64,000 nucleotides of DNA, from assembly GCF_030519655.1 (NCBI RefSeq), contig NZ_JAUMIT010000003.1, positions 310,001-374,000 on the forward strand. The letters are read 5' to 3'. How positions within the stretch are numbered: position 1 is the stretch's first letter; each line of letters begins with the position of its first letter. Of the stretch, positions 1 through 64,000 are shown piece by piece. The position numbers and the translations under genes were made by a program. The notes beneath the pieces are model-generated. The model was not told the DNA's origin, ran no database searches, and worked only from the letters and a program-made list of their open reading frames with translations. Source of the DNA: Wenyingzhuangia gilva. Lineage in GTDB: Bacteria; Bacteroidota; Bacteroidia; Flavobacteriales; Flavobacteriaceae.

Positions 1-407
1 CATTTAGAATGTTGCATGGTTACATCAAAAACATCTCCGTGAAAAAACCAAGCTTTTTTGCCATCTAACTCTAATACTAGTTTGTTTACCAGTTGAAAGT
101 TCCCTATTTGAAAACCAACAAATTTTCTTAGCATTTCATCATGATTTCCAGTGATATAATATACCTCTGTTCCTTTGGTGACCAAAGAGGTAATATATTT
201 AATGACTTTCATATGAGGTTTAGGAAAATAACTCTTTTTAAACTGCCAAATATCAATAATATCTCCATTAAGAATTAAGATTTTAGGCTCAATAGTTTTT
301 AAATAGTTAAGTAATTCTTTTGCTCTAGATCCGTAAGTACCCAAGTGAATATCTGAAACAACGACTACATCTACTTTTCTTTTGTGTTTCTTTTTTGTGG
401 TAGGCAT
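1..407 (-). CDS. Metallophosphoesterase, LpxH-like (3' end outside window)
   Basis: The gene starts at 407 on the minus strand and runs off the left edge, leaving about 135 residues. Calcineurin-type metallophosphoesterase motifs appear in order: DIHLG near residue 19 (D-x-H), NGDIID (GD-x-x-D), GNHDE and FHGD. These bind a two-metal centre. Bacteroidota proteins with this layout are usually annotated as UDP-2,3-diacylglucosamine diphosphatase (lipid A synthesis), but other phosphoesterases share the motifs, so the substrate is inferred. The N-terminus is a basic stretch (MPTTKKKHKRK) with no signal peptide, which fits a cytoplasmic protein. A TAnnTTTG box at 430-437 supports this start. Confidence 0.8.
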   Translation of the reverse strand, partial: MPTTKKKHKRKVDVVVVSDIHLGTYGSRAKELLNYLKTIEPKILILNGDIIDIWQFKKSYFPKPHMKVIKYITSLVTKGTEVYYITGNHDEMLRKFVGFQIGNFQLVNKLVLELDGKKAWFFHGDVFDVTMQHSK

Positions 408-429
408 AAAATGACAATAATTAATTAGA

Positions 430-437
430 CAAACCTA
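430..437 (-). promoter_or_regulatory. -7 promoter box for the phosphoesterase
   Basis: The minus strand reads TAGGTTTG, a perfect match to the Bacteroidota TAnnTTTG -7 box. It ends 22 bases before the start codon at 407, giving a short leader. No clear -33 TTG is visible. Confidence 0.55.
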
Positions 438-609
438 TTTCATCATTGTTAAAGCTAGCTTAATTAAAAGTTAAATAATTGGTTTTAGGTGTTTTTGCTA
501 TAAAAACGGCCATTTATTTGCAGAATTTACTGATTGTCATTCCGTTAATTATATCTATTTTAAGTAAAGAATTGACGAGTCTTTTTAAAAATGATCTGTG
601 TTAATTTTT

Positions 610-617
610 TATATTTG
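610..617 (+). promoter_or_regulatory. -7 promoter box for DUF4954-glmS
   Basis: TATATTTG matches TAnnTTTG exactly. Transcription would begin about 7 bases later, near 624. That lies after the nearby ATG at 618 and before the TTG at 641, so it supports the TTG start of the downstream gene. Confidence 0.6.
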
Positions 618-640
618 ATGAACTTAGAAAACTCAAGCTT

Positions 641-2632
641 TTGAACAATTATAGAAGTATCACTAAAGAAGAAATTGATCAACTTATTCAACAAGGATGT
701 CAGTCTGATGCGTGGGACAAAATTTTTATAAAACCAACAACTGATGTCTCAAAAATGTCATCAGTCACTTTTTCTGGAGAAAACTACATTGGTAGTATTG
801 AAGGAGATAGAACATTTTATGGTGGAATTGTAAAACAAAACAGTATTAGAAATGTTCATTTACACAATTGTAAAATTGGAGACAATGCTTTTATTAACAA
901 CGTTAAAAGTTACATTGCCAATTACCATATTGGTGATAATGTACTGATAGACAATGTTGATATTATTGCGGTTGATGGTTCTTGTAGCTTTGGAAATGGC
1001 GTTTGTGTTGATGTAATTAATGAAGGAGGAGGAAGAGATATTCTTATTTTTAATCAATTATCTGCGCAAATTGCTTACTTATTAGCTTTATACAGACACA
1101 AAACAGTTTTGGTTGATGAACTAAAACGAATGATTGAAGAATATACAAAATCGATTACTTCGACTGTTGGATATATTGGAAATGATGTTAAAATTTTAAA
1201 TGCCAACACCATAAAAGGTGTTTGTATTGGCGATGGAGCTTATATCAATTCTGCCTCAAAATTAATTAATGGGAGTATTAATTCTACCAATGAATCTAAG
1301 GTTTATGTAGGAACGGGAGTAATGGCAACCAATTTTATTATTTCAAGTGATTCAAAGGTTGATAACTCTTCTGTGTTGACCAATTGTTTTATAGGTCAAG
1401 GTTGTTTAATTGATAAGCATTATTCCATAGAACATTCCATATTTTTCGCCAATTGTCAAGGTTTTAATGGAGAAGCTTGTTCTATTTTTGCTGGACCTTA
1501 TACGGTTACACACCATAAATCTACCTTGTTAATTGCAGGATTGTTTTCTTTTATGAATGCCGGAAGTGGATCAAACCAAAGCAATCACATGTATAAGTTA
1601 GGACCAATTCATCAAGGAATTATGGAGCGTGGTGCTAAAACAACGAGTGATTCTTATGTATTGTGGCCATCAAAAATAGGTCCTTTTACATTGGTGATGG
1701 GAAGACATTATCAACATGTAGATTCTTCAGATTTTCCATTTTCTTATTTGATAGAAGATAAAAACAAATCGTATTTAATTCCAGGAGCAAATTTAAAAAG
1801 TGTAGGAACGGTTAGGGATGCACAAAAATGGCCAAAAAGAGATAATAGGCATTCAAAAAATAGAATGGACATTATCAATTTTAACTTGTTGAGTCCGTAT
1901 ACCATTCATAAAGTTTCAGAAGGATTAAAATACTTAAATACTATTTTAGAGCTTTCGGGAGATAAATTAGAGGAATATAACTATAAAGATATGGTTGTAA
2001 AAAAATCTAGTTTACATAACGGAATAAAAATGTACAATATTGTGATTAATAAATTTTTAGGGAACTCTATTATAAGTAGGGTAGAAGATAAAAATATTAA
2101 AACAATTGATGAGTTAAGAGAAATACTAAAACCTACATCAAACATAGGAAAAGGAAAGTGGATAGATGTTAGTGGTTTATTATGTCCCATATCTGCTTTG
2201 AATCTTTTTGTAGATAAAGTAGAAAAATTAGAAGTAAAAACGATTGAGGATGTCATTGAGGAATTGAATCAAATCAACAATCATTATTATGAATACGAAT
2301 GGAATTGGGCGGTAGAATTGATTGAAAGTTTTTATAAAATTAAAATTGAAGAAATTACACAAGAAGATTTTATTAGTATTGTAAATGATTGGAAGAAATC
2401 GGTAGTAGATTTAGATAAAATGCTTTATAAAGATGCTAGTAAAGAGTTTGATTTGCATTCTTATGTAGGTTTTGGGGCTGATGGTGATGAAAAAGAAAAA
2501 TTAGCAGATTTCAAGAGTGTTCGTGGAGCTTTTGAAAGTAATTCAACGGTGTTAGAAATATTAAGTCATATCGACAGAAAAGAAAAGTTAGGGACTAAAA
2601 TAATTGCTCAAATCAAAGAGATTAAAGGATAA
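641..2632 (+). CDS. DUF4954 family protein (hexapeptide-repeat, sugar-nucleotide-transferase-like)
   Basis: A 663-residue protein of the Bacteroidota DUF4954 family. Residues from about 45 to 350 carry repeated short hydrophobic/Gly patterns (IGDNAFINNV, IGDNVLIDNV, IGDGAYINSA, VGTGVMATNF), typical of a left-handed beta-helix as in hexapeptide acyltransferases and the C-terminal part of NDP-sugar enzymes. The exact reaction is unknown. The next gene, glmS, begins 3 bases after the stop, so the two are probably co-transcribed and a role in amino-sugar or envelope precursor metabolism is inferred. The start is TTG (641). The nearby ATG at 618 is out of frame, opens only an 8-codon frame, and lies upstream of the expected transcription start. 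Confidence 0.85.
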   Translation: MNNYRSITKEEIDQLIQQGCQSDAWDKIFIKPTTDVSKMSSVTFSGENYIGSIEGDRTFYGGIVKQNSIRNVHLHNCKIGDNAFINNVKSYIANYHIGDNVLIDNVDIIAVDGSCSFGNGVCVDVINEGGGRDILIFNQLSAQIAYLLALYRHKTVLVDELKRMIEEYTKSITSTVGYIGNDVKILNANTIKGVCIGDGAYINSASKLINGSINSTNESKVYVGTGVMATNFIISSDSKVDNSSVLTNCFIGQGCLIDKHYSIEHSIFFANCQGFNGEACSIFAGPYTVTHHKSTLLIAGLFSFMNAGSGSNQSNHMYKLGPIHQGIMERGAKTTSDSYVLWPSKIGPFTLVMGRHYQHVDSSDFPFSYLIEDKNKSYLIPGANLKSVGTVRDAQKWPKRDNRHSKNRMDIINFNLLSPYTIHKVSEGLKYLNTILELSGDKLEEYNYKDMVVKKSSLHNGIKMYNIVINKFLGNSIISRVEDKNIKTIDELREILKPTSNIGKGKWIDVSGLLCPISALNLFVDKVEKLEVKTIEDVIEELNQINNHYYEYEWNWAVELIESFYKIKIEEITQEDFISIVNDWKKSVVDLDKMLYKDASKEFDLHSYVGFGADGDEKEKLADFKSVRGAFESNSTVLEILSHIDRKEKLGTKIIAQIKEIKG

Positions 2633-2635
2633 ATT

Positions 2636-4480
2636 ATGTGTGGAATCGTAGGGTATATTGGGAAGAAACAAGCTTCTAATATTTTAATTGAAGGGTTAAA
2701 GAAATTAGAATATAGAGGTTACGATAGCGCAGGAATTGCGGTGTTAGATAGTGATATTTTGGTTTACAAACAACCAGGAAAAGTCGTGAATCTTGAAGAA
2801 AGTATTGATGAGAAAGTAGTGGGTAAAACCATTGGTGTTGCTCATACTCGTTGGGCTACACACGGAGAACCTACCAAAGAAAACGCACACCCTCATAAAT
2901 CTAACAATCAAGAAATAGTATTGGTTCATAACGGAATTATTGAAAATTATAAATTCTTAAAAGATGAACTTTTAGATCATGGTTTTACTTTTTTAGGTCA
3001 AACTGATACAGAAGTTTTGGTGAATTACATCCAATATATTCAAGACAAAGATCAGACAACGATTGATGTTGCCGTAAGAAAAGCCTTGCAAAATGTAAAT
3101 GGTGCTTACGCTTTGGCTATTATGGATAAAAAAGAACCTAATAAAATGGTGGTGACTCGTAAAGGGAGTCCACTTGCTATTGGTTTAACAGATACAAATG
3201 ATGAGTTTTATGTAGCTTCTGATGCCATTCCAATTATTGAACATACACAATCTTTAGTCTATTTAAATGACAATGATGTGGTGGTGTTAGAAAGAGGTCA
3301 GCAAATGAAAGTGACTGATATTTATGGGGTTGAAAAACAGTACAAAGTTAAAACACTTGATTTAAATTTAGATAAGGTTAGCAAAGGAGATTATGAGCAT
3401 TATATGCTTAAAGAAATTTTTGAGCAACCTTCTACCATTAAAAACACTTTGTTTAGTCACTTAAATACAGAGAACTCAAACATTCATTTTGAGAATTTAG
3501 ATGAACTAAAAGAAAAACTAGTCAAAGCAAGTAGAATTATCATTGTTTCTTGTGGTACTTCATGGCATGCAGGAATTGTAGGAGAATATATTATTGAAGA
3601 ATTGGCAAGAATTCCTGTTGAAGTGGAATATGCTTCAGAATTTAGATATAGAAATCCAATCATTACCAAAGATGATATCGTAATGGCTATTTCTCAGTCT
3701 GGGGAGACAGCCGACACTTTAGCGGCTTTACGTTATTCCAAAGCACAAGGAGCTACTACTTTTTGTATTTGTAATGTGTTTAACTCCTCTATGGCAAGAG
3801 AGTGTGATTTTACAGCCTATACTTATGCGGGAGCAGAAATTGGAGTAGCCAGTACCAAAGCATTTACGGCTCAAGTTGCGGTAGTTTCTTTATTGGCTAT
3901 TCAGTTAGGATTGGAAAGAAATGAAATCACTCAAGAAAAAGCCAATAGTTTGGTAGAAGAAATCAAAACCCTTCCTTCTGTGGTGAATCATATTTTTAAT
4001 ATTGATGATCATATTAAAAGTGTTGCTAAAAATTATACCAAAACGACAAGCTTTTTGTTTTTAGGAAGAGGAATCAACTTTCCTATTGCTTTAGAAGGAG
4101 CTTTAAAATTAAAAGAAATCTCATATATACATGCAGAAGGATATCCAGCAGCAGAAATGAAGCACGGACCTATTGCCATGATTGAAGAATCTTTACCAAC
4201 GGTAATTATTGCCACCAATAATGAATATTACGATAAATTAGTATCGAATGCACAAGAGGTAAAAGCACGTAAGGGGCCAATTATTGCTGTGGTAAACGAA
4301 GATGATAGCGAAATGATTCATACGGCAGACTTTGTTTTTAAAGTGCCTAGAGTGTCGGATATGTTACAGCCAATTGTGTCTGTAATTCCGTTACAATTAT
4401 TCTCTTATCACGTAGCAGTGTTAAAAGGATGTAATGTAGATCAACCAAGAAATTTAGCGAAATCTGTAACGGTGGAGTAA
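2636..4480 (+). CDS. glmS: Glutamine--fructose-6-phosphate aminotransferase (isomerizing)
   Basis: GlmS makes glucosamine-6-phosphate from fructose-6-phosphate and glutamine, the first step towards UDP-GlcNAc for peptidoglycan and LPS. The 614-residue length is normal. The protein begins MCGIVGYIG, so Cys2 becomes the N-terminal nucleophile of the class II glutaminase domain (about 1-220). Two SIS sugar-isomerase domains follow, with SCGTS near 306, SQSGETADT near 352 and the usual C-terminal end KSVTVE. It lies 3 bases after DUF4954, so there is no room for a glmS ribozyme. A strong hairpin terminator follows. Confidence 0.97.
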   Translation: MCGIVGYIGKKQASNILIEGLKKLEYRGYDSAGIAVLDSDILVYKQPGKVVNLEESIDEKVVGKTIGVAHTRWATHGEPTKENAHPHKSNNQEIVLVHNGIIENYKFLKDELLDHGFTFLGQTDTEVLVNYIQYIQDKDQTTIDVAVRKALQNVNGAYALAIMDKKEPNKMVVTRKGSPLAIGLTDTNDEFYVASDAIPIIEHTQSLVYLNDNDVVVLERGQQMKVTDIYGVEKQYKVKTLDLNLDKVSKGDYEHYMLKEIFEQPSTIKNTLFSHLNTENSNIHFENLDELKEKLVKASRIIIVSCGTSWHAGIVGEYIIEELARIPVEVEYASEFRYRNPIITKDDIVMAISQSGETADTLAALRYSKAQGATTFCICNVFNSSMARECDFTAYTYAGAEIGVASTKAFTAQVAVVSLLAIQLGLERNEITQEKANSLVEEIKTLPSVVNHIFNIDDHIKSVAKNYTKTTSFLFLGRGINFPIALEGALKLKEISYIHAEGYPAAEMKHGPIAMIEESLPTVIIATNNEYYDKLVSNAQEVKARKGPIIAVVNEDDSEMIHTADFVFKVPRVSDMLQPIVSVIPLQLFSYHVAVLKGCNVDQPRNLAKSVTVE

Positions 4481-4502
4481 AATTTATTGATTATTAAAAA
4501 CC

Positions 4503-4540
4503 AAAAAAGCTATCTAAATTTTAGATAGCTTTTTGTTTTT
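4503..4540. terminator. Bidirectional terminator between glmS and the lipoprotein gene
   Basis: GCTATCTAAA and its complement TTTAGATAGC form a hairpin flanked by an A-run on the left and a T-run on the right, so it can act on both converging transcripts. Confidence 0.85.
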
Positions 4541-4567
4541 TTTAGATGCTAAAATAAATCCTAAAGA

Positions 4568-5068
4568 TCATTTTTTATGAATATTTACTTTTCCATACTC
4601 AAGAATATTATAATTAGAATCTTGTAGAACAAAATAAAGTCTGTAGAAACCTGAAGGTTTGTCGGTCAAATGATATGCTACTTTTAAATTTTTTAGAGAT
4701 CTTGATTCTATGATTTTTTCGTATTTATTGTTTACAATAATGGTATTGATTATAGAACGAGGATAACTAAATGATAAATTGACAATATCTTGAAAGGGGT
4801 TAGGATATAAAATAATATCATAATTAATATCTACAATTGACAGATTACCTTCGTCATCTTCTATTGGTTTATTTTCGTTTAATAAATTTTCATAAGTATT
4901 GGTTTTATTAAAATCTAGAGAATCAAATAGTTTCTTTTCAAATTGACTAAAGTCATTCATTTGAAAATCTAATGAACTATTATTTATGCCAAAATCATCA
5001 TTGTCTTTTTTACAACTTATAATTCCTATAAGTATTATGGAGTAGATAAAAATTCTGTTTTTTTTCAT
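4568..5068 (-). CDS. Small lipoprotein with a T9SS-like C-terminal domain
   Basis: About 166 residues, beginning MKKNRIFIYS. A lipoprotein signal (hydrophobic stretch, then IISC with Cys about residue 19, followed by KKDNDD) indicates membrane anchoring. The C-terminal about 80 residues carry YPNPF, then a hydrophobic-alternating pattern (DIVNLSF) and a late SGFYRLYF strand. This resembles the beta-sandwich sorting domain of type IX secretion cargo, though the end lacks a typical KxxVK tail. Function is not recognised. The frame can be extended 9 codons upstream to 5095, but that would overlap miaA and spoil the signal peptide, so 5068 is preferred. It is the last gene of the miaA run. Confidence 0.7.
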   Translation of the reverse strand: MKKNRIFIYSIILIGIISCKKDNDDFGINNSSLDFQMNDFSQFEKKLFDSLDFNKTNTYENLLNENKPIEDDEGNLSIVDINYDIILYPNPFQDIVNLSFSYPRSIINTIIVNNKYEKIIESRSLKNLKVAYHLTDKPSGFYRLYFVLQDSNYNILEYGKVNIHKK

Positions 5069-5078
5069 AGCAATAAGT

Positions 5079-5978
5079 TTATATAGAGGTTTCAATTTTG
5101 TTTATAATATTTTTTACATCTTCCATATAATCAAACCACCATGTGTTTTCATCTTTTTTAAACCAAGTGAGTTGTCTTTTGGCAAAACGTCTTGAGTTTT
5201 TTTTGATTTCTGAAATGGCAAAATCAAAATCAATAGTTCCATCTAAATATTGGAATAATTCTCTATAACCAACTGTTTGTAGGGCGTTTAAATTTTTTAA
5301 AGGGTAAAGTGATTCAACTTCTTTTAAAAGTCCCTTTTCTAGCATAATATCAACCCTACGATTGATACGATCATAAATAATTTCTCTATCAGCGGTCAAT
5401 CCAATTTTAATAGGAGTAAAGTTTCTTGGTGTTTTAGGTTTGTTTTTAAAAGAACTATAGGTTTGTCCACTTCCTATACAAACTTCTAAAGCACGAATAA
5501 TTCGATGAGGATTCTCAATAGTTATTTCTTGGTAAGTTTCAGGATCTAATGTTTTTAATTGATTTTGTAAACTTTCTAATCCTTCTTTTTCTAATCTTTT
5601 ATTTAATTCTTCTCTAACAGAAGCATCAATAGTAGGGAAGTGGTCTAATCCGTTTATCACGGCATCTACATACAATCCGCTACCGCCAACCATAATTACA
5701 ATGTTGTTTTTTAAGAAAAGCTCCTCTAATTTTTGCAATGCTTCACGTTCAAAATGACCAACGCTATATGCTTCGTGTATGCTTTTATTCTGAATAAAAT
5801 GATGCGTGGCTGCAGCCAATTCTTCGGGTTCAGGAACGGCTGTACCAATAGACATTTCTTTAAAAAATTGTCTAGAATCACAAGAAATAATTTCAGCGTT
5901 AAAATGTTGAGCCAATTGAATGCTTAACGCTGTTTTTCCAATAGCAGTAGGGCCTACAACCGTAATTAAATAATTCAT
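5079..5978 (-). CDS. miaA: tRNA dimethylallyltransferase
   Basis: MiaA transfers a dimethylallyl group to the N6 of A37 in tRNAs that read UNN codons. The 299-residue length is typical. Visible motifs are the P-loop GPTAIGKT (9-16), DSRQ (34-37, containing the catalytic Asp), GGSGLY near 100, and the C-terminal RRFAKRQLTWFKKD, which is the usual tRNA-contacting end. It lies 4 bases downstream of the ion channel gene and 10 upstream of the lipoprotein start, so it is part of a minus-strand run. Confidence 0.97.
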   Translation of the reverse strand: MNYLITVVGPTAIGKTALSIQLAQHFNAEIISCDSRQFFKEMSIGTAVPEPEELAAATHHFIQNKSIHEAYSVGHFEREALQKLEELFLKNNIVIMVGGSGLYVDAVINGLDHFPTIDASVREELNKRLEKEGLESLQNQLKTLDPETYQEITIENPHRIIRALEVCIGSGQTYSSFKNKPKTPRNFTPIKIGLTADREIIYDRINRRVDIMLEKGLLKEVESLYPLKNLNALQTVGYRELFQYLDGTIDFDFAISEIKKNSRRFAKRQLTWFKKDENTWWFDYMEDVKNIINKIETSI

Positions 5979-5982
5979 TTAT

Positions 5983-6801
5983 CTATAGTCTTTCTCCACA
6001 TTGATGACAATATTTTGCATGGTCACCATGATGATCTTCATTACAATTATTACAAACTTGTGTGTTTATTTTATGTTTTTTCACATCACTGTATTCAGAA
6101 GAAACAATTCCTGTGGGTACAGCAATAATTCCATATCCCATTATCATTACAATAGTGGCAAAAAATTGTCCTAAAGCGGTAACTGGAGCTATATCACCAT
6201 AACCAACAGTAGTCATGGTTACCACAATCCAATAAATACTTCTTGGAATACTGGTAAAACCACTATCGGCATTTCCTTCTATTAAATACATAATGGTTCC
6301 AAGTACTATGGAAAGTACTACGACAGCAAAAACAAAGACACCAATTTTCGCTCTACTGGCTTTAATGGCCTTGAGTAAATCGTTAGAAGCTCCTACATAT
6401 CTAACAATTTTTAAAATGGTAAAAACCCTTAGCAAACGTAAAGATCTTAACACTAATAAAGCTTCGGTATTTCCTATAAAAAGACCTAAATATTTAGGTA
6501 AAGTTGCAGCCAAATCAATTAGACCATAAGCGCTAAAAATATATTTTAAAGGGGATTTTACGGTAGAAACTCTTAATATATATTCAATGGTAAATAAAAT
6601 GGTAATGACCCATTCTATGATTTGAAAATAAGTTCCATAAACAGCTTGTAAGTGTTCAACACTTTCTAGCATTACTACCAAAACACTAATTAGGATTAAA
6701 AGAAGTAAGATTACATCAAACAATTTACCTGCAGGGGTGTCTGCTTCATAAATAATTTCATGTAATTTCTTTTTCCAAGTTTTGTGCTCTTTTTTATTCA
6801 A
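5983..6801 (-). CDS. Voltage-gated-type ion (potassium) channel with C-terminal zinc ribbon
   Basis: A 272-residue inner-membrane channel. The first ~170 residues give several hydrophobic segments and an S4-like stretch with spaced Arg (LRSLRLLRVF, about 118-127). The pore loop has the potassium selectivity filter TVGYGD (198-203) followed by an inner helix. The cytoplasmic tail ends with four Cys in two C-x-x-C pairs (250/253 and 265/268), a small zinc-ribbon module. The family is the PF00520 ion channels, and potassium selectivity follows from TVGYGD. The start overlaps the end of the upstream exonuclease by 8 bases, so the two are translationally coupled. Confidence 0.88.
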   Translation of the reverse strand: MNKKEHKTWKKKLHEIIYEADTPAGKLFDVILLLLILISVLVVMLESVEHLQAVYGTYFQIIEWVITILFTIEYILRVSTVKSPLKYIFSAYGLIDLAATLPKYLGLFIGNTEALLVLRSLRLLRVFTILKIVRYVGASNDLLKAIKASRAKIGVFVFAVVVLSIVLGTIMYLIEGNADSGFTSIPRSIYWIVVTMTTVGYGDIAPVTALGQFFATIVMIMGYGIIAVPTGIVSSEYSDVKKHKINTQVCNNCNEDHHGDHAKYCHQCGERL

Positions 6802-7882
6802 AACGAATGATTTTTTTGAATTTACCAGTGTCTAAATATTTTTTAACCTGTTCTCTATTATAAAGATTGTCTTCTATAGGAGAAATTAAGTTTCGTATAA
6901 TGTCTATATGCGTAATTTGATAAGCCAATTCCACATAACCATATCCTTTTAACTGCCCATTTTCTAATAAAAAAATAGATTTTTCTGCTGTTCCTCTTCC
7001 GTTATCAATAAAAATGGCATTGCCTGAATTAAAAACGGTGGTAGGAATGTTTTTTTTAGAAATAGTATTAAACCTAGGCTGATTTTTCTCAATGGCTTGG
7101 TTGCTTTTAATGCTAGAGATTAACAAGCTTCCTGTTTCTTCAAAAGTAATATCGTGAATCTTTTTTTGTAAGGATTTAGAGCGATTGGATTTACGCATCA
7201 ATAGTTGATTGACTCCCGTTCTAATGTTTTTGTTTTTACCGATGTAAATAATATCACCGTTTTCATTATGAATATAAAAAACGCCTGTTTTTCTTGGTGC
7301 TTTATCTAATAGTTTTTGGAAATGGTTGCTTAATTTACTCTTGGTTTTTCCTTCTGCTTTTATGTTGGTTTTAATAATGGTTTTATCCACATCTTTATTG
7401 AGTAACATCTTAAAAAGCTTTACGGTTGCCAATGCATCTCCATTGGCTCTATGTCTTTCACTCATAGGAATTCCAAGACTTTTACAGAGTTTACCTAGAC
7501 TGTAAGATTCTTGATCAGGAATTAATTTTCTACTTAATTCTACAGTGCAAAGCGTGTCTTTTACAAAATTATAGCCCAAACGGTTAAACTCATTTCTTAA
7601 AATTCTGTAATCAAAACTTGAGTTGTGGGCAACCAAAACACAGTCTTCAGTAATCTCTATAATCTGCTTGGCTATTTCATGAAACTTAGGGGCATTGCGT
7701 AACATTTTGTTGTTAATTCCTGTTAATTGTACTACAAAAGGTTGGATAGGAATTTCTGGATTGACCAAAGTAATAAATTTATCGACTACTTTTTTGCCAT
7801 CAAATTTATGAATGGCTATTTCAGTCATTCCTTCTTCATTAAATTTTCCTCCAGTAGTTTCTATGTCTAGAATAGCGTACAT
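6794..7882 (-). CDS. DEDDh 3'-5' exonuclease fused to a GIY-YIG nuclease (DnaQ-UvrC type)
   Basis: A 362-residue two-domain protein. Residues 1-~160 are a DnaQ-like exonuclease with the DEDDh residues D6, E8 (DIETT), D91 (HNSSFDYRIL) and H144/D149 (ERHRANGDA). Residues ~195-280 are a GIY-YIG domain: GVFYI (200-204), YIG (213-215) and an Arg at 221, as in the UvrC N-terminal domain and Cho. Such fusions are widespread in Bacteroidota and probably act in DNA repair; this is inferred. A leader of about 44 bases separates the start from a TAnnTTTG box at 7933-7940. It is the first gene of the channel-miaA-lipoprotein run. Confidence 0.9.
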   Translation of the reverse strand: MYAILDIETTGGKFNEEGMTEIAIHKFDGKKVVDKFITLVNPEIPIQPFVVQLTGINNKMLRNAPKFHEIAKQIIEITEDCVLVAHNSSFDYRILRNEFNRLGYNFVKDTLCTVELSRKLIPDQESYSLGKLCKSLGIPMSERHRANGDALATVKLFKMLLNKDVDKTIIKTNIKAEGKTKSKLSNHFQKLLDKAPRKTGVFYIHNENGDIIYIGKNKNIRTGVNQLLMRKSNRSKSLQKKIHDITFEETGSLLISSIKSNQAIEKNQPRFNTISKKNIPTTVFNSGNAIFIDNGRGTAEKSIFLLENGQLKGYGYVELAYQITHIDIIRNLISPIEDNLYNREQVKKYLDTGKFKKIIRFE

Positions 7883-7932
7883 CTAATCAATTAACAGTTA
7901 GTATTAAGCTTTATAAGCCCTATGTTTTGTCA

Positions 7933-7940
7933 CAAATATA
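7933..7940 (-). promoter_or_regulatory. -7 promoter box for the exonuclease/channel/miaA run
   Basis: The minus strand reads TATATTTG, an exact TAnnTTTG match, 50 bases before the exonuclease start codon in the divergent intergenic region. Confidence 0.55.
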
Positions 7941-8026
7941 ACATATCCAAATTGATTGATGTTAGCTATTATTCAACTATGTTAAAAATATAGATTTTAG
8001 ATGGTTTTAAGGATTTTTGGTTTTGC

Positions 8027-8034
8027 TACCTTTG
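8027..8034 (+). promoter_or_regulatory. -7 promoter box for the AraC regulator
   Basis: TACCTTTG matches TAnnTTTG. With transcription starting near 8041, it leaves a leader of about 15 bases before the GTG start at 8056, which supports that unusual start. Confidence 0.55.
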
Positions 8035-8055
8035 TGAGAAGGTAAAACACAAAAA

Positions 8056-8931
8056 GTGAAAGTTTTTAATTCCATAAAAGAGTTGTTAGACGAAATTAAT
8101 TTGACTAGAAAAATGGTTTCTCCATATTTCTATATTTTTAGGTATGACGAACTTGATTATGAAAAAAGAATTGAAAATTTCCCTCATTATAAGCGTTTTT
8201 TTGAGATTTCTTTTTATGAAGAAAATGAAAATAAAACTCAAATAGGACATACTGTTTTAAAAGATTTAAATAATGCGATCACTTTTACATCACCCATGCA
8301 GTCGCTGTCTATCAACAGAATTAAAAGACCTGTAGGGTATGTAATGTTTTTTAATGCTAAGTTTTTTACCCCAGAAAGACATCAATATAATATTCAGCAA
8401 GATTTTCCTTTTTTTAAGTTAAACACCACGCCTGTTTATAAAATTAGCCAAGAAGAGAAATTATACATAAAAAATATTTTAGAGAATATCCATAAAGAAA
8501 GTTTAGAGAATAAATCTCAGTGTAAAGAAATTATTCAATCATACCTTTTGATTTTATTAAATTATATTACCCGAATTTTAAAAGGAGATTCAGGAAATGT
8601 AAAACTAAAACGTTACGAAGAAATTACTTCTAATTTTGAAGAAATGATTTTACAAGAGGATGAAAGTTATAAAAGTATTGTTTCTTATGCTAAATTATTA
8701 GGCATCACACCTTTGTATTTGTCAGAATGTGTTAAAAAAACAACAGGATTATCAGCTAAAAAAGTATTGACAAACTATCAAATTCTAAAAGCAAAATCTT
8801 TATTGGTACAAACCACAAACTCTATAGATGAGATTGCTCATGTCATGGGTTTTAAAGAAACTACTAATTTTATCAAATTTTTTAAAAAGGATCAACAGAT
8901 TACGCCTTTGGCCTATAGAAAACTACCATAA
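8056..8931 (+). CDS. AraC-family transcriptional regulator
   Basis: A 291-residue regulator. The C-terminal ~95 residues (about 195-291) contain two helix-turn-helix motifs of AraC/XylS type, ending in the diagnostic HVMGFKETTNFIKFFKK...TPLAYRK pattern. The N-terminal ~180 residues are the sensing part, with no recognisable ligand motif. Start is GTG (8056). The drug-efflux MFS gene begins 86 bases downstream with its own promoter, and such AraC/Bcr-type pairs suggest the regulator controls the transporter; this is inferred from position only. Confidence 0.88.
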   Translation: MKVFNSIKELLDEINLTRKMVSPYFYIFRYDELDYEKRIENFPHYKRFFEISFYEENENKTQIGHTVLKDLNNAITFTSPMQSLSINRIKRPVGYVMFFNAKFFTPERHQYNIQQDFPFFKLNTTPVYKISQEEKLYIKNILENIHKESLENKSQCKEIIQSYLLILLNYITRILKGDSGNVKLKRYEEITSNFEEMILQEDESYKSIVSYAKLLGITPLYLSECVKKTTGLSAKKVLTNYQILKAKSLLVQTTNSIDEIAHVMGFKETTNFIKFFKKDQQITPLAYRKLP

Positions 8932-8982
8932 AAAGTATCATTTTAGTATACTTTTGTATTGCTGTATCATTTGTAAACTGCC

Positions 8983-8990
8983 TAACTTTG
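8983..8990 (+). promoter_or_regulatory. -7 promoter box for the MFS transporter
   Basis: TAACTTTG matches TAnnTTTG. A possible TTG start at 8988 lies inside this box, so it cannot be translated from this promoter. The ATG at 9018 is the supported start. Confidence 0.6.
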
Positions 8991-9017
8991 TCCTCATCAA
9001 TAAAAGTAGTTTTAGGT

Positions 9018-10253
9018 ATGAGAAGTTTAAGGTTAGATAAAAGCAAAAATATAGGAGTGATTACAGTATTAATAGCTTCGCTTACTGCTTTGTCATCATT
9101 GGCTATAGATTCTTTTTTATCAGGAATGCCCTTAATGGCTCATTTCTTTGGTGTAGAAATTAACACTATCGAGTTAATTATTACAGTTTATTTTTTAGGT
9201 TTTGCCATTGGTAATTTTTTTGGTGGTCCTTTGTCTGATGCTTTTGGTAGAAAAAAAATTGCATTGGCTGGAATTGGACTTTATGGTTTTTCAGCCTTAT
9301 CCATTCCTTTTTGCGACACCATAGAAATGGTTCTGGTGCTTAGGTTTTTTCAAGCCTTTGGAGGTGGTTTTGCTACTGTTACGGCTAATTTATTTATAAG
9401 AGATTGGTATAAAGGAAAACAAGTGGCTAGGTTAATTACCATTACTGCCATGATTATGATGTTGGTTCCTTTGTTTGCTCCTGTATTAGGAGGGTTTTTA
9501 ATCAACTTACAAGGATGGAAATTGGTGTTTTATTTCCTGTTTGCCATGTCAATAGTTTTGTTTATTATTTTCTATTTACTTGTTCCAGAATCAAGAGATA
9601 AAGAAAGTATTACCAATAAAATAACAGCCAAACAATTGGTGGTCAAGTACAAAATATTATTGTCCGATAGAAACGCTGTTATTTTCTTATTTGCACTATG
9701 TTTTCCTGTATCTGGTTTGTATGTTTTTATTACCAGTGCTTCGTTTATATATTTAGAATATTTTAATGTAGAGGTAAGTGTTTTTCCTTTAATTTTTGCA
9801 ACAAGTATTATTTTAAATGTAGTAGCATCGTTCACAAATACCTATTTATTGAGAGTTTATGAGGCTAAAAAATTATTCCAATTAGGAATTACCATTCAGT
9901 TAATTTCAGGATTTTCATTATTCATCATCACCCTGTTTGATTTGGTTACTTTTTGGAGTGTATTTACTTTAATCGCATTATTTATTGGTAGTATAGGATT
10001 TATATTTGGAAATGGATCGGCCATTTTGTTAGACATCAAACCAGAGGTAAGTGGTGCGGCAAATGCTGCTATTGGAATTACAAGATTTGTATTAGGATTT
10101 TTAGCGGGAACTTTGGTAGCTGTTTTTCATACCAATGATTTAGTACCTATTGGAATAGGAATGTTTGTTTGTTCTTTAATCGGGAATATCATCTTTTTAA
10201 TTTTCAAAGCAATAAGTAATAAATCGATAGCATTGGCAGGCTCATGTAGTTAA
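9018..10253 (+). CDS. MFS multidrug efflux transporter, Bcr/CflA type
   Basis: A 411-residue inner-membrane transporter with about 12 hydrophobic segments. The loop after the second segment carries the MFS signature GPLSDAFGRKKI (about residues 66-77). Early residues LAIDSFLSGMP resemble the D-x-x-x-P motif in the first helix of Bcr/CflA drug exporters. Expected activity is proton-driven export of small toxic compounds; the substrate is unknown. A 10-codon longer frame starting TTG 8988 is rejected because it starts within the promoter box. A hairpin terminator follows at 10281. The AraC gene upstream is the likely regulator. Confidence 0.88.
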   Translation: MRSLRLDKSKNIGVITVLIASLTALSSLAIDSFLSGMPLMAHFFGVEINTIELIITVYFLGFAIGNFFGGPLSDAFGRKKIALAGIGLYGFSALSIPFCDTIEMVLVLRFFQAFGGGFATVTANLFIRDWYKGKQVARLITITAMIMMLVPLFAPVLGGFLINLQGWKLVFYFLFAMSIVLFIIFYLLVPESRDKESITNKITAKQLVVKYKILLSDRNAVIFLFALCFPVSGLYVFITSASFIYLEYFNVEVSVFPLIFATSIILNVVASFTNTYLLRVYEAKKLFQLGITIQLISGFSLFIITLFDLVTFWSVFTLIALFIGSIGFIFGNGSAILLDIKPEVSGAANAAIGITRFVLGFLAGTLVAVFHTNDLVPIGIGMFVCSLIGNIIFLIFKAISNKSIALAGSCS

Positions 10254-10280
10254 ACTAATTTCTTATAAATTTTTTAGTAG

Positions 10281-10332
10281 GCTTGGTTAAGAAATATGTT
10301 TTAAAAACAGTTTTTTAACCAAGCTTTTCTTT
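10281..10332 (+). terminator. Terminator after the MFS gene
   Basis: GCTTGGTTAA (10281-10290) pairs with TTAACCAAGC (10315-10324) across a 24-base loop and is followed by a T-rich run. Confidence 0.65.
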
Positions 10333-10397
10333 TGATAACTTAGGATGAATACCGTAATTTTAGGGTCTTTTATTAATTATTATATATCCACACATTT

Positions 10398-12350
10398 ATG
10401 AAACAAATAATGAATTGGTCTGTGTTAGGTTTATTTGCTTTGCAAGTTTTCTCAGTCACAGCCCAAGAAGTAATCCCTAACAATCAAAGTGATTTTAATC
10501 CTATCATGTATCGTCAGAGCAGTCCTTACAGATCTGCATTGGGGCAACCAGGAGATCAATATTGGCAAAACCAAGCTGATTATAGCATTGAAGCTACTTT
10601 AGATCCTGAAAAAAATACCATTACAGGTCACGTTACCTTAACTTATCACAACAATAGTCCGTATGATTTAAATTATATATGGATGTATGTAGAACAAAAT
10701 CGTTTTACAGAAACTTCTAGAGGAACCTTAACCACTCCAATTATGGGGAATCGTTATTCTGGTGATGTAGATGGTGGTTGTGATATTTCTAATCTTGAAG
10801 CAAAATCAAATAAAAGAAGTAAGGCTTCTTCAAAGCATGTAATTTCAGATACCAGAATGCAAGTGTTTTTTAACGACCCTATTGCTGCTAAAAATGGTGT
10901 TGCCACAGTAAGTATGGATTTTACTTATAAAATTCCTGAATCAGGAATGGACAGAATGGGAAGATTAACTACAGAAAACGGTACTGTATACTCATTAGCA
11001 CAATGGTATCCTAGAGTAGCTGTTTTTGATGATGTTAAAGGATGGAACACAGAGCCTTATTTGGGAGCAGGAGAGTTTTATGTAGACTATGGTAATTATG
11101 ATTATAAAGTAACCGTTCCTTATGATTATGTGGTAGTTGGTTCTGGTGCTTTGGTAAATGATAAAGAAGTACTAACTTCAACTCAAAGAGATCGTTTTGC
11201 TAAAGCGGCTAAAAGTGATGATAGGGTTTATATTATTACACCAGAGGAAGTAAATGATGTTGATAAAACACGTCCAACCCAAAATGGTACACTTACTTGG
11301 CATTTTAAAATGGAAAACACTCGTGATGTTGCTTTTGCCACTTCTAAAGCTTTTGTTTGGGATGCAGCAAAAATTAATTTACCAAGTGGAAAAACTATAA
11401 TGGCACAATCTGTATATCCTAAAGAAGTGTCGGGTAATGATGCTTGGGGGCGTTCAACAGAATATACAAAAGGTTCTGTTGAAAACTATTCTAATCAATG
11501 GTTTGAGTACCCATATCCAAATGCGGTAAACGTAGCTTCAAATGTTGGAGGAATGGAATATCCAGGATTGAGTTTCTGTAACTCAACAAGTACAGGAAGA
11601 GGTTTGTGGGGAGTTACAGATCATGAATTTGGACACAACTGGTTTCCAATGATTGTGGGTTCTAATGAGCGTTTATATCCATGGATGGATGAAGGATTTA
11701 ATACTTTTATTAATTACTACAGTGCCAAAGCTTTTAACAATGGAGAGTATCCAAATGATTTAATTAAAGGAAGAAAAAGTTTAAGGATTTACAATTCTAA
11801 AAATAGAGAAGGAATAGATACTTATCCTGATGTGGTAAATACTCGTAATTTGGGTAACACCGCTTATGGAAAACCAGGTTTGGGATTAATTATGTTAAGA
11901 GAATATATTTTAGGTCCAGAACGTTTTGATTATGCTTTTAAGCAGTATATTAAAAATTGGGCATACAAACATCCACAACCATCAGACTTTTTTAATGCGA
12001 TGGAAAATGGAGCAGGAGAGAACTTAAATTGGTTTTGGAGAGGTTGGTTTTATGGAACTGGTAATATTGATTTAGCTATTTCATACGTTCAGCCTTACAA
12101 AGGAGATTATGTGATTGTTTTAGAAAATAGAGGAGACTTTCCAATGCCTGTAAAGTTAAAAGTAACTTATGATGATGATACCACTGAAATAAAAAATATT
12201 CCAGTAGAAATATGGCAAAGAGGAGATAGTTGGAATTATTTATTAAAAACAACTAAAAGGTTAAAATCAGTTGAGATTGATCCTGATAAAATTTTACCAG
12301 ATGTCAATAGTTCAAATGATGTTTGGCCTAGTGATATTTATAAAGATTAA
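10398..12350 (+). CDS. Secreted M1-family metallopeptidase
   Basis: A 650-residue exported zinc peptidase. The N-terminus (MKQIMNWSVLGLFALQ to VTAQ) is a signal peptide. The gluzincin centre is complete: H409-E-F-G-H413 and E432 (WMDEGFN), with the standard 18-residue spacing. The exopeptidase GAMEN motif is replaced by GGMEYPG, a variant seen in Bacteroidota M1 proteins. It likely trims peptides in the periplasm or outside the cell; the precise specificity is unknown. It has its own transcription unit, with a near-match promoter (TAATTTTA) at 10355-10362 and a shared terminator downstream. Confidence 0.93.
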   Translation: MKQIMNWSVLGLFALQVFSVTAQEVIPNNQSDFNPIMYRQSSPYRSALGQPGDQYWQNQADYSIEATLDPEKNTITGHVTLTYHNNSPYDLNYIWMYVEQNRFTETSRGTLTTPIMGNRYSGDVDGGCDISNLEAKSNKRSKASSKHVISDTRMQVFFNDPIAAKNGVATVSMDFTYKIPESGMDRMGRLTTENGTVYSLAQWYPRVAVFDDVKGWNTEPYLGAGEFYVDYGNYDYKVTVPYDYVVVGSGALVNDKEVLTSTQRDRFAKAAKSDDRVYIITPEEVNDVDKTRPTQNGTLTWHFKMENTRDVAFATSKAFVWDAAKINLPSGKTIMAQSVYPKEVSGNDAWGRSTEYTKGSVENYSNQWFEYPYPNAVNVASNVGGMEYPGLSFCNSTSTGRGLWGVTDHEFGHNWFPMIVGSNERLYPWMDEGFNTFINYYSAKAFNNGEYPNDLIKGRKSLRIYNSKNREGIDTYPDVVNTRNLGNTAYGKPGLGLIMLREYILGPERFDYAFKQYIKNWAYKHPQPSDFFNAMENGAGENLNWFWRGWFYGTGNIDLAISYVQPYKGDYVIVLENRGDFPMPVKLKVTYDDDTTEIKNIPVEIWQRGDSWNYLLKTTKRLKSVEIDPDKILPDVNSSNDVWPSDIYKD

Positions 12351-12353
12351 AAC

Positions 12354-12386
12354 AAAAAGTTCCAGATTTCCCTGGAACTTTTTTTA
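12354..12386. terminator. Bidirectional terminator between M1 peptidase and YggS
   Basis: A perfect 12-bp stem (AAAAAGTTCCAG and its complement) with a 6-base loop and T-runs on both strands between convergent genes. Confidence 0.9.
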
Positions 12387-13046
12387 TTTGTTATAGTTTC
12401 TATTTCCAAAAATGGCACTCCCTACACGAACCATATTACTTCCTTGTTCGATAGCCAATTCATAATCACCACTCATTCCCATAGAAACAGTGTTGAATTG
12501 TGGTTGAGTAGGTTTTAGTTCGTCATAAAAGGTTTTTAGCGATGAAAATTCTTGTTTTATTTGATTTTCATCCTCTACAAAACTCGCCATTCCCATCAAA
12601 CCGACTATTTTTATGTTTTCAAGATTTTTATAATCATCAGAACTTAAAATATCTTTGATTTTTTCAGCCGATAATCCAAATTTAGAATCTTCTTCTGCTA
12701 TTTTTAACTGTAACAAACAATTAATAATTCGGTTGTGTTTTTTAGCTTGTTTGTTGATTTCTTTTAAGGTTGAAAACTTGTCTACTCCATGAATCAAATC
12801 TACAAAATGAGCCATGTATTTTACCTTATTACTTTGTAAATGACCAATCATATGCCAAGAAATATCTTTGGGTAAAACATCGTATTTCTCTACCATTTCC
12901 TGAATTTTATTTTCACCAAATATTCGCTGTCCAGCATCATAGGCCTCTTGAAGATCTGAAACAGGTTTGGTTTTAGATACGGCAACCAAAGTAACTTCTT
13001 TAGGAAGTGTTTTTTTTATATCTGCTAAATTTTGAGAAATACTCAT
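12384..13046 (-). CDS. YggS-family pyridoxal phosphate homeostasis protein
   Basis: A 220-residue single-domain PLP-binding protein (COG0325 / PROSC). The PLP lysine is K25 in VAVSKTKP. Other conserved parts are FGENKIQE, WHMIGHLQSNKVK, SKFGLS, GLMGMA and the phosphate-binding end SMGMSGDYELAI...GSNMVRVGSAIFG. These proteins control free PLP and affect amino acid pools; they have no known catalytic activity. The frame extends 14 codons upstream to 13088, but that stretch lies in the terminator hairpin of the upstream serA gene, so the MSISQNL start at 13046 is preferred. Confidence 0.92.
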   Translation of the reverse strand: MSISQNLADIKKTLPKEVTLVAVSKTKPVSDLQEAYDAGQRIFGENKIQEMVEKYDVLPKDISWHMIGHLQSNKVKYMAHFVDLIHGVDKFSTLKEINKQAKKHNRIINCLLQLKIAEEDSKFGLSAEKIKDILSSDDYKNLENIKIVGLMGMASFVEDENQIKQEFSSLKTFYDELKPTQPQFNTVSMGMSGDYELAIEQGSNMVRVGSAIFGNRNYNK

Positions 13047-13068
13047 GTGATTAGTTTTAAGTTGTGTA

Positions 13069-13107
13069 AAAATAAAAAATCCCCACAAACATATGTTTAT
13101 GGGGATT
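13069..13107 (-). terminator. Terminator after the SerA-type gene
   Basis: On the minus strand AATCCCCA pairs with TGGGGATT, with an inner AAACATATGTTT palindrome, followed by a T-rich run towards yggS. Confidence 0.8.
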
Positions 13108-13127
13108 GATTTATATAGTTAAATAAA

Positions 13128-14078
13128 TTACTTCAAAATAGAAATAATTTGATCAGCTAATTCAGTTCCAATACGGTCTTGTGCTTCTAAAGTAGCTGCA
13201 CCAATATGTGGCGTTAATGAAATATTAGGATTCATTAATACTTTCATAGATGGTTTAGGCTCGCTTTCAAAAACGTCTAATCCAGCTTTTGCAATTTCTC
13301 CACTTTCTAGAGCTTCAATCAAAGCAACTTCATCAATTACACCACCACGAGCAGCGTTGATAATGATTGCTGTGTTTTTCATCATTTTAAATTCTGGAGT
13401 ACTTATTACATAACCATCTTGAGCAGGTACGTGTAAGGTGATAAAATCAGCATTCTTTAACACTTCTTCTTTAGAGACAGTATTTACTGTAAAAGAAACT
13501 TTTTGTCCATCAAAGAACTCTAAGTCTAAATCTACTTTATCAAAGAAAGGGTCAAAAGCAATTACTTTCATACCTAATCCCAAAGCGATTTTAGCAGTAG
13601 CTTGACCAATACGACCAAAACCAATTACTCCTAAAGTTTGTCCTTTTAATTCAACTCCTTTAGCGTAAGATTTTTTTAAAGCTCCAAACTTAGTATCACC
13701 CTCTAAAGGCATGTTTCTGTTTGCATCTTGTAAAAAACGTACCAAACCAAATAAGTGAGCAAATACTAATTCTCCTACAGAGTGAGAAGAAGATGCTGGT
13801 GTATTGATTACGTGTAATCCTTTGTCTTTTGCATATTGTACATCAATGTTATCCATACCAACACCACCACGACCGATGATTTTTAAAGATGGACAAGCAT
13901 CAATTAATTCTTGTCTTACTGTAGTTGCAGATCTTACTAAGATGACATCAATGTTATTCTCATTGATGTAACTTTCCAATTGATCTTGAGCAACTGTAGT
14001 TAAAATTACTTCAAATCCTGCTTTTTCTAAGGCATCAACACCTGATTGTGCTAAACCGTCGTTTGCTAAAACTTTCAT
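13128..14078 (-). CDS. serA: D-3-phosphoglycerate dehydrogenase-type D-2-hydroxyacid dehydrogenase
   Basis: A 316-residue NAD-dependent dehydrogenase, of the short type without the C-terminal ACT regulatory domain. It shows RGGVGMDNID, the nucleotide-binding GFGRIGQATA, and the catalytic Arg (NAARGGVIDE), Glu (LDVFESEP) and His (LTPHIGAAT). It lies 31 bases downstream of serC in the same direction. Together these two enzymes convert 3-phosphoglycerate to phosphoserine, so a SerA role is well supported by context. Strictly, the family alone would permit other 2-hydroxyacid substrates. Confidence 0.88.
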   Translation of the reverse strand: MKVLANDGLAQSGVDALEKAGFEVILTTVAQDQLESYINENNIDVILVRSATTVRQELIDACPSLKIIGRGGVGMDNIDVQYAKDKGLHVINTPASSSHSVGELVFAHLFGLVRFLQDANRNMPLEGDTKFGALKKSYAKGVELKGQTLGVIGFGRIGQATAKIALGLGMKVIAFDPFFDKVDLDLEFFDGQKVSFTVNTVSKEEVLKNADFITLHVPAQDGYVISTPEFKMMKNTAIIINAARGGVIDEVALIEALESGEIAKAGLDVFESEPKPSMKVLMNPNISLTPHIGAATLEAQDRIGTELADQIISILK

Positions 14079-14109
14079 TTAATTATTGTTTATGCTTAGG
14101 GTCTAAGCG

Positions 14110-15168
14110 TTAAAATTTCTTCATTACATCAATCAAAGCTTGTACGCTTTCTTTAGGCATCGCATTGTAAATAGAAGCTCTAAATCCTCCTACAGAACGG
14201 TGACCTTTTACGTTGCTAATTCCCGCTTCTGCACAAGCAGCTAAGAATTCAGCATCTTTAGATTCGTCTTTTAATAAGAATACTACATTCATTAAAGAAC
14301 GATCTTCTTTAGCAACACTATTTACAAATGATGGGTTGTTGTCAATTTCATTGTACAACATAGCCGCTTTTTCTTCATTGTGTTTTTCAACAGCTTTTAA
14401 TCCACCTTGAGCTTTCATGTATTCTAAGTTTAACATAGAAACATAAATAGCAAAAACAGGAGGCGTATTAAACATACTTTCTCCTTTGATATGGATTTGG
14501 TAATCTAACATAGAAGGAATGGTTCTACCAGTATTTCCTAATAAGTCTTTTTTTACAATAACCAAAGTAGCTCCCGCAGGACCTAAGTTCTTTTGTGCAC
14601 CTGCATAAATAATTCCGAATTTAGAAACATCTACGGGTTTAGAGAAAATATCAGAAGACATATCTGCTACCAAAGGAACTTCTGTGGTAGGGAATTCTTT
14701 GAATTGAGTTCCAAAAATAGTATTGTTAGAAGTAATGTGAACATAATCAGCATCCGTAGGAATACTATATCCTTTCGGAATGTAGTTATAATTAGTGTCT
14801 TCAGAAGAGGCCACTACATCTACTTGTCCAAATAATTTTGCTTCTTTAATAGCTTTAGAACTCCAAGCACCAGTATCTACATAGGCAGCTTTACCACCTT
14901 CGTTTTTCATTAAATTGATAGCAGTCATTAAAAATTGCATAGAAGCTCCACCTTGCAAGAATAATACTTCGTGAGTTTCTGGTACATTTAATAATTCTTT
15001 TACCAATGCAACGGCTTTGTCATATACAGCAACAAATTCCTTGCTACGGTGAGATATTTCAATTAATGATAAACCTGTGTTGTCAAAATCTAATACAGCT
15101 TGACTAGCTTTCTCAAATACTTCTTGAGGTAGGATTGAAGGACCTGCGCTAAAATTATGTTTTTTCAT
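14110..15168 (-). CDS. serC: Phosphoserine aminotransferase
   Basis: A 352-residue PLP enzyme converting 3-phosphohydroxypyruvate and glutamate to phosphoserine (also used in vitamin B6 synthesis). It begins [14 protein letters not shown], the usual SerC start. Also seen: [10 protein letters not shown], the PLP lysine K193 in AGAQKNLGP, and the C-terminal [18 protein letters not shown] frame extending to 15195 would start inside the -7 box (15193-15200) and is rejected. The operon continues into the SerA-type gene. Confidence 0.96.
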
Positions 15169-15192
15169 TATATATTTAATTTTTGGAAAGCA

Positions 15193-15200
15193 CAAATTTA
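15193..15200 (-). promoter_or_regulatory. -7 promoter box for serC-serA
   Basis: The minus strand reads TAAATTTG, an exact TAnnTTTG match, placing transcription start near 15186 and a leader of about 18 bases before the ATG at 15168. Confidence 0.6.
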
Positions 15201-15252
15201 TAAAATCTAGTCACTTTACCTTTACGTTTGAGTATTTATTTTTAACGTTTTT

Positions 15253-16311
15253 TTACAATGTTATTAAAAAATTAACAGTATCAACGTTATCCGCATAATT
15301 CCATAATTTTGGAACCTGTGTTTGCCCAAATTTTACACTATCTTCAATATTTAGCTCAGAAGTGATGCATTGAATCTTATCTGATTCGTCTTTTAATTTG
15401 ATTTTAAGAGCATCAAAATCATCATAAAATTCATAAAATAGAGAGGCAATAGGAGAGGCGTAGCTTTTATCTTCTTTTAACATTAAAAAACCGTTTTCTT
15501 TAATGTCAAATAAGCTCATTAAATATACGGCTTTGTTATAGTCGTAATTATTGGCGTATTTAGTATAATTAAGAATGTCTTTGTGTTTGTAAACAGCTTT
15601 AAAAAGCTTATCAAAGTCATAATTTCTAGGAACAAATATTTTAGAAACATTTCTACAACCTAATCCGTAATATCTAAAAATATCATCACTTAAATTTTCT
15701 AGTTGCTCATGGGTTTCATTACCATCTAAAACAGCCACAGAATTTCTACTTTTCCTAATGATATGGGGATGTTTTCCGAAATAATAGTCAAAATAGCGAG
15801 CCGTATTATTACTTCCCGTAGCAATTACTGCATCATAATTTTGTAGTTTTTCTTCTGTAAAAGTAAATGTTCCTTTAAAGCTAGGCTCTATATATTCTAA
15901 ATATTTTGCTATAAGTGGAATAAAATGTTTATCATTTGACGATAATTTGGCCAAGACTTTATTTCCGGTAATGGCTACACATAAAAAGTCATGAAAGCCT
16001 ACTAAAGGAATGTTTCCAGCCATAATAACTGCAATGGTTTTATGATTAGTTGATGGAACGTTATATTCTTGTAACCACTGATCAATGTTTTTTTTAGTTA
16101 GTGTTTTTGCCCAACTATCAAAAGCAAATAACACATTGTTTTGAGTAAACCAACTGTTGTATTCTTCGGCTCTTTTTATTTGAGTAGCAAATACCTCAAA
16201 AAATAAATCATTAAAAGGAATATCTTCTTTTTTAAGAATCTCAGTTGTTGTAAATTGCGAAAGAAATTGCCCTAAGGTAATAAATGCTTGTTTTCTCTTA
16301 TCTAAACTCAT
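15253..16311 (-). CDS. Acyl-CoA reductase (LuxC-like)
   Basis: A 352-residue protein of the LuxC / acyl-CoA reductase family, an aldehyde-dehydrogenase relative that reduces activated acyl groups to aldehydes with NADPH. Visible features are the nucleotide-binding segment VIMAGNIPLVGFHDFL (about 93-108), VIATGSNNTARYFDYYFGKHP, and the Cys in YYGLGCRNVSKIFVP that serves as acyl acceptor in the family. Bacteroidota often keep this gene between serC and the divergent ferredoxin, as here. The substrate is unknown, and there are no luciferase genes nearby. It is separated from serC by 84 bases that contain the serC promoter. Confidence 0.85.
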   Translation of the reverse strand: MSLDKRKQAFITLGQFLSQFTTTEILKKEDIPFNDLFFEVFATQIKRAEEYNSWFTQNNVLFAFDSWAKTLTKKNIDQWLQEYNVPSTNHKTIAVIMAGNIPLVGFHDFLCVAITGNKVLAKLSSNDKHFIPLIAKYLEYIEPSFKGTFTFTEEKLQNYDAVIATGSNNTARYFDYYFGKHPHIIRKSRNSVAVLDGNETHEQLENLSDDIFRYYGLGCRNVSKIFVPRNYDFDKLFKAVYKHKDILNYTKYANNYDYNKAVYLMSLFDIKENGFLMLKEDKSYASPIASLFYEFYDDFDALKIKLKDESDKIQCITSELNIEDSVKFGQTQVPKLWNYADNVDTVNFLITL

Positions 16312-16330
16312 TATAAGTTAGTTTGTGGGT

Positions 16331-16360
16331 TTTGAATGAATACAAAATGTATTATTTTTG
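16331..16360 (+). promoter_or_regulatory. Promoter of the ferredoxin gene (-33 and -7)
   Basis: TTTG (16331-16334), 18 bases, then TATTTTTG (16353-16360), a full Bacteroidota -33/-7 pair. A TTG at 16358 that opens the longest reading frame lies within the -7 box, so the ATG at 16388 is the real start. Confidence 0.7.
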
Positions 16361-16387
16361 TGGCACAAATTTAAAGAAAAAAGAACG

Positions 16388-16738
16388 ATGGCAATTATAA
16401 TAACAGACGAATGTATAAACTGTGGAGCTTGTGAACCAGAGTGTCCTAATAATGCAATATATGAAGGTGCTGAAGAGTGGAAGTATTCTGAGGGAACTTC
16501 TTTAGAGGGAGACTTTGTCTTACCAAATGGACATAGTGGGAATGCTGATGAAGAGCAAGAGCCTATTTCTGATGAAGTTTATTACATTGTACCTGATAAA
16601 TGTACAGAATGTAAAGGTTTCCATGATGAGCCACAATGTGCTGCTGTTTGTCCAGTTGACTGTTGTGTACCTGATGAAGATGTGGTAGAAACAGAAGAGG
16701 AATTGTTAGCCAAACAAGCATTTTTACACAAAGACTAA
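16388..16738 (+). CDS. 2[4Fe-4S] ferredoxin
   Basis: A 116-residue electron carrier. The first cluster motif is C9-x2-C12-x2-C15-x3-C19-P; the second is CTECKGFHDEPQCAAVCP, with an 8-residue insertion between the second and third Cys, as in Alvin-type ferredoxins. A long acidic stretch separates the motifs (AEEWKYSEG to EEQEPISDE). It is cytoplasmic. It is divergent from the acyl-CoA reductase, a conserved arrangement in Flavobacteriia that may reflect a functional link; that link is inferred. Start chosen from the promoter position; a strong terminator follows. Confidence 0.93.
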   Translation: MAIIITDECINCGACEPECPNNAIYEGAEEWKYSEGTSLEGDFVLPNGHSGNADEEQEPISDEVYYIVPDKCTECKGFHDEPQCAAVCPVDCCVPDEDVVETEEELLAKQAFLHKD

Positions 16739-16756
16739 GGTTAAAATATACTTATT

Positions 16757-16795
16757 AAAAACGCCAATCATAATTTATGATTGGCGTTTTTTGTT
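16757..16795 (+). terminator. Terminator after the ferredoxin gene
   Basis: A 16-bp perfect stem (core ACGCCAATCATA) with a 3-base loop, closing in a T-run. Confidence 0.9.
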
Positions 16796-16826
16796 TCATA
16801 AATTGAAAGAAAAAAATATAAGATAA

Positions 16827-16834
16827 TATATTTG
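16827..16834 (+). promoter_or_regulatory. -7 promoter box for the SGNH hydrolase
   Basis: TATATTTG matches TAnnTTTG. A GTG at 16834 overlaps its last base and is rejected as a start. Confidence 0.55.
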
Positions 16835-16866
16835 TGATATTATCAAAATCTATTGAATTCCATAAT

Positions 16867-17628
16867 ATGTTTACAAAACTGAATTTTTCTGTGTTGTTAT
16901 TTTATATAATGACTGTTTTTACAAGTCTTTTTGCTCAAGAAAATAATAATAGACCTTCAGATTTATTTCCAACAGAAAAAGTGGTTACTAGATACCATAA
17001 TGATTGGACAATTAAAAATTATCAAAGTAGAATAGCTACGTTCAAAAAAGATATTCCAGAGTTTGGAGATGTTTTTTTTATAGGAAATAGCATCACCCAA
17101 CAAGCAGGTGATTGGAATGAAAAGTTTGAATTAAATCACATTAAAAATAGAGGAATTGCAGGTGATGTAACCGATGGTGTGATTGCTAGGCTAAATGAAA
17201 TTGTGTATTACAAACCCAAAGCTGTGTTTATTTTAATAGGGATCAATGATTTGTTTAACATGCATCATGATTTAGATAAAAGTCATAATTTAAAATATGA
17301 TAAAATTATTCCATCGGCTAAATATGTAGGGAAAAATATCATGAAAATTGCAAAAATCATTCACCAAAAATCACCAAATACTAAAATTTTTGTAAGAACC
17401 GTGCTTCCAACCACACGTCCATTTTTAAAAGATGAAATTTTAGAAATTAATAAAATTATTAAAAAAGGAGCGCATAAAGGTTTTTATTCTGTAGTTGATT
17501 TATATAACGTTTTTGTTGATGAATCTGGTTTTATGAAAAAAGAATTAACCAAAGATGGGGTTCATTTGAATGACAAGGGCTATGAGCAATGGGTAACTTT
17601 TGAAAAACCAATACTTTTGAAACTCTAA
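16867..17628 (+). CDS. Secreted SGNH/GDSL-family hydrolase
   Basis: A 253-residue exported esterase-like protein. A signal peptide covers residues 1-~24 (hydrophobic, ending SLFAQ). The four SGNH blocks are present: S75 in GNSITQ, G99 in GIAGDV, N127 in GINDLF, and D230/H233 in DGVHLN. This subgroup includes acetylxylan esterases and platelet-activating-factor-hydrolase-like enzymes that remove acyl groups from glycans; the substrate here is unknown. A longer frame from GTG 16834 would start in the promoter and would mask the signal peptide. The stop lies immediately before the satD operator repeats. Confidence 0.88.
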   Translation: MFTKLNFSVLLFYIMTVFTSLFAQENNNRPSDLFPTEKVVTRYHNDWTIKNYQSRIATFKKDIPEFGDVFFIGNSITQQAGDWNEKFELNHIKNRGIAGDVTDGVIARLNEIVYYKPKAVFILIGINDLFNMHHDLDKSHNLKYDKIIPSAKYVGKNIMKIAKIIHQKSPNTKIFVRTVLPTTRPFLKDEILEINKIIKKGAHKGFYSVVDLYNVFVDESGFMKKELTKDGVHLNDKGYEQWVTFEKPILLKL

Positions 17629-17704
17629 TATATCTTAAAAGTCATATATTCTTGTTTATATGATAAAAAGCATATATTTGTGTATATATGATAAAAAGCA
17701 TATA
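17629..17704 (+). repeat. Three phased 20-bp operator-like repeats before satD
   Basis: Two exact copies of TATATGATAAAAAGCATATA lie at 17657-17676 and 17685-17704. A third copy, matching 16 of 20 bases, lies at 17629-17648. Each copy starts exactly 28 bases after the last. Every unit is an inverted repeat (TATATG, 8-base spacer, CATATA). They bracket the satD promoter: the first is upstream of the -33, the second ends in the -7 box, and the third covers the leader up to 5 bases before the satD ATG. This looks like an operator for a dimeric DNA-binding protein, possibly SatD itself. Confidence 0.85.
17652..17680 (+). promoter_or_regulatory. Promoter of satD (-33 and -7)
   Basis: TTG (17652-17654), 18 bases, then TATATTTG (17673-17680). 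The -7 box overlaps operator copy 2, and the start of transcription (about 17687) falls in copy 3. Confidence 0.65.
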
Positions 17705-17709
17705 AAACA

Positions 17710-18312
17710 ATGAAAGCAGTAATTACAGCAGATATCGTTAATTCAAGAGAGGTTTCTCCTGAAATTTGGTTAAAGACTTTAAAAACCACTTTACAAAATA
17801 TAGGGGAGGAATATGCCGTTTGGGAAATATTTAGAGGGGACAGTATCCAAGTTATCATACAACCTAAAAAAGCCTTAGAAGTAGCAGTTTTATTAAAGTC
17901 GGCAATCAAACAAATTCCAAATATTGATATTAGAATAGGAATTGGTATTGGAGAAATTACCTATCAATCAGAAAAAGTAACGACTTCTAATGGACCTGCA
18001 TTTGTTTATGCTGGTGAAGCTTTTGACGGTTTAAAGAAAAATACTTTAGCCATAAAAACACGATGGCAAGAGTTTGATAAAACAATCAATATCATGCTAA
18101 ACTTAGCCACTTTAACCATGGATTATTGGAAACCAGCCATGGCAGAAATTGTTTATAAACAGTTAGAAAACCCAGAAAGTAAACAAATAGAGATTGCTCA
18201 AGCTTTAAATAAAAAACAAAGCAATGTTAGCTACAGTTTAAAAAAGGCGGGATACGAAGAGATACAAGATTGTCTTCAGTTTTACAAACAAAAAATAGGA
18301 GAGTTATGTTAA
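17710..18312 (+). CDS. satD: SatD family protein with C-terminal HTH
   Basis: A 200-residue protein of the SatD family (named for the sat acid-tolerance locus of streptococci; biochemical role unknown). The N-terminal part has ITADIVNSR and a later RGDSIQVI pattern reminiscent of nucleotide-cyclase-like folds. Residues ~155-182 (KQIEIAQALNKKQSNVSYSL) read as a helix-turn-helix, so it may bind DNA. The gene overlaps the next one (DUF3307) by 7 bases, so both are co-translated. Three phased operator-like repeats surround its promoter, making self-repression an attractive inference. Confidence 0.8.
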   Translation: MKAVITADIVNSREVSPEIWLKTLKTTLQNIGEEYAVWEIFRGDSIQVIIQPKKALEVAVLLKSAIKQIPNIDIRIGIGIGEITYQSEKVTTSNGPAFVYAGEAFDGLKKNTLAIKTRWQEFDKTINIMLNLATLTMDYWKPAMAEIVYKQLENPESKQIEIAQALNKKQSNVSYSLKKAGYEEIQDCLQFYKQKIGELC

Positions 18313-19016
18313 TACTAAAATTATTAATTGCTCATGTATTGGGAGATTTTGTATTACAACCTAATAAATGGGTTAAACATAAAGAAAAGAAAAAATGGGC
18401 CTCCAAATATTTGTATATCCATACTGTAATTCATGCTTTGTTGTTATTGATATTTCTTGGTTTTCAAGTCCAATATTTATGGACAATTGTAATGATTAGT
18501 ATTTCTCATTTAATAATTGACAGTATTAAGTTATTAAAACCTTTAAAGAATAATAGGGTATTATTTTTTGCAGATCAAATAGCACATTTAATGGTAATTG
18601 GTTTGGTAGTTAAACAGTGGAATAGTTTAACGTTTGATGTAAAGAGTATTGTTACAGAACAAAACTTACTACTTGTATTGGCTTTGTTACTGTTAACATC
18701 AGTAACTTCTATTGTGTTAAAAGTGGTTTTTAGTGTATGGAATAAGGAGATAGAAGAAGTAAGTAAAGAAGATAGCTCATTAAAAAATGCAGGAAAATAC
18801 ATCGGAATTTTAGAACGTTTGTTTGTGTTTGCTTTTGTGGTGCTGAACCAATGGCAAGCAATTGGTTTTTTATTAGCTGCAAAATCGGTATTCCGTTTTG
18901 GGGATTTAACCAAAGCCAAGGATAGAAAATTAACTGAATATATATTGGTGGGAACTTTGTTAAGTTTTGGAATCGCCATTTTGATAGGGTTGACTTATCA
19001 ATATTTAATCTTTTAG
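18306..19016 (+). CDS. DUF3307 membrane protein
   Basis: A 236-residue multi-pass inner-membrane protein, mostly hydrophobic. The N-terminal AHVLGDFVLQPNKWVKHKEKKKW (about residues 9-31) followed by an H-x-x-x-H pattern (YIHTVIHALL) is the DUF3307 signature; a second SHLIID motif follows. His/Asp residues at membrane edges suggest metal binding, but the function is unknown. The start at 18306 overlaps the satD stop; a 12-codon upstream extension lies wholly within satD and is rejected. The gene ends 12 bases inside the convergent TruC-like gene. Confidence 0.8.
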   Translation: MLILKLLIAHVLGDFVLQPNKWVKHKEKKKWASKYLYIHTVIHALLLLIFLGFQVQYLWTIVMISISHLIIDSIKLLKPLKNNRVLFFADQIAHLMVIGLVVKQWNSLTFDVKSIVTEQNLLLVLALLLLTSVTSIVLKVVFSVWNKEIEEVSKEDSSLKNAGKYIGILERLFVFAFVVLNQWQAIGFLLAAKSVFRFGDLTKAKDRKLTEYILVGTLLSFGIAILIGLTYQYLIF

Positions 19017-19691
19017 TTTTTGAATGACAAGTTTCCAATTTTCTGGGAAATCAGTTTCTAGAGAATGTTTTACCTCTGTAAATGGATGTACAAAAGCTAA
19101 GGTTTTGGCATGTAAAAACATGGCTTGATTTTGAAATTTCTCTTCAAACATCCTATTGTGAAAACGATCTCCGTATTTAGGATCCCCAATTAAAGGGTGA
19201 CTAATTTTGTTCATGTGAATTCTTAATTGATGCAAACGACCTGTTTTGGGTTGTAACTCTACCAAACTATAACGAGATGTTTCATAAGGCCCCACTTTTA
19301 TAGGGACTTCAAAAGTTTTGATACGTTTATAATAGGTAAGGGCTTCTTTATGTACGTTGGCATCACGACCTTTTACGGGACTGTCTATTTTTCCTTCTTC
19401 GGGAATAAAACCACGAACCAATCCATAATAAGTTTTCTGAATTTGATTGTTGATAAACAGTTCTTGAAATGCTTTTACATATTCCTTTTCTTTGGCAAAT
19501 AGAATAATTCCAGAGGTTTTTCTATCTAGTCTATGAACAGGATAAAATTTAGCCTTCAATTCATCATTTAGCAATTGAACTAAAGATTTTTCTTCAAGCT
19601 GATTGTTAGCCATCACCGAATGATGTACCAGCATATTGTTCGGTTTGTGTACCGCTAAAATATAATCGTCTTGAAAAAGAATTTTAATCAT
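19005..19691 (-). CDS. truC: RluA/TruC-type pseudouridine synthase
   Basis: A 228-residue enzyme that isomerises uridine to pseudouridine in RNA. The catalytic motif HRLDRKTSG (about 53-61, Asp catalytic) and the later RLHQLRIHM and HPLIGDPKYGDR motifs are those of the RluA superfamily. There is no N-terminal S4 domain, and the length fits TruC, which modifies U65 of tRNAs; the target is inferred. The 3' end overlaps the convergent DUF3307 gene by 12 bases. A near-match promoter (TATATTTA on the minus strand) is at 19713-19720. Confidence 0.85.
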   Translation of the reverse strand: MIKILFQDDYILAVHKPNNMLVHHSVMANNQLEEKSLVQLLNDELKAKFYPVHRLDRKTSGIILFAKEKEYVKAFQELFINNQIQKTYYGLVRGFIPEEGKIDSPVKGRDANVHKEALTYYKRIKTFEVPIKVGPYETSRYSLVELQPKTGRLHQLRIHMNKISHPLIGDPKYGDRFHNRMFEEKFQNQAMFLHAKTLAFVHPFTEVKHSLETDFPENWKLVIQKLKD

Positions 19692-19732
19692 TAAATAATA
19701 ATATTACAGCTTGTAAATATAGTAGTATTTAA

Positions 19733-20707
19733 TTAGGATGATTTTACCAAATCACGATTGACATACTTTTCATAGAAATAATTTGCAGCTGCTAAATCTT
19801 CAAGAGCATGCCCCACAGATTTAAATACGGTAAGTTCCTCGGTTTTTGTTCTTCCTTGTTTTTGAAGCGAAGTAAGTTCAAATAAATCAGCTTTGATATT
19901 TTCTCTTTTTAAGATTCCCGTTTTTAAAGGAATGGTAATGTCTCCATTTTCGTGTATACCATCATAAGTATCTACATAAATATTTGATTTAAAAATGGTT
20001 TCATCATCGGCTTCTCTCATGTCTTTTTTATAAGCTCCAACCAAATCAATATGTTGACCTTTTCTTAAGTATTTCCCAAGTATAAGTGGAGTTTTAGATA
20101 GGGTAGCAGAAGAAATAATATCTACATCACTTATTTTTTCTTCAATAGTTTTGATGGGAGTGATGTTGAAATCTTCATTCTGTAGTTGTTTACAAATGGC
20201 TTGTGCTTTGCTATAACTCCTTCCCCAAACAAAGACCTCTTTTAGATGACGAACACTAGCATGTGCTTTGATTAGGTTGATAGACAAAGCCCCAGTTCCA
20301 ATCATTAATAGAGAACTAGCATCTTTACGAGATAAATATGAAGAAGCCAAAGCAGAGGCAGCAGCAGTACGTTTAGCGGTTAAACTCTTGGCTTCTATAA
20401 TAGCTTTGATAGTTCCTTTTGTAGCATCTAAGTAAATATAGGTTCCCTGTATAGAGGGGATGTCAAATTGGCTATTTTGTGGACTTACAGTAATGATTTT
20501 GACTCCAGCAGTTTCACTAGGATTCCAAGCAGGCATTAATAACAATGTTGAATCACTATTCATTTTTGGATTAGGAAAATCATGATGATGTCTCTTAGGT
20601 ACCATTAACTTATTTTCAGCAAAGTTTTTTTTTATTACTTCTATAAGCTCCGTAAAAACAGTGTTTTCTTCAATAAAAAGATTGTCTATTTGGATGATAG
20701 GCTCCAT
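19733..20707 (-). CDS. Ornithine cyclodeaminase/mu-crystallin family protein
   Basis: A 324-residue NAD(P)-binding protein. The N-terminal half includes MPAWNPSETAGVKIITVSP, the substrate lysine region (GVKI), and GTYIYLDATKGTIKAIIEAKSLTAKRTAAASALAS, typical of the family. The Rossmann segment is MIGTGALSINLIKA near 134. Members catalyse ornithine to proline, alanine dehydrogenation or imine reduction, so the substrate cannot be fixed from sequence. It is a single gene with a 16-base inverted repeat (20739-20754) in its promoter region. Confidence 0.85.
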   Translation of the reverse strand: MEPIIQIDNLFIEENTVFTELIEVIKKNFAENKLMVPKRHHHDFPNPKMNSDSTLLLMPAWNPSETAGVKIITVSPQNSQFDIPSIQGTYIYLDATKGTIKAIIEAKSLTAKRTAAASALASSYLSRKDASSLLMIGTGALSINLIKAHASVRHLKEVFVWGRSYSKAQAICKQLQNEDFNITPIKTIEEKISDVDIISSATLSKTPLILGKYLRKGQHIDLVGAYKKDMREADDETIFKSNIYVDTYDGIHENGDITIPLKTGILKRENIKADLFELTSLQKQGRTKTEELTVFKSVGHALEDLAAANYFYEKYVNRDLVKSS

Positions 20708-20738
20708 AAATTATGTGTTTTGATTTTGTAGAAAGCAT

Positions 20739-20754
20739 GTGTTTGTATAAACAC
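20739..20754 (-). promoter_or_regulatory. Inverted repeat in the ornithine cyclodeaminase promoter
   Basis: GTGTTT, 4 bases, AAACAC, placed 32-47 bases upstream of the start codon. A near-match -7 box (TACCTTCG, minus strand) lies at 20758-20765, so the repeat would sit at the transcription start. It may be an operator. Confidence 0.4.
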
Positions 20755-20816
20755 TATACGAAGGTAAGGATTTCTATGTAGAAGAGAAGATTAGATCTTA
20801 CTCACTAACAATAAAA

Positions 20817-21587
20817 CTACTCCATCAATGGAGTTAAATATCTGAGGGTTTCATGATACCCTTTGGTAATTAAACTTTCTGTTTGTGAGGTGTGATACCT
20901 GTCAAAAGAGCCTAAATCTGGAGTAATTAAAATATCTGCTTGCTGGGTTTGTAATCTTACAGCAGTTTCTAAAGTAAAATGAAAACTATTTTGTAAAACC
21001 TCAATCATATTTCTAGGTTCTCCATAAAGATGTTTAGCATTTAAATCAATGGCAATAATGGTTTCAGCTTTCATTTCTTGCAAAGGACTTACAGGAACAT
21101 TTTCAGCGATGGCACCATCTACTAGCATGATGTCATCAATAGTAATAGGATTAAAAATTCCGGGAATACAAGAGCTTGCCATTACCGCTTGTGCAACATT
21201 TCCTTTTTTTAAGACTACTTTTTCACCTGTGGCTATATTGGTTGCCATAATGGCTAGTGGAATTTTAGCATCTTCTATGTTAACGTTTCCTATGTTTTGT
21301 TTCATAAAATGAGCAATTTTGTTATTACTCATCAAACCAAATTTAGAGATGGAAAAAGAAGTAATGTCTTTCCAGCTAATATCTAGAGCAATGTCTTTTA
21401 CTTTTTCACAATTGTTGTCAAATGCATAAAGAGCTGCAACCATGGCTCCAATACTAGTACCACTAATCCACTTTACCTGTAAACCTAATTCTTCAATAGC
21501 TTTTAAAACACCAACATGCGCTGCTCCTAAAACGGCTCCACCTCCTAAAGCTAATCCTACTGCATCACCTTTTTTTAGTGTTTTCAT
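20817..21587 (-). CDS. Patatin-like phospholipase (RssA/YchK type)
   Basis: A 256-residue acyl hydrolase with the patatin catalytic dyad: S45 in the nucleophile elbow GTSIG (43-47) and D157 in DGA. The oxyanion-hole glycine run is GGGAVLGAAHVG (15-26). No signal peptide or beta-barrel is seen, so it is a cytoplasmic or membrane-peripheral RssA-like protein. The substrate is unknown. It starts 11 bases after rsmD and is the last gene of that run. Confidence 0.9.
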   Translation of the reverse strand: MKTLKKGDAVGLALGGGAVLGAAHVGVLKAIEELGLQVKWISGTSIGAMVAALYAFDNNCEKVKDIALDISWKDITSFSISKFGLMSNNKIAHFMKQNIGNVNIEDAKIPLAIMATNIATGEKVVLKKGNVAQAVMASSCIPGIFNPITIDDIMLVDGAIAENVPVSPLQEMKAETIIAIDLNAKHLYGEPRNMIEVLQNSFHFTLETAVRLQTQQADILITPDLGSFDRYHTSQTESLITKGYHETLRYLTPLME

Positions 21588-21598
21588 AAATTAATGTT

Positions 21599-22135
21599 TT
21601 AAAGCTCAAAAAAACTAAACATACATCCTCCGTATCGTTTGGCTTGTGTAAAATTAGGTAAGTTGCTTAAGTCTGTTTGTTGAGAATGTTCAATCACTAA
21701 AGTTCCTTTTTCGTCTAACAAATTGTTTTCCCATACCAATTCAGGAATTTTGGCAAATTGTTCATCACTAAATTCATAAGGAGGATCAGCAAAAATAACA
21801 TCGTATTTTCCTGAGTGTTTTTCTAAAAAAGAAAAGACATCTGCTTTAATGGTGTTGATGTTAAATTCTAATTCTTTACTAATTTGATTGATGTAATGTA
21901 TACATCCATGATATTGATCTACAGAAGTAATCTGAGTATTTCCTCTAGATCCAAACTCAAAACTAATGTTTCCGGTACCAGAGAACAAATCTAAAATAGT
22001 AATATCATCAATATCGTACCAATTGTTAAGAATATTAAAAAGTCCTTCTTTGGCCATATCTGTGGTTGGACGGACAGGTAAATTTTTAGGAGCGGTTAAT
22101 CTTCTTGATTTGTATTTACCAGAGATAATTCTCAT
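21599..22135 (-). CDS. rsmD: 16S rRNA (guanine(966)-N(2))-methyltransferase
   Basis: A 178-residue SAM-dependent methyltransferase. It begins MRIISGKYKSRRL, the RsmD N-terminus, with the SAM loop DLFSGTGNISFE (49-60) and catalytic DPPY (117-120), and acts on the 30S subunit. The start overlaps the DUF3822 stop by 4 bases (ATGA), so they are translationally coupled. Confidence 0.95.
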   Translation of the reverse strand: MRIISGKYKSRRLTAPKNLPVRPTTDMAKEGLFNILNNWYDIDDITILDLFSGTGNISFEFGSRGNTQITSVDQYHGCIHYINQISKELEFNINTIKADVFSFLEKHSGKYDVIFADPPYEFSDEQFAKIPELVWENNLLDEKGTLVIEHSQQTDLSNLPNFTQAKRYGGCMFSFFEL

Positions 22136-22947
22136 AAGTGTAATTGTAATAGGTTATAATGTGCTTGTGGTAAGGTAACAACGTTTTTGTCTACTTTAGG
22201 ATTTAAAGTAGCATAAATGTTTACATTTCTTACATAATTGTAAAGTAGCTGATAAACATCGTCTTTTTCTTTAATAGCTCCATATAAGGTTAAGGCAAAG
22301 CTATTAGGATCCATTTTTAATTGTTCTGCTACAAATAAAACATAATACACAAAATCTTCTTTGCTTTGATAACTAAAATGATTCCCCAATAATAACTGAT
22401 TATTTTCTATCACCATCAATTGAAAATTGTTTTCATAAACATTTATAAACATGGCTTTGTGACCAACATCGTTAGATTTTAAAATGTTTTGTAAAAAAAC
22501 AGTAGAAGAGTGTAGGTAGGTGAATTCACCAAAAGAATCAAAAATAAAGTTGTTTACGTTTACAAAAGGAATGTAAACATTGTTCATGTTTAATTCGTTT
22601 AACTCATCAAAACTTACATAATCATTCTCAAATACTTTAACAGTATTTTGTAAATAGCTGTTAAGAATATCTTCATTAAAATAAGATTGAGGGACAAAAG
22701 TGTTTAGTTCATTGTGATGAATTAATACAACTTCTTCATAAGTATCATGCAAAAGTACATTGTTTTCAAAAATATTTTTTACTTCTTCTAGTATGCTTGT
22801 AGGGGTGGTTATTTTGTTAGAAAACGGAATGGAGACAATATGGTCGTAAATGTTTTCTGTATTGTTATAAACACAAAAAGAAAATCCATCCGAACTTAAT
22901 TGGATGGATAACTTTTTATAATTATGTATAAGTGTTTCCTTACTCAT
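22132..22947 (-). CDS. DUF3822 family protein
   Basis: A 271-residue protein of the Bacteroidota-specific DUF3822 family, usually found directly before rsmD as here. The sequence looks like an actin/hexokinase-fold pattern (repeated beta-rich segments such as FSFCVYNN and VLIHHNELNTFVP), reminiscent of PilM-like ATPases, but no clear phosphate-binding loop is visible. Function unknown. It starts 2 bases after the preceding gene and overlaps rsmD by 4. Confidence 0.78.
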   Translation of the reverse strand: MSKETLIHNYKKLSIQLSSDGFSFCVYNNTENIYDHIVSIPFSNKITTPTSILEEVKNIFENNVLLHDTYEEVVLIHHNELNTFVPQSYFNEDILNSYLQNTVKVFENDYVSFDELNELNMNNVYIPFVNVNNFIFDSFGEFTYLHSSTVFLQNILKSNDVGHKAMFINVYENNFQLMVIENNQLLLGNHFSYQSKEDFVYYVLFVAEQLKMDPNSFALTLYGAIKEKDDVYQLLYNYVRNVNIYATLNPKVDKNVVTLPQAHYNLLQLHL

Positions 22948-22949
22948 TA

Positions 22950-23678
22950 CTAGTTACTTGCCATAGCATCATATAATGGTGGCCAGTTTCCTGCGGTGCT
23001 TACTTCGTTTAAAGAACCAATAGTAATGTATCCTCCAGGAATTTCATCACCTCCTAATGCTAATTTTTCTTGTTTAATTAATGATGGACTCATTCCTTCT
23101 AAGATGTCTGCTTTATCAATTTCAACTTGAAATACTGAAGCCAAAACATCATTAGCTCTCATGATTACTGCAGATTGAATTTTGAATTCTTTATCTGAGT
23201 TAGGAATTTTTAACATGTTTTTATAATCACGTCCTGCAAAAATCTTTTCTTTTACAGATTCGTATCCAATAGTGTCAGTCACTTTTTTCTCAACTTCAAC
23301 CATCAAAGGAGACCATGTAGTACCTCTATTTTCTTTAACAATCTCAGTATGTGTATTGGTAATCGCAAATTGAGCAGTATCAATAAATTTAATTAAATTT
23401 TCACCATTTCCTGTAAATTTTCCGGTAATTGTATTGTGAGCATCCTGAGCATCAGCAATTAACTTTAATTGTTTAATTACTTCAACATAACGTACCTTTT
23501 TTTCTTTGTTAAATCTGATAGGCTCCATGATCCCAGCATAAATTAAATAAGAAATATATCCTGCAACACCAAGTAATATGATAGAAACAATTGGAGTAAA
23601 TTTAACAGGTAAATATTTTACAATAAGTATAGCCAGGGCAACCGCTACTACTATTCCTAAAAGAATAAATAAAATCAT
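22950..23678 (-). CDS. Membrane-anchored protein of unknown function
   Basis: A 242-residue protein. Two hydrophobic segments lie at residues ~1-22 and ~28-49; the rest is a soluble domain with no cysteines and a C-terminal tail AGNWPPLYDAMASN. Residues near 55-100 (RYVEVIKQLKLIADAQDAHN...GKFTGNGENLIKFI) resemble pilin-like or DUF-type sensor proteins that examine short periplasmic loops, but I do not recognise the family. It is the first gene of the DUF3822-rsmD-patatin run, with an exact promoter box at 23713-23720. Confidence 0.75.
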   Translation of the reverse strand: MILFILLGIVVAVALAILIVKYLPVKFTPIVSIILLGVAGYISYLIYAGIMEPIRFNKEKKVRYVEVIKQLKLIADAQDAHNTITGKFTGNGENLIKFIDTAQFAITNTHTEIVKENRGTTWSPLMVEVEKKVTDTIGYESVKEKIFAGRDYKNMLKIPNSDKEFKIQSAVIMRANDVLASVFQVEIDKADILEGMSPSLIKQEKLALGGDEIPGGYITIGSLNEVSTAGNWPPLYDAMASN

Positions 23679-23712
23679 TTTTTTTTTGTATTAATTTTAT
23701 AATGAACGAAGC

Positions 23713-23720
23713 CAAATTTA
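23713..23720 (-). promoter_or_regulatory. -7 promoter box for the rsmD run
   Basis: The minus strand reads TAAATTTG, an exact TAnnTTTG, 34 bases before the start codon at 23678. Confidence 0.55.
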
Positions 23721-23765
23721 CAATTTTTTTTTATTCATAAAAACTTTTACACATATTTCAATCCT

Positions 23766-23773
23766 TATATTTG
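23766..23773 (+). promoter_or_regulatory. -7 promoter box for the RecD-like helicase
   Basis: TATATTTG, an exact TAnnTTTG, ends 14 bases before the ATG at 23788, so the leader is only a few bases. Confidence 0.55.
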
Positions 23774-23787
23774 TGTAAACTTTTTTC

Positions 23788-25224
23788 ATGATAAAATCTT
23801 CTACAGTTTTTTATAAGACCTTATTAAAAAAATTCCCATTTGAACCAACCCCCATTCAGCAAGAATTATTACGTCAACTGTCTGATTTTTCGTTTGATAC
23901 AGATGATGATGCTATTTTTATTTTAAAAGGATATGCAGGTACAGGTAAAACCACCACTATAAGCACCTATGTAAATCATTTGTGGGAAATTGGTAAAAAA
24001 GCAGTTTTATTAGCCCCTACAGGACGTGCAGCAAAGGTAATTTCGAACTATTCTAAGAAAAAAGCACATACCATTCACAAGAAAATATACCATCCTAAGA
24101 AGCAATCTAACGGAAATGTTGCCTTTGTAAAGCAACCAAACAAGCATACCAATACCTTTTTTATTGTAGATGAATCTTCTATGATTGCCGATGGTTCTGG
24201 TGAGGTAAATTTGTTTGATAGCAATTCTTTGTTAGATGATTTGATGGAATATGTTTACAATGGTTTTAACTGTAAATTAATTTTTATAGGAGATATTGCT
24301 CAGTTACCTCCTGTAAAGTCAGAATTAAGTCCTGCATTGTCCGAAGATACTTTGGCTATCAATTATGGTAAAAATCCTTATTTATTGGAGTTAGACCAAG
24401 TGATGAGACAACACAAAGATTCAGGAATTTTATGCAATGCAACAGCGTTAAGAGCACAGTTAGAAATGGATGGTTTTTATGATTTTCAATTCGATTTAAA
24501 ATTTCCAGACATTATTCGTTTACAAGATGGATATGATATTGAAGATGCTATTGTGAATGCATATGATAGAGCAGGTGTAGAAGATACTGCTTTTATTGTA
24601 CGTTCTAACAAAAGAGCCAACCAATACAATCAACAAATCAGAACTAAAATTCGTGGTCAAGAAAGTGAGATTTCTGCGGGTGATTATGTCATGGTCGTAA
24701 AAAACAATTATTTCTGGCTAAAAGATACTACAGAAGCTGATTTTATTGCCAATGGTGATATTTGTGAGGTACAACAAATTTATAATATTAAAGAATTATA
24801 CGGATTCCGTTTTGCAGAAGTAAAACTACGACTGATAGATTATGAAGATTTAAAACCTATTGATACGGTTGTTTTGTTAGATACGTTAACTTCGGAAACT
24901 CCTTCTTTAACTTATGAAGAATCCAATAGGTTGTATCAAGAAGTATTACAAGACTATGCTGAGGAAAGATCTAAATATAAGCAAATGTTATCTGTAAAGA
25001 ATAACCATTACTTTAACGCTTTACAAATTAAATTTGCTTACGCCATGACCTGCCACAAATCTCAAGGGGGGCAGTGGAATACTGTTTTTATAGAACAGCC
25101 ATATTTACCTGATGGATTAACAAAAGACAGTATGCGTTGGTTGTACACAGCCATAACTCGTGCTAAAGAAAAAGTTTATTTAATAGGATTTAAGAATGAA
25201 TATTTTGAGGAAAATGAATCGTAA
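23788..25224 (+). CDS. RecD-like superfamily 1 DNA helicase
   Basis: A 478-residue ATPase. The Walker A motif is GYAGTGKT (48-55), Walker B FFIVDES near 130, then GDIAQLPP (SF1 motif III) and a C-terminal UvrD_C_2 region with TCHKSQGGQWNTVF and YTAITRAKEKVYLIG. This is the compact RecD/Pif1-like layout common in Bacteroidota, without RecBC partners nearby. It probably unwinds DNA in repair or replication; the precise role is unknown. It stands alone, divergent from the rsmD run. Confidence 0.9.
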   Translation: MIKSSTVFYKTLLKKFPFEPTPIQQELLRQLSDFSFDTDDDAIFILKGYAGTGKTTTISTYVNHLWEIGKKAVLLAPTGRAAKVISNYSKKKAHTIHKKIYHPKKQSNGNVAFVKQPNKHTNTFFIVDESSMIADGSGEVNLFDSNSLLDDLMEYVYNGFNCKLIFIGDIAQLPPVKSELSPALSEDTLAINYGKNPYLLELDQVMRQHKDSGILCNATALRAQLEMDGFYDFQFDLKFPDIIRLQDGYDIEDAIVNAYDRAGVEDTAFIVRSNKRANQYNQQIRTKIRGQESEISAGDYVMVVKNNYFWLKDTTEADFIANGDICEVQQIYNIKELYGFRFAEVKLRLIDYEDLKPIDTVVLLDTLTSETPSLTYEESNRLYQEVLQDYAEERSKYKQMLSVKNNHYFNALQIKFAYAMTCHKSQGGQWNTVFIEQPYLPDGLTKDSMRWLYTAITRAKEKVYLIGFKNEYFEENES

Positions 25225-25322
25225 ATTTTGATGCTTTTAAAGTACTTCAATATTTAACATGATTACCAACCGTATTCCTTAAATTAGTTTATTAATTTAG
25301 AAATTAAATCATAGACAAATAA

Positions 25323-26063
25323 ATGAAAATAGATATCAATGCAGATTTAGGAGAAGGTTTTTTGTTTGATGAAGAATTAATGGAAATGATTTCTTCGTGT
25401 AATATTGCTTGTGGAGGACATACAGGAACTGATACTTCCATGAGAGCAACCATCCGTTTGGCTGTAAAACATGGAGTAACCATTGGAGCACATCCATCTT
25501 ATCCAAATCCTGAGGTTTTTGGAAGAGAAGTCATGAATATTTCTGATGAAATGTTAAAGAAAGTCATTAGAGATCAAATTTTAACTTTGATAAGGATTGC
25601 CAGAGAAGAAGGTGCTTATGTGCGTTATGTAAAACCACATGGAGCTTTGTATAATAAAGCTTCGGTAGATAAAGAAATGGCATTGTTGTTGGTCAATATT
25701 ATTCAACAAATAGAGCCAAGCGTAGCTTTAATGGGCTTGGCAGGTTCTGTGTTAGAGGAGGAAGCAAAAAAAGGAAATTTGATTTTTTTAAGAGAGGGCT
25801 TTGCAGATAGAGCATATCATAATGATGGGACTTTGGTTTCTAGAAAAAATCCATTAGGAGTCATTCATTCTAAAGAACAAGTTTGGGAACAGGTACAAAG
25901 CATGATTGTAGAGCAAAAAGTCATCAGCTTAGAAGAAAATGAAGTTCCATTAAATTTACATAGTATCTGTTTTCATGGAGATACCCCTGAAGCGGTGCAA
26001 TTACTTTCTTACGTAAAACAACAATTAGTAAAACATAAAATAGAAGTCAAAAATGTCATTTAA
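25323..26063 (+). CDS. pxpA: 5-oxoprolinase subunit A (LamB/YcsF family)
   Basis: A 246-residue protein, first of three subunits of the prokaryotic ATP-dependent 5-oxoprolinase, which opens the spontaneously formed damage product 5-oxoproline to glutamate. The signature DINADLGEGF at the start, then NIACGGHTGT, GAHPSYPNPEVFGR, KPHGALYN and a C-terminal CFHGDTPEAV are all present. The start of pxpB lies 11 bases inside its end. Confidence 0.95.
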   Translation: MKIDINADLGEGFLFDEELMEMISSCNIACGGHTGTDTSMRATIRLAVKHGVTIGAHPSYPNPEVFGREVMNISDEMLKKVIRDQILTLIRIAREEGAYVRYVKPHGALYNKASVDKEMALLLVNIIQQIEPSVALMGLAGSVLEEEAKKGNLIFLREGFADRAYHNDGTLVSRKNPLGVIHSKEQVWEQVQSMIVEQKVISLEENEVPLNLHSICFHGDTPEAVQLLSYVKQQLVKHKIEVKNVI

Positions 26064-26724
26064 AGTTGTTCCATATGGTGAAAGTGCTTTTTTAATCCAG
26101 TTTGCAGATGAAATATCTGTTGAGACACATTTGCAAGTAAAAGCCTGTTATCAGCAACTTAAAAAAATGCATATTCATGGGGTTCAATCTTTAATTCCTG
26201 CATATAATTCCATCACGGTAATGTTTGATCAGCAGGAAATAGAACCTAAAACTTTAAAGGTGTTTTTAGAAAATACTCCTTACAAACTTGCTGAAGAAGA
26301 ATTAACCAAAAATATTGTAGAAATTCCTGTATGTTATGAAGCTCCTTATGCTTTAGATATGGAATATGTTTCAGGAGAATTGAATTTAAGTACGAAAGAA
26401 ATTATAGACATACATACAGCGGATCCATATTTGGTTTACATGATAGGATTCGCTCCAGGATTTATGTATTTAGGAGGTTTAGATAAGCGCTTACATACGC
26501 CTAGAAAGCAAACCCCAAGATTGCAAATTCCTGCTGGAGCAGTTGGTTTGGCAGATCAACAAACAGGAGTTTATCCAATGATTACTCCAGGAGGATGGCA
26601 AATTATTGGACAAACGCCAATATCATTGTTCTCTAAAGAAAAACCATCTTTGGTGGCTATGGGAGATTATGTACAATTTGTTTCTATTTCTGTAGCTGAA
26701 TTTGAAAAATTGAAAAATACATGA
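26053..26724 (+). CDS. pxpB: 5-oxoprolinase subunit B
   Basis: A 223-residue protein of the KipI / carboxyltransferase subdomain C-D family. Conserved YMIGFAPGFMYLGGLD, TPRKQTPRLQIPAGAVGLAD and TPGGWQIIGQTP are visible. With PxpC it phosphorylates or activates 5-oxoproline for PxpA. It overlaps pxpA by 11 and pxpC by 4 bases, so all three are translationally coupled. KipI-type kinase inhibition is an older alternative reading but the three-gene set supports oxoprolinase. Confidence 0.93.
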   Translation: MSFKVVPYGESAFLIQFADEISVETHLQVKACYQQLKKMHIHGVQSLIPAYNSITVMFDQQEIEPKTLKVFLENTPYKLAEEELTKNIVEIPVCYEAPYALDMEYVSGELNLSTKEIIDIHTADPYLVYMIGFAPGFMYLGGLDKRLHTPRKQTPRLQIPAGAVGLADQQTGVYPMITPGGWQIIGQTPISLFSKEKPSLVAMGDYVQFVSISVAEFEKLKNT

Positions 26725-27578
26725 GTATAGAAATTTTAAATCCAGGATTAAGCAGTACAGTCCAAGATGGTGGTCGTTTTGGGTTTCAAGATAAAGGAAT
26801 TCCTGTAAGTGGTTTTATGGATGTAACTTCTGCTCATTTGGCCAATGCTTTGGTTACCAATGAAGCCAATACTTCGGTGATAGAAATGACTTTGTTGGGA
26901 ATAAAATTTAAAGCAAATCAAGCCATTACTATTGCCATTACAGGTGCAGATATGCAACCCAAATTAAACGGTAAATCTATTAGCATGTACAAAGCCATAG
27001 AAATTCCTAAAGATGGAATTGTTTCTTTTAAGGGAGCATCTCATGGGGTTTACGGATATATTGCTGTATTAGGAGGATTAAAAATTCCGAGAGTATTGGG
27101 CAGTAAATCTACTTACGTGCCTGCCAAATTAGGAGGGTTTAAAGGAAGGGTTTTACAAAAAGGAGATTTATTACCCGTTTTACACAACACCCTAAAACCA
27201 ATTAAATCAAAAGTGAAAGCTCCTGATTTTTTACCAAGTGCTCAATTACTTTGTGTAAAAGGTCCTGAGTGGGACTTGTTTTCTACAACAAGCAAAGCAG
27301 CATTTTTTGATGCAGTTTTTACCATTGGAAAAGATGCTAATAGAATAGGAATTCGTTTAGAGGGAATTAAAGTAATACTTCCTGAAAAAGATGAAATCAT
27401 TTCATCGGGAATTATTAAAGGTACTGTACAAATAACCAAAGCAGGTCAACCTATTGTAATGATGGCTGATGCTCCTACCACAGGTGGTTATGTAAGGTTG
27501 GTAAATTTAACCGAAAAATCTTGTGATGCCTTATCTCAAGTACCCATAGGAGGAAAAATCCAATTTGTATTAAAATAA
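26721..27578 (+). CDS. pxpC: 5-oxoprolinase subunit C
   Basis: A 285-residue protein of the KipA / biotin-dependent carboxylase subdomain family. It begins MSIEILNPGLSSTVQDGGRFGFQDKGIPVSGFMD in pattern (motif residues about 9-33), followed by ITGADMQPKLNG and the late SSGIIKGTVQI and DAPTTGGYVRL motifs. It completes the oxoprolinase. The usual sugar or amino-acid transporter seen in some pxp operons is absent here. An inverted repeat (27579-27625) follows. Confidence 0.93.
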   Translation: MSIEILNPGLSSTVQDGGRFGFQDKGIPVSGFMDVTSAHLANALVTNEANTSVIEMTLLGIKFKANQAITIAITGADMQPKLNGKSISMYKAIEIPKDGIVSFKGASHGVYGYIAVLGGLKIPRVLGSKSTYVPAKLGGFKGRVLQKGDLLPVLHNTLKPIKSKVKAPDFLPSAQLLCVKGPEWDLFSTTSKAAFFDAVFTIGKDANRIGIRLEGIKVILPEKDEIISSGIIKGTVQITKAGQPIVMMADAPTTGGYVRLVNLTEKSCDALSQVPIGGKIQFVLK

Positions 27579-27625
27579 AGTATGGGTAAACATATTAACA
27601 TCCTTAAAAATATTTACCCGATACT
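27579..27625. terminator. Inverted repeat between pxpC and the small minus-strand gene
   Basis: AGTATGGGTAAA (27579-27590) pairs with TTTACCCGATACT (27613-27625) with one bulged G and a 22-base loop. It lies exactly between convergent stops but lacks a clear T-run, so terminator action is only likely. Confidence 0.45.
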
Positions 27626-27627
27626 AT

Positions 27628-27843
27628 TTAAATAGCCACATTTGCATAATTTTGAATGTTGGTTTGATGTAAGAATTTCATTTCAAATACCTGTTCTTTT
27701 TCTTCTAACTTTTCGTTTTCTAAAATCCACAACCTCATCAAATGATCAAATTCAAATTCTGGTAAATCCTTTCTTTTGATGATGGTGTTGTAAATGTTAT
27801 TCAACTTTTTTCTTTGTTCGTGTAAGCTCAATTCATTTGTCAT
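27628..27843 (-). CDS. Small charged protein of unknown function
   Basis: A 71-residue frame (MTNELSLHEQRKKLNN...) rich in Lys, Glu and Leu with predicted helical character and no membrane segment. It fills the gap between pxpC and the WYL regulator, is divergent from that regulator, and has a close but imperfect -7 box upstream (AATATTTG on the minus strand). I do not recognise it. Absence of any overlapping gene and a coherent composition favour a real gene. Confidence 0.5.
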   Translation of the reverse strand: MTNELSLHEQRKKLNNIYNTIIKRKDLPEFEFDHLMRLWILENEKLEEKEQVFEMKFLHQTNIQNYANVAI

Positions 27844-27923
27844 AATAATATGTTTTTTATTTGATACAAATATTTAACTCATGTGTGTTGTGTTTCTGCA
27901 CAATTGATTATTTTTATTATCGG

Positions 27924-27935
27924 TTATCGTGATAA
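27924..27935 (+). promoter_or_regulatory. Possible WYL-regulator operator
   Basis: TTATC, 2 bases, GATAA, with an extra TTATCG copy at 27917-27922. The repeat overlaps a near-match -7 box TAAATTTA at 27933-27940, 19 bases before the WYL start codon, the place expected for autoregulation. Confidence 0.4.
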
Positions 27936-27959
27936 ATTTATAACAGTAAAAACACATCA

Positions 27960-28967
27960 ATGGCTACTAATAAAAATGCAATTATCCGTTATCAAGCGTT
28001 AGACAAATGCTTTAGAAATACAGGAAAACGATATAATATCAATGATTTAATAGCATCTTGTAATCAGGCCTTGAATGATTTTAATGGAGAAACAGATGGA
28101 ATCAAACGTAGACAGATTTATGATGACATCAACTTTATGAAAAGTGAGCAAGGTTATGGTGTTGAGTTAGAAGTGACCAAAGAAGGGAGAACGGCTTATT
28201 ACAGATATGCAAATCCTGATTTTTCTATCAACAATCAACCCATGAATGAAACAGAGGCTAAGCAATTAAAAGAAGCTCTGTTAACCTTAAACAGAATTAA
28301 AGGAATGCCTCAATTTGGTTGGGTAGAAGAATTGACCTTAAAGCTAGAAAAGGATTTCGACTTTCATGAAACACCAAGAGAAATTTTAGGGTTTGAAAAC
28401 AATCCATATTTAAAAGGACTGGAACATTTAAACACTTTGTTTAATGCTGTGTTATATGAAAAAGTATTAATAATAGGTTATCAAACCTTTAGGAATAATG
28501 AAGTGGAAGAATTTTCTATGCATCCACAATATTTAAAACAATACAACAACCGATGGTTTGTGTTGGGAACTCATTCTAAATACAATCCTGTTACCACTTT
28601 AGCTATTGATAGAATTGCATTCATTAAAGAAAGTAAAGATTTATATGAAGTTTCTGACATAGATTTTACAGAGCGTTATGAAGATATTATAGGTATAACC
28701 AGAGGGCTAGAAGATGAATTAACAACTATTACGCTCCATGCAAATAAAAGTTTAGCTTCTTATATATTAACATCTCCGTTACACGGAAGTCAGAAAAACG
28801 GAGTTTTAGATGAGAATGGATTGACTTTTGTGCTAGAAGTGATTCCAAACTATGAATTAGAACAACAAATTTTATCTTATGGAGAGGCTATTAAAGTTAT
28901 TTCTCCTCCAGAATTTGCATTAAAAATAAAAGAGAGAATCAAGGCTAGTTTGGATAACTATAAGTAA
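27960..28967 (+). CDS. WYL-domain transcriptional regulator
   Basis: A 335-residue protein. The N-terminal ~100 residues hold a winged-helix-type DNA-binding part (RYQALDKCFRN...DGIKRRQIYDDINFMKS). The middle and C-terminal part form the WYL ligand-sensing domain, with EKVLIIGYQTFRNNEV and the HPQYLKQYNNRWFVLGTHS core. WYL regulators often respond to nucleic-acid or small-nucleotide ligands and control defence, repair or uptake genes. Here the next gene, a TonB-type receptor, starts only 13 bases downstream, so they are co-transcribed. Confidence 0.88.
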   Translation: MATNKNAIIRYQALDKCFRNTGKRYNINDLIASCNQALNDFNGETDGIKRRQIYDDINFMKSEQGYGVELEVTKEGRTAYYRYANPDFSINNQPMNETEAKQLKEALLTLNRIKGMPQFGWVEELTLKLEKDFDFHETPREILGFENNPYLKGLEHLNTLFNAVLYEKVLIIGYQTFRNNEVEEFSMHPQYLKQYNNRWFVLGTHSKYNPVTTLAIDRIAFIKESKDLYEVSDIDFTERYEDIIGITRGLEDELTTITLHANKSLASYILTSPLHGSQKNGVLDENGLTFVLEVIPNYELEQQILSYGEAIKVISPPEFALKIKERIKASLDNYK

Positions 28968-28980
28968 AAAATATTATTAT

Positions 28981-31353
28981 ATGAAAAACATTTTAGCTAA
29001 AACAACTTTATTTTTAGTGCTGTTAATAGGGTTTAAAGGATTTACTCAAAATAAAGAAATCAGCATTTTTGGAGAAATTAAAGATGCGGTTAGCAAATCA
29101 ACAATTCCTTATGCAACAGTTGTAATTGCAGATAAAACTACAAAGCAAGTACTTGGAGGAACCACTTCTAATGAGAAAGGACAGTTTAACATTAAGACCG
29201 ATGCCACTAATTTTTATGTAGAAATCAGTTTTATGGGATTCAAAACTCAGAAACTAGAGAATTTAGATTACAATCAAAATATCCTCAATTTAGGAACTAT
29301 TGTTTTAAAAGAAGATAGCCAAATGTTAAATACTGTAGAGGTAAGAGCAGAAGTTTCTAAAACACAGTTTAAATTAGATAAAAAAGTATTTAGTGTAGGT
29401 AAAGACATTGCTAGTACAGGGATGAGCGCTCTTGAAGTCCTAAACAATGTACCATCTGTAAATGTAAATATAGAAGGAGAAGTAAGTTTAAGAGGAAGTG
29501 CTGGAGTACAAATTTTAATCAACGGAAAACCTTCGGTAATTGCAGAACAAGGAGGAAATGCTTTAGGAACCATTACGGCAGATATGATTGAGAGTATAGA
29601 GGTTATTACCAATCCATCTGCAAAATATGATGCTGAAGGAACTGCAGGAGTTTTAAATATTATTCTTAAAAAAAATGAGAAAAAAGGATTGAATGGTTCA
29701 ATCTCTTTAAATACTGGAATTCCAGACAATCATAGTGTTGGGGTGAGTTTAAATCGTAGAACAGAAAAATTTAATTTGTTTACTCAGTTAGGAGTAGGAT
29801 ATCGCTCTGTTCCAAGGTATAATGAGAATATCAACACCAATAAGCTGAATGATACAACTATTGTTAGCAATGGAACCAACTACAGAAATGAAAGTTTTTT
29901 CAATCTTATTTTAGGAACAGATTATCATATCAACGAGTACAATGTATTAACACTTTCGGGGAATTATGCTTACGAATTAGAAGATCAACCCTCTCGTACA
30001 AATTTTGAATTGTATCATCAAGATGTTTTACAAAACAAATGGTACAGAACAGAGGTGACAGATGCCACCAATCCAAAATGGCAATATGAATTAAACTATA
30101 AAAAAGACTTTAAAGATGATGAAGAGCACACTTTACTATTCAGTGCCTTGGGAAGCTCTTTTGCCAAAGAGACTTCATCTGAGTTTGATAATACTGATGT
30201 GATAGGAACTAACACAAATTTTAATCAACAAACAGCAGCAAATTACAATCAAACAGATTACACGTTTAAGTTAGATTATACTGATCCGATTACAGAAACC
30301 GTTACCATTGAAGCTGGAACACAATATTTAATCAATGACGTTGGAAATGACTACGAAGTAAGAAATTTAAATAATGGAGTACCACAAGTCATTGATAGTT
30401 TAACCAATAATTTTGAATACAATCAAAAAGTATTGGGCATTTATGGGACTACAGCTTACGAAGGAGATAAATGGGGAATTAAATTAGGGGTTCGTATGGA
30501 GAATACCGATTTAAAAACGGTGTTGACCAATACCAATGAAAAAAACAGCCAACAATACACAAATTTTTTTCCTAGTGCACATACTTCATATAAAATTAAT
30601 AGTGATGTTTCTTTACAATTAGGATATTCTAAACGTATTTACAGACCTCGTTTGTGGGATTTGAATCCGTTTTTTAACATTAGAGATAATTACAACGTGC
30701 GAAAAGGGAATCCAAATTTATTGCCAGAATTTTCTGATTCTTATGAATTGACAGGGATTTATAAAATAGGAAAAGCAACCATGAATACTAGTTTGTATCA
30801 TCGTTATACAACTGATTTGGTAGAAAGGGTTTTTACCATAGTAGACAATGTAAAAACCACCATGCCCTTAAATATTGGAACCAATAAAATGCTAGGAATT
30901 GAGGTAAATGGAAAATATAGTCCTTTAAAATGGCTGACTTTTAACGGGGATTTTAATTGGAATACTTTTGATAGAAATGGAAAATACAACAATCAAACAT
31001 TTGATTTTACTGGAACTAGTTGGAGTAGTCGTATCAGTTCTAAATTAGGGCTGCCCGCAGATATTGATATTGAAGTAACTGGAAATTATAGATCTTCTTA
31101 CAAAACCTTACAAAACAATGTTTCTGATTATGCTTTTGCAGATTTAGGGGTGAGAAAAAAAATCATGAAAGGAAAAGCTGTAATCAATTTAGCTGTTAGA
31201 GACCTTTTTGCTTCAAGAATTGATCAAAATGAAAGTGATAATATAAATAATTATCAATATAGTTATAGTCGTAGAGGCCGATTTTTTATGCTAGGTTTTA
31301 GTTACGGATTTGGTAAAGGAGAAGCCATGACGTATTCTGGAGGAAGAAGATAA
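28981..31353 (+). CDS. TonB-dependent receptor-like outer-membrane protein
   Basis: A 790-residue outer-membrane protein. Signal peptide (MKNILAKTTLFLVLL to GFTQ), then a carboxypeptidase-regulatory-like domain (about 27-110, ending NLGTIVLKEDSQ), a TonB-type plug (VEVRAE...GMSALEVLNNVPSVNVNIEG...ILINGKPSVI...ESIEVITNPSAKYDAEGTAGVLNI) and a C-terminal beta-barrel of the OMP_b-brl type. There is no SusD partner and no CAZyme nearby, so a polysaccharide utilisation role is not supported. The substrate is unknown. The WYL gene directly upstream is probably its regulator. Confidence 0.9.
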   Translation: MKNILAKTTLFLVLLIGFKGFTQNKEISIFGEIKDAVSKSTIPYATVVIADKTTKQVLGGTTSNEKGQFNIKTDATNFYVEISFMGFKTQKLENLDYNQNILNLGTIVLKEDSQMLNTVEVRAEVSKTQFKLDKKVFSVGKDIASTGMSALEVLNNVPSVNVNIEGEVSLRGSAGVQILINGKPSVIAEQGGNALGTITADMIESIEVITNPSAKYDAEGTAGVLNIILKKNEKKGLNGSISLNTGIPDNHSVGVSLNRRTEKFNLFTQLGVGYRSVPRYNENINTNKLNDTTIVSNGTNYRNESFFNLILGTDYHINEYNVLTLSGNYAYELEDQPSRTNFELYHQDVLQNKWYRTEVTDATNPKWQYELNYKKDFKDDEEHTLLFSALGSSFAKETSSEFDNTDVIGTNTNFNQQTAANYNQTDYTFKLDYTDPITETVTIEAGTQYLINDVGNDYEVRNLNNGVPQVIDSLTNNFEYNQKVLGIYGTTAYEGDKWGIKLGVRMENTDLKTVLTNTNEKNSQQYTNFFPSAHTSYKINSDVSLQLGYSKRIYRPRLWDLNPFFNIRDNYNVRKGNPNLLPEFSDSYELTGIYKIGKATMNTSLYHRYTTDLVERVFTIVDNVKTTMPLNIGTNKMLGIEVNGKYSPLKWLTFNGDFNWNTFDRNGKYNNQTFDFTGTSWSSRISSKLGLPADIDIEVTGNYRSSYKTLQNNVSDYAFADLGVRKKIMKGKAVINLAVRDLFASRIDQNESDNINNYQYSYSRRGRFFMLGFSYGFGKGEAMTYSGGRR

Positions 31354-31375
31354 TATTGTTTTATCGTATAAGAAA

Positions 31376-31411
31376 AAATAAAAACCCATTGAGATTTCAA
31401 CGGGCTTTTTT
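31376..31411. terminator. Bidirectional terminator between the receptor and hmuY
   Basis: CCCATTGA and TCAACGGG form a stem flanked by A-run and T-run. It is fully paired (with one G-U) in the minus-strand transcript and has one A-C mismatch in the plus-strand transcript. Confidence 0.75.
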
Positions 31412-31423
31412 CTGGTGTCTAAA

Positions 31424-32074
31424 TTAAAACTTAGTAGTATTCTCCGCTTGATATACATATTTAAAAGTATAGTATTGAGCCCCTGAAATAGAATTATCAG
31501 GATTTGCAGAATTTGAAGCGTCTTTATCTTTGTAATAACTTTCAATCTCCATTTTTGCATAATGTCCATCATTGGTTTTAATCACAATTATTTTTCCTGA
31601 CGTAGAAGTAATTCTATGATATGGCTCACCTGAGTAAGAGTACCATCCATTGTTTGGTGCTACAGCAATTGCCAATCCGTTGGTTGCATCATCAGATTTA
31701 AACAAAGAAGTATCTACTTCTGTAACATTAGCAAAAGTAGTTTCGTTGGCTATATATAATTGAGCATTTCCTGTTCTTGCTGGTTGGTCAGCAGCAGTTG
31801 CTGTACCACTATTTACTAAAATGGTGGTTCCTCTAAAGGCAATGTCCCAATCTTCCCCTGTAGTAGTCGTTCCTGTAGAAAAGGAAAATTTGATATAATC
31901 ACCAGAAATAGTTGGAGGATTTGTGGTATAGTCTGATTCTTGTAAAGCATGTAAGTTACTTACTGTTTTAACTTTTAATTCTGAAGTTGCAATGTTGTCG
32001 TCATTGTCATCATTACAAGAAATGGTTGTGAATGCAAATAAGATTGCGAATGTTAAAAATTTAATTGTGTTCAT
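31424..32074 (-). CDS. hmuY: HmuY-family heme-binding lipoprotein
   Basis: A 216-residue surface or periplasmic lipoprotein. The signal ends in TTISC (Cys about residue 20) followed by an acidic NDDNDDN stretch, as in Bacteroidota exported lipoproteins. The body (GDYIKFSFSTG...EDWDIAFRGTTILVNSGTA...GWYSYSGEPYHRI...VIKTNDGHYAKMEI) matches HmuY, which in Porphyromonas takes heme from host carriers and passes it to HmuR. It lies 15 bases downstream of a TonB receptor gene, the classical pairing. The individual heme ligands of the Porphyromonas protein cannot be assigned by eye. Confidence 0.88.
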   Translation of the reverse strand: MNTIKFLTFAILFAFTTISCNDDNDDNIATSELKVKTVSNLHALQESDYTTNPPTISGDYIKFSFSTGTTTTGEDWDIAFRGTTILVNSGTATAADQPARTGNAQLYIANETTFANVTEVDTSLFKSDDATNGLAIAVAPNNGWYSYSGEPYHRITSTSGKIIVIKTNDGHYAKMEIESYYKDKDASNSANPDNSISGAQYYTFKYVYQAENTTKF

Positions 32075-32089
32075 GGTGTTTATATTTAT

Positions 32090-34174
32090 TTAAAATTGAA
32101 TATTTATTTTTCCGTATATAATTCTTCCTGGAATGTTACTAATGTTTTGGGCATCTTTAAAATTGGTGATATTGTCTATTCCAAATCCCAGTTTGTAGTG
32201 TTTTGCTATGTTTTTATTAATGGCAAAATCAGCAATGGCATAACCTTTAATAAAACGGTCATACTTATCTAAGTAACCATTATCATTGGTGTCAGATATT
32301 CCGTATTTACTTCTATAAGTAGTTCGTAGGTTGGTATCTAATTTCCAAGCAGGAATGTTATAGTAAAACTTTAGATTCACCATGTGCTTAGAGCGATTAA
32401 ATAATCCAAAATAATCGTTTCGAGCTAGTAAAAAAGAAGAGCCGTTTTTATCTCTGGCAAAAACATTTCCATTTTTAAATTTTTGTTTAACACTTTCATC
32501 CTTGGCTATTAAATATTGATATCCTGCTTTAATTTTTAATTGCTGACTAGGTTTTAGAGTTGTGTTTATTTCTATCCCTTGCGTATATACATCGTGAATG
32601 TTGTAATAACTAAATACATTTTGACCATTTGTTTTATTGGCAATAACTCTAGTATCAATTAAATTTTTGATATTATTTTTAAATACATTTGCACTAAGAG
32701 AAAACAGGGAAGAGGCTTTAAAATTTGCTCCAAAGTTTATGGATAGTGAATTTTCAGCATTTAGCTTGTTATCAAATGAAGATATAGGAACAATAATGTT
32801 GTTTATCTGTCCTTGTTGTTCTAGTCTTGGGATTACTGTTTTAACCGCATTATATCCTACAACGGTATAACCTACAGCATTGTTGGTGAAATCAAAATAA
32901 AGTTGTCTAAAATCGGGAGCTTTAAATCCGTAACCAACAGATCCTTTAAGGTTTAGATGGTTGTTTGCTTTGTAATTTATGGCAAATTTTGGACTAAATT
33001 GTGACTTGTATTTGTTGTGATTGTCAAAACGAGCACCTAAAATTACATTGGTTCTTTTTCCTATGACTTTGTCGTATTGTAAAAACACATACGGAGCACT
33101 AAAAAAAGGTTTGGTACTAAAATCTGTTCTGTCCAATGTTTCATAATTCAATCCTATTCCTCCTACAATTTCAGAATGATACTTGGTTTTATATACAATT
33201 CTTAATTCTGGTTTTACCAATAGTTGATCAAAATAACTCTCACTATCTAGAGAATTGGTATCTGTATTATTTAAATATGAGTTTGTTTTGTAATTGGTTA
33301 TGTAAAAGTCAAACAATCCATTAAAGTTCTCGTTTTCTTTATATTTTAAAACCAAATGATTGTTCCATTCATTCGCATTTTCTTTTCCTTTTAAATTTGC
33401 TGTGGGAACGTATTCTTGTTCTTGATTGTATATTCTGCTAGAAACATTTAATCGTAATTTGTTGTTTATTTTGTAAATAATAGTAGTGTTAAAAGTATGG
33501 TTTACATAAGGGTCTATGGTTTTAATATCATCTGTTTTGTTTAAATCATATCCTGCATTTTGATATCTATTGATAAATGCACTAATACTTACATCTCCTT
33601 TTTTAATGGCTATAGTGCTATTAAAATCATGAGTATTAAAAGAATCCCCTCTATAATTCATGTTTACTTTAGTTCCTCTTATAGGTTTCTCGGTAATGAT
33701 GTTAATCACACCTCCTAAAGCATCATTTCCATACAAACTAGATGATGCTCCTTTTACAATCTCTATTTGTGCTATATTTCCTACACTAATTCTATTAATG
33801 TCTAAACTTCCTGCTATTCTACCAATTAAGGGAACTCCATCAATTAAAATTAAAGTGTATTGAGAGTCTAACCCTTGCATTTGTACTCCAGCTGCACCTC
33901 CATAATCGGGAACAGTGATTAGTCCTGTTTGTTCTTCTAAGACTTCATTTAAACGCATGGCATTTATTTGTTGTATTTCCTTTTTACTTACTATTTCTAC
34001 AGGCATGGCTACAGAACTAATTAGTTTTTTTGTTCTAGTAGCTGTCACTACTACTTTTTCTAATTCTTGTGTTAAAACTGCTGTTTTTTCATTGATATTA
34101 TTTTTTTGAGCATTTATTACAATCGTAAAAAAAATTAGTAAATAAGTATATTTATTATTTTTATTTAAACTCAT
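32090..34174 (-). CDS. TonB-dependent receptor, HmuR-like (heme uptake)
   Basis: A 694-residue outer-membrane transporter. Signal peptide residues 1-~22 (hydrophobic, ending VINAQ), TonB-box region near EKVVVTATRTKK, plug (MPVEIVSKKEIQQINAMRL...IDGVPLIGR...GASSSLYGNDALGGVINIITEKP) and a full C-terminal barrel ending in KINIQF (aromatic terminal residue for Bam recognition). Pairing with hmuY indicates heme or heme-iron import. Transcription likely starts at a -7 box at 34193-34200, giving a leader of about 12 bases. An AT-rich palindrome (34202-34226) lies over the -33 region. Confidence 0.88.
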   Translation of the reverse strand: MSLNKNNKYTYLLIFFTIVINAQKNNINEKTAVLTQELEKVVVTATRTKKLISSVAMPVEIVSKKEIQQINAMRLNEVLEEQTGLITVPDYGGAAGVQMQGLDSQYTLILIDGVPLIGRIAGSLDINRISVGNIAQIEIVKGASSSLYGNDALGGVINIITEKPIRGTKVNMNYRGDSFNTHDFNSTIAIKKGDVSISAFINRYQNAGYDLNKTDDIKTIDPYVNHTFNTTIIYKINNKLRLNVSSRIYNQEQEYVPTANLKGKENANEWNNHLVLKYKENENFNGLFDFYITNYKTNSYLNNTDTNSLDSESYFDQLLVKPELRIVYKTKYHSEIVGGIGLNYETLDRTDFSTKPFFSAPYVFLQYDKVIGKRTNVILGARFDNHNKYKSQFSPKFAINYKANNHLNLKGSVGYGFKAPDFRQLYFDFTNNAVGYTVVGYNAVKTVIPRLEQQGQINNIIVPISSFDNKLNAENSLSINFGANFKASSLFSLSANVFKNNIKNLIDTRVIANKTNGQNVFSYYNIHDVYTQGIEINTTLKPSQQLKIKAGYQYLIAKDESVKQKFKNGNVFARDKNGSSFLLARNDYFGLFNRSKHMVNLKFYYNIPAWKLDTNLRTTYRSKYGISDTNDNGYLDKYDRFIKGYAIADFAINKNIAKHYKLGFGIDNITNFKDAQNISNIPGRIIYGKINIQF

Positions 34175-34181
34175 TCTGTAT

Positions 34182-34200
34182 TATATTTGCTGCAAATATA
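34182..34200. promoter_or_regulatory. Face-to-face -7 boxes of hmuR and DUF6607 genes
   Basis: TATATTTG on the plus strand (34182-34189) and on the minus strand (34193-34200) form one near-perfect 19-bp palindrome. Both transcripts would start inside it, running towards each other before diverging to their genes, so the two promoters exclude each other. Confidence 0.6.
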
Positions 34201-34201
34201 T

Positions 34202-34226
34202 ATTATTTTAAACAAGTCTAAATAAT
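34202..34226. promoter_or_regulatory. Possible iron-regulator (Fur-type) operator
   Basis: A 25-bp AT-rich imperfect palindrome with ATTATTT and AAATAAT arms. It covers the -33 region of the hmuR promoter and the leader of the divergent DUF6607 gene. Position and composition fit a Fur-type site; identity is inferred. Confidence 0.45.
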
Positions 34227-34263
34227 ATTAGATGGATTTTTTTAATAAAAAATAAATTAAAAC

Positions 34264-35166
34264 ATGAAAAAAGTAGCAATGATAACTATGAGTATCTTGA
34301 TGTTATCAACAATTGGAAATGCACAAAAAAAGAAAGATCAAGAGGCAATTAAAAGTATGTGTGGCTGTTACGAAGTAGGATTTAACTTTGCAGAAACTTT
34401 TGAGTATTCTAATGACACAGCCTATGTAGCTTCTAAAGTAAAACAAGAAAATGCATTGGAATGGGTTCAATTGGTAGAAGATGATAAGGATAAAATATCA
34501 TTACAACATTTATTAATTGTAGGTTCTCCTAAAAGACAATTTGTAGTAAAACATTGGCGACAAGATTGGTTATATCAAAATAGAGATCTGTATGAATATG
34601 ATAAAGGTTTAGTATGGAAATATAGTAATATATCTAAAAAACAAGCAAAAGGAACTTGGACTCAAAAAGTATTTCAGGTAGATGATAGTCCTCGCTACGA
34701 AGGTTTTGCTACTTGGGTACATGTTGATGGAAAGAGTTATTGGGAAAATACAGCAACAGCTCCATTACCGAGAAGAGAGTATACTCAAAGAAATGATTAT
34801 AATGTTACTTTAAGAAGAAATAGACAAGAAATTACTAAAAATGGATGGATTCATAATCAAGACAATGATAAGTTGATTCGTAAAGATGGTCAACCCGATG
34901 TTTTGTTGGCTCAAGAAAAAGGCTTGAATACCTATGTAAAAGTAGATGATAGTAAATGTAAGGCTGCTCAAGATTGGTGGACAAAAAATAAAAATACTTG
35001 GGCGTTGGTTAGAGCCAAATGGGAGCAAGTTTACGGGAGAAATCAAGATTTAAAATTAAAAGAAGAGGTTGATGGAAAACCTTTGTATAAATACTTATTT
35101 GCCGATGACTTTTCTGGTAAAGAAGCTGAAATAGATTCTTTGATAGATAGTTATATTGTTGAGTAA
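34264..35166 (+). CDS. DUF6607 family secreted protein
   Basis: A 300-residue exported protein. A signal peptide (MKKVAMITMSILMLS to GNAQ) precedes KKKDQEAIKSMCGCYEVGFNFAETF, a two-Cys motif (CGC, about residues 33-35) I associate with DUF6607. The rest is soluble and rich in Trp (for example HWRQDWLYQ, WKYSNISKKQAKGTW). Members often accompany heme or iron uptake genes in Bacteroidota, as here, divergent from hmuR-hmuY. The biochemical role is unknown; periplasmic binding or processing of heme is a reasonable guess. Confidence 0.75.
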   Translation: MKKVAMITMSILMLSTIGNAQKKKDQEAIKSMCGCYEVGFNFAETFEYSNDTAYVASKVKQENALEWVQLVEDDKDKISLQHLLIVGSPKRQFVVKHWRQDWLYQNRDLYEYDKGLVWKYSNISKKQAKGTWTQKVFQVDDSPRYEGFATWVHVDGKSYWENTATAPLPRREYTQRNDYNVTLRRNRQEITKNGWIHNQDNDKLIRKDGQPDVLLAQEKGLNTYVKVDDSKCKAAQDWWTKNKNTWALVRAKWEQVYGRNQDLKLKEEVDGKPLYKYLFADDFSGKEAEIDSLIDSYIVE

Positions 35167-35192
35167 ATTTGTTTGTTTTTTGTTCAATAACC

Positions 35193-35226
35193 AAAAGCCC
35201 CGTTAATTAATTTTAACGGGGCTTTT
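35193..35226. terminator. Bidirectional terminator after DUF6607
   Basis: AAAAGCCCCGTTAA and TTAACGGGGCTTTT form a 14-bp perfect stem between convergent genes. Confidence 0.9.
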
Positions 35227-35249
35227 ACTCTAATGTTTTAGATTATTAA

Positions 35250-37289
35250 TTAGTCAATAATCAACCTTTTGTCTTTAGGATGTTTTACCAAATATTCAAT
35301 ATTCAAAGTTTTACTAGTTGTTTTAGGAATATTTAAGTTCCATTTTAATTCTCCAGACAAGCTATTCATTGCTGCATCTGAAATATTTAAAACCTCTACT
35401 TTAATTTCATCTGTTACAGAAACCGGCACTTGATCTAAGATTTGAATATTAATCGGTTGATTTTTATTATTCTTAATATCAACTTTCCAATGTCTAGTCG
35501 TTTCTACGTTTTTACTAAAAAACTTTTGACCTACATTTTCGGTCACAGGACTTCTGTTAATATCTATTTGTTTGTCAACACCTAAAGAAATAATAATTTC
35601 TTCTTTTACAGCTCCTAAATCTAACACTCCTTTGCTCTTAAAAGTGTTGTCAAAAAACACATTGGTTTCACCATCTAACAATTGATATTTTTCCCAATCC
35701 TTAATTTTAGCGGTTAAATATGCAGATTTGTTCACTTTTGGAACCGTATAATATTGATACTCTGCAGGAACTTGTAATGTTTTTAAAGTGATTTCTTTTA
35801 CGTTTACAGTACTTTTGACAGTTTGATTCTTTTCAATCTTAAAATTAACAGCTGTTTGGTTGATGCTTGTAACGACATTGGCTCCATTTTTAGTAGTAAT
35901 AACAATCACTCCATCGCTTCCTCTACTTCCATAGACACTAGTAGCAGAAGCATCTTTTAAAACATCGATAGATTTGATTTCATCAGGAGATAAATTTGGA
36001 TTATTACTCATGGCTACTCCATCAACTACATATAATGGAGATGATTCATAATCATCAATATCACTTCTTGTCTCCATTATTTGTATACCAGATGTTTTTC
36101 CTTCTAAAGCTCTTCCTACAGATCTATTTTTCTTTTGATTTCCATAACCAACCACCACAACTTCATCTAGAGATTCACTGCTAGGATTTAATCTAAAATT
36201 TAAGGTTTCACTAGTAACTGGTTTTTCTTGCGTTTCAAAACCTAAATAACTTGCTTGAATGGTTTTGGTATTGTTGGGTAAACTCAGTGCATATTCTCCA
36301 TCAAAATCAGTCATTGTAATAATATTAGTGCCTTTTGCAGAAACATTCACCCCTGGTAGTGGATTTCCTTTTTCATTTAAAACTTGGCCTTTTATATAAG
36401 AAATATTGTTAGTAGCACCTCTTTTTTGGTTAAAAGATAATTGATAAGGCGTTAATTCTGGTGCAACTCCAGAAACTGTTGGATTGTCTGATGAAAAAGT
36501 CAATACCACATCATTCCAATCTACTTGGGAATTTTGCTGTAAATTGGCTTTGTAAGTAATTTCTAAAGGATTGTTAATATCAATCGCTTTGATGTCATAA
36601 GAAGGATACCAGCTAACATTGTCTACTAAATAAGTAATTTCAAAATTTGTGTTTTCTATTTTGGTGGTTTCTACTTTTACAAATATTTCTCCAGTTGGTA
36701 ATTCATTGTTATTGCTAAGGGTATTAATTTCATTGTTAATTTTTCTTTGCTCCTCGTACAAACCTTTTAGTCTTTTAGCAATAGCCAATTCTTCTAATTT
36801 TAGCTTTTTATATTGATTGGCATAATAAGTAGCGGTTTGACTTAAATTGCTTACCGTTAAGGTTTGATTGGTTCCTCCAATGGTTTTGTTTTTTTGTAAA
36901 AAATCGATGTTTTGACTCACAATTTCAGACTGTGTATTTTCTAAAGTGATTTTATCAGTGATTGCTTCAAGTTTTTCTTCCAAAGCTTTTACTTGCTCTG
37001 ATTTTTTGATTTCGTTGAGATAATTTTTTTTGTGATTTACCGCAAGAATGTTAATACTTGGAGCTGTTTTTACTTGAATGCTTTTTACATCAATAAAAGG
37101 AGAGAGTTCATTAAAAACAAGAGTAGTAATTCCTTTTTTTAAAGAAACTTTAACGTCTCTATTAATTTGTGCCTTGTTTAAGAAAACAGTGGCTTTGTTT
37201 ACTTGGCTTGGTGTTTTTTGTTCTTCTTGAGCAAAAGTAATTTGTGTTAATAGTACAAGAACTATTAGCGCTTTATAAGTCTTTTTCAT
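35250..37289 (-). CDS. DUF4139/MuiA-type protein with an inserted SusC-like mini-plug
   Basis: A 679-residue secreted protein. Signal peptide 1-20 (ending TFAQ); DUF4140-like region about 28-125 (VNKATVFLNKAQINRDVKVSLKKG) and coiled coil (about 95-195); DUF4139 region from about 200 (VSWYPSYDIKA near 225). Residues ~298-366 are a carboxypeptidase-regulatory-like domain (GQVLNEKGNPLPGVNVSAKG), then EVVVVGYG (376-383) and a short plug-like segment (415-468: PLYVVDGVAMS, IDVLKDASATSVYGSRG, GVIVITTKNG). DUF4139 resumes at ~485 to the end. There is no beta-barrel, so it is not a transporter. Function unknown; the fusion is described in the findings. Confidence 0.85.
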   Translation of the reverse strand: MKKTYKALIVLVLLTQITFAQEEQKTPSQVNKATVFLNKAQINRDVKVSLKKGITTLVFNELSPFIDVKSIQVKTAPSINILAVNHKKNYLNEIKKSEQVKALEEKLEAITDKITLENTQSEIVSQNIDFLQKNKTIGGTNQTLTVSNLSQTATYYANQYKKLKLEELAIAKRLKGLYEEQRKINNEINTLSNNNELPTGEIFVKVETTKIENTNFEITYLVDNVSWYPSYDIKAIDINNPLEITYKANLQQNSQVDWNDVVLTFSSDNPTVSGVAPELTPYQLSFNQKRGATNNISYIKGQVLNEKGNPLPGVNVSAKGTNIITMTDFDGEYALSLPNNTKTIQASYLGFETQEKPVTSETLNFRLNPSSESLDEVVVVGYGNQKKNRSVGRALEGKTSGIQIMETRSDIDDYESSPLYVVDGVAMSNNPNLSPDEIKSIDVLKDASATSVYGSRGSDGVIVITTKNGANVVTSINQTAVNFKIEKNQTVKSTVNVKEITLKTLQVPAEYQYYTVPKVNKSAYLTAKIKDWEKYQLLDGETNVFFDNTFKSKGVLDLGAVKEEIIISLGVDKQIDINRSPVTENVGQKFFSKNVETTRHWKVDIKNNKNQPINIQILDQVPVSVTDEIKVEVLNISDAAMNSLSGELKWNLNIPKTTSKTLNIEYLVKHPKDKRLIID

Positions 37290-37339
37290 ATAATTATGTT
37301 TTTCTCTAAAATAGAAAAAAACATTGACAATTGTTTCTT

Positions 37340-38386
37340 TTATCTATTGTCTGATTCTTCTTTGCGACCTTCGTTAATTAATTCATCAGCTTCTTGCATC
37401 AAATTAGAAGAGGTATTGTGAGCTGAATGCTGTTTTAGATCCATACAAAAATCTACATAAAGCGGTAAATGATCGGAATTGATGGGCTCGAGTGTTTTAA
37501 TTGTACGAATTTTGATGTTATTAGAATGATATATCAAATCCAGGGGAATTTTAAAAAAACGATATTTAGCTGGAAAAGTAGAAATAAATCCTCTTCCTTT
37601 TCTAGCATCATTTAATCCAGATATTTTAGTAAACATTTTGGTAATTCTAGACCAAGCAACACTGTTAAAATCACCAATAACCACGGTAGGTAATGTTTGT
37701 TTTTTAACTGTTTTTGCCATACAAAGTAGCTCTCCATCTTTTTCTTTAGAATTAGATTCTTCTGTAGGACTTGCAGGAGGTGGATGGATTCCATAAAACA
37801 TAAATGGAATTCCGTTGTTGGTTTTTAATTTTGCAGCAATACTAGGAATGTCATCAGAAACAAAATAGTTTACCTTCATATCTTCAACGTCTAATTTAGT
37901 GTAGAAATGCATTCCATAGGTGTTTTCTAGCGCTACTTTTTGATGGTTAGGATACTTGTCTTCTATTGTTTCTAGTGCATTTTCCCAATCTTGATTGCTT
38001 TCTAAGGTTAACAAAATGTCTGGTTGATGCTTGGCAATCAAATCAATTAAATGATGATATTCTTTGTTAAACTGATATACATTTACTGAAATGATGGAAA
38101 TAAAATCATCACCATCAGCAATCACTTTTTTGTTTTTTAAAGCGATATAAGGATATAATACCTTAACGTTATGAGCAATGGTGACTGATAAAATCAGCTG
38201 AGCGATAATCAAACAATAGTTAGATTCTAAAGTTAAGAATCCAAATAACAAGATGAGTATTTGAAAAACCGTAAGATGTATCTTCCCAAAACTAGCAATC
38301 CTATAAATCCAATGTTGATGAGGAACTTTTGGTAAAAAAGTAAGCACAACCACTAATATGTTCAATGTGTAATAAACAGCTTCCAT
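37340..38386 (-). CDS. Endonuclease/exonuclease/phosphatase-family membrane protein
   Basis: A 348-residue protein. About three hydrophobic segments occupy the first ~90 residues. The rest is an EEP-fold domain with ISVNVYQFNKEY, LTLESNQDWENAL (the Glu metal ligand), IHPPPASP, VIGDFNSVAWSR and a final SDHLPLYV motif, the catalytic His. Such membrane-anchored EEP proteins may cleave phosphodiesters of nucleic acids or lipids in the periplasm; the substrate is unknown. The tail has a charged segment. Not coupled with its neighbours. Confidence 0.85.
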   Translation of the reverse strand: MEAVYYTLNILVVVLTFLPKVPHQHWIYRIASFGKIHLTVFQILILLFGFLTLESNYCLIIAQLILSVTIAHNVKVLYPYIALKNKKVIADGDDFISIISVNVYQFNKEYHHLIDLIAKHQPDILLTLESNQDWENALETIEDKYPNHQKVALENTYGMHFYTKLDVEDMKVNYFVSDDIPSIAAKLKTNNGIPFMFYGIHPPPASPTEESNSKEKDGELLCMAKTVKKQTLPTVVIGDFNSVAWSRITKMFTKISGLNDARKGRGFISTFPAKYRFFKIPLDLIYHSNNIKIRTIKTLEPINSDHLPLYVDFCMDLKQHSAHNTSSNLMQEADELINEGRKEESDNR

Positions 38387-38412
38387 TTAATGATCTGGTT
38401 GTGGTTTTTAGC

Positions 38413-39648
38413 TTAATACCAACGTTTTTTCTTGGCTTTAGAAGCTTCAGATTTACGACCTTTTTTATATTTGCTACCTTGTTTTTTATGAACTTCTGGT
38501 TTGGCAGCAGGATCTAAAGGATAAGGATGGTTTTCTTCTACCGTAATAAATTTACCCATCAGTTGTTGAATGTCTTTTAAATAAGGTTTTTCATCAGCAG
38601 AACAAAAAGCCAAAGCACGACCTTCTTTTCCTGCACGACCAGTACGACCAATTCTGTGTACATAACTTTCAGGAATGTTAGGCAAATCAAAGTTAATCAC
38701 AATATCTAAATCTGGTACATCAATTCCTCTGGCAGCCACATCGGTAGCAATTAAAATGTTGACATCGTTATTTTTAAACTTGTTTAAAGCTTTGGTTCTG
38801 GCAGCTTGTGTTTTATCACCGTGAATGGTATCTACCTTATATTTATTTTTTAAAAGCGTTTCTTCTAATTTATCAACACCAAATTTGGTACGTCTAAAAA
38901 TTAAAATATTTCCTTGTAAATCGTTTCTTAACAAGTGTAAACACAATTCAATTTTCTTAGGTTTTGGCACCATGTACAATTCTTGACTCACAGTTTTAGC
39001 AGCAGAAGAAATAGCAGAAACCGATACTTTTTCAGGTTCTGTTAGTAATTCCTTGGCCAAAGCTTCAATTTTTGGAGGCATGGTAGCAGAGAATAATAAT
39101 GTTTGTTTTTTTGGCGGACACAAACGTTCTATTTTTTTAACATCATCAATAAAGCCCATGTCTAACATCATATCGGCTTCATCTAATACTAAAATCTGAA
39201 CGTAATCTAAATTTAAAAGATCTCTTTTGTGTAAATCTAACAAACGACCTGGAGTCGCAATTAAAATATCAACCCCTTTGTTTAATTGATCTATTTGTGG
39301 TTCCATAGACATTCCACCATACACAGAAGTTGTTCTTAAATTGGTGTAAGTACTATAACTTTTAAAGTTTTCTTCAATTTGTACAGCCAATTCACGAGTA
39401 GGACTTACGATCAAAGCTTTTATTTTTTTGTCTTTTGTACTAGCATCTGTTTGCGAAAACAAACGATCTAAAATAGGCAAGGCAAAAGCAGCAGTTTTTC
39501 CAGTTCCAGTTTGGGCACAACCAATCACGTCTATTCCATCTAAAACCAAAGGAATGGTTACTTCTTGAATAGGTGTAGGAGTGGTGTAGTTTTGTTCTGC
39601 TACCGCTTTTAAAATTTTAGCGTTTAAGTGTAAGTCTTTAAATGTCAT
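38413..39648 (-). CDS. DEAD-box ATP-dependent RNA helicase
   Basis: A 411-residue SF2 helicase. All motifs are present: Q-motif (TPTPIQ), AQTGTGKT (45-52), SPTRELAVQ, TPGRLLDL, DEAD (156-159), SAT, FRRTKFGVD, ATDVAARGIDVPD and HRIGRTGRAG. The tail after ~375 is basic (KKQGSKYKKGRKSEASKAKKKR) and suits RNA binding. This is the RhlE-like type used in ribosome assembly and cold-temperature RNA handling. A promoter box lies at 39670-39677. Confidence 0.95.
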   Translation of the reverse strand: MTFKDLHLNAKILKAVAEQNYTTPTPIQEVTIPLVLDGIDVIGCAQTGTGKTAAFALPILDRLFSQTDASTKDKKIKALIVSPTRELAVQIEENFKSYSTYTNLRTTSVYGGMSMEPQIDQLNKGVDILIATPGRLLDLHKRDLLNLDYVQILVLDEADMMLDMGFIDDVKKIERLCPPKKQTLLFSATMPPKIEALAKELLTEPEKVSVSAISSAAKTVSQELYMVPKPKKIELCLHLLRNDLQGNILIFRRTKFGVDKLEETLLKNKYKVDTIHGDKTQAARTKALNKFKNNDVNILIATDVAARGIDVPDLDIVINFDLPNIPESYVHRIGRTGRAGKEGRALAFCSADEKPYLKDIQQLMGKFITVEENHPYPLDPAAKPEVHKKQGSKYKKGRKSEASKAKKKRWY

Positions 39649-39669
39649 AAATGGTGTTTACTAGTCTTG

Positions 39670-39677
39670 CAAAGATA
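39670..39677 (-). promoter_or_regulatory. -7 promoter box for the DEAD-box helicase
   Basis: The minus strand reads TATCTTTG, an exact TAnnTTTG, 21 bases before the start codon at 39648. Confidence 0.55.
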
Positions 39678-39718
39678 GGGAAGTTGTTAGTAATATGTGT
39701 GTAAGTATTTTGATCTAA

Positions 39719-39751
39719 TTTGTTTAGAAAGTAATATTGATCGTATCTTTA
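39719..39751 (+). promoter_or_regulatory. Probable promoter of the AbiH gene
   Basis: TTTG (39719-39722), 21 bases, then TATCTTTA (39744-39751), one mismatch from TAnnTTTG. It excludes a longer frame starting at 39737 and supports the ATG at 39773. Confidence 0.45.
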
Positions 39752-39772
39752 GGAATTGACAAAATTGCACAC

Positions 39773-40855
39773 ATGAAAAATATTTTTATTATAGGAAATG
39801 GATTTGATTTGGCACATGGGTATGATACTGATTATAGGTCTTTTTTAGAATATATGATTGAAGCTAAAAATAGTTTATTAACAGTGGTTAATATTAGAGA
39901 TGGTAAGGGGAAAATTATTGAATCAAATAAATCTCTACAAGTAACAGCTAGAGGAAATAACACCAGTTATAAAATGATTATAAATAAAGAACTTTTACAG
40001 CATGAATTACATGTAGATAATGAATTTTTAAAAGAGATTATATCTAAAACCAACATAGAGAAGTGGTGTGATATTGAAGTTTTGTATTATGAATTATTAA
40101 AACCGTCAAAGAATCCCAAAAAACTAAATAATGAACTAAGTCAAGTTAAAAATGAATTAGAAAAATATTTAGATCAATTTAATAAGGAACAAAATGAGAT
40201 TTCAGAATTCTCTTCTTTCTTTAATAAAATAGGAGAAGGGGGAGAGAGTTTAGTATTAAACTTCAATTACACCAATACCTTTGATAGGTTATATAATAAA
40301 AATAAAAAGTTCAAAGTATTAAATTTTCACGGTCAGTTAAATTGTAAAACAAATCCTATTATTTTTGGTTATGCACCCATAGAAGAGGAAACTAAACTCT
40401 TAATTGATAAAAATGATAATGAGTATTTAAAAAACATCAAACGTTATTATTACAAACAAACTCAGAACGAAAATAAGCTTAATGAGTTCTTGGAGAAATC
40501 AGATAAAAATATTGTGAATTCAGAAGAGATTAATGTTTTTGTAATTGGTCATTCCTGTGGTGTTTCAGATAGAAAAATACTGAATGATATTTTTACGGAC
40601 AAAAATGTAAAAAACATCAATATTATGTATTATAAAGATTATCAAGGTTATTTTGATACGTTGGTAAATATTGATAGAGTAATAGGAAAAGAAAGTCATT
40701 ATGGTGTGATTAGGAATTTTGAATTGTCTTTATCAGCTCCTCAGTATAGTAACGATGATAGTAAAACAAAAATAAAATTTATAGAAAAGTTAGATTTGTT
40801 ACTTGGTAATATTAAAAATAATGACAGAGAGGTTAGTTTAGATGTTTTATTATAA
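39773..40855 (+). CDS. AbiH-family abortive-infection protein
   Basis: A 360-residue protein of the AbiH family (PF14253), named for a lactococcal abortive-infection protein that blocks phages. The diagnostic N-terminus is MKNIFIIGNGFDLAHG with a glycine-rich loop, followed by LNFNYTNTFDRLY and NFHGQLN, which resemble an SIR2-like NAD-binding fold, and late VIGHSCGVSDRKI. NAD depletion upon infection is an inferred mechanism. It stands alone with a normal acetyltransferase after it and housekeeping genes around; no other defence gene is seen. Confidence 0.82.
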   Translation: MKNIFIIGNGFDLAHGYDTDYRSFLEYMIEAKNSLLTVVNIRDGKGKIIESNKSLQVTARGNNTSYKMIINKELLQHELHVDNEFLKEIISKTNIEKWCDIEVLYYELLKPSKNPKKLNNELSQVKNELEKYLDQFNKEQNEISEFSSFFNKIGEGGESLVLNFNYTNTFDRLYNKNKKFKVLNFHGQLNCKTNPIIFGYAPIEEETKLLIDKNDNEYLKNIKRYYYKQTQNENKLNEFLEKSDKNIVNSEEINVFVIGHSCGVSDRKILNDIFTDKNVKNINIMYYKDYQGYFDTLVNIDRVIGKESHYGVIRNFELSLSAPQYSNDDSKTKIKFIEKLDLLLGNIKNNDREVSLDVLL

Positions 40856-40884
40856 AATTAAAATCACATTATAAATAAAAAAGA

Positions 40885-41343
40885 ATGTCAATAACCATAC
40901 AAGTAAAATATTTTTCTGAATTAACCACTCAGGAGCTATACGGAATACTACAATTAAGAAGTGAAGTTTTTGTGGTAGAACAACAAATTATTTATCAAGA
41001 TATAGATGGAAAAGATGAAAAGGCTTTACATGTTTTAGGTTTTAAGAATCACAAAATAATAGCTTATACTCGTGTTTTTAACCCAGGAGATTATTTTGAA
41101 TGGGCGAGTATCGGTAGGGTAGTAGTGGCTAAAAAAGAACGTTCTTTTAAATATGGTTATGCTATTGTAAATGCTTCCATAAAGGTAATTGAAGATCAAT
41201 TAAAAGAAGAAAAAATAAAAATTTCAGCCCAATTGTATTTAAAATCTTTTTATAACAATTTGGGTTTTATAGAAAAAGGTGATTCTTATTTAGAAGATGG
41301 AATTCCACATATTGCCATGATAAAATCCAAAGAGTTATCTTAA
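40885..41343 (+). CDS. GNAT-family N-acetyltransferase (ElaA-like)
   Basis: A 152-residue acetyltransferase. It contains ELYGILQLRSEVFVVEQQIIYQDIDGKD, the ElaA N-terminal pattern, and IGRVVVAKKERSFKYGYAI, where the acetyl-CoA loop (R/Q-x-x-G-x-A in the family) is present in a weakened form (RSFKYG). It starts 29 bases after abiH and may be co-transcribed. The substrate is unknown. Confidence 0.85.
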   Translation: MSITIQVKYFSELTTQELYGILQLRSEVFVVEQQIIYQDIDGKDEKALHVLGFKNHKIIAYTRVFNPGDYFEWASIGRVVVAKKERSFKYGYAIVNASIKVIEDQLKEEKIKISAQLYLKSFYNNLGFIEKGDSYLEDGIPHIAMIKSKELS

Positions 41344-41363
41344 TTTTAAAGATGATATTAAAT

Positions 41364-41397
41364 AAAAAATGAATGTATTTAGATACATTCATTTTTT
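41364..41397. terminator. Bidirectional terminator after the acetyltransferase
   Basis: A perfect 15-bp stem, AAAAAATGAATGTAT and its complement, with a 4-base loop between convergent genes. Confidence 0.9.
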
Positions 41398-41428
41398 ATT
41401 CTTTAACGATTTAAAAAGTAGTTTGAAA

Positions 41429-42613
41429 CTAATTTTTATAAATGTTTTTAGGAATGGCATGTTTGTTTAATAACAAAGCAGTGCTTTTGTATTTTACATA
41501 CTCTTTGGTTACATATAAATATCCGTTGTAATCGTTAGATTGTCCCCAAGAGTTTTTTACAATATAATATTCTTTATCATTCTGATCTTTTGCCAAACCA
41601 ATAATTTGCATTCCATGATCGTCTGTAGTTGTGTAATTGTCAAACGCTTTTTGTCTCATTTCAACAGTTACTTTTAATTCTGGTTTTGGACCGTTAAACA
41701 TAGTTGTACGTTCCTCAGTTGTCATGTCTTTATAATCAACAGCAGGTACATAAGCCACTCCGTTTTTCCAACTAAAGTATTTTTCACTTACATCCGTTGC
41801 CCATCCAACAGAATATCCTTTTTTAAGAGCGTTGTCTATAGAAGCCGTTAAATCATCCATGTTTACATTATAAGCATAATCAAAACTCCAGTTGTCTGGC
41901 ACTGCTAAAAACACATTTTGATAAATAGGTTCACTAGGAATACAAGTCATTTCTATATAATCATTGGCATTTAATCCAATTACTTTATTGGCAAATTCTT
42001 TAGGAGTATATGTTTTTCCTTCGTAATTAAAATGTTCAGGAACTTTTCCTAGGTAAGAATCAACCACGGCAGTAAAAGCTTCTAACCAGTTTGGTGTTAA
42101 TTCTCCGTTTTTGTTTTGAATTACACCATCAAGCATTCCTTTTAAGATAGCTTGCATTTCACCAAACTTGTTATAATCAGTTCCATAGTTTAATCCAGTA
42201 TAAACTTCTTGTGGCAAGGCTCCATATTTTTTGTAGATGTTGATCACATCATGCAAAGCACCACCATCACCCCAAGCTACATTTCCGTGCATACGAACAT
42301 AATTAATCGCTTTTTCTATGTACACACATCTAGCCGTATAAATTTCTGAAATGTCTACCGCTTTCTTACCATTTTTAATCATTTCTGTTTCAATAAAAGA
42401 GTTTCCAGAATAACTCCAACAAGTACCACTACTTCCTTGATTTTTAACAGAGGTGGTTTCTAAGTTGATGACATCAGTAAATTGAAAACTTTCTTTGGAA
42501 ACATTACTTTTGTTAGCATCTAAAGATTTAATTAAGTCTACTTGCGCTGAAGAACCAATAGTAACAAAGGAAATCAGTAGAAAAGCTTTTACGTTGTTTT
42601 TTAGGGATTTCAT
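41429..42613 (-). CDS. Secreted C1-family (papain-like) cysteine peptidase
   Basis: A 394-residue exported peptidase. Signal peptide 1-~23 (ending SSAQ). Oxyanion Gln59 and nucleophile Cys65 are in KNQGSSGTCWSYSG; the general base His is in DDHGMQIIGLA and the Asn in VKNSWGQ near the C-terminus. The long insert between C65 and the His, and the overall pattern, match the bleomycin hydrolase/PepC type rather than small papains. It likely degrades peptides outside the cytoplasm. Confidence 0.92.
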   Translation of the reverse strand: MKSLKNNVKAFLLISFVTIGSSAQVDLIKSLDANKSNVSKESFQFTDVINLETTSVKNQGSSGTCWSYSGNSFIETEMIKNGKKAVDISEIYTARCVYIEKAINYVRMHGNVAWGDGGALHDVINIYKKYGALPQEVYTGLNYGTDYNKFGEMQAILKGMLDGVIQNKNGELTPNWLEAFTAVVDSYLGKVPEHFNYEGKTYTPKEFANKVIGLNANDYIEMTCIPSEPIYQNVFLAVPDNWSFDYAYNVNMDDLTASIDNALKKGYSVGWATDVSEKYFSWKNGVAYVPAVDYKDMTTEERTTMFNGPKPELKVTVEMRQKAFDNYTTTDDHGMQIIGLAKDQNDKEYYIVKNSWGQSNDYNGYLYVTKEYVKYKSTALLLNKHAIPKNIYKN

Positions 42614-42806
42614 AAAATAAAATAAGGTTTATATGTTTTTTAATACCTCTACTTTTTAATATTTAATAATATCAAAAAAGCTTGTAAATTATTTAACAAT
42701 CATAGAGGTGGTTTACAGGGTAAATATAGCTAAAACACTAGTGTTGTAGAGTAGTTGAGATCATTTTTAAGCATTTGTTAAGACTCAAAAAAAAACAATA
42801 AATGAC

Positions 42807-42855
42807 AAAAACCAATAAAGGCATTGAAATAATTTCAATGCCTTTATTGGTTTTT
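42807..42855 (-). terminator. Terminator after the DsbA-like gene
   Basis: A very long perfect hairpin (stem core CCAATAAAGGCATTGAAA and its complement) ends in a T-run on the minus strand. The rest of the 42614-42873 gap shows no gene; the remainder is AT-rich leader of the C1 peptidase. Confidence 0.9.
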
Positions 42856-42873
42856 AAAGAAAAAATCTTGTTT

Positions 42874-43623
42874 CTAAGAAGGATTAGAAATCTGTTCCTT
42901 AAATATTTTTAAACGTGCTTCTAAATCTTTGTAGCTAGCAAATCCGTTACTTAAATAAGCTCTTTTTCCACCTCCTTGAATTACCAAACATGGCATTCCG
43001 CTGATGCCACTTTTGGCAAAAGTTTCAAAATCTTGTTTTGCTAAATTTAAGTATTTGTCCTCTTTTATTTGAGTTTTAAAAAGTTCAAAATCGTACTCAA
43101 TAGCTAAAACAGCATTTTTGTAAGAGTCAATGTCTCTAACATCTTTTGCATCGTAATTAATGGTTTTTAACAATAGTTCAGCAAAATCTAAAGCTTTGTT
43201 TGGAGCATTTTCCTTAATAATACTTAAAGCGATGGCAGGTAAGGTAGAGTCTAACCAAATGTTCTCTTCGGTTTCAAGTTTATTTACAAACGCTTGACCA
43301 AATTTTACTCCAGAAACTTCTTCTACGCTTCTAAAAGCTCCATTTTTAACGTAAGGAGCAATATCATTAATTTTTCCTACTCTGTTTCCTAAAAACAACC
43401 CACCACTAATTACTTCAAAGTGGATGTCATCAGCATGATTTTTTTTGAATTCCTGAAAAGGTTTAGAAAAACCATAACACCAACCACAAAAAGCATCGTA
43501 GTAATATGTAATTTTTAATTCTTTTATTTTTTCAATTTGGTTGTTTTCCAAAGGACTGTTCTCATTATTATTTGGAGAACATATTCCTGTATTGATATCA
43601 CAATAATTGTCTGTAGTATCCAT
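42874..43623 (-). CDS. DsbA-family thioredoxin-like protein
   Basis: A 249-residue thioredoxin-fold protein with the redox motif C46-G-W-C49 (YYDAFCGWCYGF) and the cis-Pro region GISGMPCLV. The helical insert of the DsbA family lies between. There is no signal peptide, and the protein begins MDTTDNYCDINTGIC with two further Cys, so it is probably a cytoplasmic FrnE-like oxidoreductase rather than a periplasmic disulfide maker. A 70-bp heptad repeat lies 57-126 bases upstream of its start. Confidence 0.85.
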   Translation of the reverse strand: MDTTDNYCDINTGICSPNNNENSPLENNQIEKIKELKITYYYDAFCGWCYGFSKPFQEFKKNHADDIHFEVISGGLFLGNRVGKINDIAPYVKNGAFRSVEEVSGVKFGQAFVNKLETEENIWLDSTLPAIALSIIKENAPNKALDFAELLLKTINYDAKDVRDIDSYKNAVLAIEYDFELFKTQIKEDKYLNLAKQDFETFAKSGISGMPCLVIQGGGKRAYLSNGFASYKDLEARLKIFKEQISNPS

Positions 43624-43679
43624 TTTTTATTGATTTTGAGTGTTGGTCGGGAAATTATTGAAAAATTACTTTATTGATA

Positions 43680-43749
43680 AAATTTCCAACTCCCAACTCC
43701 CAACTCCCAACTCCTAACTACCTTCTACTTTCTACTTTATACCCAATAC
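43680..43749 (-). repeat. Ten-unit degenerate 7-bp tandem repeat
   Basis: Read on the minus strand from 43749, the region divides into ten 7-base units: GTATTGG, GTATAAA, GTAGAAA, GTAGAAG, GTAGTTA, four of GGAGTTG, then GAAATTT. Every unit starts with G and drifts in steps from GTAGAAA to GGAGTTG, which suggests duplication with mutation. The central part gives GGG runs with 4-base AGTT spacers. It lies in the non-coding gap between the MoxR gene stop and the DsbA-like gene start. Confidence 0.8.
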
Positions 43750-43755
43750 CATTAA

Positions 43756-45219
43756 TTATATCCCATCAATAAAACTCTCAAAAGAATCTTTAAATCCGTA
43801 ACCTTCGCTTAGTTCTACTTTGGTTAATTTTTTATATTCCACCAAGGCCCACAACACAAATTCTTTAAAAAACGGAAGATCTTTTTTGTCTAAATCAGGT
43901 TGATATTCTGTTAATAAATCTGTTAAAGGCGTAATGTATTCTAATTGTTGTTCATATTCTTTATCCGTTAAATCATTGGCCAATTCAAAATCAGTTCCAT
44001 CAATAAACCATTTAATGATGTCATCGTAAGGAGTAGTGGCACCTTTACGAACTAATTTTTCAATAGCAGGAAAATATGTTGGAAATAAGGTTTTAATAGC
44101 GTCGTTGATTAAAATTTCAGCTACTGAGGCGGCACCTTCTTGTTCCCCTTCGTACACCAATTCAACTTTTCCGTTAATGGCAGGAATAATTCCCATAAAG
44201 TCACTCAAACGAATACTCGTTTTTTTAGCTCCACTGCTTAACATTCTTAATTCAGCGGTACTCATTAAATTTTCATAAGCAGAAATACTCAAACGAGCGC
44301 TTACCCCACTTTTTACATCCACATATTCACTCTCTCTGGCTTCAAAACCAATTTGTTCTAACAAATCTTTGGCAAGTTCGGGAACATAAATGTTTTTAGA
44401 TTGATTTTCTTCTAGTTTTGCTTCTTGCTGTGTAATGGCTTTGGCAATCTGAATATTATCAGGATAATGGGTTAAAATTTGTGAACCAATTCTATCTTTT
44501 AAAGGAGTAATAATACTTCCTCTGTTGGTATAATCTTCAGGATTGGCAGTAAATACAAATTGCATATCCAAATCAAAACGAAGCTTAAAACCACGAATCT
44601 GAATATCTCCTTCTTGTAAAATATTAAATAAAGCAACTTGAATTCTAGCTTGTAAATCGGGCAATTCATTAATCACAAAAATTGAACGGTTGGCTCTAGG
44701 AATCATTCCGTAATGAATCACCCTATCATCAGCATAAGACAATTTTAAGTTGGCAGCCTTTATAGGATCGATGTCTCCAATAATGTCGGCCACAGTCACA
44801 TCAGGAGTGGCTAATTTTTCTGCAAAACGTTCAGACCTGTGTAACCAGGTAATCGGAGTTTCCTCTCCATGTTCAGCAATCAATTCTTTGGCAAAACGAG
44901 AAATGGGCTTTAAAGGGTCATCATTAATTTCAGAACCTGCCACCACGGGAATATATTCATCTAATAAATTCACCATCTGGCGAGCCAAACGCGTTTTTGC
45001 TTGTCCACGCAATCCCAATAAGTTAATGTTGTGTTTTGATAAAATAGCACGTTCCAGTTGTGGAATTACCGTGTTTTCATATCCGTGAACGCCTGTAAAG
45101 GTTTCTTTTTGTGCTGTTTTTAAGTTGATTAAATTGGTTCTTAATTCTTCTTTAATGCTTTTATATTGATATCCTGCAGCTTTTAAGGCTCCTAAGGTTT
45201 TGATGTCTATTTGTTTCAT
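43756..45219 (-). CDS. MoxR-type AAA+ ATPase
   Basis: A 487-residue ATPase of the magnesium-chelatase/MoxR group. Walker A is GLRGQAKT (69-76), Walker B FVINELPDLQ (Asn instead of Asp in the usual hhhDE), and TANPEDYTNRG is a sensor-1 region. The start at 45219 follows the VWA gene stop by 1 base; a frame extending to 45264 would overlap that gene by 44 bases. With the VWA protein it forms the classic ATPase-VWA pair that remodels or inserts cofactors into a target protein; the target is unknown. Confidence 0.85.
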   Translation of the reverse strand: MKQIDIKTLGALKAAGYQYKSIKEELRTNLINLKTAQKETFTGVHGYENTVIPQLERAILSKHNINLLGLRGQAKTRLARQMVNLLDEYIPVVAGSEINDDPLKPISRFAKELIAEHGEETPITWLHRSERFAEKLATPDVTVADIIGDIDPIKAANLKLSYADDRVIHYGMIPRANRSIFVINELPDLQARIQVALFNILQEGDIQIRGFKLRFDLDMQFVFTANPEDYTNRGSIITPLKDRIGSQILTHYPDNIQIAKAITQQEAKLEENQSKNIYVPELAKDLLEQIGFEARESEYVDVKSGVSARLSISAYENLMSTAELRMLSSGAKKTSIRLSDFMGIIPAINGKVELVYEGEQEGAASVAEILINDAIKTLFPTYFPAIEKLVRKGATTPYDDIIKWFIDGTDFELANDLTDKEYEQQLEYITPLTDLLTEYQPDLDKKDLPFFKEFVLWALVEYKKLTKVELSEGYGFKDSFESFIDGI

Positions 45220-45220
45220 A

Positions 45221-46351
45221 TTATCCTTTAATTCTTTTTTTTCTATTTTGTTCGTAATCTTCAAAAATCATTTCCCCCAATCCTTGTAAACCGGTGTAAA
45301 AGGCTTTTCCTTGATTTGCTTGGGTAAAAGCTCTTACAAATTGCATTAAATAAGGATCTTGTGCAATCATAAAAGTGGTGATAGGAATGTGAAGTTTTCG
45401 TGCTTGACTGGCTTTGTCGTAACATTTACGAACAATATGTTGATCTAATCCATTACTGTTTTTATAATATCTTCCATCAGGCAAACGCAAGCAACTTGGT
45501 TTTCCATCGGTAATCATAAATATTTGTTTGTTGGTGTTTCTTTTACGTCTTAACAAATCCATTGCTAATTCTAATCCAGCCACCGTATTGGTATGATAAG
45601 GGCCTACTTGTAAATAGGGTAGGTCTTGAATAGAAATTCGCCAAGAATCATTTCCAAATACAATAATATCCAGCGTGTCTTTTGGATAACGAGTGGTGAT
45701 GAGTTCTGCCAAGGCCATGGCTACTTTTTTGGCAGGAGTAATTCGGTCTTCTCCATACAAAATCATACTGTGGCTAATGTCAATCATCAAAACTGTACTC
45801 ATTTGCGATTTGTGAGTGGTTTCATTTACCACCAAATCTTCTTCATGTAACTGAAAACCATCTGTAATCCCATTATTGATTTGGGCATTACGAATACTTT
45901 CCGTCATAGATACATTGTCTAATCCATCACCAAATTGATACGCTCTAGTTTCTCCGGTAGTTTCATCACCAGTACCTATTTTTTTAGTATTGTGATTTCC
46001 AGATCCAGATTTTTTAAGCTTCCCAAAAATTTGATTCAACGCTCTTTGTCTGATGGCTCTTTCTGTTTTGGCCGTAATTCCTGTTCCTGAATTTCCATCG
46101 GGTTTTACACGTTCTTGTATAAATCCTTTGTCGAATAAATCACGTTTAAAATCTTCTAATGTATATTCTGGAGTGGTGATTTGGTAAGTTTTATCTAATT
46201 GTTCTAGCCAATCAAACGCCTCATCAACATCACCTGAAGTGTGGGTAATTAATTCTTTAAAAATATCTAAAAGCTTATCGAAAATACTCAGTTCTGGAGC
46301 TTCATATTTTTTAAAAACAAAACCGGTATAAGTACTATCTCTATTGTTCAT
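45221..46351 (-). CDS. VWA-domain protein (MoxR partner)
   Basis: A 376-residue protein with a von Willebrand factor A domain in its C-terminal half. The metal-site motif is D191-I-S-H-S195 (LMIDISHSM), with later HTNTVAG (Thr ligand) and TDGKPS (Asp ligand). The N-terminal ~170 residues are charged and include Gly-rich linkers. Cytoplasmic, no signal peptide. It directly precedes the MoxR ATPase gene, so they act together. Confidence 0.85.
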   Translation of the reverse strand: MNNRDSTYTGFVFKKYEAPELSIFDKLLDIFKELITHTSGDVDEAFDWLEQLDKTYQITTPEYTLEDFKRDLFDKGFIQERVKPDGNSGTGITAKTERAIRQRALNQIFGKLKKSGSGNHNTKKIGTGDETTGETRAYQFGDGLDNVSMTESIRNAQINNGITDGFQLHEEDLVVNETTHKSQMSTVLMIDISHSMILYGEDRITPAKKVAMALAELITTRYPKDTLDIIVFGNDSWRISIQDLPYLQVGPYHTNTVAGLELAMDLLRRKRNTNKQIFMITDGKPSCLRLPDGRYYKNSNGLDQHIVRKCYDKASQARKLHIPITTFMIAQDPYLMQFVRAFTQANQGKAFYTGLQGLGEMIFEDYEQNRKKRIKG

Positions 46352-46381
46352 GGGTTTAATTTTAAATGATGCATAAAGCTG

Positions 46382-46406
46382 CTACTAAATTTAAGGAATT
46401 TAGTAG
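46382..46406. promoter_or_regulatory. Inverted repeat upstream of the VWA gene
   Basis: CTACTAAATT, 5 bases, AATTTAGTAG, 31-55 bases before the VWA start. No T-run follows on either strand, so an operator or RNA hairpin is more likely than a terminator. Confidence 0.35.
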
Positions 46407-46459
46407 TTTGATGGTTTAGTCGTAATAAGATGTGCTTAATTAAGAATTGTTATAAAAAA

Positions 46460-47185
46460 TTATAATGCTGTAAAAATCTTATCCTCTATCTGTTTGCTTA
46501 CTACTACATTTTTAGGTCCAAAAGTTCCGTTTAATCGATCAAAAGAAAGTAAAACATTTCCAGCATTTTGATAATTGTTCCAAGCCATAGTGAACTTAGG
46601 TGTTTTATCATTAAACTTTGGAAAATAAGACCATTGTTTTACCAAATGCTCTTCTTGGTCTACATAAATCAAATATTTGTTTTCAGGAGTAACTCCCACA
46701 TTTTCAAAAGTCATTTGTAATACGTCAGCCGTATGTCCATCAGGAAGTTTATCAGTACCGATATGTATTAATTGTACTCCTGGGTCTAATAATTTCCAAG
46801 GCATGGTTAACCAATAAGAATCATTAATCCACCATTTTTTACCTTGTTCTAGCAGCTTTTGGATTTCTTCAGTATTTTTAACCAACTCTCCATTTTTAAA
46901 AGCCTTTCCTTTTAAAGTGTTGATATTAACCAGAACAACTAAATTTTGCTCAGGATTCTCTACACGAACATCTCCAGTCCATTTATCCCAATACAAGGTT
47001 CTTTTCCCAAAATCCCATTTGATAAAATGAGTGTTGTTCCAGTTTTTAACACCTCCCATTTGTTCCATCACTTCTAAAGCAATTTCTTTGGCTTTTTCAG
47101 TTGGATTCTGAGCCTGAGTATTTATACTTCCTGTAAATAGGATAGAAAAGAGTAGGAGTGATTTTATTTTGATAGCTAATTTCAT
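46460..47185 (-). CDS. Secreted protein of unknown function
   Basis: A 241-residue exported protein: a signal peptide (1-~25, ending NTQAQ) and a soluble body. KAKEIALEVMEQMGGVKNWNNTHFIKWDFGKRTLYWDKWTGDVRVE in pattern, then DVLQMTFENVGVTPENKYLIYVDQEEHLVKQW, look like the beta-sheet of LolA/DUF6503-type periplasmic proteins, but I cannot assign the family firmly. It follows the Gfo/Idh gene by 26 bases in the same direction and could act on the same carbohydrate-related pathway. Confidence 0.7.
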   Translation of the reverse strand: MKLAIKIKSLLLFSILFTGSINTQAQNPTEKAKEIALEVMEQMGGVKNWNNTHFIKWDFGKRTLYWDKWTGDVRVENPEQNLVVLVNINTLKGKAFKNGELVKNTEEIQKLLEQGKKWWINDSYWLTMPWKLLDPGVQLIHIGTDKLPDGHTADVLQMTFENVGVTPENKYLIYVDQEEHLVKQWSYFPKFNDKTPKFTMAWNNYQNAGNVLLSFDRLNGTFGPKNVVVSKQIEDKIFTAL

Positions 47186-47211
47186 GTTGATTGATGTTTA
47201 AGGTTAGATTT

Positions 47212-48204
47212 TTATGAGGATAATAAACCACTGATTTCTTCAATCCAGTAGTTTGTTTTGGCTCCAATTTTACCAGTACTATATGTTTTTTTAGTGTTGT
47301 ATATTAAATCATTTACAATAGATGCAATTAATGGGCCTTGTACATGTTCTGGATAATTTATTTCAAAAACTTGTTGACTTCCATCAGCTAGTGTTAGTAC
47401 TACAGGATTGTCATTAAAACAGGCCATTTTAATATTTCCTTTACTTCCGTTAATGATTAATTCATCGCGTTTGGTGCTAATTCCGTTGTTAAAAGCCCAA
47501 AAACAAGAACCCACTACATTGTTCTTGAAAAGAATATTGGCCGCCACCACATCATTAGATTTATTGATTTTAGATTGATTAACAGCCAAGCCTTGCACAT
47601 GTTCTATATCACCAATTAAAAATTCTAAAATATTAATTTGATGAGAACCTAAATCATAAAAATATCCATCACCTGCAATTTTAGGATCCACTCTCCAATT
47701 GTTTTTTACATAGTTTTCATCAACTACATCTAAAGGTTTGGTTAGGTTGATTTGTACATTTAACAAAGTTCCAATAGTTCCATTATCTATCAACTCTTTT
47801 GCTTTTAAAAAATTCGGCAAACAAGTTCTGTAGTAAGCAATATATAAAGGTAAATTTTTGTCTTTAAAAGCTTTGGTAATCTCCACACATTCTTGATGGG
47901 TAATAGCCATCGGTTTTTCAATATAACAAGCTTTTCCAGCCTCAGCAACCTGTAAAGCATAAGCTTTGTGGTATTTGGGAGGTGTAGCAATATAAACCGC
48001 ATTAATGTCTGGATGGTTGATGATTTCCTCAGCACTAGTTGTCCACTCAGGAATATGATGTCTTTTGGCATAATCTTTTGCTTTTTCGGCATCTCTACGC
48101 ATCACAGAAATTACACTCGAATTAGGTGTCTTATACATGGCAGGTGCGCTTTTTACTTCGCAAACATTTCCTACTCCAATAATTCCCCAGTTAACTTGTT
48201 TCAT
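47212..48204 (-). CDS. Gfo/Idh/MocA-family oxidoreductase
   Basis: A 330-residue NAD(P)-dependent oxidoreductase of carbohydrate metabolism. It begins WGIIGVGNVCEVK (Rossmann loop), followed by YIATPPKYH and CYIEKPMAITHQEC (EKP motif, the catalytic Lys region). The C-terminal domain is beta-rich. The substrate is unknown: many members act on inositols, sugars or glycans. No signal peptide, so it is cytoplasmic. Confidence 0.88.
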   Translation of the reverse strand: MKQVNWGIIGVGNVCEVKSAPAMYKTPNSSVISVMRRDAEKAKDYAKRHHIPEWTTSAEEIINHPDINAVYIATPPKYHKAYALQVAEAGKACYIEKPMAITHQECVEITKAFKDKNLPLYIAYYRTCLPNFLKAKELIDNGTIGTLLNVQINLTKPLDVVDENYVKNNWRVDPKIAGDGYFYDLGSHQINILEFLIGDIEHVQGLAVNQSKINKSNDVVAANILFKNNVVGSCFWAFNNGISTKRDELIINGSKGNIKMACFNDNPVVLTLADGSQQVFEINYPEHVQGPLIASIVNDLIYNTKKTYSTGKIGAKTNYWIEEISGLLSS

Positions 48205-48299
48205 AAGGTTGATTTTATTTTACCTAAAAGTAAGGTATTCTATGTAATTAATGAAATAAGAAAAAGCAAGAAAGATTGTAATTAATCAATTACATTTTG

Positions 48300-48307
48300 T
48301 TTATTTG
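48300..48307 (+). promoter_or_regulatory. Probable promoter box of tRNA-Ser(GGA)
   Basis: TTTATTTG, one mismatch from TAnnTTTG, with TTG at 48276-48278 exactly 21 bases upstream, and 11 bases before the tRNA. Confidence 0.45.
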
Positions 48308-48318
48308 CAATCCAATTT

Positions 48319-48402
48319 AGAGAGGTGCCAGAGTGGTAATGGAGCAGCCTGGAAAGCTGTGGTCGAGAAATCGGCTCCAGGGTTCGAATCCCTGTCTCTC
48401 TG
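48319..48402 (+). tRNA. tRNA-Ser (anticodon GGA)
   Basis: A complete class II tRNA. The acceptor AGAGAGG pairs with TCTCTCT (one G-U), the anticodon stem GCAGC/GCTGT encloses the loop CTGGAAA with anticodon GGA, a long variable arm follows, and the T-arm is CAGGGTTCGAATCCCTG. Discriminator G at 48402; CCA is not encoded. It reads UCC and UCU. A hairpin terminator follows 10 bases later. Confidence 0.96.
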
Positions 48403-48411
48403 CAAATATTT

Positions 48412-48450
48412 AAAAAACCTTATAAGCTTTAAGTTTATAAGGTTTTTTTT
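48412..48450 (+). terminator. Terminator after tRNA-Ser(GGA)
   Basis: AAAAAACCTTATAA and TTATAAGGTTTTTT form a 14-bp stem. The same ACCTTATAA stem occurs behind the other serine tRNA (62263). The remaining stretch to 48606 shows only AT-rich leader. Confidence 0.85.
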
Positions 48451-48606
48451 ATGGGGTATTATTAAAAACACTTTTTACCAGATGCTCGTTCAAAAATAAA
48501 AGTTTGAGAGAGAAAAAATTAATAATTTGGTAGTATATCTTAAAGTTATTAAAATATATATGTTTTTTTATAAAAAAGTTAGTTTGATTAAGCATCATAA
48601 GTAAAT

Positions 48607-50052
48607 ATGAAGAGTCATAAAAAAGAATATTGGACCATTTGTTTAGATTGTAAAGGACAAGGTAAAAAGAAGAAGAGGATTCGGAAAAAAGAGCGTTTGC
48701 ATTATGAATGGAAATTGGCTCAGTTTAAAAATGGAAATATAGAAGGAAAACTTCCGAGTCCCCCAAAGAGACCATTATATAGTTGTCCAGTTTGTAACGG
48801 TTCAGGATTGATATCTTCTAATAGTTTTCCAAAAGCAGACACAAAAAATTACCCAGACATTGCTATTATTGGAGGTGGAATAGGAGGAATGGCTTTGGCT
48901 GTGGCTTGTTTCCATAGAGGAATACCTTTTACGATTTATGAACGTGATCATAATTTTGATGCAAGATCTCAAGGATATGGACTTACGTTGCAACAAGCGA
49001 GTAAAGCCATGGAAGGATTTGGAATTTTTTCATTGGAAGAAGGAGTCATTTCTACAAGACATATCGTTCATACAACAGAAGGAAAAGTGATTGGTGAATG
49101 GGGAATGAGGAAGTGGATGCAATTGGGAGAAAATAAAACTCCAAAGCGCACCAATATACATATTGCAAGACAGTCTTTACGCTTAAGCTTGTTAAAGCAA
49201 TTGGGAGATGACAATAACGTACAGTGGAGACATCAATTTTTAGATTTTAGACAAAACGAAGATGGAAGCGTAACTCTTAACTTTAAAGTAGGGAATAAAA
49301 TCATTCAAAAAAAAGCAGATCTTGTAGTAGGTGCAGATGGTATTCGTAGTTCAGTTAGAAAGTTGATAATCGGTGATGATATTGCTCCTTTACGTTATCT
49401 AGATTGTATTGTTATATTAGGAATTTGTCCTTTGTCTGAATTAAAAAATGTGGAGAGTGAATTGTTAGATGCTGCTACGGTTTTTCAGACAGCAAATGGT
49501 CATGAACGAATTTATATGATGCCTTTTACAGAGGATTCAATCATGTGGCAACTTAGTTTTCCTATGAAGGAAGCTGAAGCTAAGGAGTTAAGTTCTAAAG
49601 GAACTAAAGCCCTAAAAGAAGAAGCTCGTAAAAGAACCCAATGGCATGATCCTATTCCTCAGATTTTAGCAGCTACTTTAGAAAAAGATATTTCTGGCTA
49701 TCCGGTATATGATAGAGAATTATTAACTCCAAAATTATTAAAAAAAGGACAGCAGATCACTTTGATTGGAGATGCAGCCCATCCAATGAGTCCTTTTAAA
49801 GGTCAGGGAGCAAATCAAGCTTTGTTAGATGCTTTGGCTTTGGCTAGAGCTATTACAAAGGGTTGTGATGCTAATTGGAAAGAAGAGGGGATAAGAAAAC
49901 GCGTGTTAAATGAATTTGAATTTGAAATGTTAGAAAGGAGTGCTGTAAAAGTAAAAGAATCTGCCGCTGCTGCAGATTTTTTACATTCCGAAATTGTGCT
50001 TCATGAGGGGGATGAACCTAGAGGAAAAATTTTAAAAAGGAAGGATGTATAG
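48607..50052 (+). CDS. FAD-dependent monooxygenase fused to an N-terminal zinc finger
   Basis: A 481-residue protein. Residues 10-70 hold two C-x-x-C-x-G-x-G motifs (C12/C15 and C60/C63), as in DnaJ zinc fingers, split by a basic segment. The FAD part follows: GGGIGG (89-94), then VVGADGIRSSVR and GDAAHPMSPFKGQGANQAL, the FAD-binding motifs of the PF01494 aromatic hydroxylase family. It is cytoplasmic. The hydroxylated substrate is unknown. It is a single gene between two intergenic hairpins. Confidence 0.88.
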   Translation: MKSHKKEYWTICLDCKGQGKKKKRIRKKERLHYEWKLAQFKNGNIEGKLPSPPKRPLYSCPVCNGSGLISSNSFPKADTKNYPDIAIIGGGIGGMALAVACFHRGIPFTIYERDHNFDARSQGYGLTLQQASKAMEGFGIFSLEEGVISTRHIVHTTEGKVIGEWGMRKWMQLGENKTPKRTNIHIARQSLRLSLLKQLGDDNNVQWRHQFLDFRQNEDGSVTLNFKVGNKIIQKKADLVVGADGIRSSVRKLIIGDDIAPLRYLDCIVILGICPLSELKNVESELLDAATVFQTANGHERIYMMPFTEDSIMWQLSFPMKEAEAKELSSKGTKALKEEARKRTQWHDPIPQILAATLEKDISGYPVYDRELLTPKLLKKGQQITLIGDAAHPMSPFKGQGANQALLDALALARAITKGCDANWKEEGIRKRVLNEFEFEMLERSAVKVKESAAAADFLHSEIVLHEGDEPRGKILKRKDV

Positions 50053-50054
50053 AA

Positions 50055-50105
50055 CTCAGTAAACATCCATAAAAATTATTGTTTTAATGATGAATGTTTA
50101 CTGAG
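50055..50105. terminator. Inverted repeat between convergent genes
   Basis: CTCAGTAAACAT (50055-50066) pairs perfectly with ATGTTTACTGAG (50094-50105) over a 27-base loop, right after the FAD gene stop. There is no long T-run, so termination is probable but not certain. Confidence 0.5.
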
Positions 50106-50112
50106 TCAGAAT

Positions 50113-53100
50113 TTATTTGTTTATTAGCGATATTACAAAATTAATTTCTTGTAGCATCTCATCATAATAATTTTGTAAATCATTGTTTTCTAATGATTTT
50201 AATTGTTCTAGTTCGGTAGCCATTTCCGATAATTTATTCATTCCAGCTGTAGAAGAGGTTCCTCTTAATTTGTGTCCAATCTGAGTAATTCCTTTTAGAT
50301 TTTTATTTTCAATATGTTCTTTAAGAGTATCAATAGATTCTTTTAATTGTTCTTTAATTAATTGCTTTATATGGGTTAATGCCTCAATATCATCACCGTA
50401 ATATATTTTTAATTGGTTGATATTAAAATGTTGTTTTATTTCTTCTAAAGAAAGCTCTTGAGTTGAGTTTAAGTCTGATTGTTCTTCTTTAGGAAGCCAT
50501 TTATCAAACATAGTGATTAGTTGATCTTCTACGATGGGTTTTATTAAAAAATCATCCATTCCAATAGCCAAACATTTTTCTTTTTCTCCTTTCACATTTC
50601 CAGCTGTAATCGCAATGATAGGAGTATGGATGTTGTTGTTGTTTTCTATTTCTCTAATTTTTTGGGTTGCTTGATATCCATTCATTTCGGGCATTTGTAC
50701 ATCCATTAAGATCAAGTCAAATTTGTCTGATTCATAAGATTTAATTCCTTCTAAACCATTCACCGCTTCTATTAAGGTAGCTTGTGGCAATTGTTTTTGG
50801 ATGATTGTTTTTGCTAAAAATCGGTTCACGCTATTGTCTTCAACAATAAGTATTTTGACATGGTTTTTAAAAATAGGATGTACCTCTTTTGCTAATTCAA
50901 TATTTCTATTGCTATCATTATTTTGACTTCGCAATTGCGACAAAGTTTTATATATTTCATGAGCTTTTACAGGTTTTGTTAAGCGTTTTGAAACCCCTAA
51001 TTCTCTACATTTAGGAAAAATATCGGCATCGCTTGAAGAACTGTAAAGCAATATAATAGGCGATATGTCTGGAGAAGGAAAGAAACTTTCTCTAATTTTT
51101 TGGATGGTTTCAATTCCATTCATATAAGGCATGTGATAATCCATAATAATGACATCATATTCATTATTTTCTGCCAGATATTGTAAAGCCTCAAATCCAC
51201 TTTTAGCTTCGTCAGAAGTAATATTTTCTAGTTTTAAGATTTGTTTTAAAATATTTCTATTGTTTTCGTTGTCATCTACAATTAAAACGTTCTTTATTGA
51301 TTCCAAGTTTTCCCATATAATTTCTTCTCCTTTTTCTGTTTTAAGAGTAAGGTCAAAATAAAAGGTACTTCCTACACCAATTGTGCTAGTTAATTGTAAT
51401 TGACTATCCATCATTAACAAGAGCTTGTTAGAAATAGTCAATCCTAAACCAGTTCCACCGTATTTTTTAGTGGTAGAAGAATCTTCTTGAGAAAAGGCTT
51501 CAAATATTTTCTGTTGTTTTTCTTTTTTTATCCCCACCCCAGTATCTCTAACACTAAAACGAATAGTTTTTACATCTTGTTTACTTTCTAGTACTTCAAC
51601 TTTTAATTCAATTTCTCCTTTTTCGGTAAATTTGGTTGCATTTCCTAATAGATTGATTAGAATTTGTTTCAATCTAATAGCATCAGCCCAAATAAATCTT
51701 GGTACATCAGGAGAAATATTAAGCAACATTTCTAGATGTTTTTGTTGTATTTGATAGTTAACAATATCTGTTGAATGTGCACCAATATCATAGATGTCAC
51801 ATTTTTCAATATCTAACTCTAATTTACCTGCTTCAATTTTAGAAAAATCTAAAATATCATTGATGATATTTAATAATCCGTTTGCAGATTGATTAACAAT
51901 GTTTAAGTATTGTTGTTGCGTTTCAGTTAAATTTGTTTTTAATACCAAATCTGTAAATCCAATCACTCCATTTAAAGGCGTTCTAATTTCATGACTCATG
52001 TTCGCTAAAAATTCAGATTTGGCAACACTTGCTTGTTCGGCCAATAATTTAGAGTTTTTTAGCTCTTCCTTTTGACGAATCATAGAGCTGATGTTTTGAG
52101 TAAAAATCATCATCCCTCCAATTTTATGATCATAGGTGTACCAAGGTCTCATGATCCAAGTAATAGAATGTTTTCTACCAGATGTTATAGAAATATACTC
52201 ATCTTCTTCTTTTTTGAATACAGTTCCTTTGGTTAAAATCTCTTCATGAATATCTTTCATGTTTGTTCCTAATACAGAATTGATGTCATAATGAGATTTA
52301 CCAATAATATTTTGGTTTTCTAAATGGTAATCATCTATCCATTTTTTACTTACCTCTATGTATTTCATATCATTGTCTAACATCGCTACAGCAGCAGGAG
52401 CATGCTTTACAAAAGCAGATAGTCTTGCTTTTTCAGCCAATAAATCATTTTCAGTTTGTTTTCGTTTGGTAATATTGGTGGAAACCCCTAAATAACCTAT
52501 AATTTGGTCATTGGTATCTTTAATAGCGGTAACAACTAAAAAAACGGCTAACTTTTCTCCATCTTTTGTTATATAAGTCCATTCTCTTTGTTCAGAGCCA
52601 TGTTTTTCTGCCAGATGAACAAATGTCCTAAATCCTTCAATTTTTTCTCCTTCTAATTCACTTAACTCGATACTTCTTTTGTTAATTTCTTCAGGGTCAT
52701 GAAGTATAACAGGGCTATGTATTCCTATCATTTCTTTGTCGGAATATCCTAAAAGATTTTGAGCTCCTTTGTTAAAAACGGTAATCATTCCATTAGTATC
52801 TGTGGCTATAATGGCAACATGTGTGGCTGCATTTAGTACATCATCTAATAATTTTTTAGATTCTTTAAATTGGATTTCTGCAACTTTACGGCTATTGATA
52901 TCTTGAAAAGTTCCTAAAAGTTTTACACATTTTCCGTTTTTAAATTCTGGATGACCAATAGCTCTTACCCATAGATTATTACCTTTTTTAGTTACGAATT
53001 CTAATTCTAAATCCCAATTTTTATTGTTCTCAATACTATCTTTTATGACTTTCACAATAGTATCTCTTGAGTAACCTTCTTTATAAAACTTAATTCCAGA

Positions 53101-54480
53101 TTCTAAGTCAGGAACATAATCATCATCAACTTCATGAATTTTTTTGGTCATTTCTGTCCAATAAACTTGGTTGTTTACCAAATCAACTTCCCAACCACCA
53201 ACTCTTGATACTAGATTTGTTCGTTCTAATAATTCTTTGGTCTTTTTTAAATCTTTTTCTAGAAAATATTGTTCTGTAATATCTACAGCATTACCTATAA
53301 CATATTCATTGTTTAAATCGTCTGCTTGTAAAATATTACTAAATAACCATATGCGGAAAGCTCCATTTTTTGATTTGGTAACCATTTGACCTTTAAAAAC
53401 TTTGTTGTGTTTAATGGCTATTAAATATTGTTTTAGCTCTTCGTGTTTGGTTTCAGGAACAATATCAAATAAAGTAAAATTTAATACTTCTTTAACTGTG
53501 TAGCCAATGGCAGCGGCACCTGAAGAATTAACGGTTAACAATTTACCGTCTAAATCGTGAGTACACATTAAACCTTGAGAGTTTTCAAAAAAAGATTTAA
53601 ATCTGTTTTCGCTATTGGCAAGTTTTAAGGTTAGGTTAATATCTTTTGTAATATCTCTTGCATTCGCAAAAATATTTCCAGTCTTAGGCTCAGGCGTTGC
53701 TACCCATTGAAGCACTCTATAGTCTCCTTTTTTGGTTCTAAATCTATGAGTAAAATTAATGGTTTCTAATCCTTGCCCAAGTTTATGAATTTCATCGATA
53801 CTACTTTGTAAATCATCAGGATGAATAAATTCAAAAAAAGAATTGTTTATCAATTCATCTAGTTCCCATTCCAAACAATCTTGAAAAGCAGGATTTACTT
53901 TCTTAAAAAAACCATTGGTATTAGCAATGCAAATTAAATCTTTAGAGTGTAAAAACAACTTGCTAAAATATTTGTGTTCTTCTAAGTTTCTTCGTTTAAC
54001 AATTAAATTAGTTGCTTCTTTAGCTAGTATTTTAAGGGCTTTTAATTGCTTTTTTGTAATTTTCCTAGGAATGGTATCAATTACACATAAAGTTCCAAGG
54101 GCAAAACCATTAGGGTCTATAAGGGGTTGACCAGCATAATATTTAATGTTTGGGTCTTCTGTAACCAAAGGATTGTTACAGTATCTATTGTCTTTTGAAG
54201 CATCTTCTACTTCAAAAACATCATCTTGCATAATAGCATCATTACAAAAAGCAATACTTCTGTGAGTTTCATTTGTGCTAATTCCTTTTTTAGATTTAAA
54301 CCATTGTCTATTTTCATCAATTAAAGAAATTAATGAAATAGGAGTTTCACAAATTAAAGAAGCTAATTGGGTAATTCTGTCAAATTCTTCTTCACTCTCA
54401 GTGTCTAAAATATCATAATCAATCAAGGCTTTTAGTCTGTCAATTTCTTTTTTAGAATTGCCTTTTGTGAAGTTGTTCAT
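50113..54480 (-). CDS. Hybrid sensor histidine kinase (GAF, several PAS, HK, two REC, HPt)
   Basis: A 1455-residue signalling protein without membrane segments, so probably cytoplasmic. Residues 1-~165 are a GAF domain. About 170-815 is a chain of roughly five PAS/PAC sensing units. The kinase core follows: phospho-acceptor H830 ([10 protein letters not shown]) and an ATPase with a TGLGLTI-type glycine box near 1010. Two receiver domains have Asp1114 ([12 protein letters not shown]) and Asp1260 ([12 protein letters not shown]). The C-terminal HPt domain has H1403 (GHKLRGTS). Such a chain can pass phosphate outward to a free receiver; one is encoded at 61569-61934. It is divergent from the YaiO gene. 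Confidence 0.92.
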
Positions 54481-54588
54481 ATGTCTTTTAATTTTTCAAA
54501 AATCTTTAGTAGATTCTCATATAAATATATGTAAATGAAAATAAGAATATATTATGAGATTAAGCATAGTTAAAGCCTACTTTTTTCC

Positions 54589-54596
54589 TAACTTTA
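54589..54596 (+). promoter_or_regulatory. Probable -7 box for the YaiO gene
   Basis: TAACTTTA, one mismatch from TAnnTTTG, 24 bases before the ATG at 54621. Confidence 0.4.
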
Positions 54597-54620
54597 TTCA
54601 ATATAAAAAATAAATCCCAT

Positions 54621-55883
54621 ATGAGGCAAAATCATTTGACTTTTAAAAAAGTTACTTTGTTATTTATATTTGTATGTTGCTCACAATATAGTTTTGCTCA
54701 AGATTTATCTTCAGATGAACTTTTTAAACAAGCCAGAACAGCTGCTTTTGATGAAGATGATTATTCAAAGGCTATTTTACTGAGTAAACAAGCACTTGAA
54801 AAAAGTCCAGATTATGCTGATATCAGAATTTTTTTAGGAAGAGTTTATACTTGGTCAGATAAAAAGACTGAGGCTAGAAAAGAGTTAAATATTGTTTTAC
54901 AAAAAACACCTGAAAATGAAGAGGCCAGCATTGCTTTAGCCAATGTAGAATTTTGGAATGATAATTCTAAAGAAGCTTTAAAAATTATAAATGTCGCATT
55001 AAAATATCACCCAACATCTATAGATTTATTGCTTTACAAAGCCAGACTGCTAAATGATATTAAAAAATGGAGCGAAGCAGAAGAGGTGGTAGAGCAGGTG
55101 TTAAAACAAGATGCCAAGAATGACAAAGCAAGAGCCATGCTGATAAAAATTAAAGATAATTCTTTTAAAAGCCAAGTAGGAGTTTCTTATGAATATGTAT
55201 ATTTTGATGACGGTTTTAATGGACGTGATCCATGGCAATTGGCAAGTGTTGATTATAGCATGCAAACACCAATAGGATCTGTAATAGCAAGAGTGAATTA
55301 TGCTAATAGATTTTTAACCAATGGATTTCAGTATGAAATAGATGCTTATCCAAGTTTTTCTGAGACTTTTAGAGCCTATATGAACATTGGTTATGCTGAT
55401 GCTAGTATTTTTCCAAAGTATAGAGCAAGCTTTTCTTTATATGCGGATTTGCCTAAAAGTTTTGAAGCAGAAGCAGGTTTTAGATATTTAAACTTTGGCA
55501 GTGATACATGGATTTATACAGCATCTGTTGGTAAATATTACAGAAGTTACTGGTTTAATTTTAGAACTTATTTAACACCTTCAAATAGTGATTTATCTAG
55601 GTCTTTTTCTTTTTCTACAAGATATTATTATAGCGGAACAGATGATTATATTGGAATAAGAATAGGTTCTGGTTTGTCACCGGATGATTCTTCAAATGCC
55701 AATTTAATTGGAACTTCTAACTATAAATTAATTTCAAATAATATCAATCTAGAATATAGAAAAACCTTTAAAACCTTTAATGTAATTAGACTTACTTTTG
55801 GCTTTGAAAATCAAGAATATAAAGTTAATACTAGAGGAAATCAAATTGATTTTGGGATTAGTTATTCAAGACGTTTTAGGTAA
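54621..55883 (+). CDS. YaiO-type outer-membrane beta-barrel protein with TPR repeats
   Basis: A 420-residue exported protein: signal peptide 1-~26 (ending YSFAQ), then about four TPR-like helical repeats (residues ~30-175, for example YADIRIFLGRVYTWSDKKTEARKEL pattern), then a beta-barrel with alternating aromatic strands to the C-terminal SYSRRFR. This is the YaiO family. In E. coli yaiO neighbours the glycosyltransferase gene yaiP, and here a glycosyltransferase operon lies 3 kb away. A role in moving or assembling a surface polymer at the outer membrane is inferred. It abuts the next gene directly. Confidence 0.85.
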   Translation: MRQNHLTFKKVTLLFIFVCCSQYSFAQDLSSDELFKQARTAAFDEDDYSKAILLSKQALEKSPDYADIRIFLGRVYTWSDKKTEARKELNIVLQKTPENEEASIALANVEFWNDNSKEALKIINVALKYHPTSIDLLLYKARLLNDIKKWSEAEEVVEQVLKQDAKNDKARAMLIKIKDNSFKSQVGVSYEYVYFDDGFNGRDPWQLASVDYSMQTPIGSVIARVNYANRFLTNGFQYEIDAYPSFSETFRAYMNIGYADASIFPKYRASFSLYADLPKSFEAEAGFRYLNFGSDTWIYTASVGKYYRSYWFNFRTYLTPSNSDLSRSFSFSTRYYYSGTDDYIGIRIGSGLSPDDSSNANLIGTSNYKLISNNINLEYRKTFKTFNVIRLTFGFENQEYKVNTRGNQIDFGISYSRRFR

Positions 55884-57044
55884 ATGAAAAGAAAATACAT
55901 ATATATTGTTGGATCCATTGTTTTGTTTCTTCCTTTTTGGATGTGGTTGTTGTGGTTTTTTACCCCCAAAACATTAATGCTTGGGTCTATTGTAGACAAA
56001 ACAGTATTAACAAATAACGGACAAGAACATATCTCTTTAACGTGGATGTTGAATCATAAAAAAATGACAAAAACTTCTACAAAACTTTATGAAGTGGAAC
56101 ATGATTATTTTGGTTTTTTTCCAAGAGAAGATGAGAAGTTTAGAACCAAAGGATTAGAAAGATTTACAGATCAACAATTACAAAAGTTAAGTGATGATGT
56201 TGACTTTACTTATTATACAGATACCTACGGGATATATAATAACGAATGGTATGTAAAAGATACTACCAAAACAAGATATGGGAAGTTATATGGTGGATTA
56301 AGTCAAGAGGATCTAGATTTTTTGATATATATGAAAGAAAAAAAGAAGTTAATTATAGCAGAATTTAATACGATTGCTTCTCCTACTTCTTCTGATATTA
56401 GACGTAAATTTGAAAAGCTTTTTGGGATGCAGTGGACAGGTTGGACAGGGCGTTATTTTGATAGTTTTGACACCATCAAAAATTTAGAGTTACCAAAGTG
56501 GTTGGTTAAAAATTATGAAAAACAACATTCTGATGGATGGACTTATAAAAAATCTGGAATTGCTTTTGTAAATGATGGTGGTCAGGTAGTTGTTTTAGAA
56601 GACAGTTTAGATTTAAATAATGATTTACCACAAATTCACTCAGGTAAAAAAGGACAAGAAAAATACGGGTTGCCACAAAAAATTAAATACTCTTTTTGGT
56701 TTGATGTTATTAATGTAAATCCTAAAGTGAATGAAATTATTTCTGGTTATGAATTAGAGGTAAATGATCATGGTGCAAAAAAACTAAAAGCAAATAAAAT
56801 TCCTAAAAACTTTCCAGCAGTGATTAGACATAAACAAGGAGGGTACAGATTTTATTATTTTTCAGGAGATTTTGCAGACAACCCTATAAGTATAAGTAGT
56901 TCTTATTTTAAAGGGATTAATTACTTTAAATGGTTGTTTTATGATGAATCTAATCCAATGGAAAGAAAAAGTTTTTTTTGGGAGTTTTACTATCCTTTAT
57001 TAAACACTATTCTTGAGGAAGAAAAAGAGATTCTTAACAAATAA
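55884..57044 (+). CDS. Membrane-anchored protein of unknown function
   Basis: A 386-residue protein starting on the base after the YaiO stop. One hydrophobic segment (residues ~6-28) anchors it, with the rest probably periplasmic. I do not recognise the family. Residues ~145-185 (LDFLIYMKEKKKLIIAEF, then SPTSSDIRRKFEKLF) and the late GIAFVNDGGQVVVLED and GGYRFYYFSGDFAD resemble a Rossmann-like domain of glycoside-hydrolase relatives, but no catalytic residues can be assigned. Its constant partner (YaiO) suggests it acts on or guides a polysaccharide. It converges on the phosphotransferase gene with 8 bases between. Confidence 0.75.
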   Translation: MKRKYIYIVGSIVLFLPFWMWLLWFFTPKTLMLGSIVDKTVLTNNGQEHISLTWMLNHKKMTKTSTKLYEVEHDYFGFFPREDEKFRTKGLERFTDQQLQKLSDDVDFTYYTDTYGIYNNEWYVKDTTKTRYGKLYGGLSQEDLDFLIYMKEKKKLIIAEFNTIASPTSSDIRRKFEKLFGMQWTGWTGRYFDSFDTIKNLELPKWLVKNYEKQHSDGWTYKKSGIAFVNDGGQVVVLEDSLDLNNDLPQIHSGKKGQEKYGLPQKIKYSFWFDVINVNPKVNEIISGYELEVNDHGAKKLKANKIPKNFPAVIRHKQGGYRFYYFSGDFADNPISISSSYFKGINYFKWLFYDESNPMERKSFFWEFYYPLLNTILEEEKEILNK

Positions 57045-57052
57045 TATGAATT

Positions 57053-59086
57053 TTACTTGCTGTATTTATTATAAATAGAATCTGGTATTATTTTTTTATC
57101 TACCGTAATACTCTTACTTTTTCTTTTAAAAGTATTAAATACGTTTTTAATTCTACTTTTAATATCATCATCCTGATAAGTTACTTCTCCTAGGTTTTGG
57201 TTTAATTCAAAAAGTTGGTCTCCATTTAAGTGATAATTACCCAAAATATAATCATTAATATCTGTTTTTGTTTGCATTAATGGATAACTATGAATATTTC
57301 TAAAACTACGAATGGTGTCTAAACCATCTCCCATCCAACTAGTAATGCTAGGAGTTTTAATATTATAATTGTTTTTTAAATAAGCCAATAAACTAGGTGT
57401 AATGTCAAAATGTGTTGATACCGAAGCAAACAATTCGTTTTGCTTTAGCATAGGAGAATAAATAATGAGAGGAACATGATATCTATCTATTTTGGTAGCC
57501 ATTGGAATTTCTGGCAATCTGTGATCTCCTGTAATTAAAAAGATGGTATTGTTAAAATCAGGTCTTTTTTTGTATTCATTTATAAATTCTTTAATTGCAT
57601 CATCTGCATACATGATAGAAGCAAATTGTGCTTTGTAATTTCTTCTTGTAGTTTTTGTTTTTTCATCAAAATTTAATTCGTATAATCTTTTTTCAAATTT
57701 TTGATTGTACTTGTTTTGTTCTTCAATCAAGAATGGATTGTGTGTTGCTACGGTTAATAATACACTCAAACTAGGTGTATTGTTAGGTTTGTTGGTGTTT
57801 AAGTAGTGTTTAAACAAAGCTTTATCACTATATCCCCAAGAGAAACCACTATTGGCCATTGGAGGTAATTTTACAGCATTTGGAGGAAAGCTATCATAAT
57901 CATTTATAGTTACATTATTTTGTTGTAAAAACAATTTCATATTGTCAAACCTAGATTCTCCACCATAGTAAAACGAGCTTTGGTAACCATTATTATTTAA
58001 AATATTAAACAGAGATAAATGCTTTGGCATATTGTTTCCAAGAGCTAAATATCCGTTTTCTCCAAATGGGAGGGAAGCCATTAAGGACGGTAGTACCGCA
58101 AAGGTTCTTCCTCCTTCACTTAAAAAGTTTTTCCAATACAAACTTTGGGTAGACAAAGAATCTATAAAAGGCGTAAAGTTTCCTAAATAAGCTCCTTTGT
58201 TGGTAAATGCTCGTCCTAAACCTTCAACCAATACAATAACAATATTAGGTTTCTGATCAGATTTGTTAAAAAAAGTACTTAGGACGTCTGGACTATTGTT
58301 TTGATGTAAAAAGGGATGGTTTTCTTCATCGATGTATTCAAAAGACAACAATTTTACGTCTTCACCTTCATAATCTCCAATATAACTATCGGCATAAATG
58401 TCTAGTTCGTATTCTTCTGGAAAAAAATGTTTATAAGAACTTTTATAAAAAAAATCACTTTTGTTTAACACTAAATTATTGCCAAAATCAGTTTTGAATT
58501 TTAAGGATTGTGAAAAATTAGGAACATCAAAAAAGAGAAGTAACAATGAGATGATTGGTAAAACAAAAGCAATCTTATAAGGTAGTTTTAAGAATTTGTA
58601 TCCAACATTTAATAAGAAAACAATTAAAACAGATGAAATAATAATTCCCACAATAGGTAAAAAGCCAATACCTCCAGAAGATTCAAGAGTTTGTTTAATG
58701 TCTTCAAAAGAATAGTTATAAATATCTGCTCCCAAAGGGACCAAAGCAGTTTTAAAATATTGTATCAAACAAATTTGGATAATAGCCAAGATTAGAATAA
58801 ATGAATATGCTATTATTTTAGCTATTTTCTTATTATTCATGAATAAGATTAAATAGACAATGTATTCATAAAACAACCATTTTAACCAAAAAACGATGTT
58901 TAACACAAATGACCAAAGACCTATTTTTATAACATCTTTAGGGTATTCATTGGTAATACCGTTATAGATAATTTCTCCTAATGATAATAAAAAAAGGATG
59001 ATAAGCCATGTGATAAACACCCCTGAAAACGTTCTGTTGGCCTCTAAAAACTGATGAAACTTTGAAGTGTCTTTGATTGATTTCAT
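57053..59086 (-). CDS. LtaS/MdoB-type phosphoglycerol- or phosphoethanolamine-transferase
   Basis: A 677-residue inner-membrane enzyme: about five N-terminal hydrophobic segments (to ~215), then a periplasmic sulfatase-fold domain. Family catalytic residues are in place: metal-ligand E288 (VLVEGLGR), nucleophile T328 (GGRTFAVLPS), and later TGDHRLPE and HFDITPSLL. It would move a phospholipid head group onto a glycan or lipid. Starts ATG 59086, overlapping the GT2 stop by 4 bases (ATGA); a 19-codon extension lies inside that gene. Last gene of the operon. Confidence 0.87.
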   Translation of the reverse strand: MKSIKDTSKFHQFLEANRTFSGVFITWLIILFLLSLGEIIYNGITNEYPKDVIKIGLWSFVLNIVFWLKWLFYEYIVYLILFMNNKKIAKIIAYSFILILAIIQICLIQYFKTALVPLGADIYNYSFEDIKQTLESSGGIGFLPIVGIIISSVLIVFLLNVGYKFLKLPYKIAFVLPIISLLLLFFDVPNFSQSLKFKTDFGNNLVLNKSDFFYKSSYKHFFPEEYELDIYADSYIGDYEGEDVKLLSFEYIDEENHPFLHQNNSPDVLSTFFNKSDQKPNIVIVLVEGLGRAFTNKGAYLGNFTPFIDSLSTQSLYWKNFLSEGGRTFAVLPSLMASLPFGENGYLALGNNMPKHLSLFNILNNNGYQSSFYYGGESRFDNMKLFLQQNNVTINDYDSFPPNAVKLPPMANSGFSWGYSDKALFKHYLNTNKPNNTPSLSVLLTVATHNPFLIEEQNKYNQKFEKRLYELNFDEKTKTTRRNYKAQFASIMYADDAIKEFINEYKKRPDFNNTIFLITGDHRLPEIPMATKIDRYHVPLIIYSPMLKQNELFASVSTHFDITPSLLAYLKNNYNIKTPSITSWMGDGLDTIRSFRNIHSYPLMQTKTDINDYILGNYHLNGDQLFELNQNLGEVTYQDDDIKSRIKNVFNTFKRKSKSITVDKKIIPDSIYNKYSK

Positions 59087-60519
59087 GATGTTGGTGTTTT
59101 GTTCGTTGTTCCAAATCCAGTTCTTGTCATTTCTCCCCAACTTTTCTTTTTTCTAAGATAATCTATATTACCTCTAATGGCTGAATAGACTACAAATGGG
59201 TGAAAAAAGATAGGTTCTAGTACGGCTGTAAGAACCAATTTTAATAATTCTGTTTTCTTTTTATATTGATTGTAGGTAAGTACTTCCATTAAGATGGCAA
59301 ATACGGAATATAAAATTCCGAAACTAAAAATCATTAATAGTAAATTTATAAAGTAAGTCCAGTTAATCATTCCAAAATAAGCAAAAAAAGCCAAACTAAT
59401 TAGTCCGAAAAATTCAATAATAGGAGCAAGAAATTCAAAGAAAAACCAATAAGGATAACTTAATAAACCTAAGATTCCATAATCGGGATTAAAAAACATT
59501 TTTTTGTGAATTTTAAGGGTTTCTATGGTTCCTCTTGTCCATCTGTTTCGTTGTCTTCCTAAGATTTTAAAATTATCAGGGGCTTCGGTCCAACATAGCG
59601 GGTCTGGAATAAAACTTACTTTGTATGGCAAATCTAACTCTTCCATATAACGTCTCATTCTTACCACTAATTCTATATCTTCTCCAACTGTTTCGGTATC
59701 ATAGCCTCCACATTTAATGGCTATTTCTTTGTCAAAAGCTCCAAAGGCACCAGAAATAAGTAACAATCCGTTTAACCTACTCCAGGCCATACGACCCAAT
59801 AAAAAAGCCCTAATATATTCTAAAGTTTGTACCCTTGGTAAGAATTTTTTTGGCAAGTTTACTTGAATAAGTCTACCATTTTCTATGACACAACTATTGG
59901 CAATTCTAATCACTCCACCAGTGGCAATTACTTTTTTTGTAGTATTTTCTAAAAAAGGCTTTACCAATTTTAAAAGGGAGTCTTGTTCCAAAATACAATC
60001 AACATCTACACAAACAGTATACTCGTAACTAGAAATGTTAATTCCTGTATTTAAAGCATCTGCTTTACCACCGTTTTCTTTATCAACCACAATAAGTTTA
60101 CGGTATATTAGTTTTCTACTTTTATAAACACCTTTTACTGGTTTTGTTTTTATTTGAGAATTTACAAAATAAGAAGTCTTGTATAAATCGTATTTGGCAA
60201 TTAGCTTTTCTAGAGAATCGTCTTTACTACCATCATTTACAATAATTAATTCCAAATTATTATAGTGTAAAGAAAGTAATGATCTTACATTTTCAATAAT
60301 GGTAGCTCCTTCGTTATAAGCAGGAGCAATAATAGAAACTCTAGGAGCTTCTGAAGAAGAGGAAATGGCATTGTAATCTGTAAAGCTATTTTTATTTAAA
60401 TAGTATTTAGTTTCTCCAATAGAATAAACACCAATGAATATGTAGGATAGTATGAGTATTATAGAATACAACATAATTCCAAAACTAAATATATCAAATA
60501 GTAGAGATTGCCAACTCAT
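59083..60519 (-). CDS. Processive family-2 glycosyltransferase (membrane)
   Basis: A 478-residue membrane glycosyltransferase of the cellulose/chitin/PNAG synthase type. One N-terminal and several C-terminal hydrophobic segments flank the catalytic part with NDGS (95-98), DVD (172-174), GED (279-281) and QRNRW (323-327), the full set for processive sugar addition. It would build a polymer from a nucleotide sugar while pushing it across the membrane. There is no PilZ domain, so control probably does not use c-di-GMP. It overlaps both neighbours by 4 bases. Confidence 0.9.
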   Translation of the reverse strand: MSWQSLLFDIFSFGIMLYSIILILSYIFIGVYSIGETKYYLNKNSFTDYNAISSSSEAPRVSIIAPAYNEGATIIENVRSLLSLHYNNLELIIVNDGSKDDSLEKLIAKYDLYKTSYFVNSQIKTKPVKGVYKSRKLIYRKLIVVDKENGGKADALNTGINISSYEYTVCVDVDCILEQDSLLKLVKPFLENTTKKVIATGGVIRIANSCVIENGRLIQVNLPKKFLPRVQTLEYIRAFLLGRMAWSRLNGLLLISGAFGAFDKEIAIKCGGYDTETVGEDIELVVRMRRYMEELDLPYKVSFIPDPLCWTEAPDNFKILGRQRNRWTRGTIETLKIHKKMFFNPDYGILGLLSYPYWFFFEFLAPIIEFFGLISLAFFAYFGMINWTYFINLLLMIFSFGILYSVFAILMEVLTYNQYKKKTELLKLVLTAVLEPIFFHPFVVYSAIRGNIDYLRKKKSWGEMTRTGFGTTNKTPTS

Positions 60520-61565
60520 ATTGTGATTTCTTCTTTTATTTGTAAAATAATCAAATTCATGGGGTAGGTGTCAGGATCTAATTCTGAACAGATTGTTTCA
60601 AAATTATTAGGGTTGATTTGAGCAATTGTTCTTGTTAAGATTATTTTTAATTCAATATTTTCTGTTTGTAATTGATGAACTAAAAAAGGAATGTCATCTT
60701 CTGTTCCTATTTTTTGCAATGCTTTTGCTATTTCTAGCTGATTGTTAAATGTTTCATTTTCAAAAATACTAGTAAACAAATTAGCAGTTGTGGTATTAAA
60801 TATTTTGGTGATGCTTCTAATGGTTTGTTGTCTAACTTTTTCATCAGGATGCTCAATACAAAGTTCTACTTCCTTATAAAGTTCAAATAAATGATATTCA
60901 TCAACCAGTTTTAAGGCAAAAATTACAACACTCGTGTTTTTTGATTTTAGCCAAATATCAACACCATTAAAGCTGTCATAGTCAAAATGAGATAGTTCTC
61001 TAAGTAAAATCATTTGATACCATTCTGAAATGGGTTGAGTTACGGAGTCTAGAAACTTTAATCCTTTAAAACCTACTAATTTAATAATGGTTATTTGTGC
61101 TTCGGCTCTAACTAATTCATTTCTATGATTGGTGTTTTTATAAACCTTATCATACATGTTTTCAAGTTTCATGATACCAATTTCTTGAATCGCTCTTGCT
61201 TTAACATGCCAATTATTTGTATTTAAATTTTCGATAACATATTTATCTAAACGTAGTTTAAGATATAGTTTTCTTAATGAATTGTTAGAGTTTCCAGAAA
61301 AACTGACTGTAGCTGATCGTATTTTTTTAGTAAGTAGTTTTCTAAATGTTTTTATTAGTAGTAAATTTTCAATGCTTTTATGGTGATGTTTTACATTTAA
61401 ATCATCAGAGTACACGGTATTGTTAATAATGTTATTGCATATTTTTGTCCATCGCTTATATTTTTCTCTTTTGATGTTTTTAATTAATAAGAAAATAAGC
61501 ATGTAAATAAGTAATACTAACGAAGTACCAAAAAAGAGATAAATTAATGGTTTAAGTTGAATCAT
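60516..61565 (-). CDS. HEAT-repeat membrane protein
   Basis: A 349-residue protein with a single N-terminal membrane segment (residues ~6-28), a basic linker and ~7 HEAT-type helix pairs in the cytoplasm (for example WHVKARAIQEIGIMK, LVRAEAQITIIKLVG, EKVRQQTIRSITKIF, EIAKALQKIG). HEAT repeats bind other proteins. It starts 3 bases after the receiver gene and overlaps the GT2 start by 4, so it probably links the receiver to the glycosyltransferase. No catalytic motif is visible. Confidence 0.82.
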   Translation of the reverse strand: MIQLKPLIYLFFGTSLVLLIYMLIFLLIKNIKREKYKRWTKICNNIINNTVYSDDLNVKHHHKSIENLLLIKTFRKLLTKKIRSATVSFSGNSNNSLRKLYLKLRLDKYVIENLNTNNWHVKARAIQEIGIMKLENMYDKVYKNTNHRNELVRAEAQITIIKLVGFKGLKFLDSVTQPISEWYQMILLRELSHFDYDSFNGVDIWLKSKNTSVVIFALKLVDEYHLFELYKEVELCIEHPDEKVRQQTIRSITKIFNTTTANLFTSIFENETFNNQLEIAKALQKIGTEDDIPFLVHQLQTENIELKIILTRTIAQINPNNFETICSELDPDTYPMNLIILQIKEEITI

Positions 61566-61568
61566 TCA

Positions 61569-61934
61569 TTATTTTTTTCTTAACGCAAATCTTTTTATTC
61601 TTATAGATAATTCACTAGGACTAAATGGTTTAGAAATAAAATCATCAGCTCCTAATTCAAAAGCTTCCAAAACAACTTCTTCTTGACCCATTGTTGTTAA
61701 AATAATAATGGCCATTTCATCTTTATATTTTTCTTTAACCGTTCCAATGATTTCTAAGCCGGAAACATAGGGCATCATAATGTCAGAAATAATCAAATCA
61801 GGTCTATGTTCCTCTATTTTTCTTAGTGCTTCACGACCATCAATGGCAGTAATAATATCATAGCCATCTTTTTTTAATCTAAACTCTAAAGTGCTTAATA
61901 TCAAAGCGTCATCCTCTGCAATCAAAATTCTCAT
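61569..61934 (-). CDS. Stand-alone receiver domain response regulator
   Basis: A 121-residue single receiver domain without an output domain. Acidic pocket D8/D9, phosphorylation site D51 (ISDIMMP), T80/T81 and K102 are all present, so it should be active. It is the first gene of the operon with the HEAT protein, GT2 and phosphotransferase. Like CheY, it must act by binding a partner, the obvious one being the HEAT-repeat protein. The hybrid kinase at 50113-54480 is a possible phosphate donor; that link is inferred. Confidence 0.92.
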   Translation of the reverse strand: MRILIAEDDALILSTLEFRLKKDGYDIITAIDGREALRKIEEHRPDLIISDIMMPYVSGLEIIGTVKEKYKDEMAIIILTTMGQEEVVLEAFELGADDFISKPFSPSELSIRIKRFALRKK

Positions 61935-61984
61935 AGCTTGTGTTTTTAGAGGTAATTAACCAATGTTTATCTTATAAGGGACTA

Positions 61985-61997
61985 CACTAATATAGTG
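61985..61997 (-). promoter_or_regulatory. 13-bp palindrome upstream of the receiver operon
   Basis: CACTA, ATA, TAGTG, a perfect inverted repeat 51-63 bases before the start codon at 61934. No TAnnTTTG box is visible between it and the gene. It may bind a regulator. Confidence 0.4.
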
Positions 61998-62091
61998 GTT
62001 TCTTTTGACACTGTGTATTTCTACAATTATTTTTTAAGTACTTTTTTGCTAATAAATATGATGTTTTTATGTTAAAAAATAGTGATGAGTA

Positions 62092-62122
62092 TTTGTGTAA
62101 CAAAATACTCTTGCTATATTTG
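62092..62122 (+). promoter_or_regulatory. Promoter of tRNA-Ser(UGA)
   Basis: TTTG (62092-62095), 19 bases, then TATATTTG (62115-62122), a complete Bacteroidota promoter with expected transcription start near 62129, 25 bases before the mature tRNA. Confidence 0.7.
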
Positions 62123-62153
62123 CACTCGCAAACGAGAAATCGTGAGACACTCA

Positions 62154-62238
62154 GGAGAAATGGCAGAGTGGTCGAATGCGGCAGTCTTGAAAACTGTTGA
62201 CTGTAACAGGTCCGGGGGTTCGAATCCCTCTTTCTCCG
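62154..62238 (+). tRNA. tRNA-Ser (anticodon UGA)
   Basis: A complete class II tRNA. Acceptor GGAGAAA pairs with TTTCTCC, the anticodon stem GCAGT/ACTGT encloses the loop CTTGAAA with anticodon TGA, followed by a long variable arm and the GGTTCGAAT T-loop. Discriminator G at 62238; CCA not encoded. It reads UCA and other UCN codons. The tyrosine integrase 216 bases downstream makes its 3' end the likely insertion site of an element. Confidence 0.96.
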
Positions 62239-62262
62239 CAACTATTTATACCAACAAATAGC

Positions 62263-62299
62263 AAAACCTTATAAACTGTATGTTTATAAGGTTTTTTTG
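62263..62299 (+). terminator. Terminator after tRNA-Ser(UGA)
   Basis: AAAACCTTATAAAC and GTTTATAAGGTTTT form a 14-bp stem with a 5-base loop, then a T-run. The stem is nearly the same as behind the other serine tRNA. Confidence 0.85.
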
Positions 62300-62352
62300 T
62301 GTTCCATAATTATATATAGAATTAAATTATTTTATATATTAGGTTCACAATT

Positions 62353-62387
62353 CGGTCAACAAAATATTTAATAAAAACTGTTGACCG
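62353..62387 (+). repeat. Inverted repeat upstream of the integrase
   Basis: CGGTCAACA (62353-62361) and TGTTGACCG (62379-62387) are perfect inverted copies 17 bases apart. It may be an operator or a recombinase arm-binding site. No gene or TAnnTTTG box is visible between the tRNA terminator and the integrase. Confidence 0.5.
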
Positions 62388-62453
62388 CTTATCAGTAACA
62401 TTATAGTTGATTTTGACTTTCGTCCCAATGTTTAACCACAAAAGACGACAACT

Positions 62454-63722
62454 ATGAACGTTTCAAGTACTTTTTCTATCCTGTTCTGGATAAACACATC
62501 ACGCATTAAAAACAACAAAGCACAAATCTTTGCTAGAGTTACCATCAATCAAAAGAGAGCTAATATTAGCCTTAAACGGGAGGTGGAAATATCACAATGG
62601 GATACCTCTAAATCAAAAGTCAAAGGTTCTAATTCCGAAGCCAAACAAATCAATCAATACATTGAACAGGTAAGAGCTGGACTATTCAACGCACATCAAG
62701 AATTACAATATGAGGGTAAGTTGATTACATCACAATTGGTAAAAGCAAGATATTTAGGTTTAGATACTCAAAACTATTCTTTTACTGACCTCTTTAAATA
62801 TCATAATTCCATTGCTAATGACAAAGTAACCAAAGACACTTTAAATCATTATGTAACTACTCAAAACTATATACTTGAGTATATTGAAAGTAGGTATAAA
62901 ACCACTGATGTTTTTTTAAAAGAATTAGATTATAAGTTTATCTCAGGTTTTGAGTTGTTTTTAAGAAATTACATTTCAAAAGGGAATAATAAACCAATAG
63001 GTAATAATACGATTGTTAAGCACATGCAGCGTATCAACAAGATGATTAATATTGCCATCAACCTAGATTGGCTCCATAAAAATCCTTTTGTCAATTATAA
63101 ACTATCATTAGAAAAAACAAATAGAGAATTCTTAACAGAACAAGAATTAAATATTATCAATATATATCAACCTAAAATAGAACGACTACGTTTGGTAAAA
63201 GACTTGTTTTTATTTAGTTGTTATACAGGTTTATCTTACATCGATATCAGAAATTTATCTCCAGATAATATTGCAAAAGGAATTGATGGTAATAATTGGA
63301 TTATCACCAAAAGACAAAAAACAGGAATTTCTGTAAAAGTACCTTTGTTAGAACCTGCTGAAAAGTTGATAAAATCATCTACCGAAAACTACCGAAAAAT
63401 TGATTTCAATAAAATCTTTCCAACCATCTCTAATCAAAAGGTAAATAGCTACTTAAAAGAGATTGCAGATTGTTGTGGCATTACTAAAAATTTAACCTTT
63501 CACATGGCTAGACATACCTTTGCTACTACAGTTACTTTATCTAATGGTATTCCTATTGAAACGGTTTCAAAAATGTTAGGACATACCAAGCTTACCACGA
63601 CACAGATTTACGCAAAAATTATAGATAAAAAAGTGAGTGAAGACATGAGTATTCTTAGAAATAAATTCTCGGAAAACTCACATTTGGCACGAAAAAACAA
63701 AGTTTCACAACCCTCAATTTGA
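62454..63722 (+). CDS. Tyrosine-type integrase (IntDOT-like), marks start of an integrated element
   Basis: A 422-residue site-specific recombinase. N-terminal arm-binding region (~1-100, with FARVTINQKRANISLKREV), SAM-like core-binding domain (~110-215), and catalytic domain to the end. H350-x-x-R353 (HMARHTFA), GH of MLGHTKL and nucleophile Y386 (TTTQIYAKI) are present. Box I reads TGLSYID with Ser261 where most integrases have Arg, as in the CTnDOT integrase of Bacteroides, which still works. Adjacent to tRNA-Ser(UGA), it probably integrated an element there; the body of the element lies to the right. Confidence 0.92.
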   Translation: MNVSSTFSILFWINTSRIKNNKAQIFARVTINQKRANISLKREVEISQWDTSKSKVKGSNSEAKQINQYIEQVRAGLFNAHQELQYEGKLITSQLVKARYLGLDTQNYSFTDLFKYHNSIANDKVTKDTLNHYVTTQNYILEYIESRYKTTDVFLKELDYKFISGFELFLRNYISKGNNKPIGNNTIVKHMQRINKMINIAINLDWLHKNPFVNYKLSLEKTNREFLTEQELNIINIYQPKIERLRLVKDLFLFSCYTGLSYIDIRNLSPDNIAKGIDGNNWIITKRQKTGISVKVPLLEPAEKLIKSSTENYRKIDFNKIFPTISNQKVNSYLKEIADCCGITKNLTFHMARHTFATTVTLSNGIPIETVSKMLGHTKLTTTQIYAKIIDKKVSEDMSILRNKFSENSHLARKNKVSQPSI

Positions 63723-63828
63723 GTGTTTTACATAAATTTTAATCATTTTTAACTGCGTGATTTCTCAGGCAGGATATTATTTGTTTGATTAATAAAATAA
63801 ATTCATAGTCTTTAAAAATTTAGATACT

Positions 63829-64000
63829 ATGAAAAGGATTTTAGATTTAGTTAAAAATTATGAAAACACGATTAAGAAAATTGAAAGTAAACATCTTAAA
63901 AAAGAAGATGAACTAAAATTAAAACTCAAAGAAGCTAAGAAACACTTGCATCAAATAAGAGTTTACGTTAGGACTTTATCATTTAAAAACACTCAAGAAG
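63829..64000 (+). CDS. Partial coding region of the integrated element
   Basis: An open frame of 57 codons from ATG 63829 to the edge, starting MKRILDLVKNYENTIKKIES, rich in Lys, Glu and Leu, with a coiled-coil look. It is the first gene after the integrase. The pattern near the edge (HLHQIRVYVRTLSF) and the position are reminiscent of RteC-type excision regulators of Bacteroides conjugative elements, but too little is visible to name it. The 106-base gap before it shows no clear promoter. Confidence 0.55.
   Translation, partial: MKRILDLVKNYENTIKKIESKHLKKEDELKLKLKEAKKHLHQIRVYVRTLSFKNTQE

Follow-up and report, generated by a model that had tools for sequence, protein, structure and literature searches.

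A phased array of palindromes lies upstream of satD in Wenyingzhuangia gilva, and we confirmed by computation that it is real. Its spacing recurs upstream of other satD genes, its variable letters change together with a helix of the SatD protein, it overlaps the predicted promoter, and satD itself is tightly coupled to the gene that follows. From these sequence comparisons we consider it very probable that the sites are SatD's own operators and that SatD binds the array and autoregulates the operon, most likely in a negative manner. The window referred to below is the whole analyzed stretch of 64,000 nucleotides, and coordinates are counted from its first letter.

The window contains palindromes of 20 bp with starts at 17629, 17657 and 17685, giving steps of 28 and 28 bp and linkers of 8 bp. 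An earlier sequence-only reading had described three pseudo-palindromic 20-mers at these positions, two of them exact copies and one with 16/20 matches, at an exact 28-bp spacing around the satD promoter, and both statements agree with the sequence. The predicted operator site 1 (17629–17648, TATATCTTAAAAGTCATATA; like the other two it is assigned to no strand) is a degenerate copy sharing 16/20 positions with sites 2 and 3, which are identical to each other (TATATGATAAAAAGCATATA, 17657–17676 and 17685–17704). None of 2000 Markov shuffles of 17621–17709 contained a triple repeat as good as the observed one (36/40 matches, any lag between 20 and 40). Taken alone, a palindrome-pair statistic stands out less in DNA this rich in AT: when the 180 bp preceding the ATG were shuffled 300 times, 8 shuffles did as well or better. 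A candidate fourth unit at 17601 was excluded from the array, as it carries another triplet and lies inside the upstream gene. The stop codon of this GDSL-lipase-like gene ends at 17628 and site 1 begins with the next base, 17629.

In the window as well as in relatives the palindromic sites overlap the predicted satD promoter. The promoter consensus of Bacteroidota is TTG / TAnnTTTG. By match to this consensus, a -33-like TTG (17652–17654, + strand) falls into the linker that separates site 1 from site 2, and a -7-like TATATTTG (17673–17680, + strand) begins 16 bases downstream of the first base of site 2, leaving a spacer of 18 bp. Site 1 is located upstream of -33, site 2 between -33 and -7 with an overlap onto -7, and site 3 over the expected transcription start, consistent with the earlier statement that the sites enclose the promoter. 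TAnnTTTG is present in 98 of 158 confident arrays (defined below) and starts 16–18 bases into a site in 90 of these 98, a phasing that is to be read with the caveat that the TA of the site frame itself favors some of those positions.

A relative of SatD is present in 221 of the 397 genomes of the window's family. The 160 bp upstream of satD from 110 family loci, including that of the window, were each compared with themselves: self-identity amounted to 0.504 at lag 28 and 0.430 at lag 56, and ranged between 0.297 and 0.358 for all remaining lags compared (8 to 69). Lag 28 was the best repeat lag in 103 of the 110 loci, a preference absent among the commonest lags of Markov shuffles, of DNA further upstream and of DNA within genes. 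Other Bacteroidota and 80 named relatives were added to give a wider set of 207 non-redundant regions out of 231 (24 were redundant); satD start codons were chosen by script, and 9 of 50 phylum loci without a match to the SatD profile were dropped. When periods of 24–33 bp were allowed, the best inverted-repeat chain had a period of 28 in 147 and of 29 in 23 of the 207 regions; in shuffles the periods were scattered over the whole allowed range. Among the loci of another family within the window's order, 29 was the best period in 5 of 6, and it was also frequent in the loci of a distant family.

Calling sites without any imposed spacing led to a similar distribution: successive sites separated by 22 bp or more number 277, of which 218 are spaced at 28 bp, 18 at 29 bp, 11 at 56 bp and no more than 5 at any other distance. 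The linkers of neighboring units are identical at 0.54 of positions compared to 0.43 between loci. Since the step is held as the linker letters drift, the arrays are not the result of mere duplication. Period 28 also outscored 29, the only other period compared here, in 40 of 40 held-out family loci, 33 of which contain confident arrays while 7 fall under the score cut. The suggestion that the phasing itself is under selection is thus strengthened by sequence comparison, the step being kept upstream of most satD genes examined. Conservation of motif and spacing together upstream of related satD genes had also been anticipated; the spacing is conserved but the letters are not, as the triplet described next differs between lineages.

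All called sites follow a common frame, TAT-xyz-N8-z'y'x'-ATA, in which the triplet xyz varies from lineage to lineage. Positions 1–3 and 18–20 are constant at 93–99%, a value to which the caller contributes by partly rewarding that frame. A confident array was detected in 158 of the 207 loci; the remaining 49 are without one in the TAT/ATA frame. Across the 158 loci residue 175 tops the 200 columns of SatD in mutual information for each of the triplet bases, with 0.86, 1.00 and 0.56 bits over shuffles. Along the unit, its association is confined to positions 4–6 in the set used for the tree below (0.86, 1.02 and 0.55 bits) and is at most 0.15 bits in the core and linker outside these positions. 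Residues 169, 172, 176 and 171 are next among the leading columns, mixed with columns of the N-terminal domain, of which R13 and N111 rank third and fourth for base 1. The high rank of these N-domain columns is probably due to relatedness.

Two further comparisons served to control for relatedness. Pairs of loci were formed in which the first two triplet bases differ (66 disjoint pairs) and set against 66 divergence-matched pairs in which they agree. Residue 175 differs in 45 switched and 10 unswitched pairs (p=3.4e-10), followed by residues 171, 169 and 176; R13 reaches p=0.01 in the same test. The second comparison used an N-domain tree with 155 tips, three loci with an undecided triplet being left out, and 38 of its branches were inferred to carry an operator change. 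Of the 29 changes of residue 175, 18 fall on these branches where 3.6 are expected (p=9.3e-12), followed by residues 172, 171, 179 and 169; this co-change test ignores branch length and uses the other 199 SatD columns as control. In the AlphaFold2 model, residues 171, 172, 175, 176 and 179 are placed on the helix formed by residues 170–179, and 169 just before it. The codons of this putative recognition helix are located at 18217–18246 (+ strand), with the triplet-covarying residue 175, a tyrosine in the window, at 18232–18234.

Glu175 is accompanied by C at triplet base 1 in 60/60 cases, Gln175 by TAG, AAG or TAT in 39/45, Lys175 by TCC or TAC in 14/16 and Tyr175 by ATG in 4/5. If only donors with less than 60% N-domain identity are considered, the first two bases are predicted correctly from the helix in 82 of 149 loci, as compared to 20 from the nearest N-domain and 22 from random donors. 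For the held-out arrays, which are new sequences from the same family and not from new phyla, the first two bases were correct in 24/33 by helix and 17/33 by nearest N-domain, the second base in 33/33 and 28/33, and the first two bases with donors below 60% N-domain identity in 11/33 and 5/33, respectively. Helices of the QSAVSQR class occur with both TAG and AAG arrays, and because of this ambiguity 8 of the 9 held-out misses are TAG/AAG swaps. That the letters change together with the recognition helix points to SatD itself as the binder, and the earlier proposal of SatD as the likely binder of the sites gains support at the level of sequence. In six loci two triplets (TCC and CAC or CAT, in either order) were observed upstream of a single SatD gene; such arrays are possibly specificity switches in progress.

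Sites were also sought elsewhere in the genomes. TATATG-N8-CATATA is absent from the 3.35-Mb genome except for copies 2 and 3. Allowing up to three mismatches to the 20-mer yielded two further single places, with one for the reversed control, and no further near-identical site pair was detected in this genome; searches with such exact or near-exact patterns would miss more degenerate arrays. Exact CTG-type sites in 8 genomes are located at satD in 11 of 11 cases (one genome is without any; the reversed control gave 2). For exact TAG-type sites in 8 genomes the numbers are 16 of 27 at satD and 11 elsewhere, and as the reversed control gave 16, the TAG-type sites away from satD are at chance level.

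The satD gene (17710–18312, + strand, 200 aa) encodes a member of the SatD family as judged by a profile match over the curated cut-off (PF16264, E 1.8e-10, 41.2 bits versus a cut-off of 29). Its closest named relatives come from Wenyingzhuangia species, the SatD of W. marina being 90% identical. An AlphaFold2 model with a pLDDT of 96.4 predicts a palm domain followed by a C-terminal helix-turn-helix (helices 142–153, 159–165 and 170–179), in line with the helix-turn-helix noted earlier at this end of the protein; weak matches to HTH_5 and HTH_24 are below cut-off. The palm fold would comprise about residues 1–120 and, according to the model, belong to the nucleotidyl-cyclase superfamily of the cyclase, GGDEF and Cas10 kind. 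Foldseek aligned the model to 4wpa_B (E 2.2e-4; TM-score 0.53 when normalized by target length and 0.44 by query length), and VIA to GTP cyclohydrolase III (Z 9.3 with an rmsd of 2.7 across 106 residues) and, at Z 8–9, to numerous cyclases and GGDEF domains. When the SatD profile was searched against the sequences of solved structures, the best hit had an E of 0.02 and was not significant. Two aspartates, D8 and D44, are invariant in alignments of 28 and 14 sequences and may correspond to the two metal-binding aspartates of the superfamily.

Directly downstream, and overlapping satD by 7 bp, lies the gene of a DUF3307 membrane protein (18306–19016, + strand; PF11750, E 1.4e-28). A DUF3307-like gene directly follows satD in 203 of 207 loci. 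No fold similar to the DUF3307 protein was found by Foldseek at E<=0.001 (best E 1.1) or by VIA at Z>=8. The protein contains many invariant polar residues, among them D13, Q17, H38, H67, D71, D89, Q90 and H93 (numbered without the first Met), which might form a membrane-embedded site for a metal or for protons. Membership in a known anti-phage defence system was considered and rejected, no PADLOC family matching the SatD or DUF3307 protein of the window at E<=1.

SatD-like genes are also present on plasmids of other phyla, mostly beside DUF3307. A version of the array with 29-bp steps is seen in further Bacteroidota, and certain plasmids of enterobacteria and haloarchaea carry it as well. The Haloplanus SatD scores 110.9 bits, well above the Pfam cut-off, and that of Vibrio lentus 24.5 bits, under the cut-off of 29. 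The proteins of pEC34A, Enterobacter kobei, Pseudomonas fragi and Sphingomonas show no match to the SatD profile at E<=0.1 and are named SatD-like by their position before DUF3307 and by layout; the pEC34A protein also matches the SatD of Pseudoalteromonas (E 1e-5 or better). Upstream of the Vibrio lentus gene there are three palindromes with steps of 28 and 28 bp (1/300 shuffles as good). Arrays with 29 bp were found in E. kobei (0/300) and in E. coli pEC34A (4/300), and the archaeon Haloplanus has two palindrome pairs, each 29 bp apart (6/300). Inspection by eye revealed a pair of TACAACC-N6-GGTTGTA palindromes with a 29-bp step in Natronosalvus, also an archaeon; the downstream neighbor of its satD is annotated merely as a hypothetical protein. 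The 29-bp-spaced palindromes before three haloarchaeal plasmid satD genes represent two unrelated sequences, beginning GTTCG and TACAACC. Lag 28 is the best direct-repeat lag in a Segatella plasmid, Salinivibrio and Pseudoalteromonas, and by the palindrome-pair statistic the records tested from these three are not above shuffles (52, 59 and 68 of 300, respectively). No array was found upstream of the SatD-like genes of P. fragi, Sphingomonas and Fusobacterium.

The SatD-like/DUF3307 pair occupies nearly half of the 3.77-kb mobilizable plasmid pEC34A (1792–3481), and a SatD-like gene is also present in six Klebsiella plasmid records; the pair may therefore be selected plasmid cargo. On a Sphingomonas insulae plasmid (1242–5195) the pair, here without an operator array, adjoins a gene annotated as a Pycsar system effector and one annotated as an adenylate/guanylate cyclase-domain protein. 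Phage records contained no match to the window SatD or the pEC34A protein, and 11 pattern matches in viral contigs included no relative.

Taken as a mechanism, one SatD dimer would read each 20-bp palindrome, in which the outer TAT...ATA is near-constant, and its helix-turn-helix would read the variable triplets, whose centers are 11 bp apart in the same site, or about one turn. Several dimers would bind side by side at a fixed step of 28 bp, or 29 in some lineages; the spacing is preserved even as the linkers diverge, so neighboring dimers probably touch and would bind cooperatively. At 10.5 bp per turn 28 bp correspond to 2.67 turns, so by arithmetic neighbors would wind round the DNA helix and three steps would return after 84 bp. 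Bound SatD would cover -33, -7 and the transcription start and most likely repress its own satD-DUF3307 operon, a sign that fits the overlap of sites and promoter. SatD would leave the array in response to a signal, for which a nucleotide bound by the palm domain is a guess based on the modeled fold.

Spacer-bound regulators such as MerR activate, and SatD might likewise bind the array and switch the operon on by remodeling the -33/-7 spacer. One of the window sites does lie inside this spacer and the further sites in relatives are mostly upstream of -7, but a window site also covers the expected transcription start, the spacer of 18 bp is within the usual range and autoregulatory helix-turn-helix proteins more often repress, which makes activation unlikely. 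That a regulator other than SatD occupies the array is very improbable given that, among 200 SatD columns, covariation peaks in the SatD recognition helix, on the tree as well as for held-out loci.

Two readings dispense with a DNA-bound regulator altogether, and we regard each as barely credible. In one, the array arose by tandem duplication and is neutral, its units staying alike through slippage and the 28-bp unit being without function. Some arrays do contain exact copies, and the left triplet is common to units within an array at 0.39 versus 0.07 between loci. Neutral duplication is, however, at odds with an exact spacing across drifting linkers, with the recurrence of 28–29 bp in unrelated sequences of bacteria and archaea and with base changes that covary with a protein residue. 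In the other, the array works as RNA, its last copy forming a hairpin in the 5'-UTR that would occlude the region of the start codon. An RNA copy of site 3 can indeed pair with itself, 5 bases ahead of the ATG, so that part of the earlier hairpin suggestion stands; the predicted RNA fold of 17680–17760 is nevertheless not better than shuffles (z 0.01), and 67 of 95 relatives listed (98 examined) have no site downstream of -7, which would put their sites outside the transcript.

Self-regulation of SatD by way of an operator array would be a known kind of circuit; what is new is the fixed ruler combined with a switching code, and a reader with a palm domain. Autoregulatory helix-turn-helix repressors resemble the SatD system in having palindromes over their own promoter, a helix-turn-helix reader and a second gene in the operon. 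SatD differs from them in its partner domain, a predicted nucleotidyl-cyclase-like palm, and in usually having at least three sites, spaced at 28 or 29 bp across phyla, whose letters follow the helix. Class III nucleotidyl cyclases, GGDEF and Cas10 proteins would share the palm fold with SatD residues 1–120 or so, whereas in SatD the palm precedes a putative operator-reading helix-turn-helix. The MerR, GntR and IclR families regulate several genes, unlike SatD, for which exact-site searches give sites essentially at satD alone, on a fixed ruler. Excerpts of coevolution studies on transcription factors and sites in these families present the same kind of evidence, a correlation of residues and bases (PMC5045206, PMC4494728, PMC8222616). 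In the literature on SatD (PF16264) and DUF3307 (PF11750) no role as operator or regulator appeared among the matches listed. Excerpts assign a SatD from Fusobacterium to a secretion-and-acid-tolerance family (PMC10326533) and mention DUF3307 as an annotation of a phage ORF (PMC8504454); an excerpted paper on cyclase-like proteins treats DUF2652, with SatD and DUF3307 absent from that text (PMC4886424).

A more far-reaching reading, which we regard as rather doubtful, sees SatD-DUF3307 as a mobile signaling cassette shared by bacteria and archaea: the array would be a ruler that brings the cyclase-like palm domains of adjacent SatD dimers together, and release from the array would turn on DUF3307 as a membrane effector. 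If this were true, assembly on DNA would be coupled to nucleotide chemistry or sensing, and the joint change of helix and array would give each lineage a private address code. Under the reading we prefer, self-regulation by SatD, this little-studied family would gain a first role as a DNA-binding self-regulator. The 38 branches with an inferred operator change provide a natural experiment for a residue-to-base recognition code, and with a fixed step of 28 or 29 bp and changing letters, the way neighboring regulators sense each other on DNA becomes testable. Finally, the array offers a promoter handle toward the signal answered by the SatD-DUF3307 pair.
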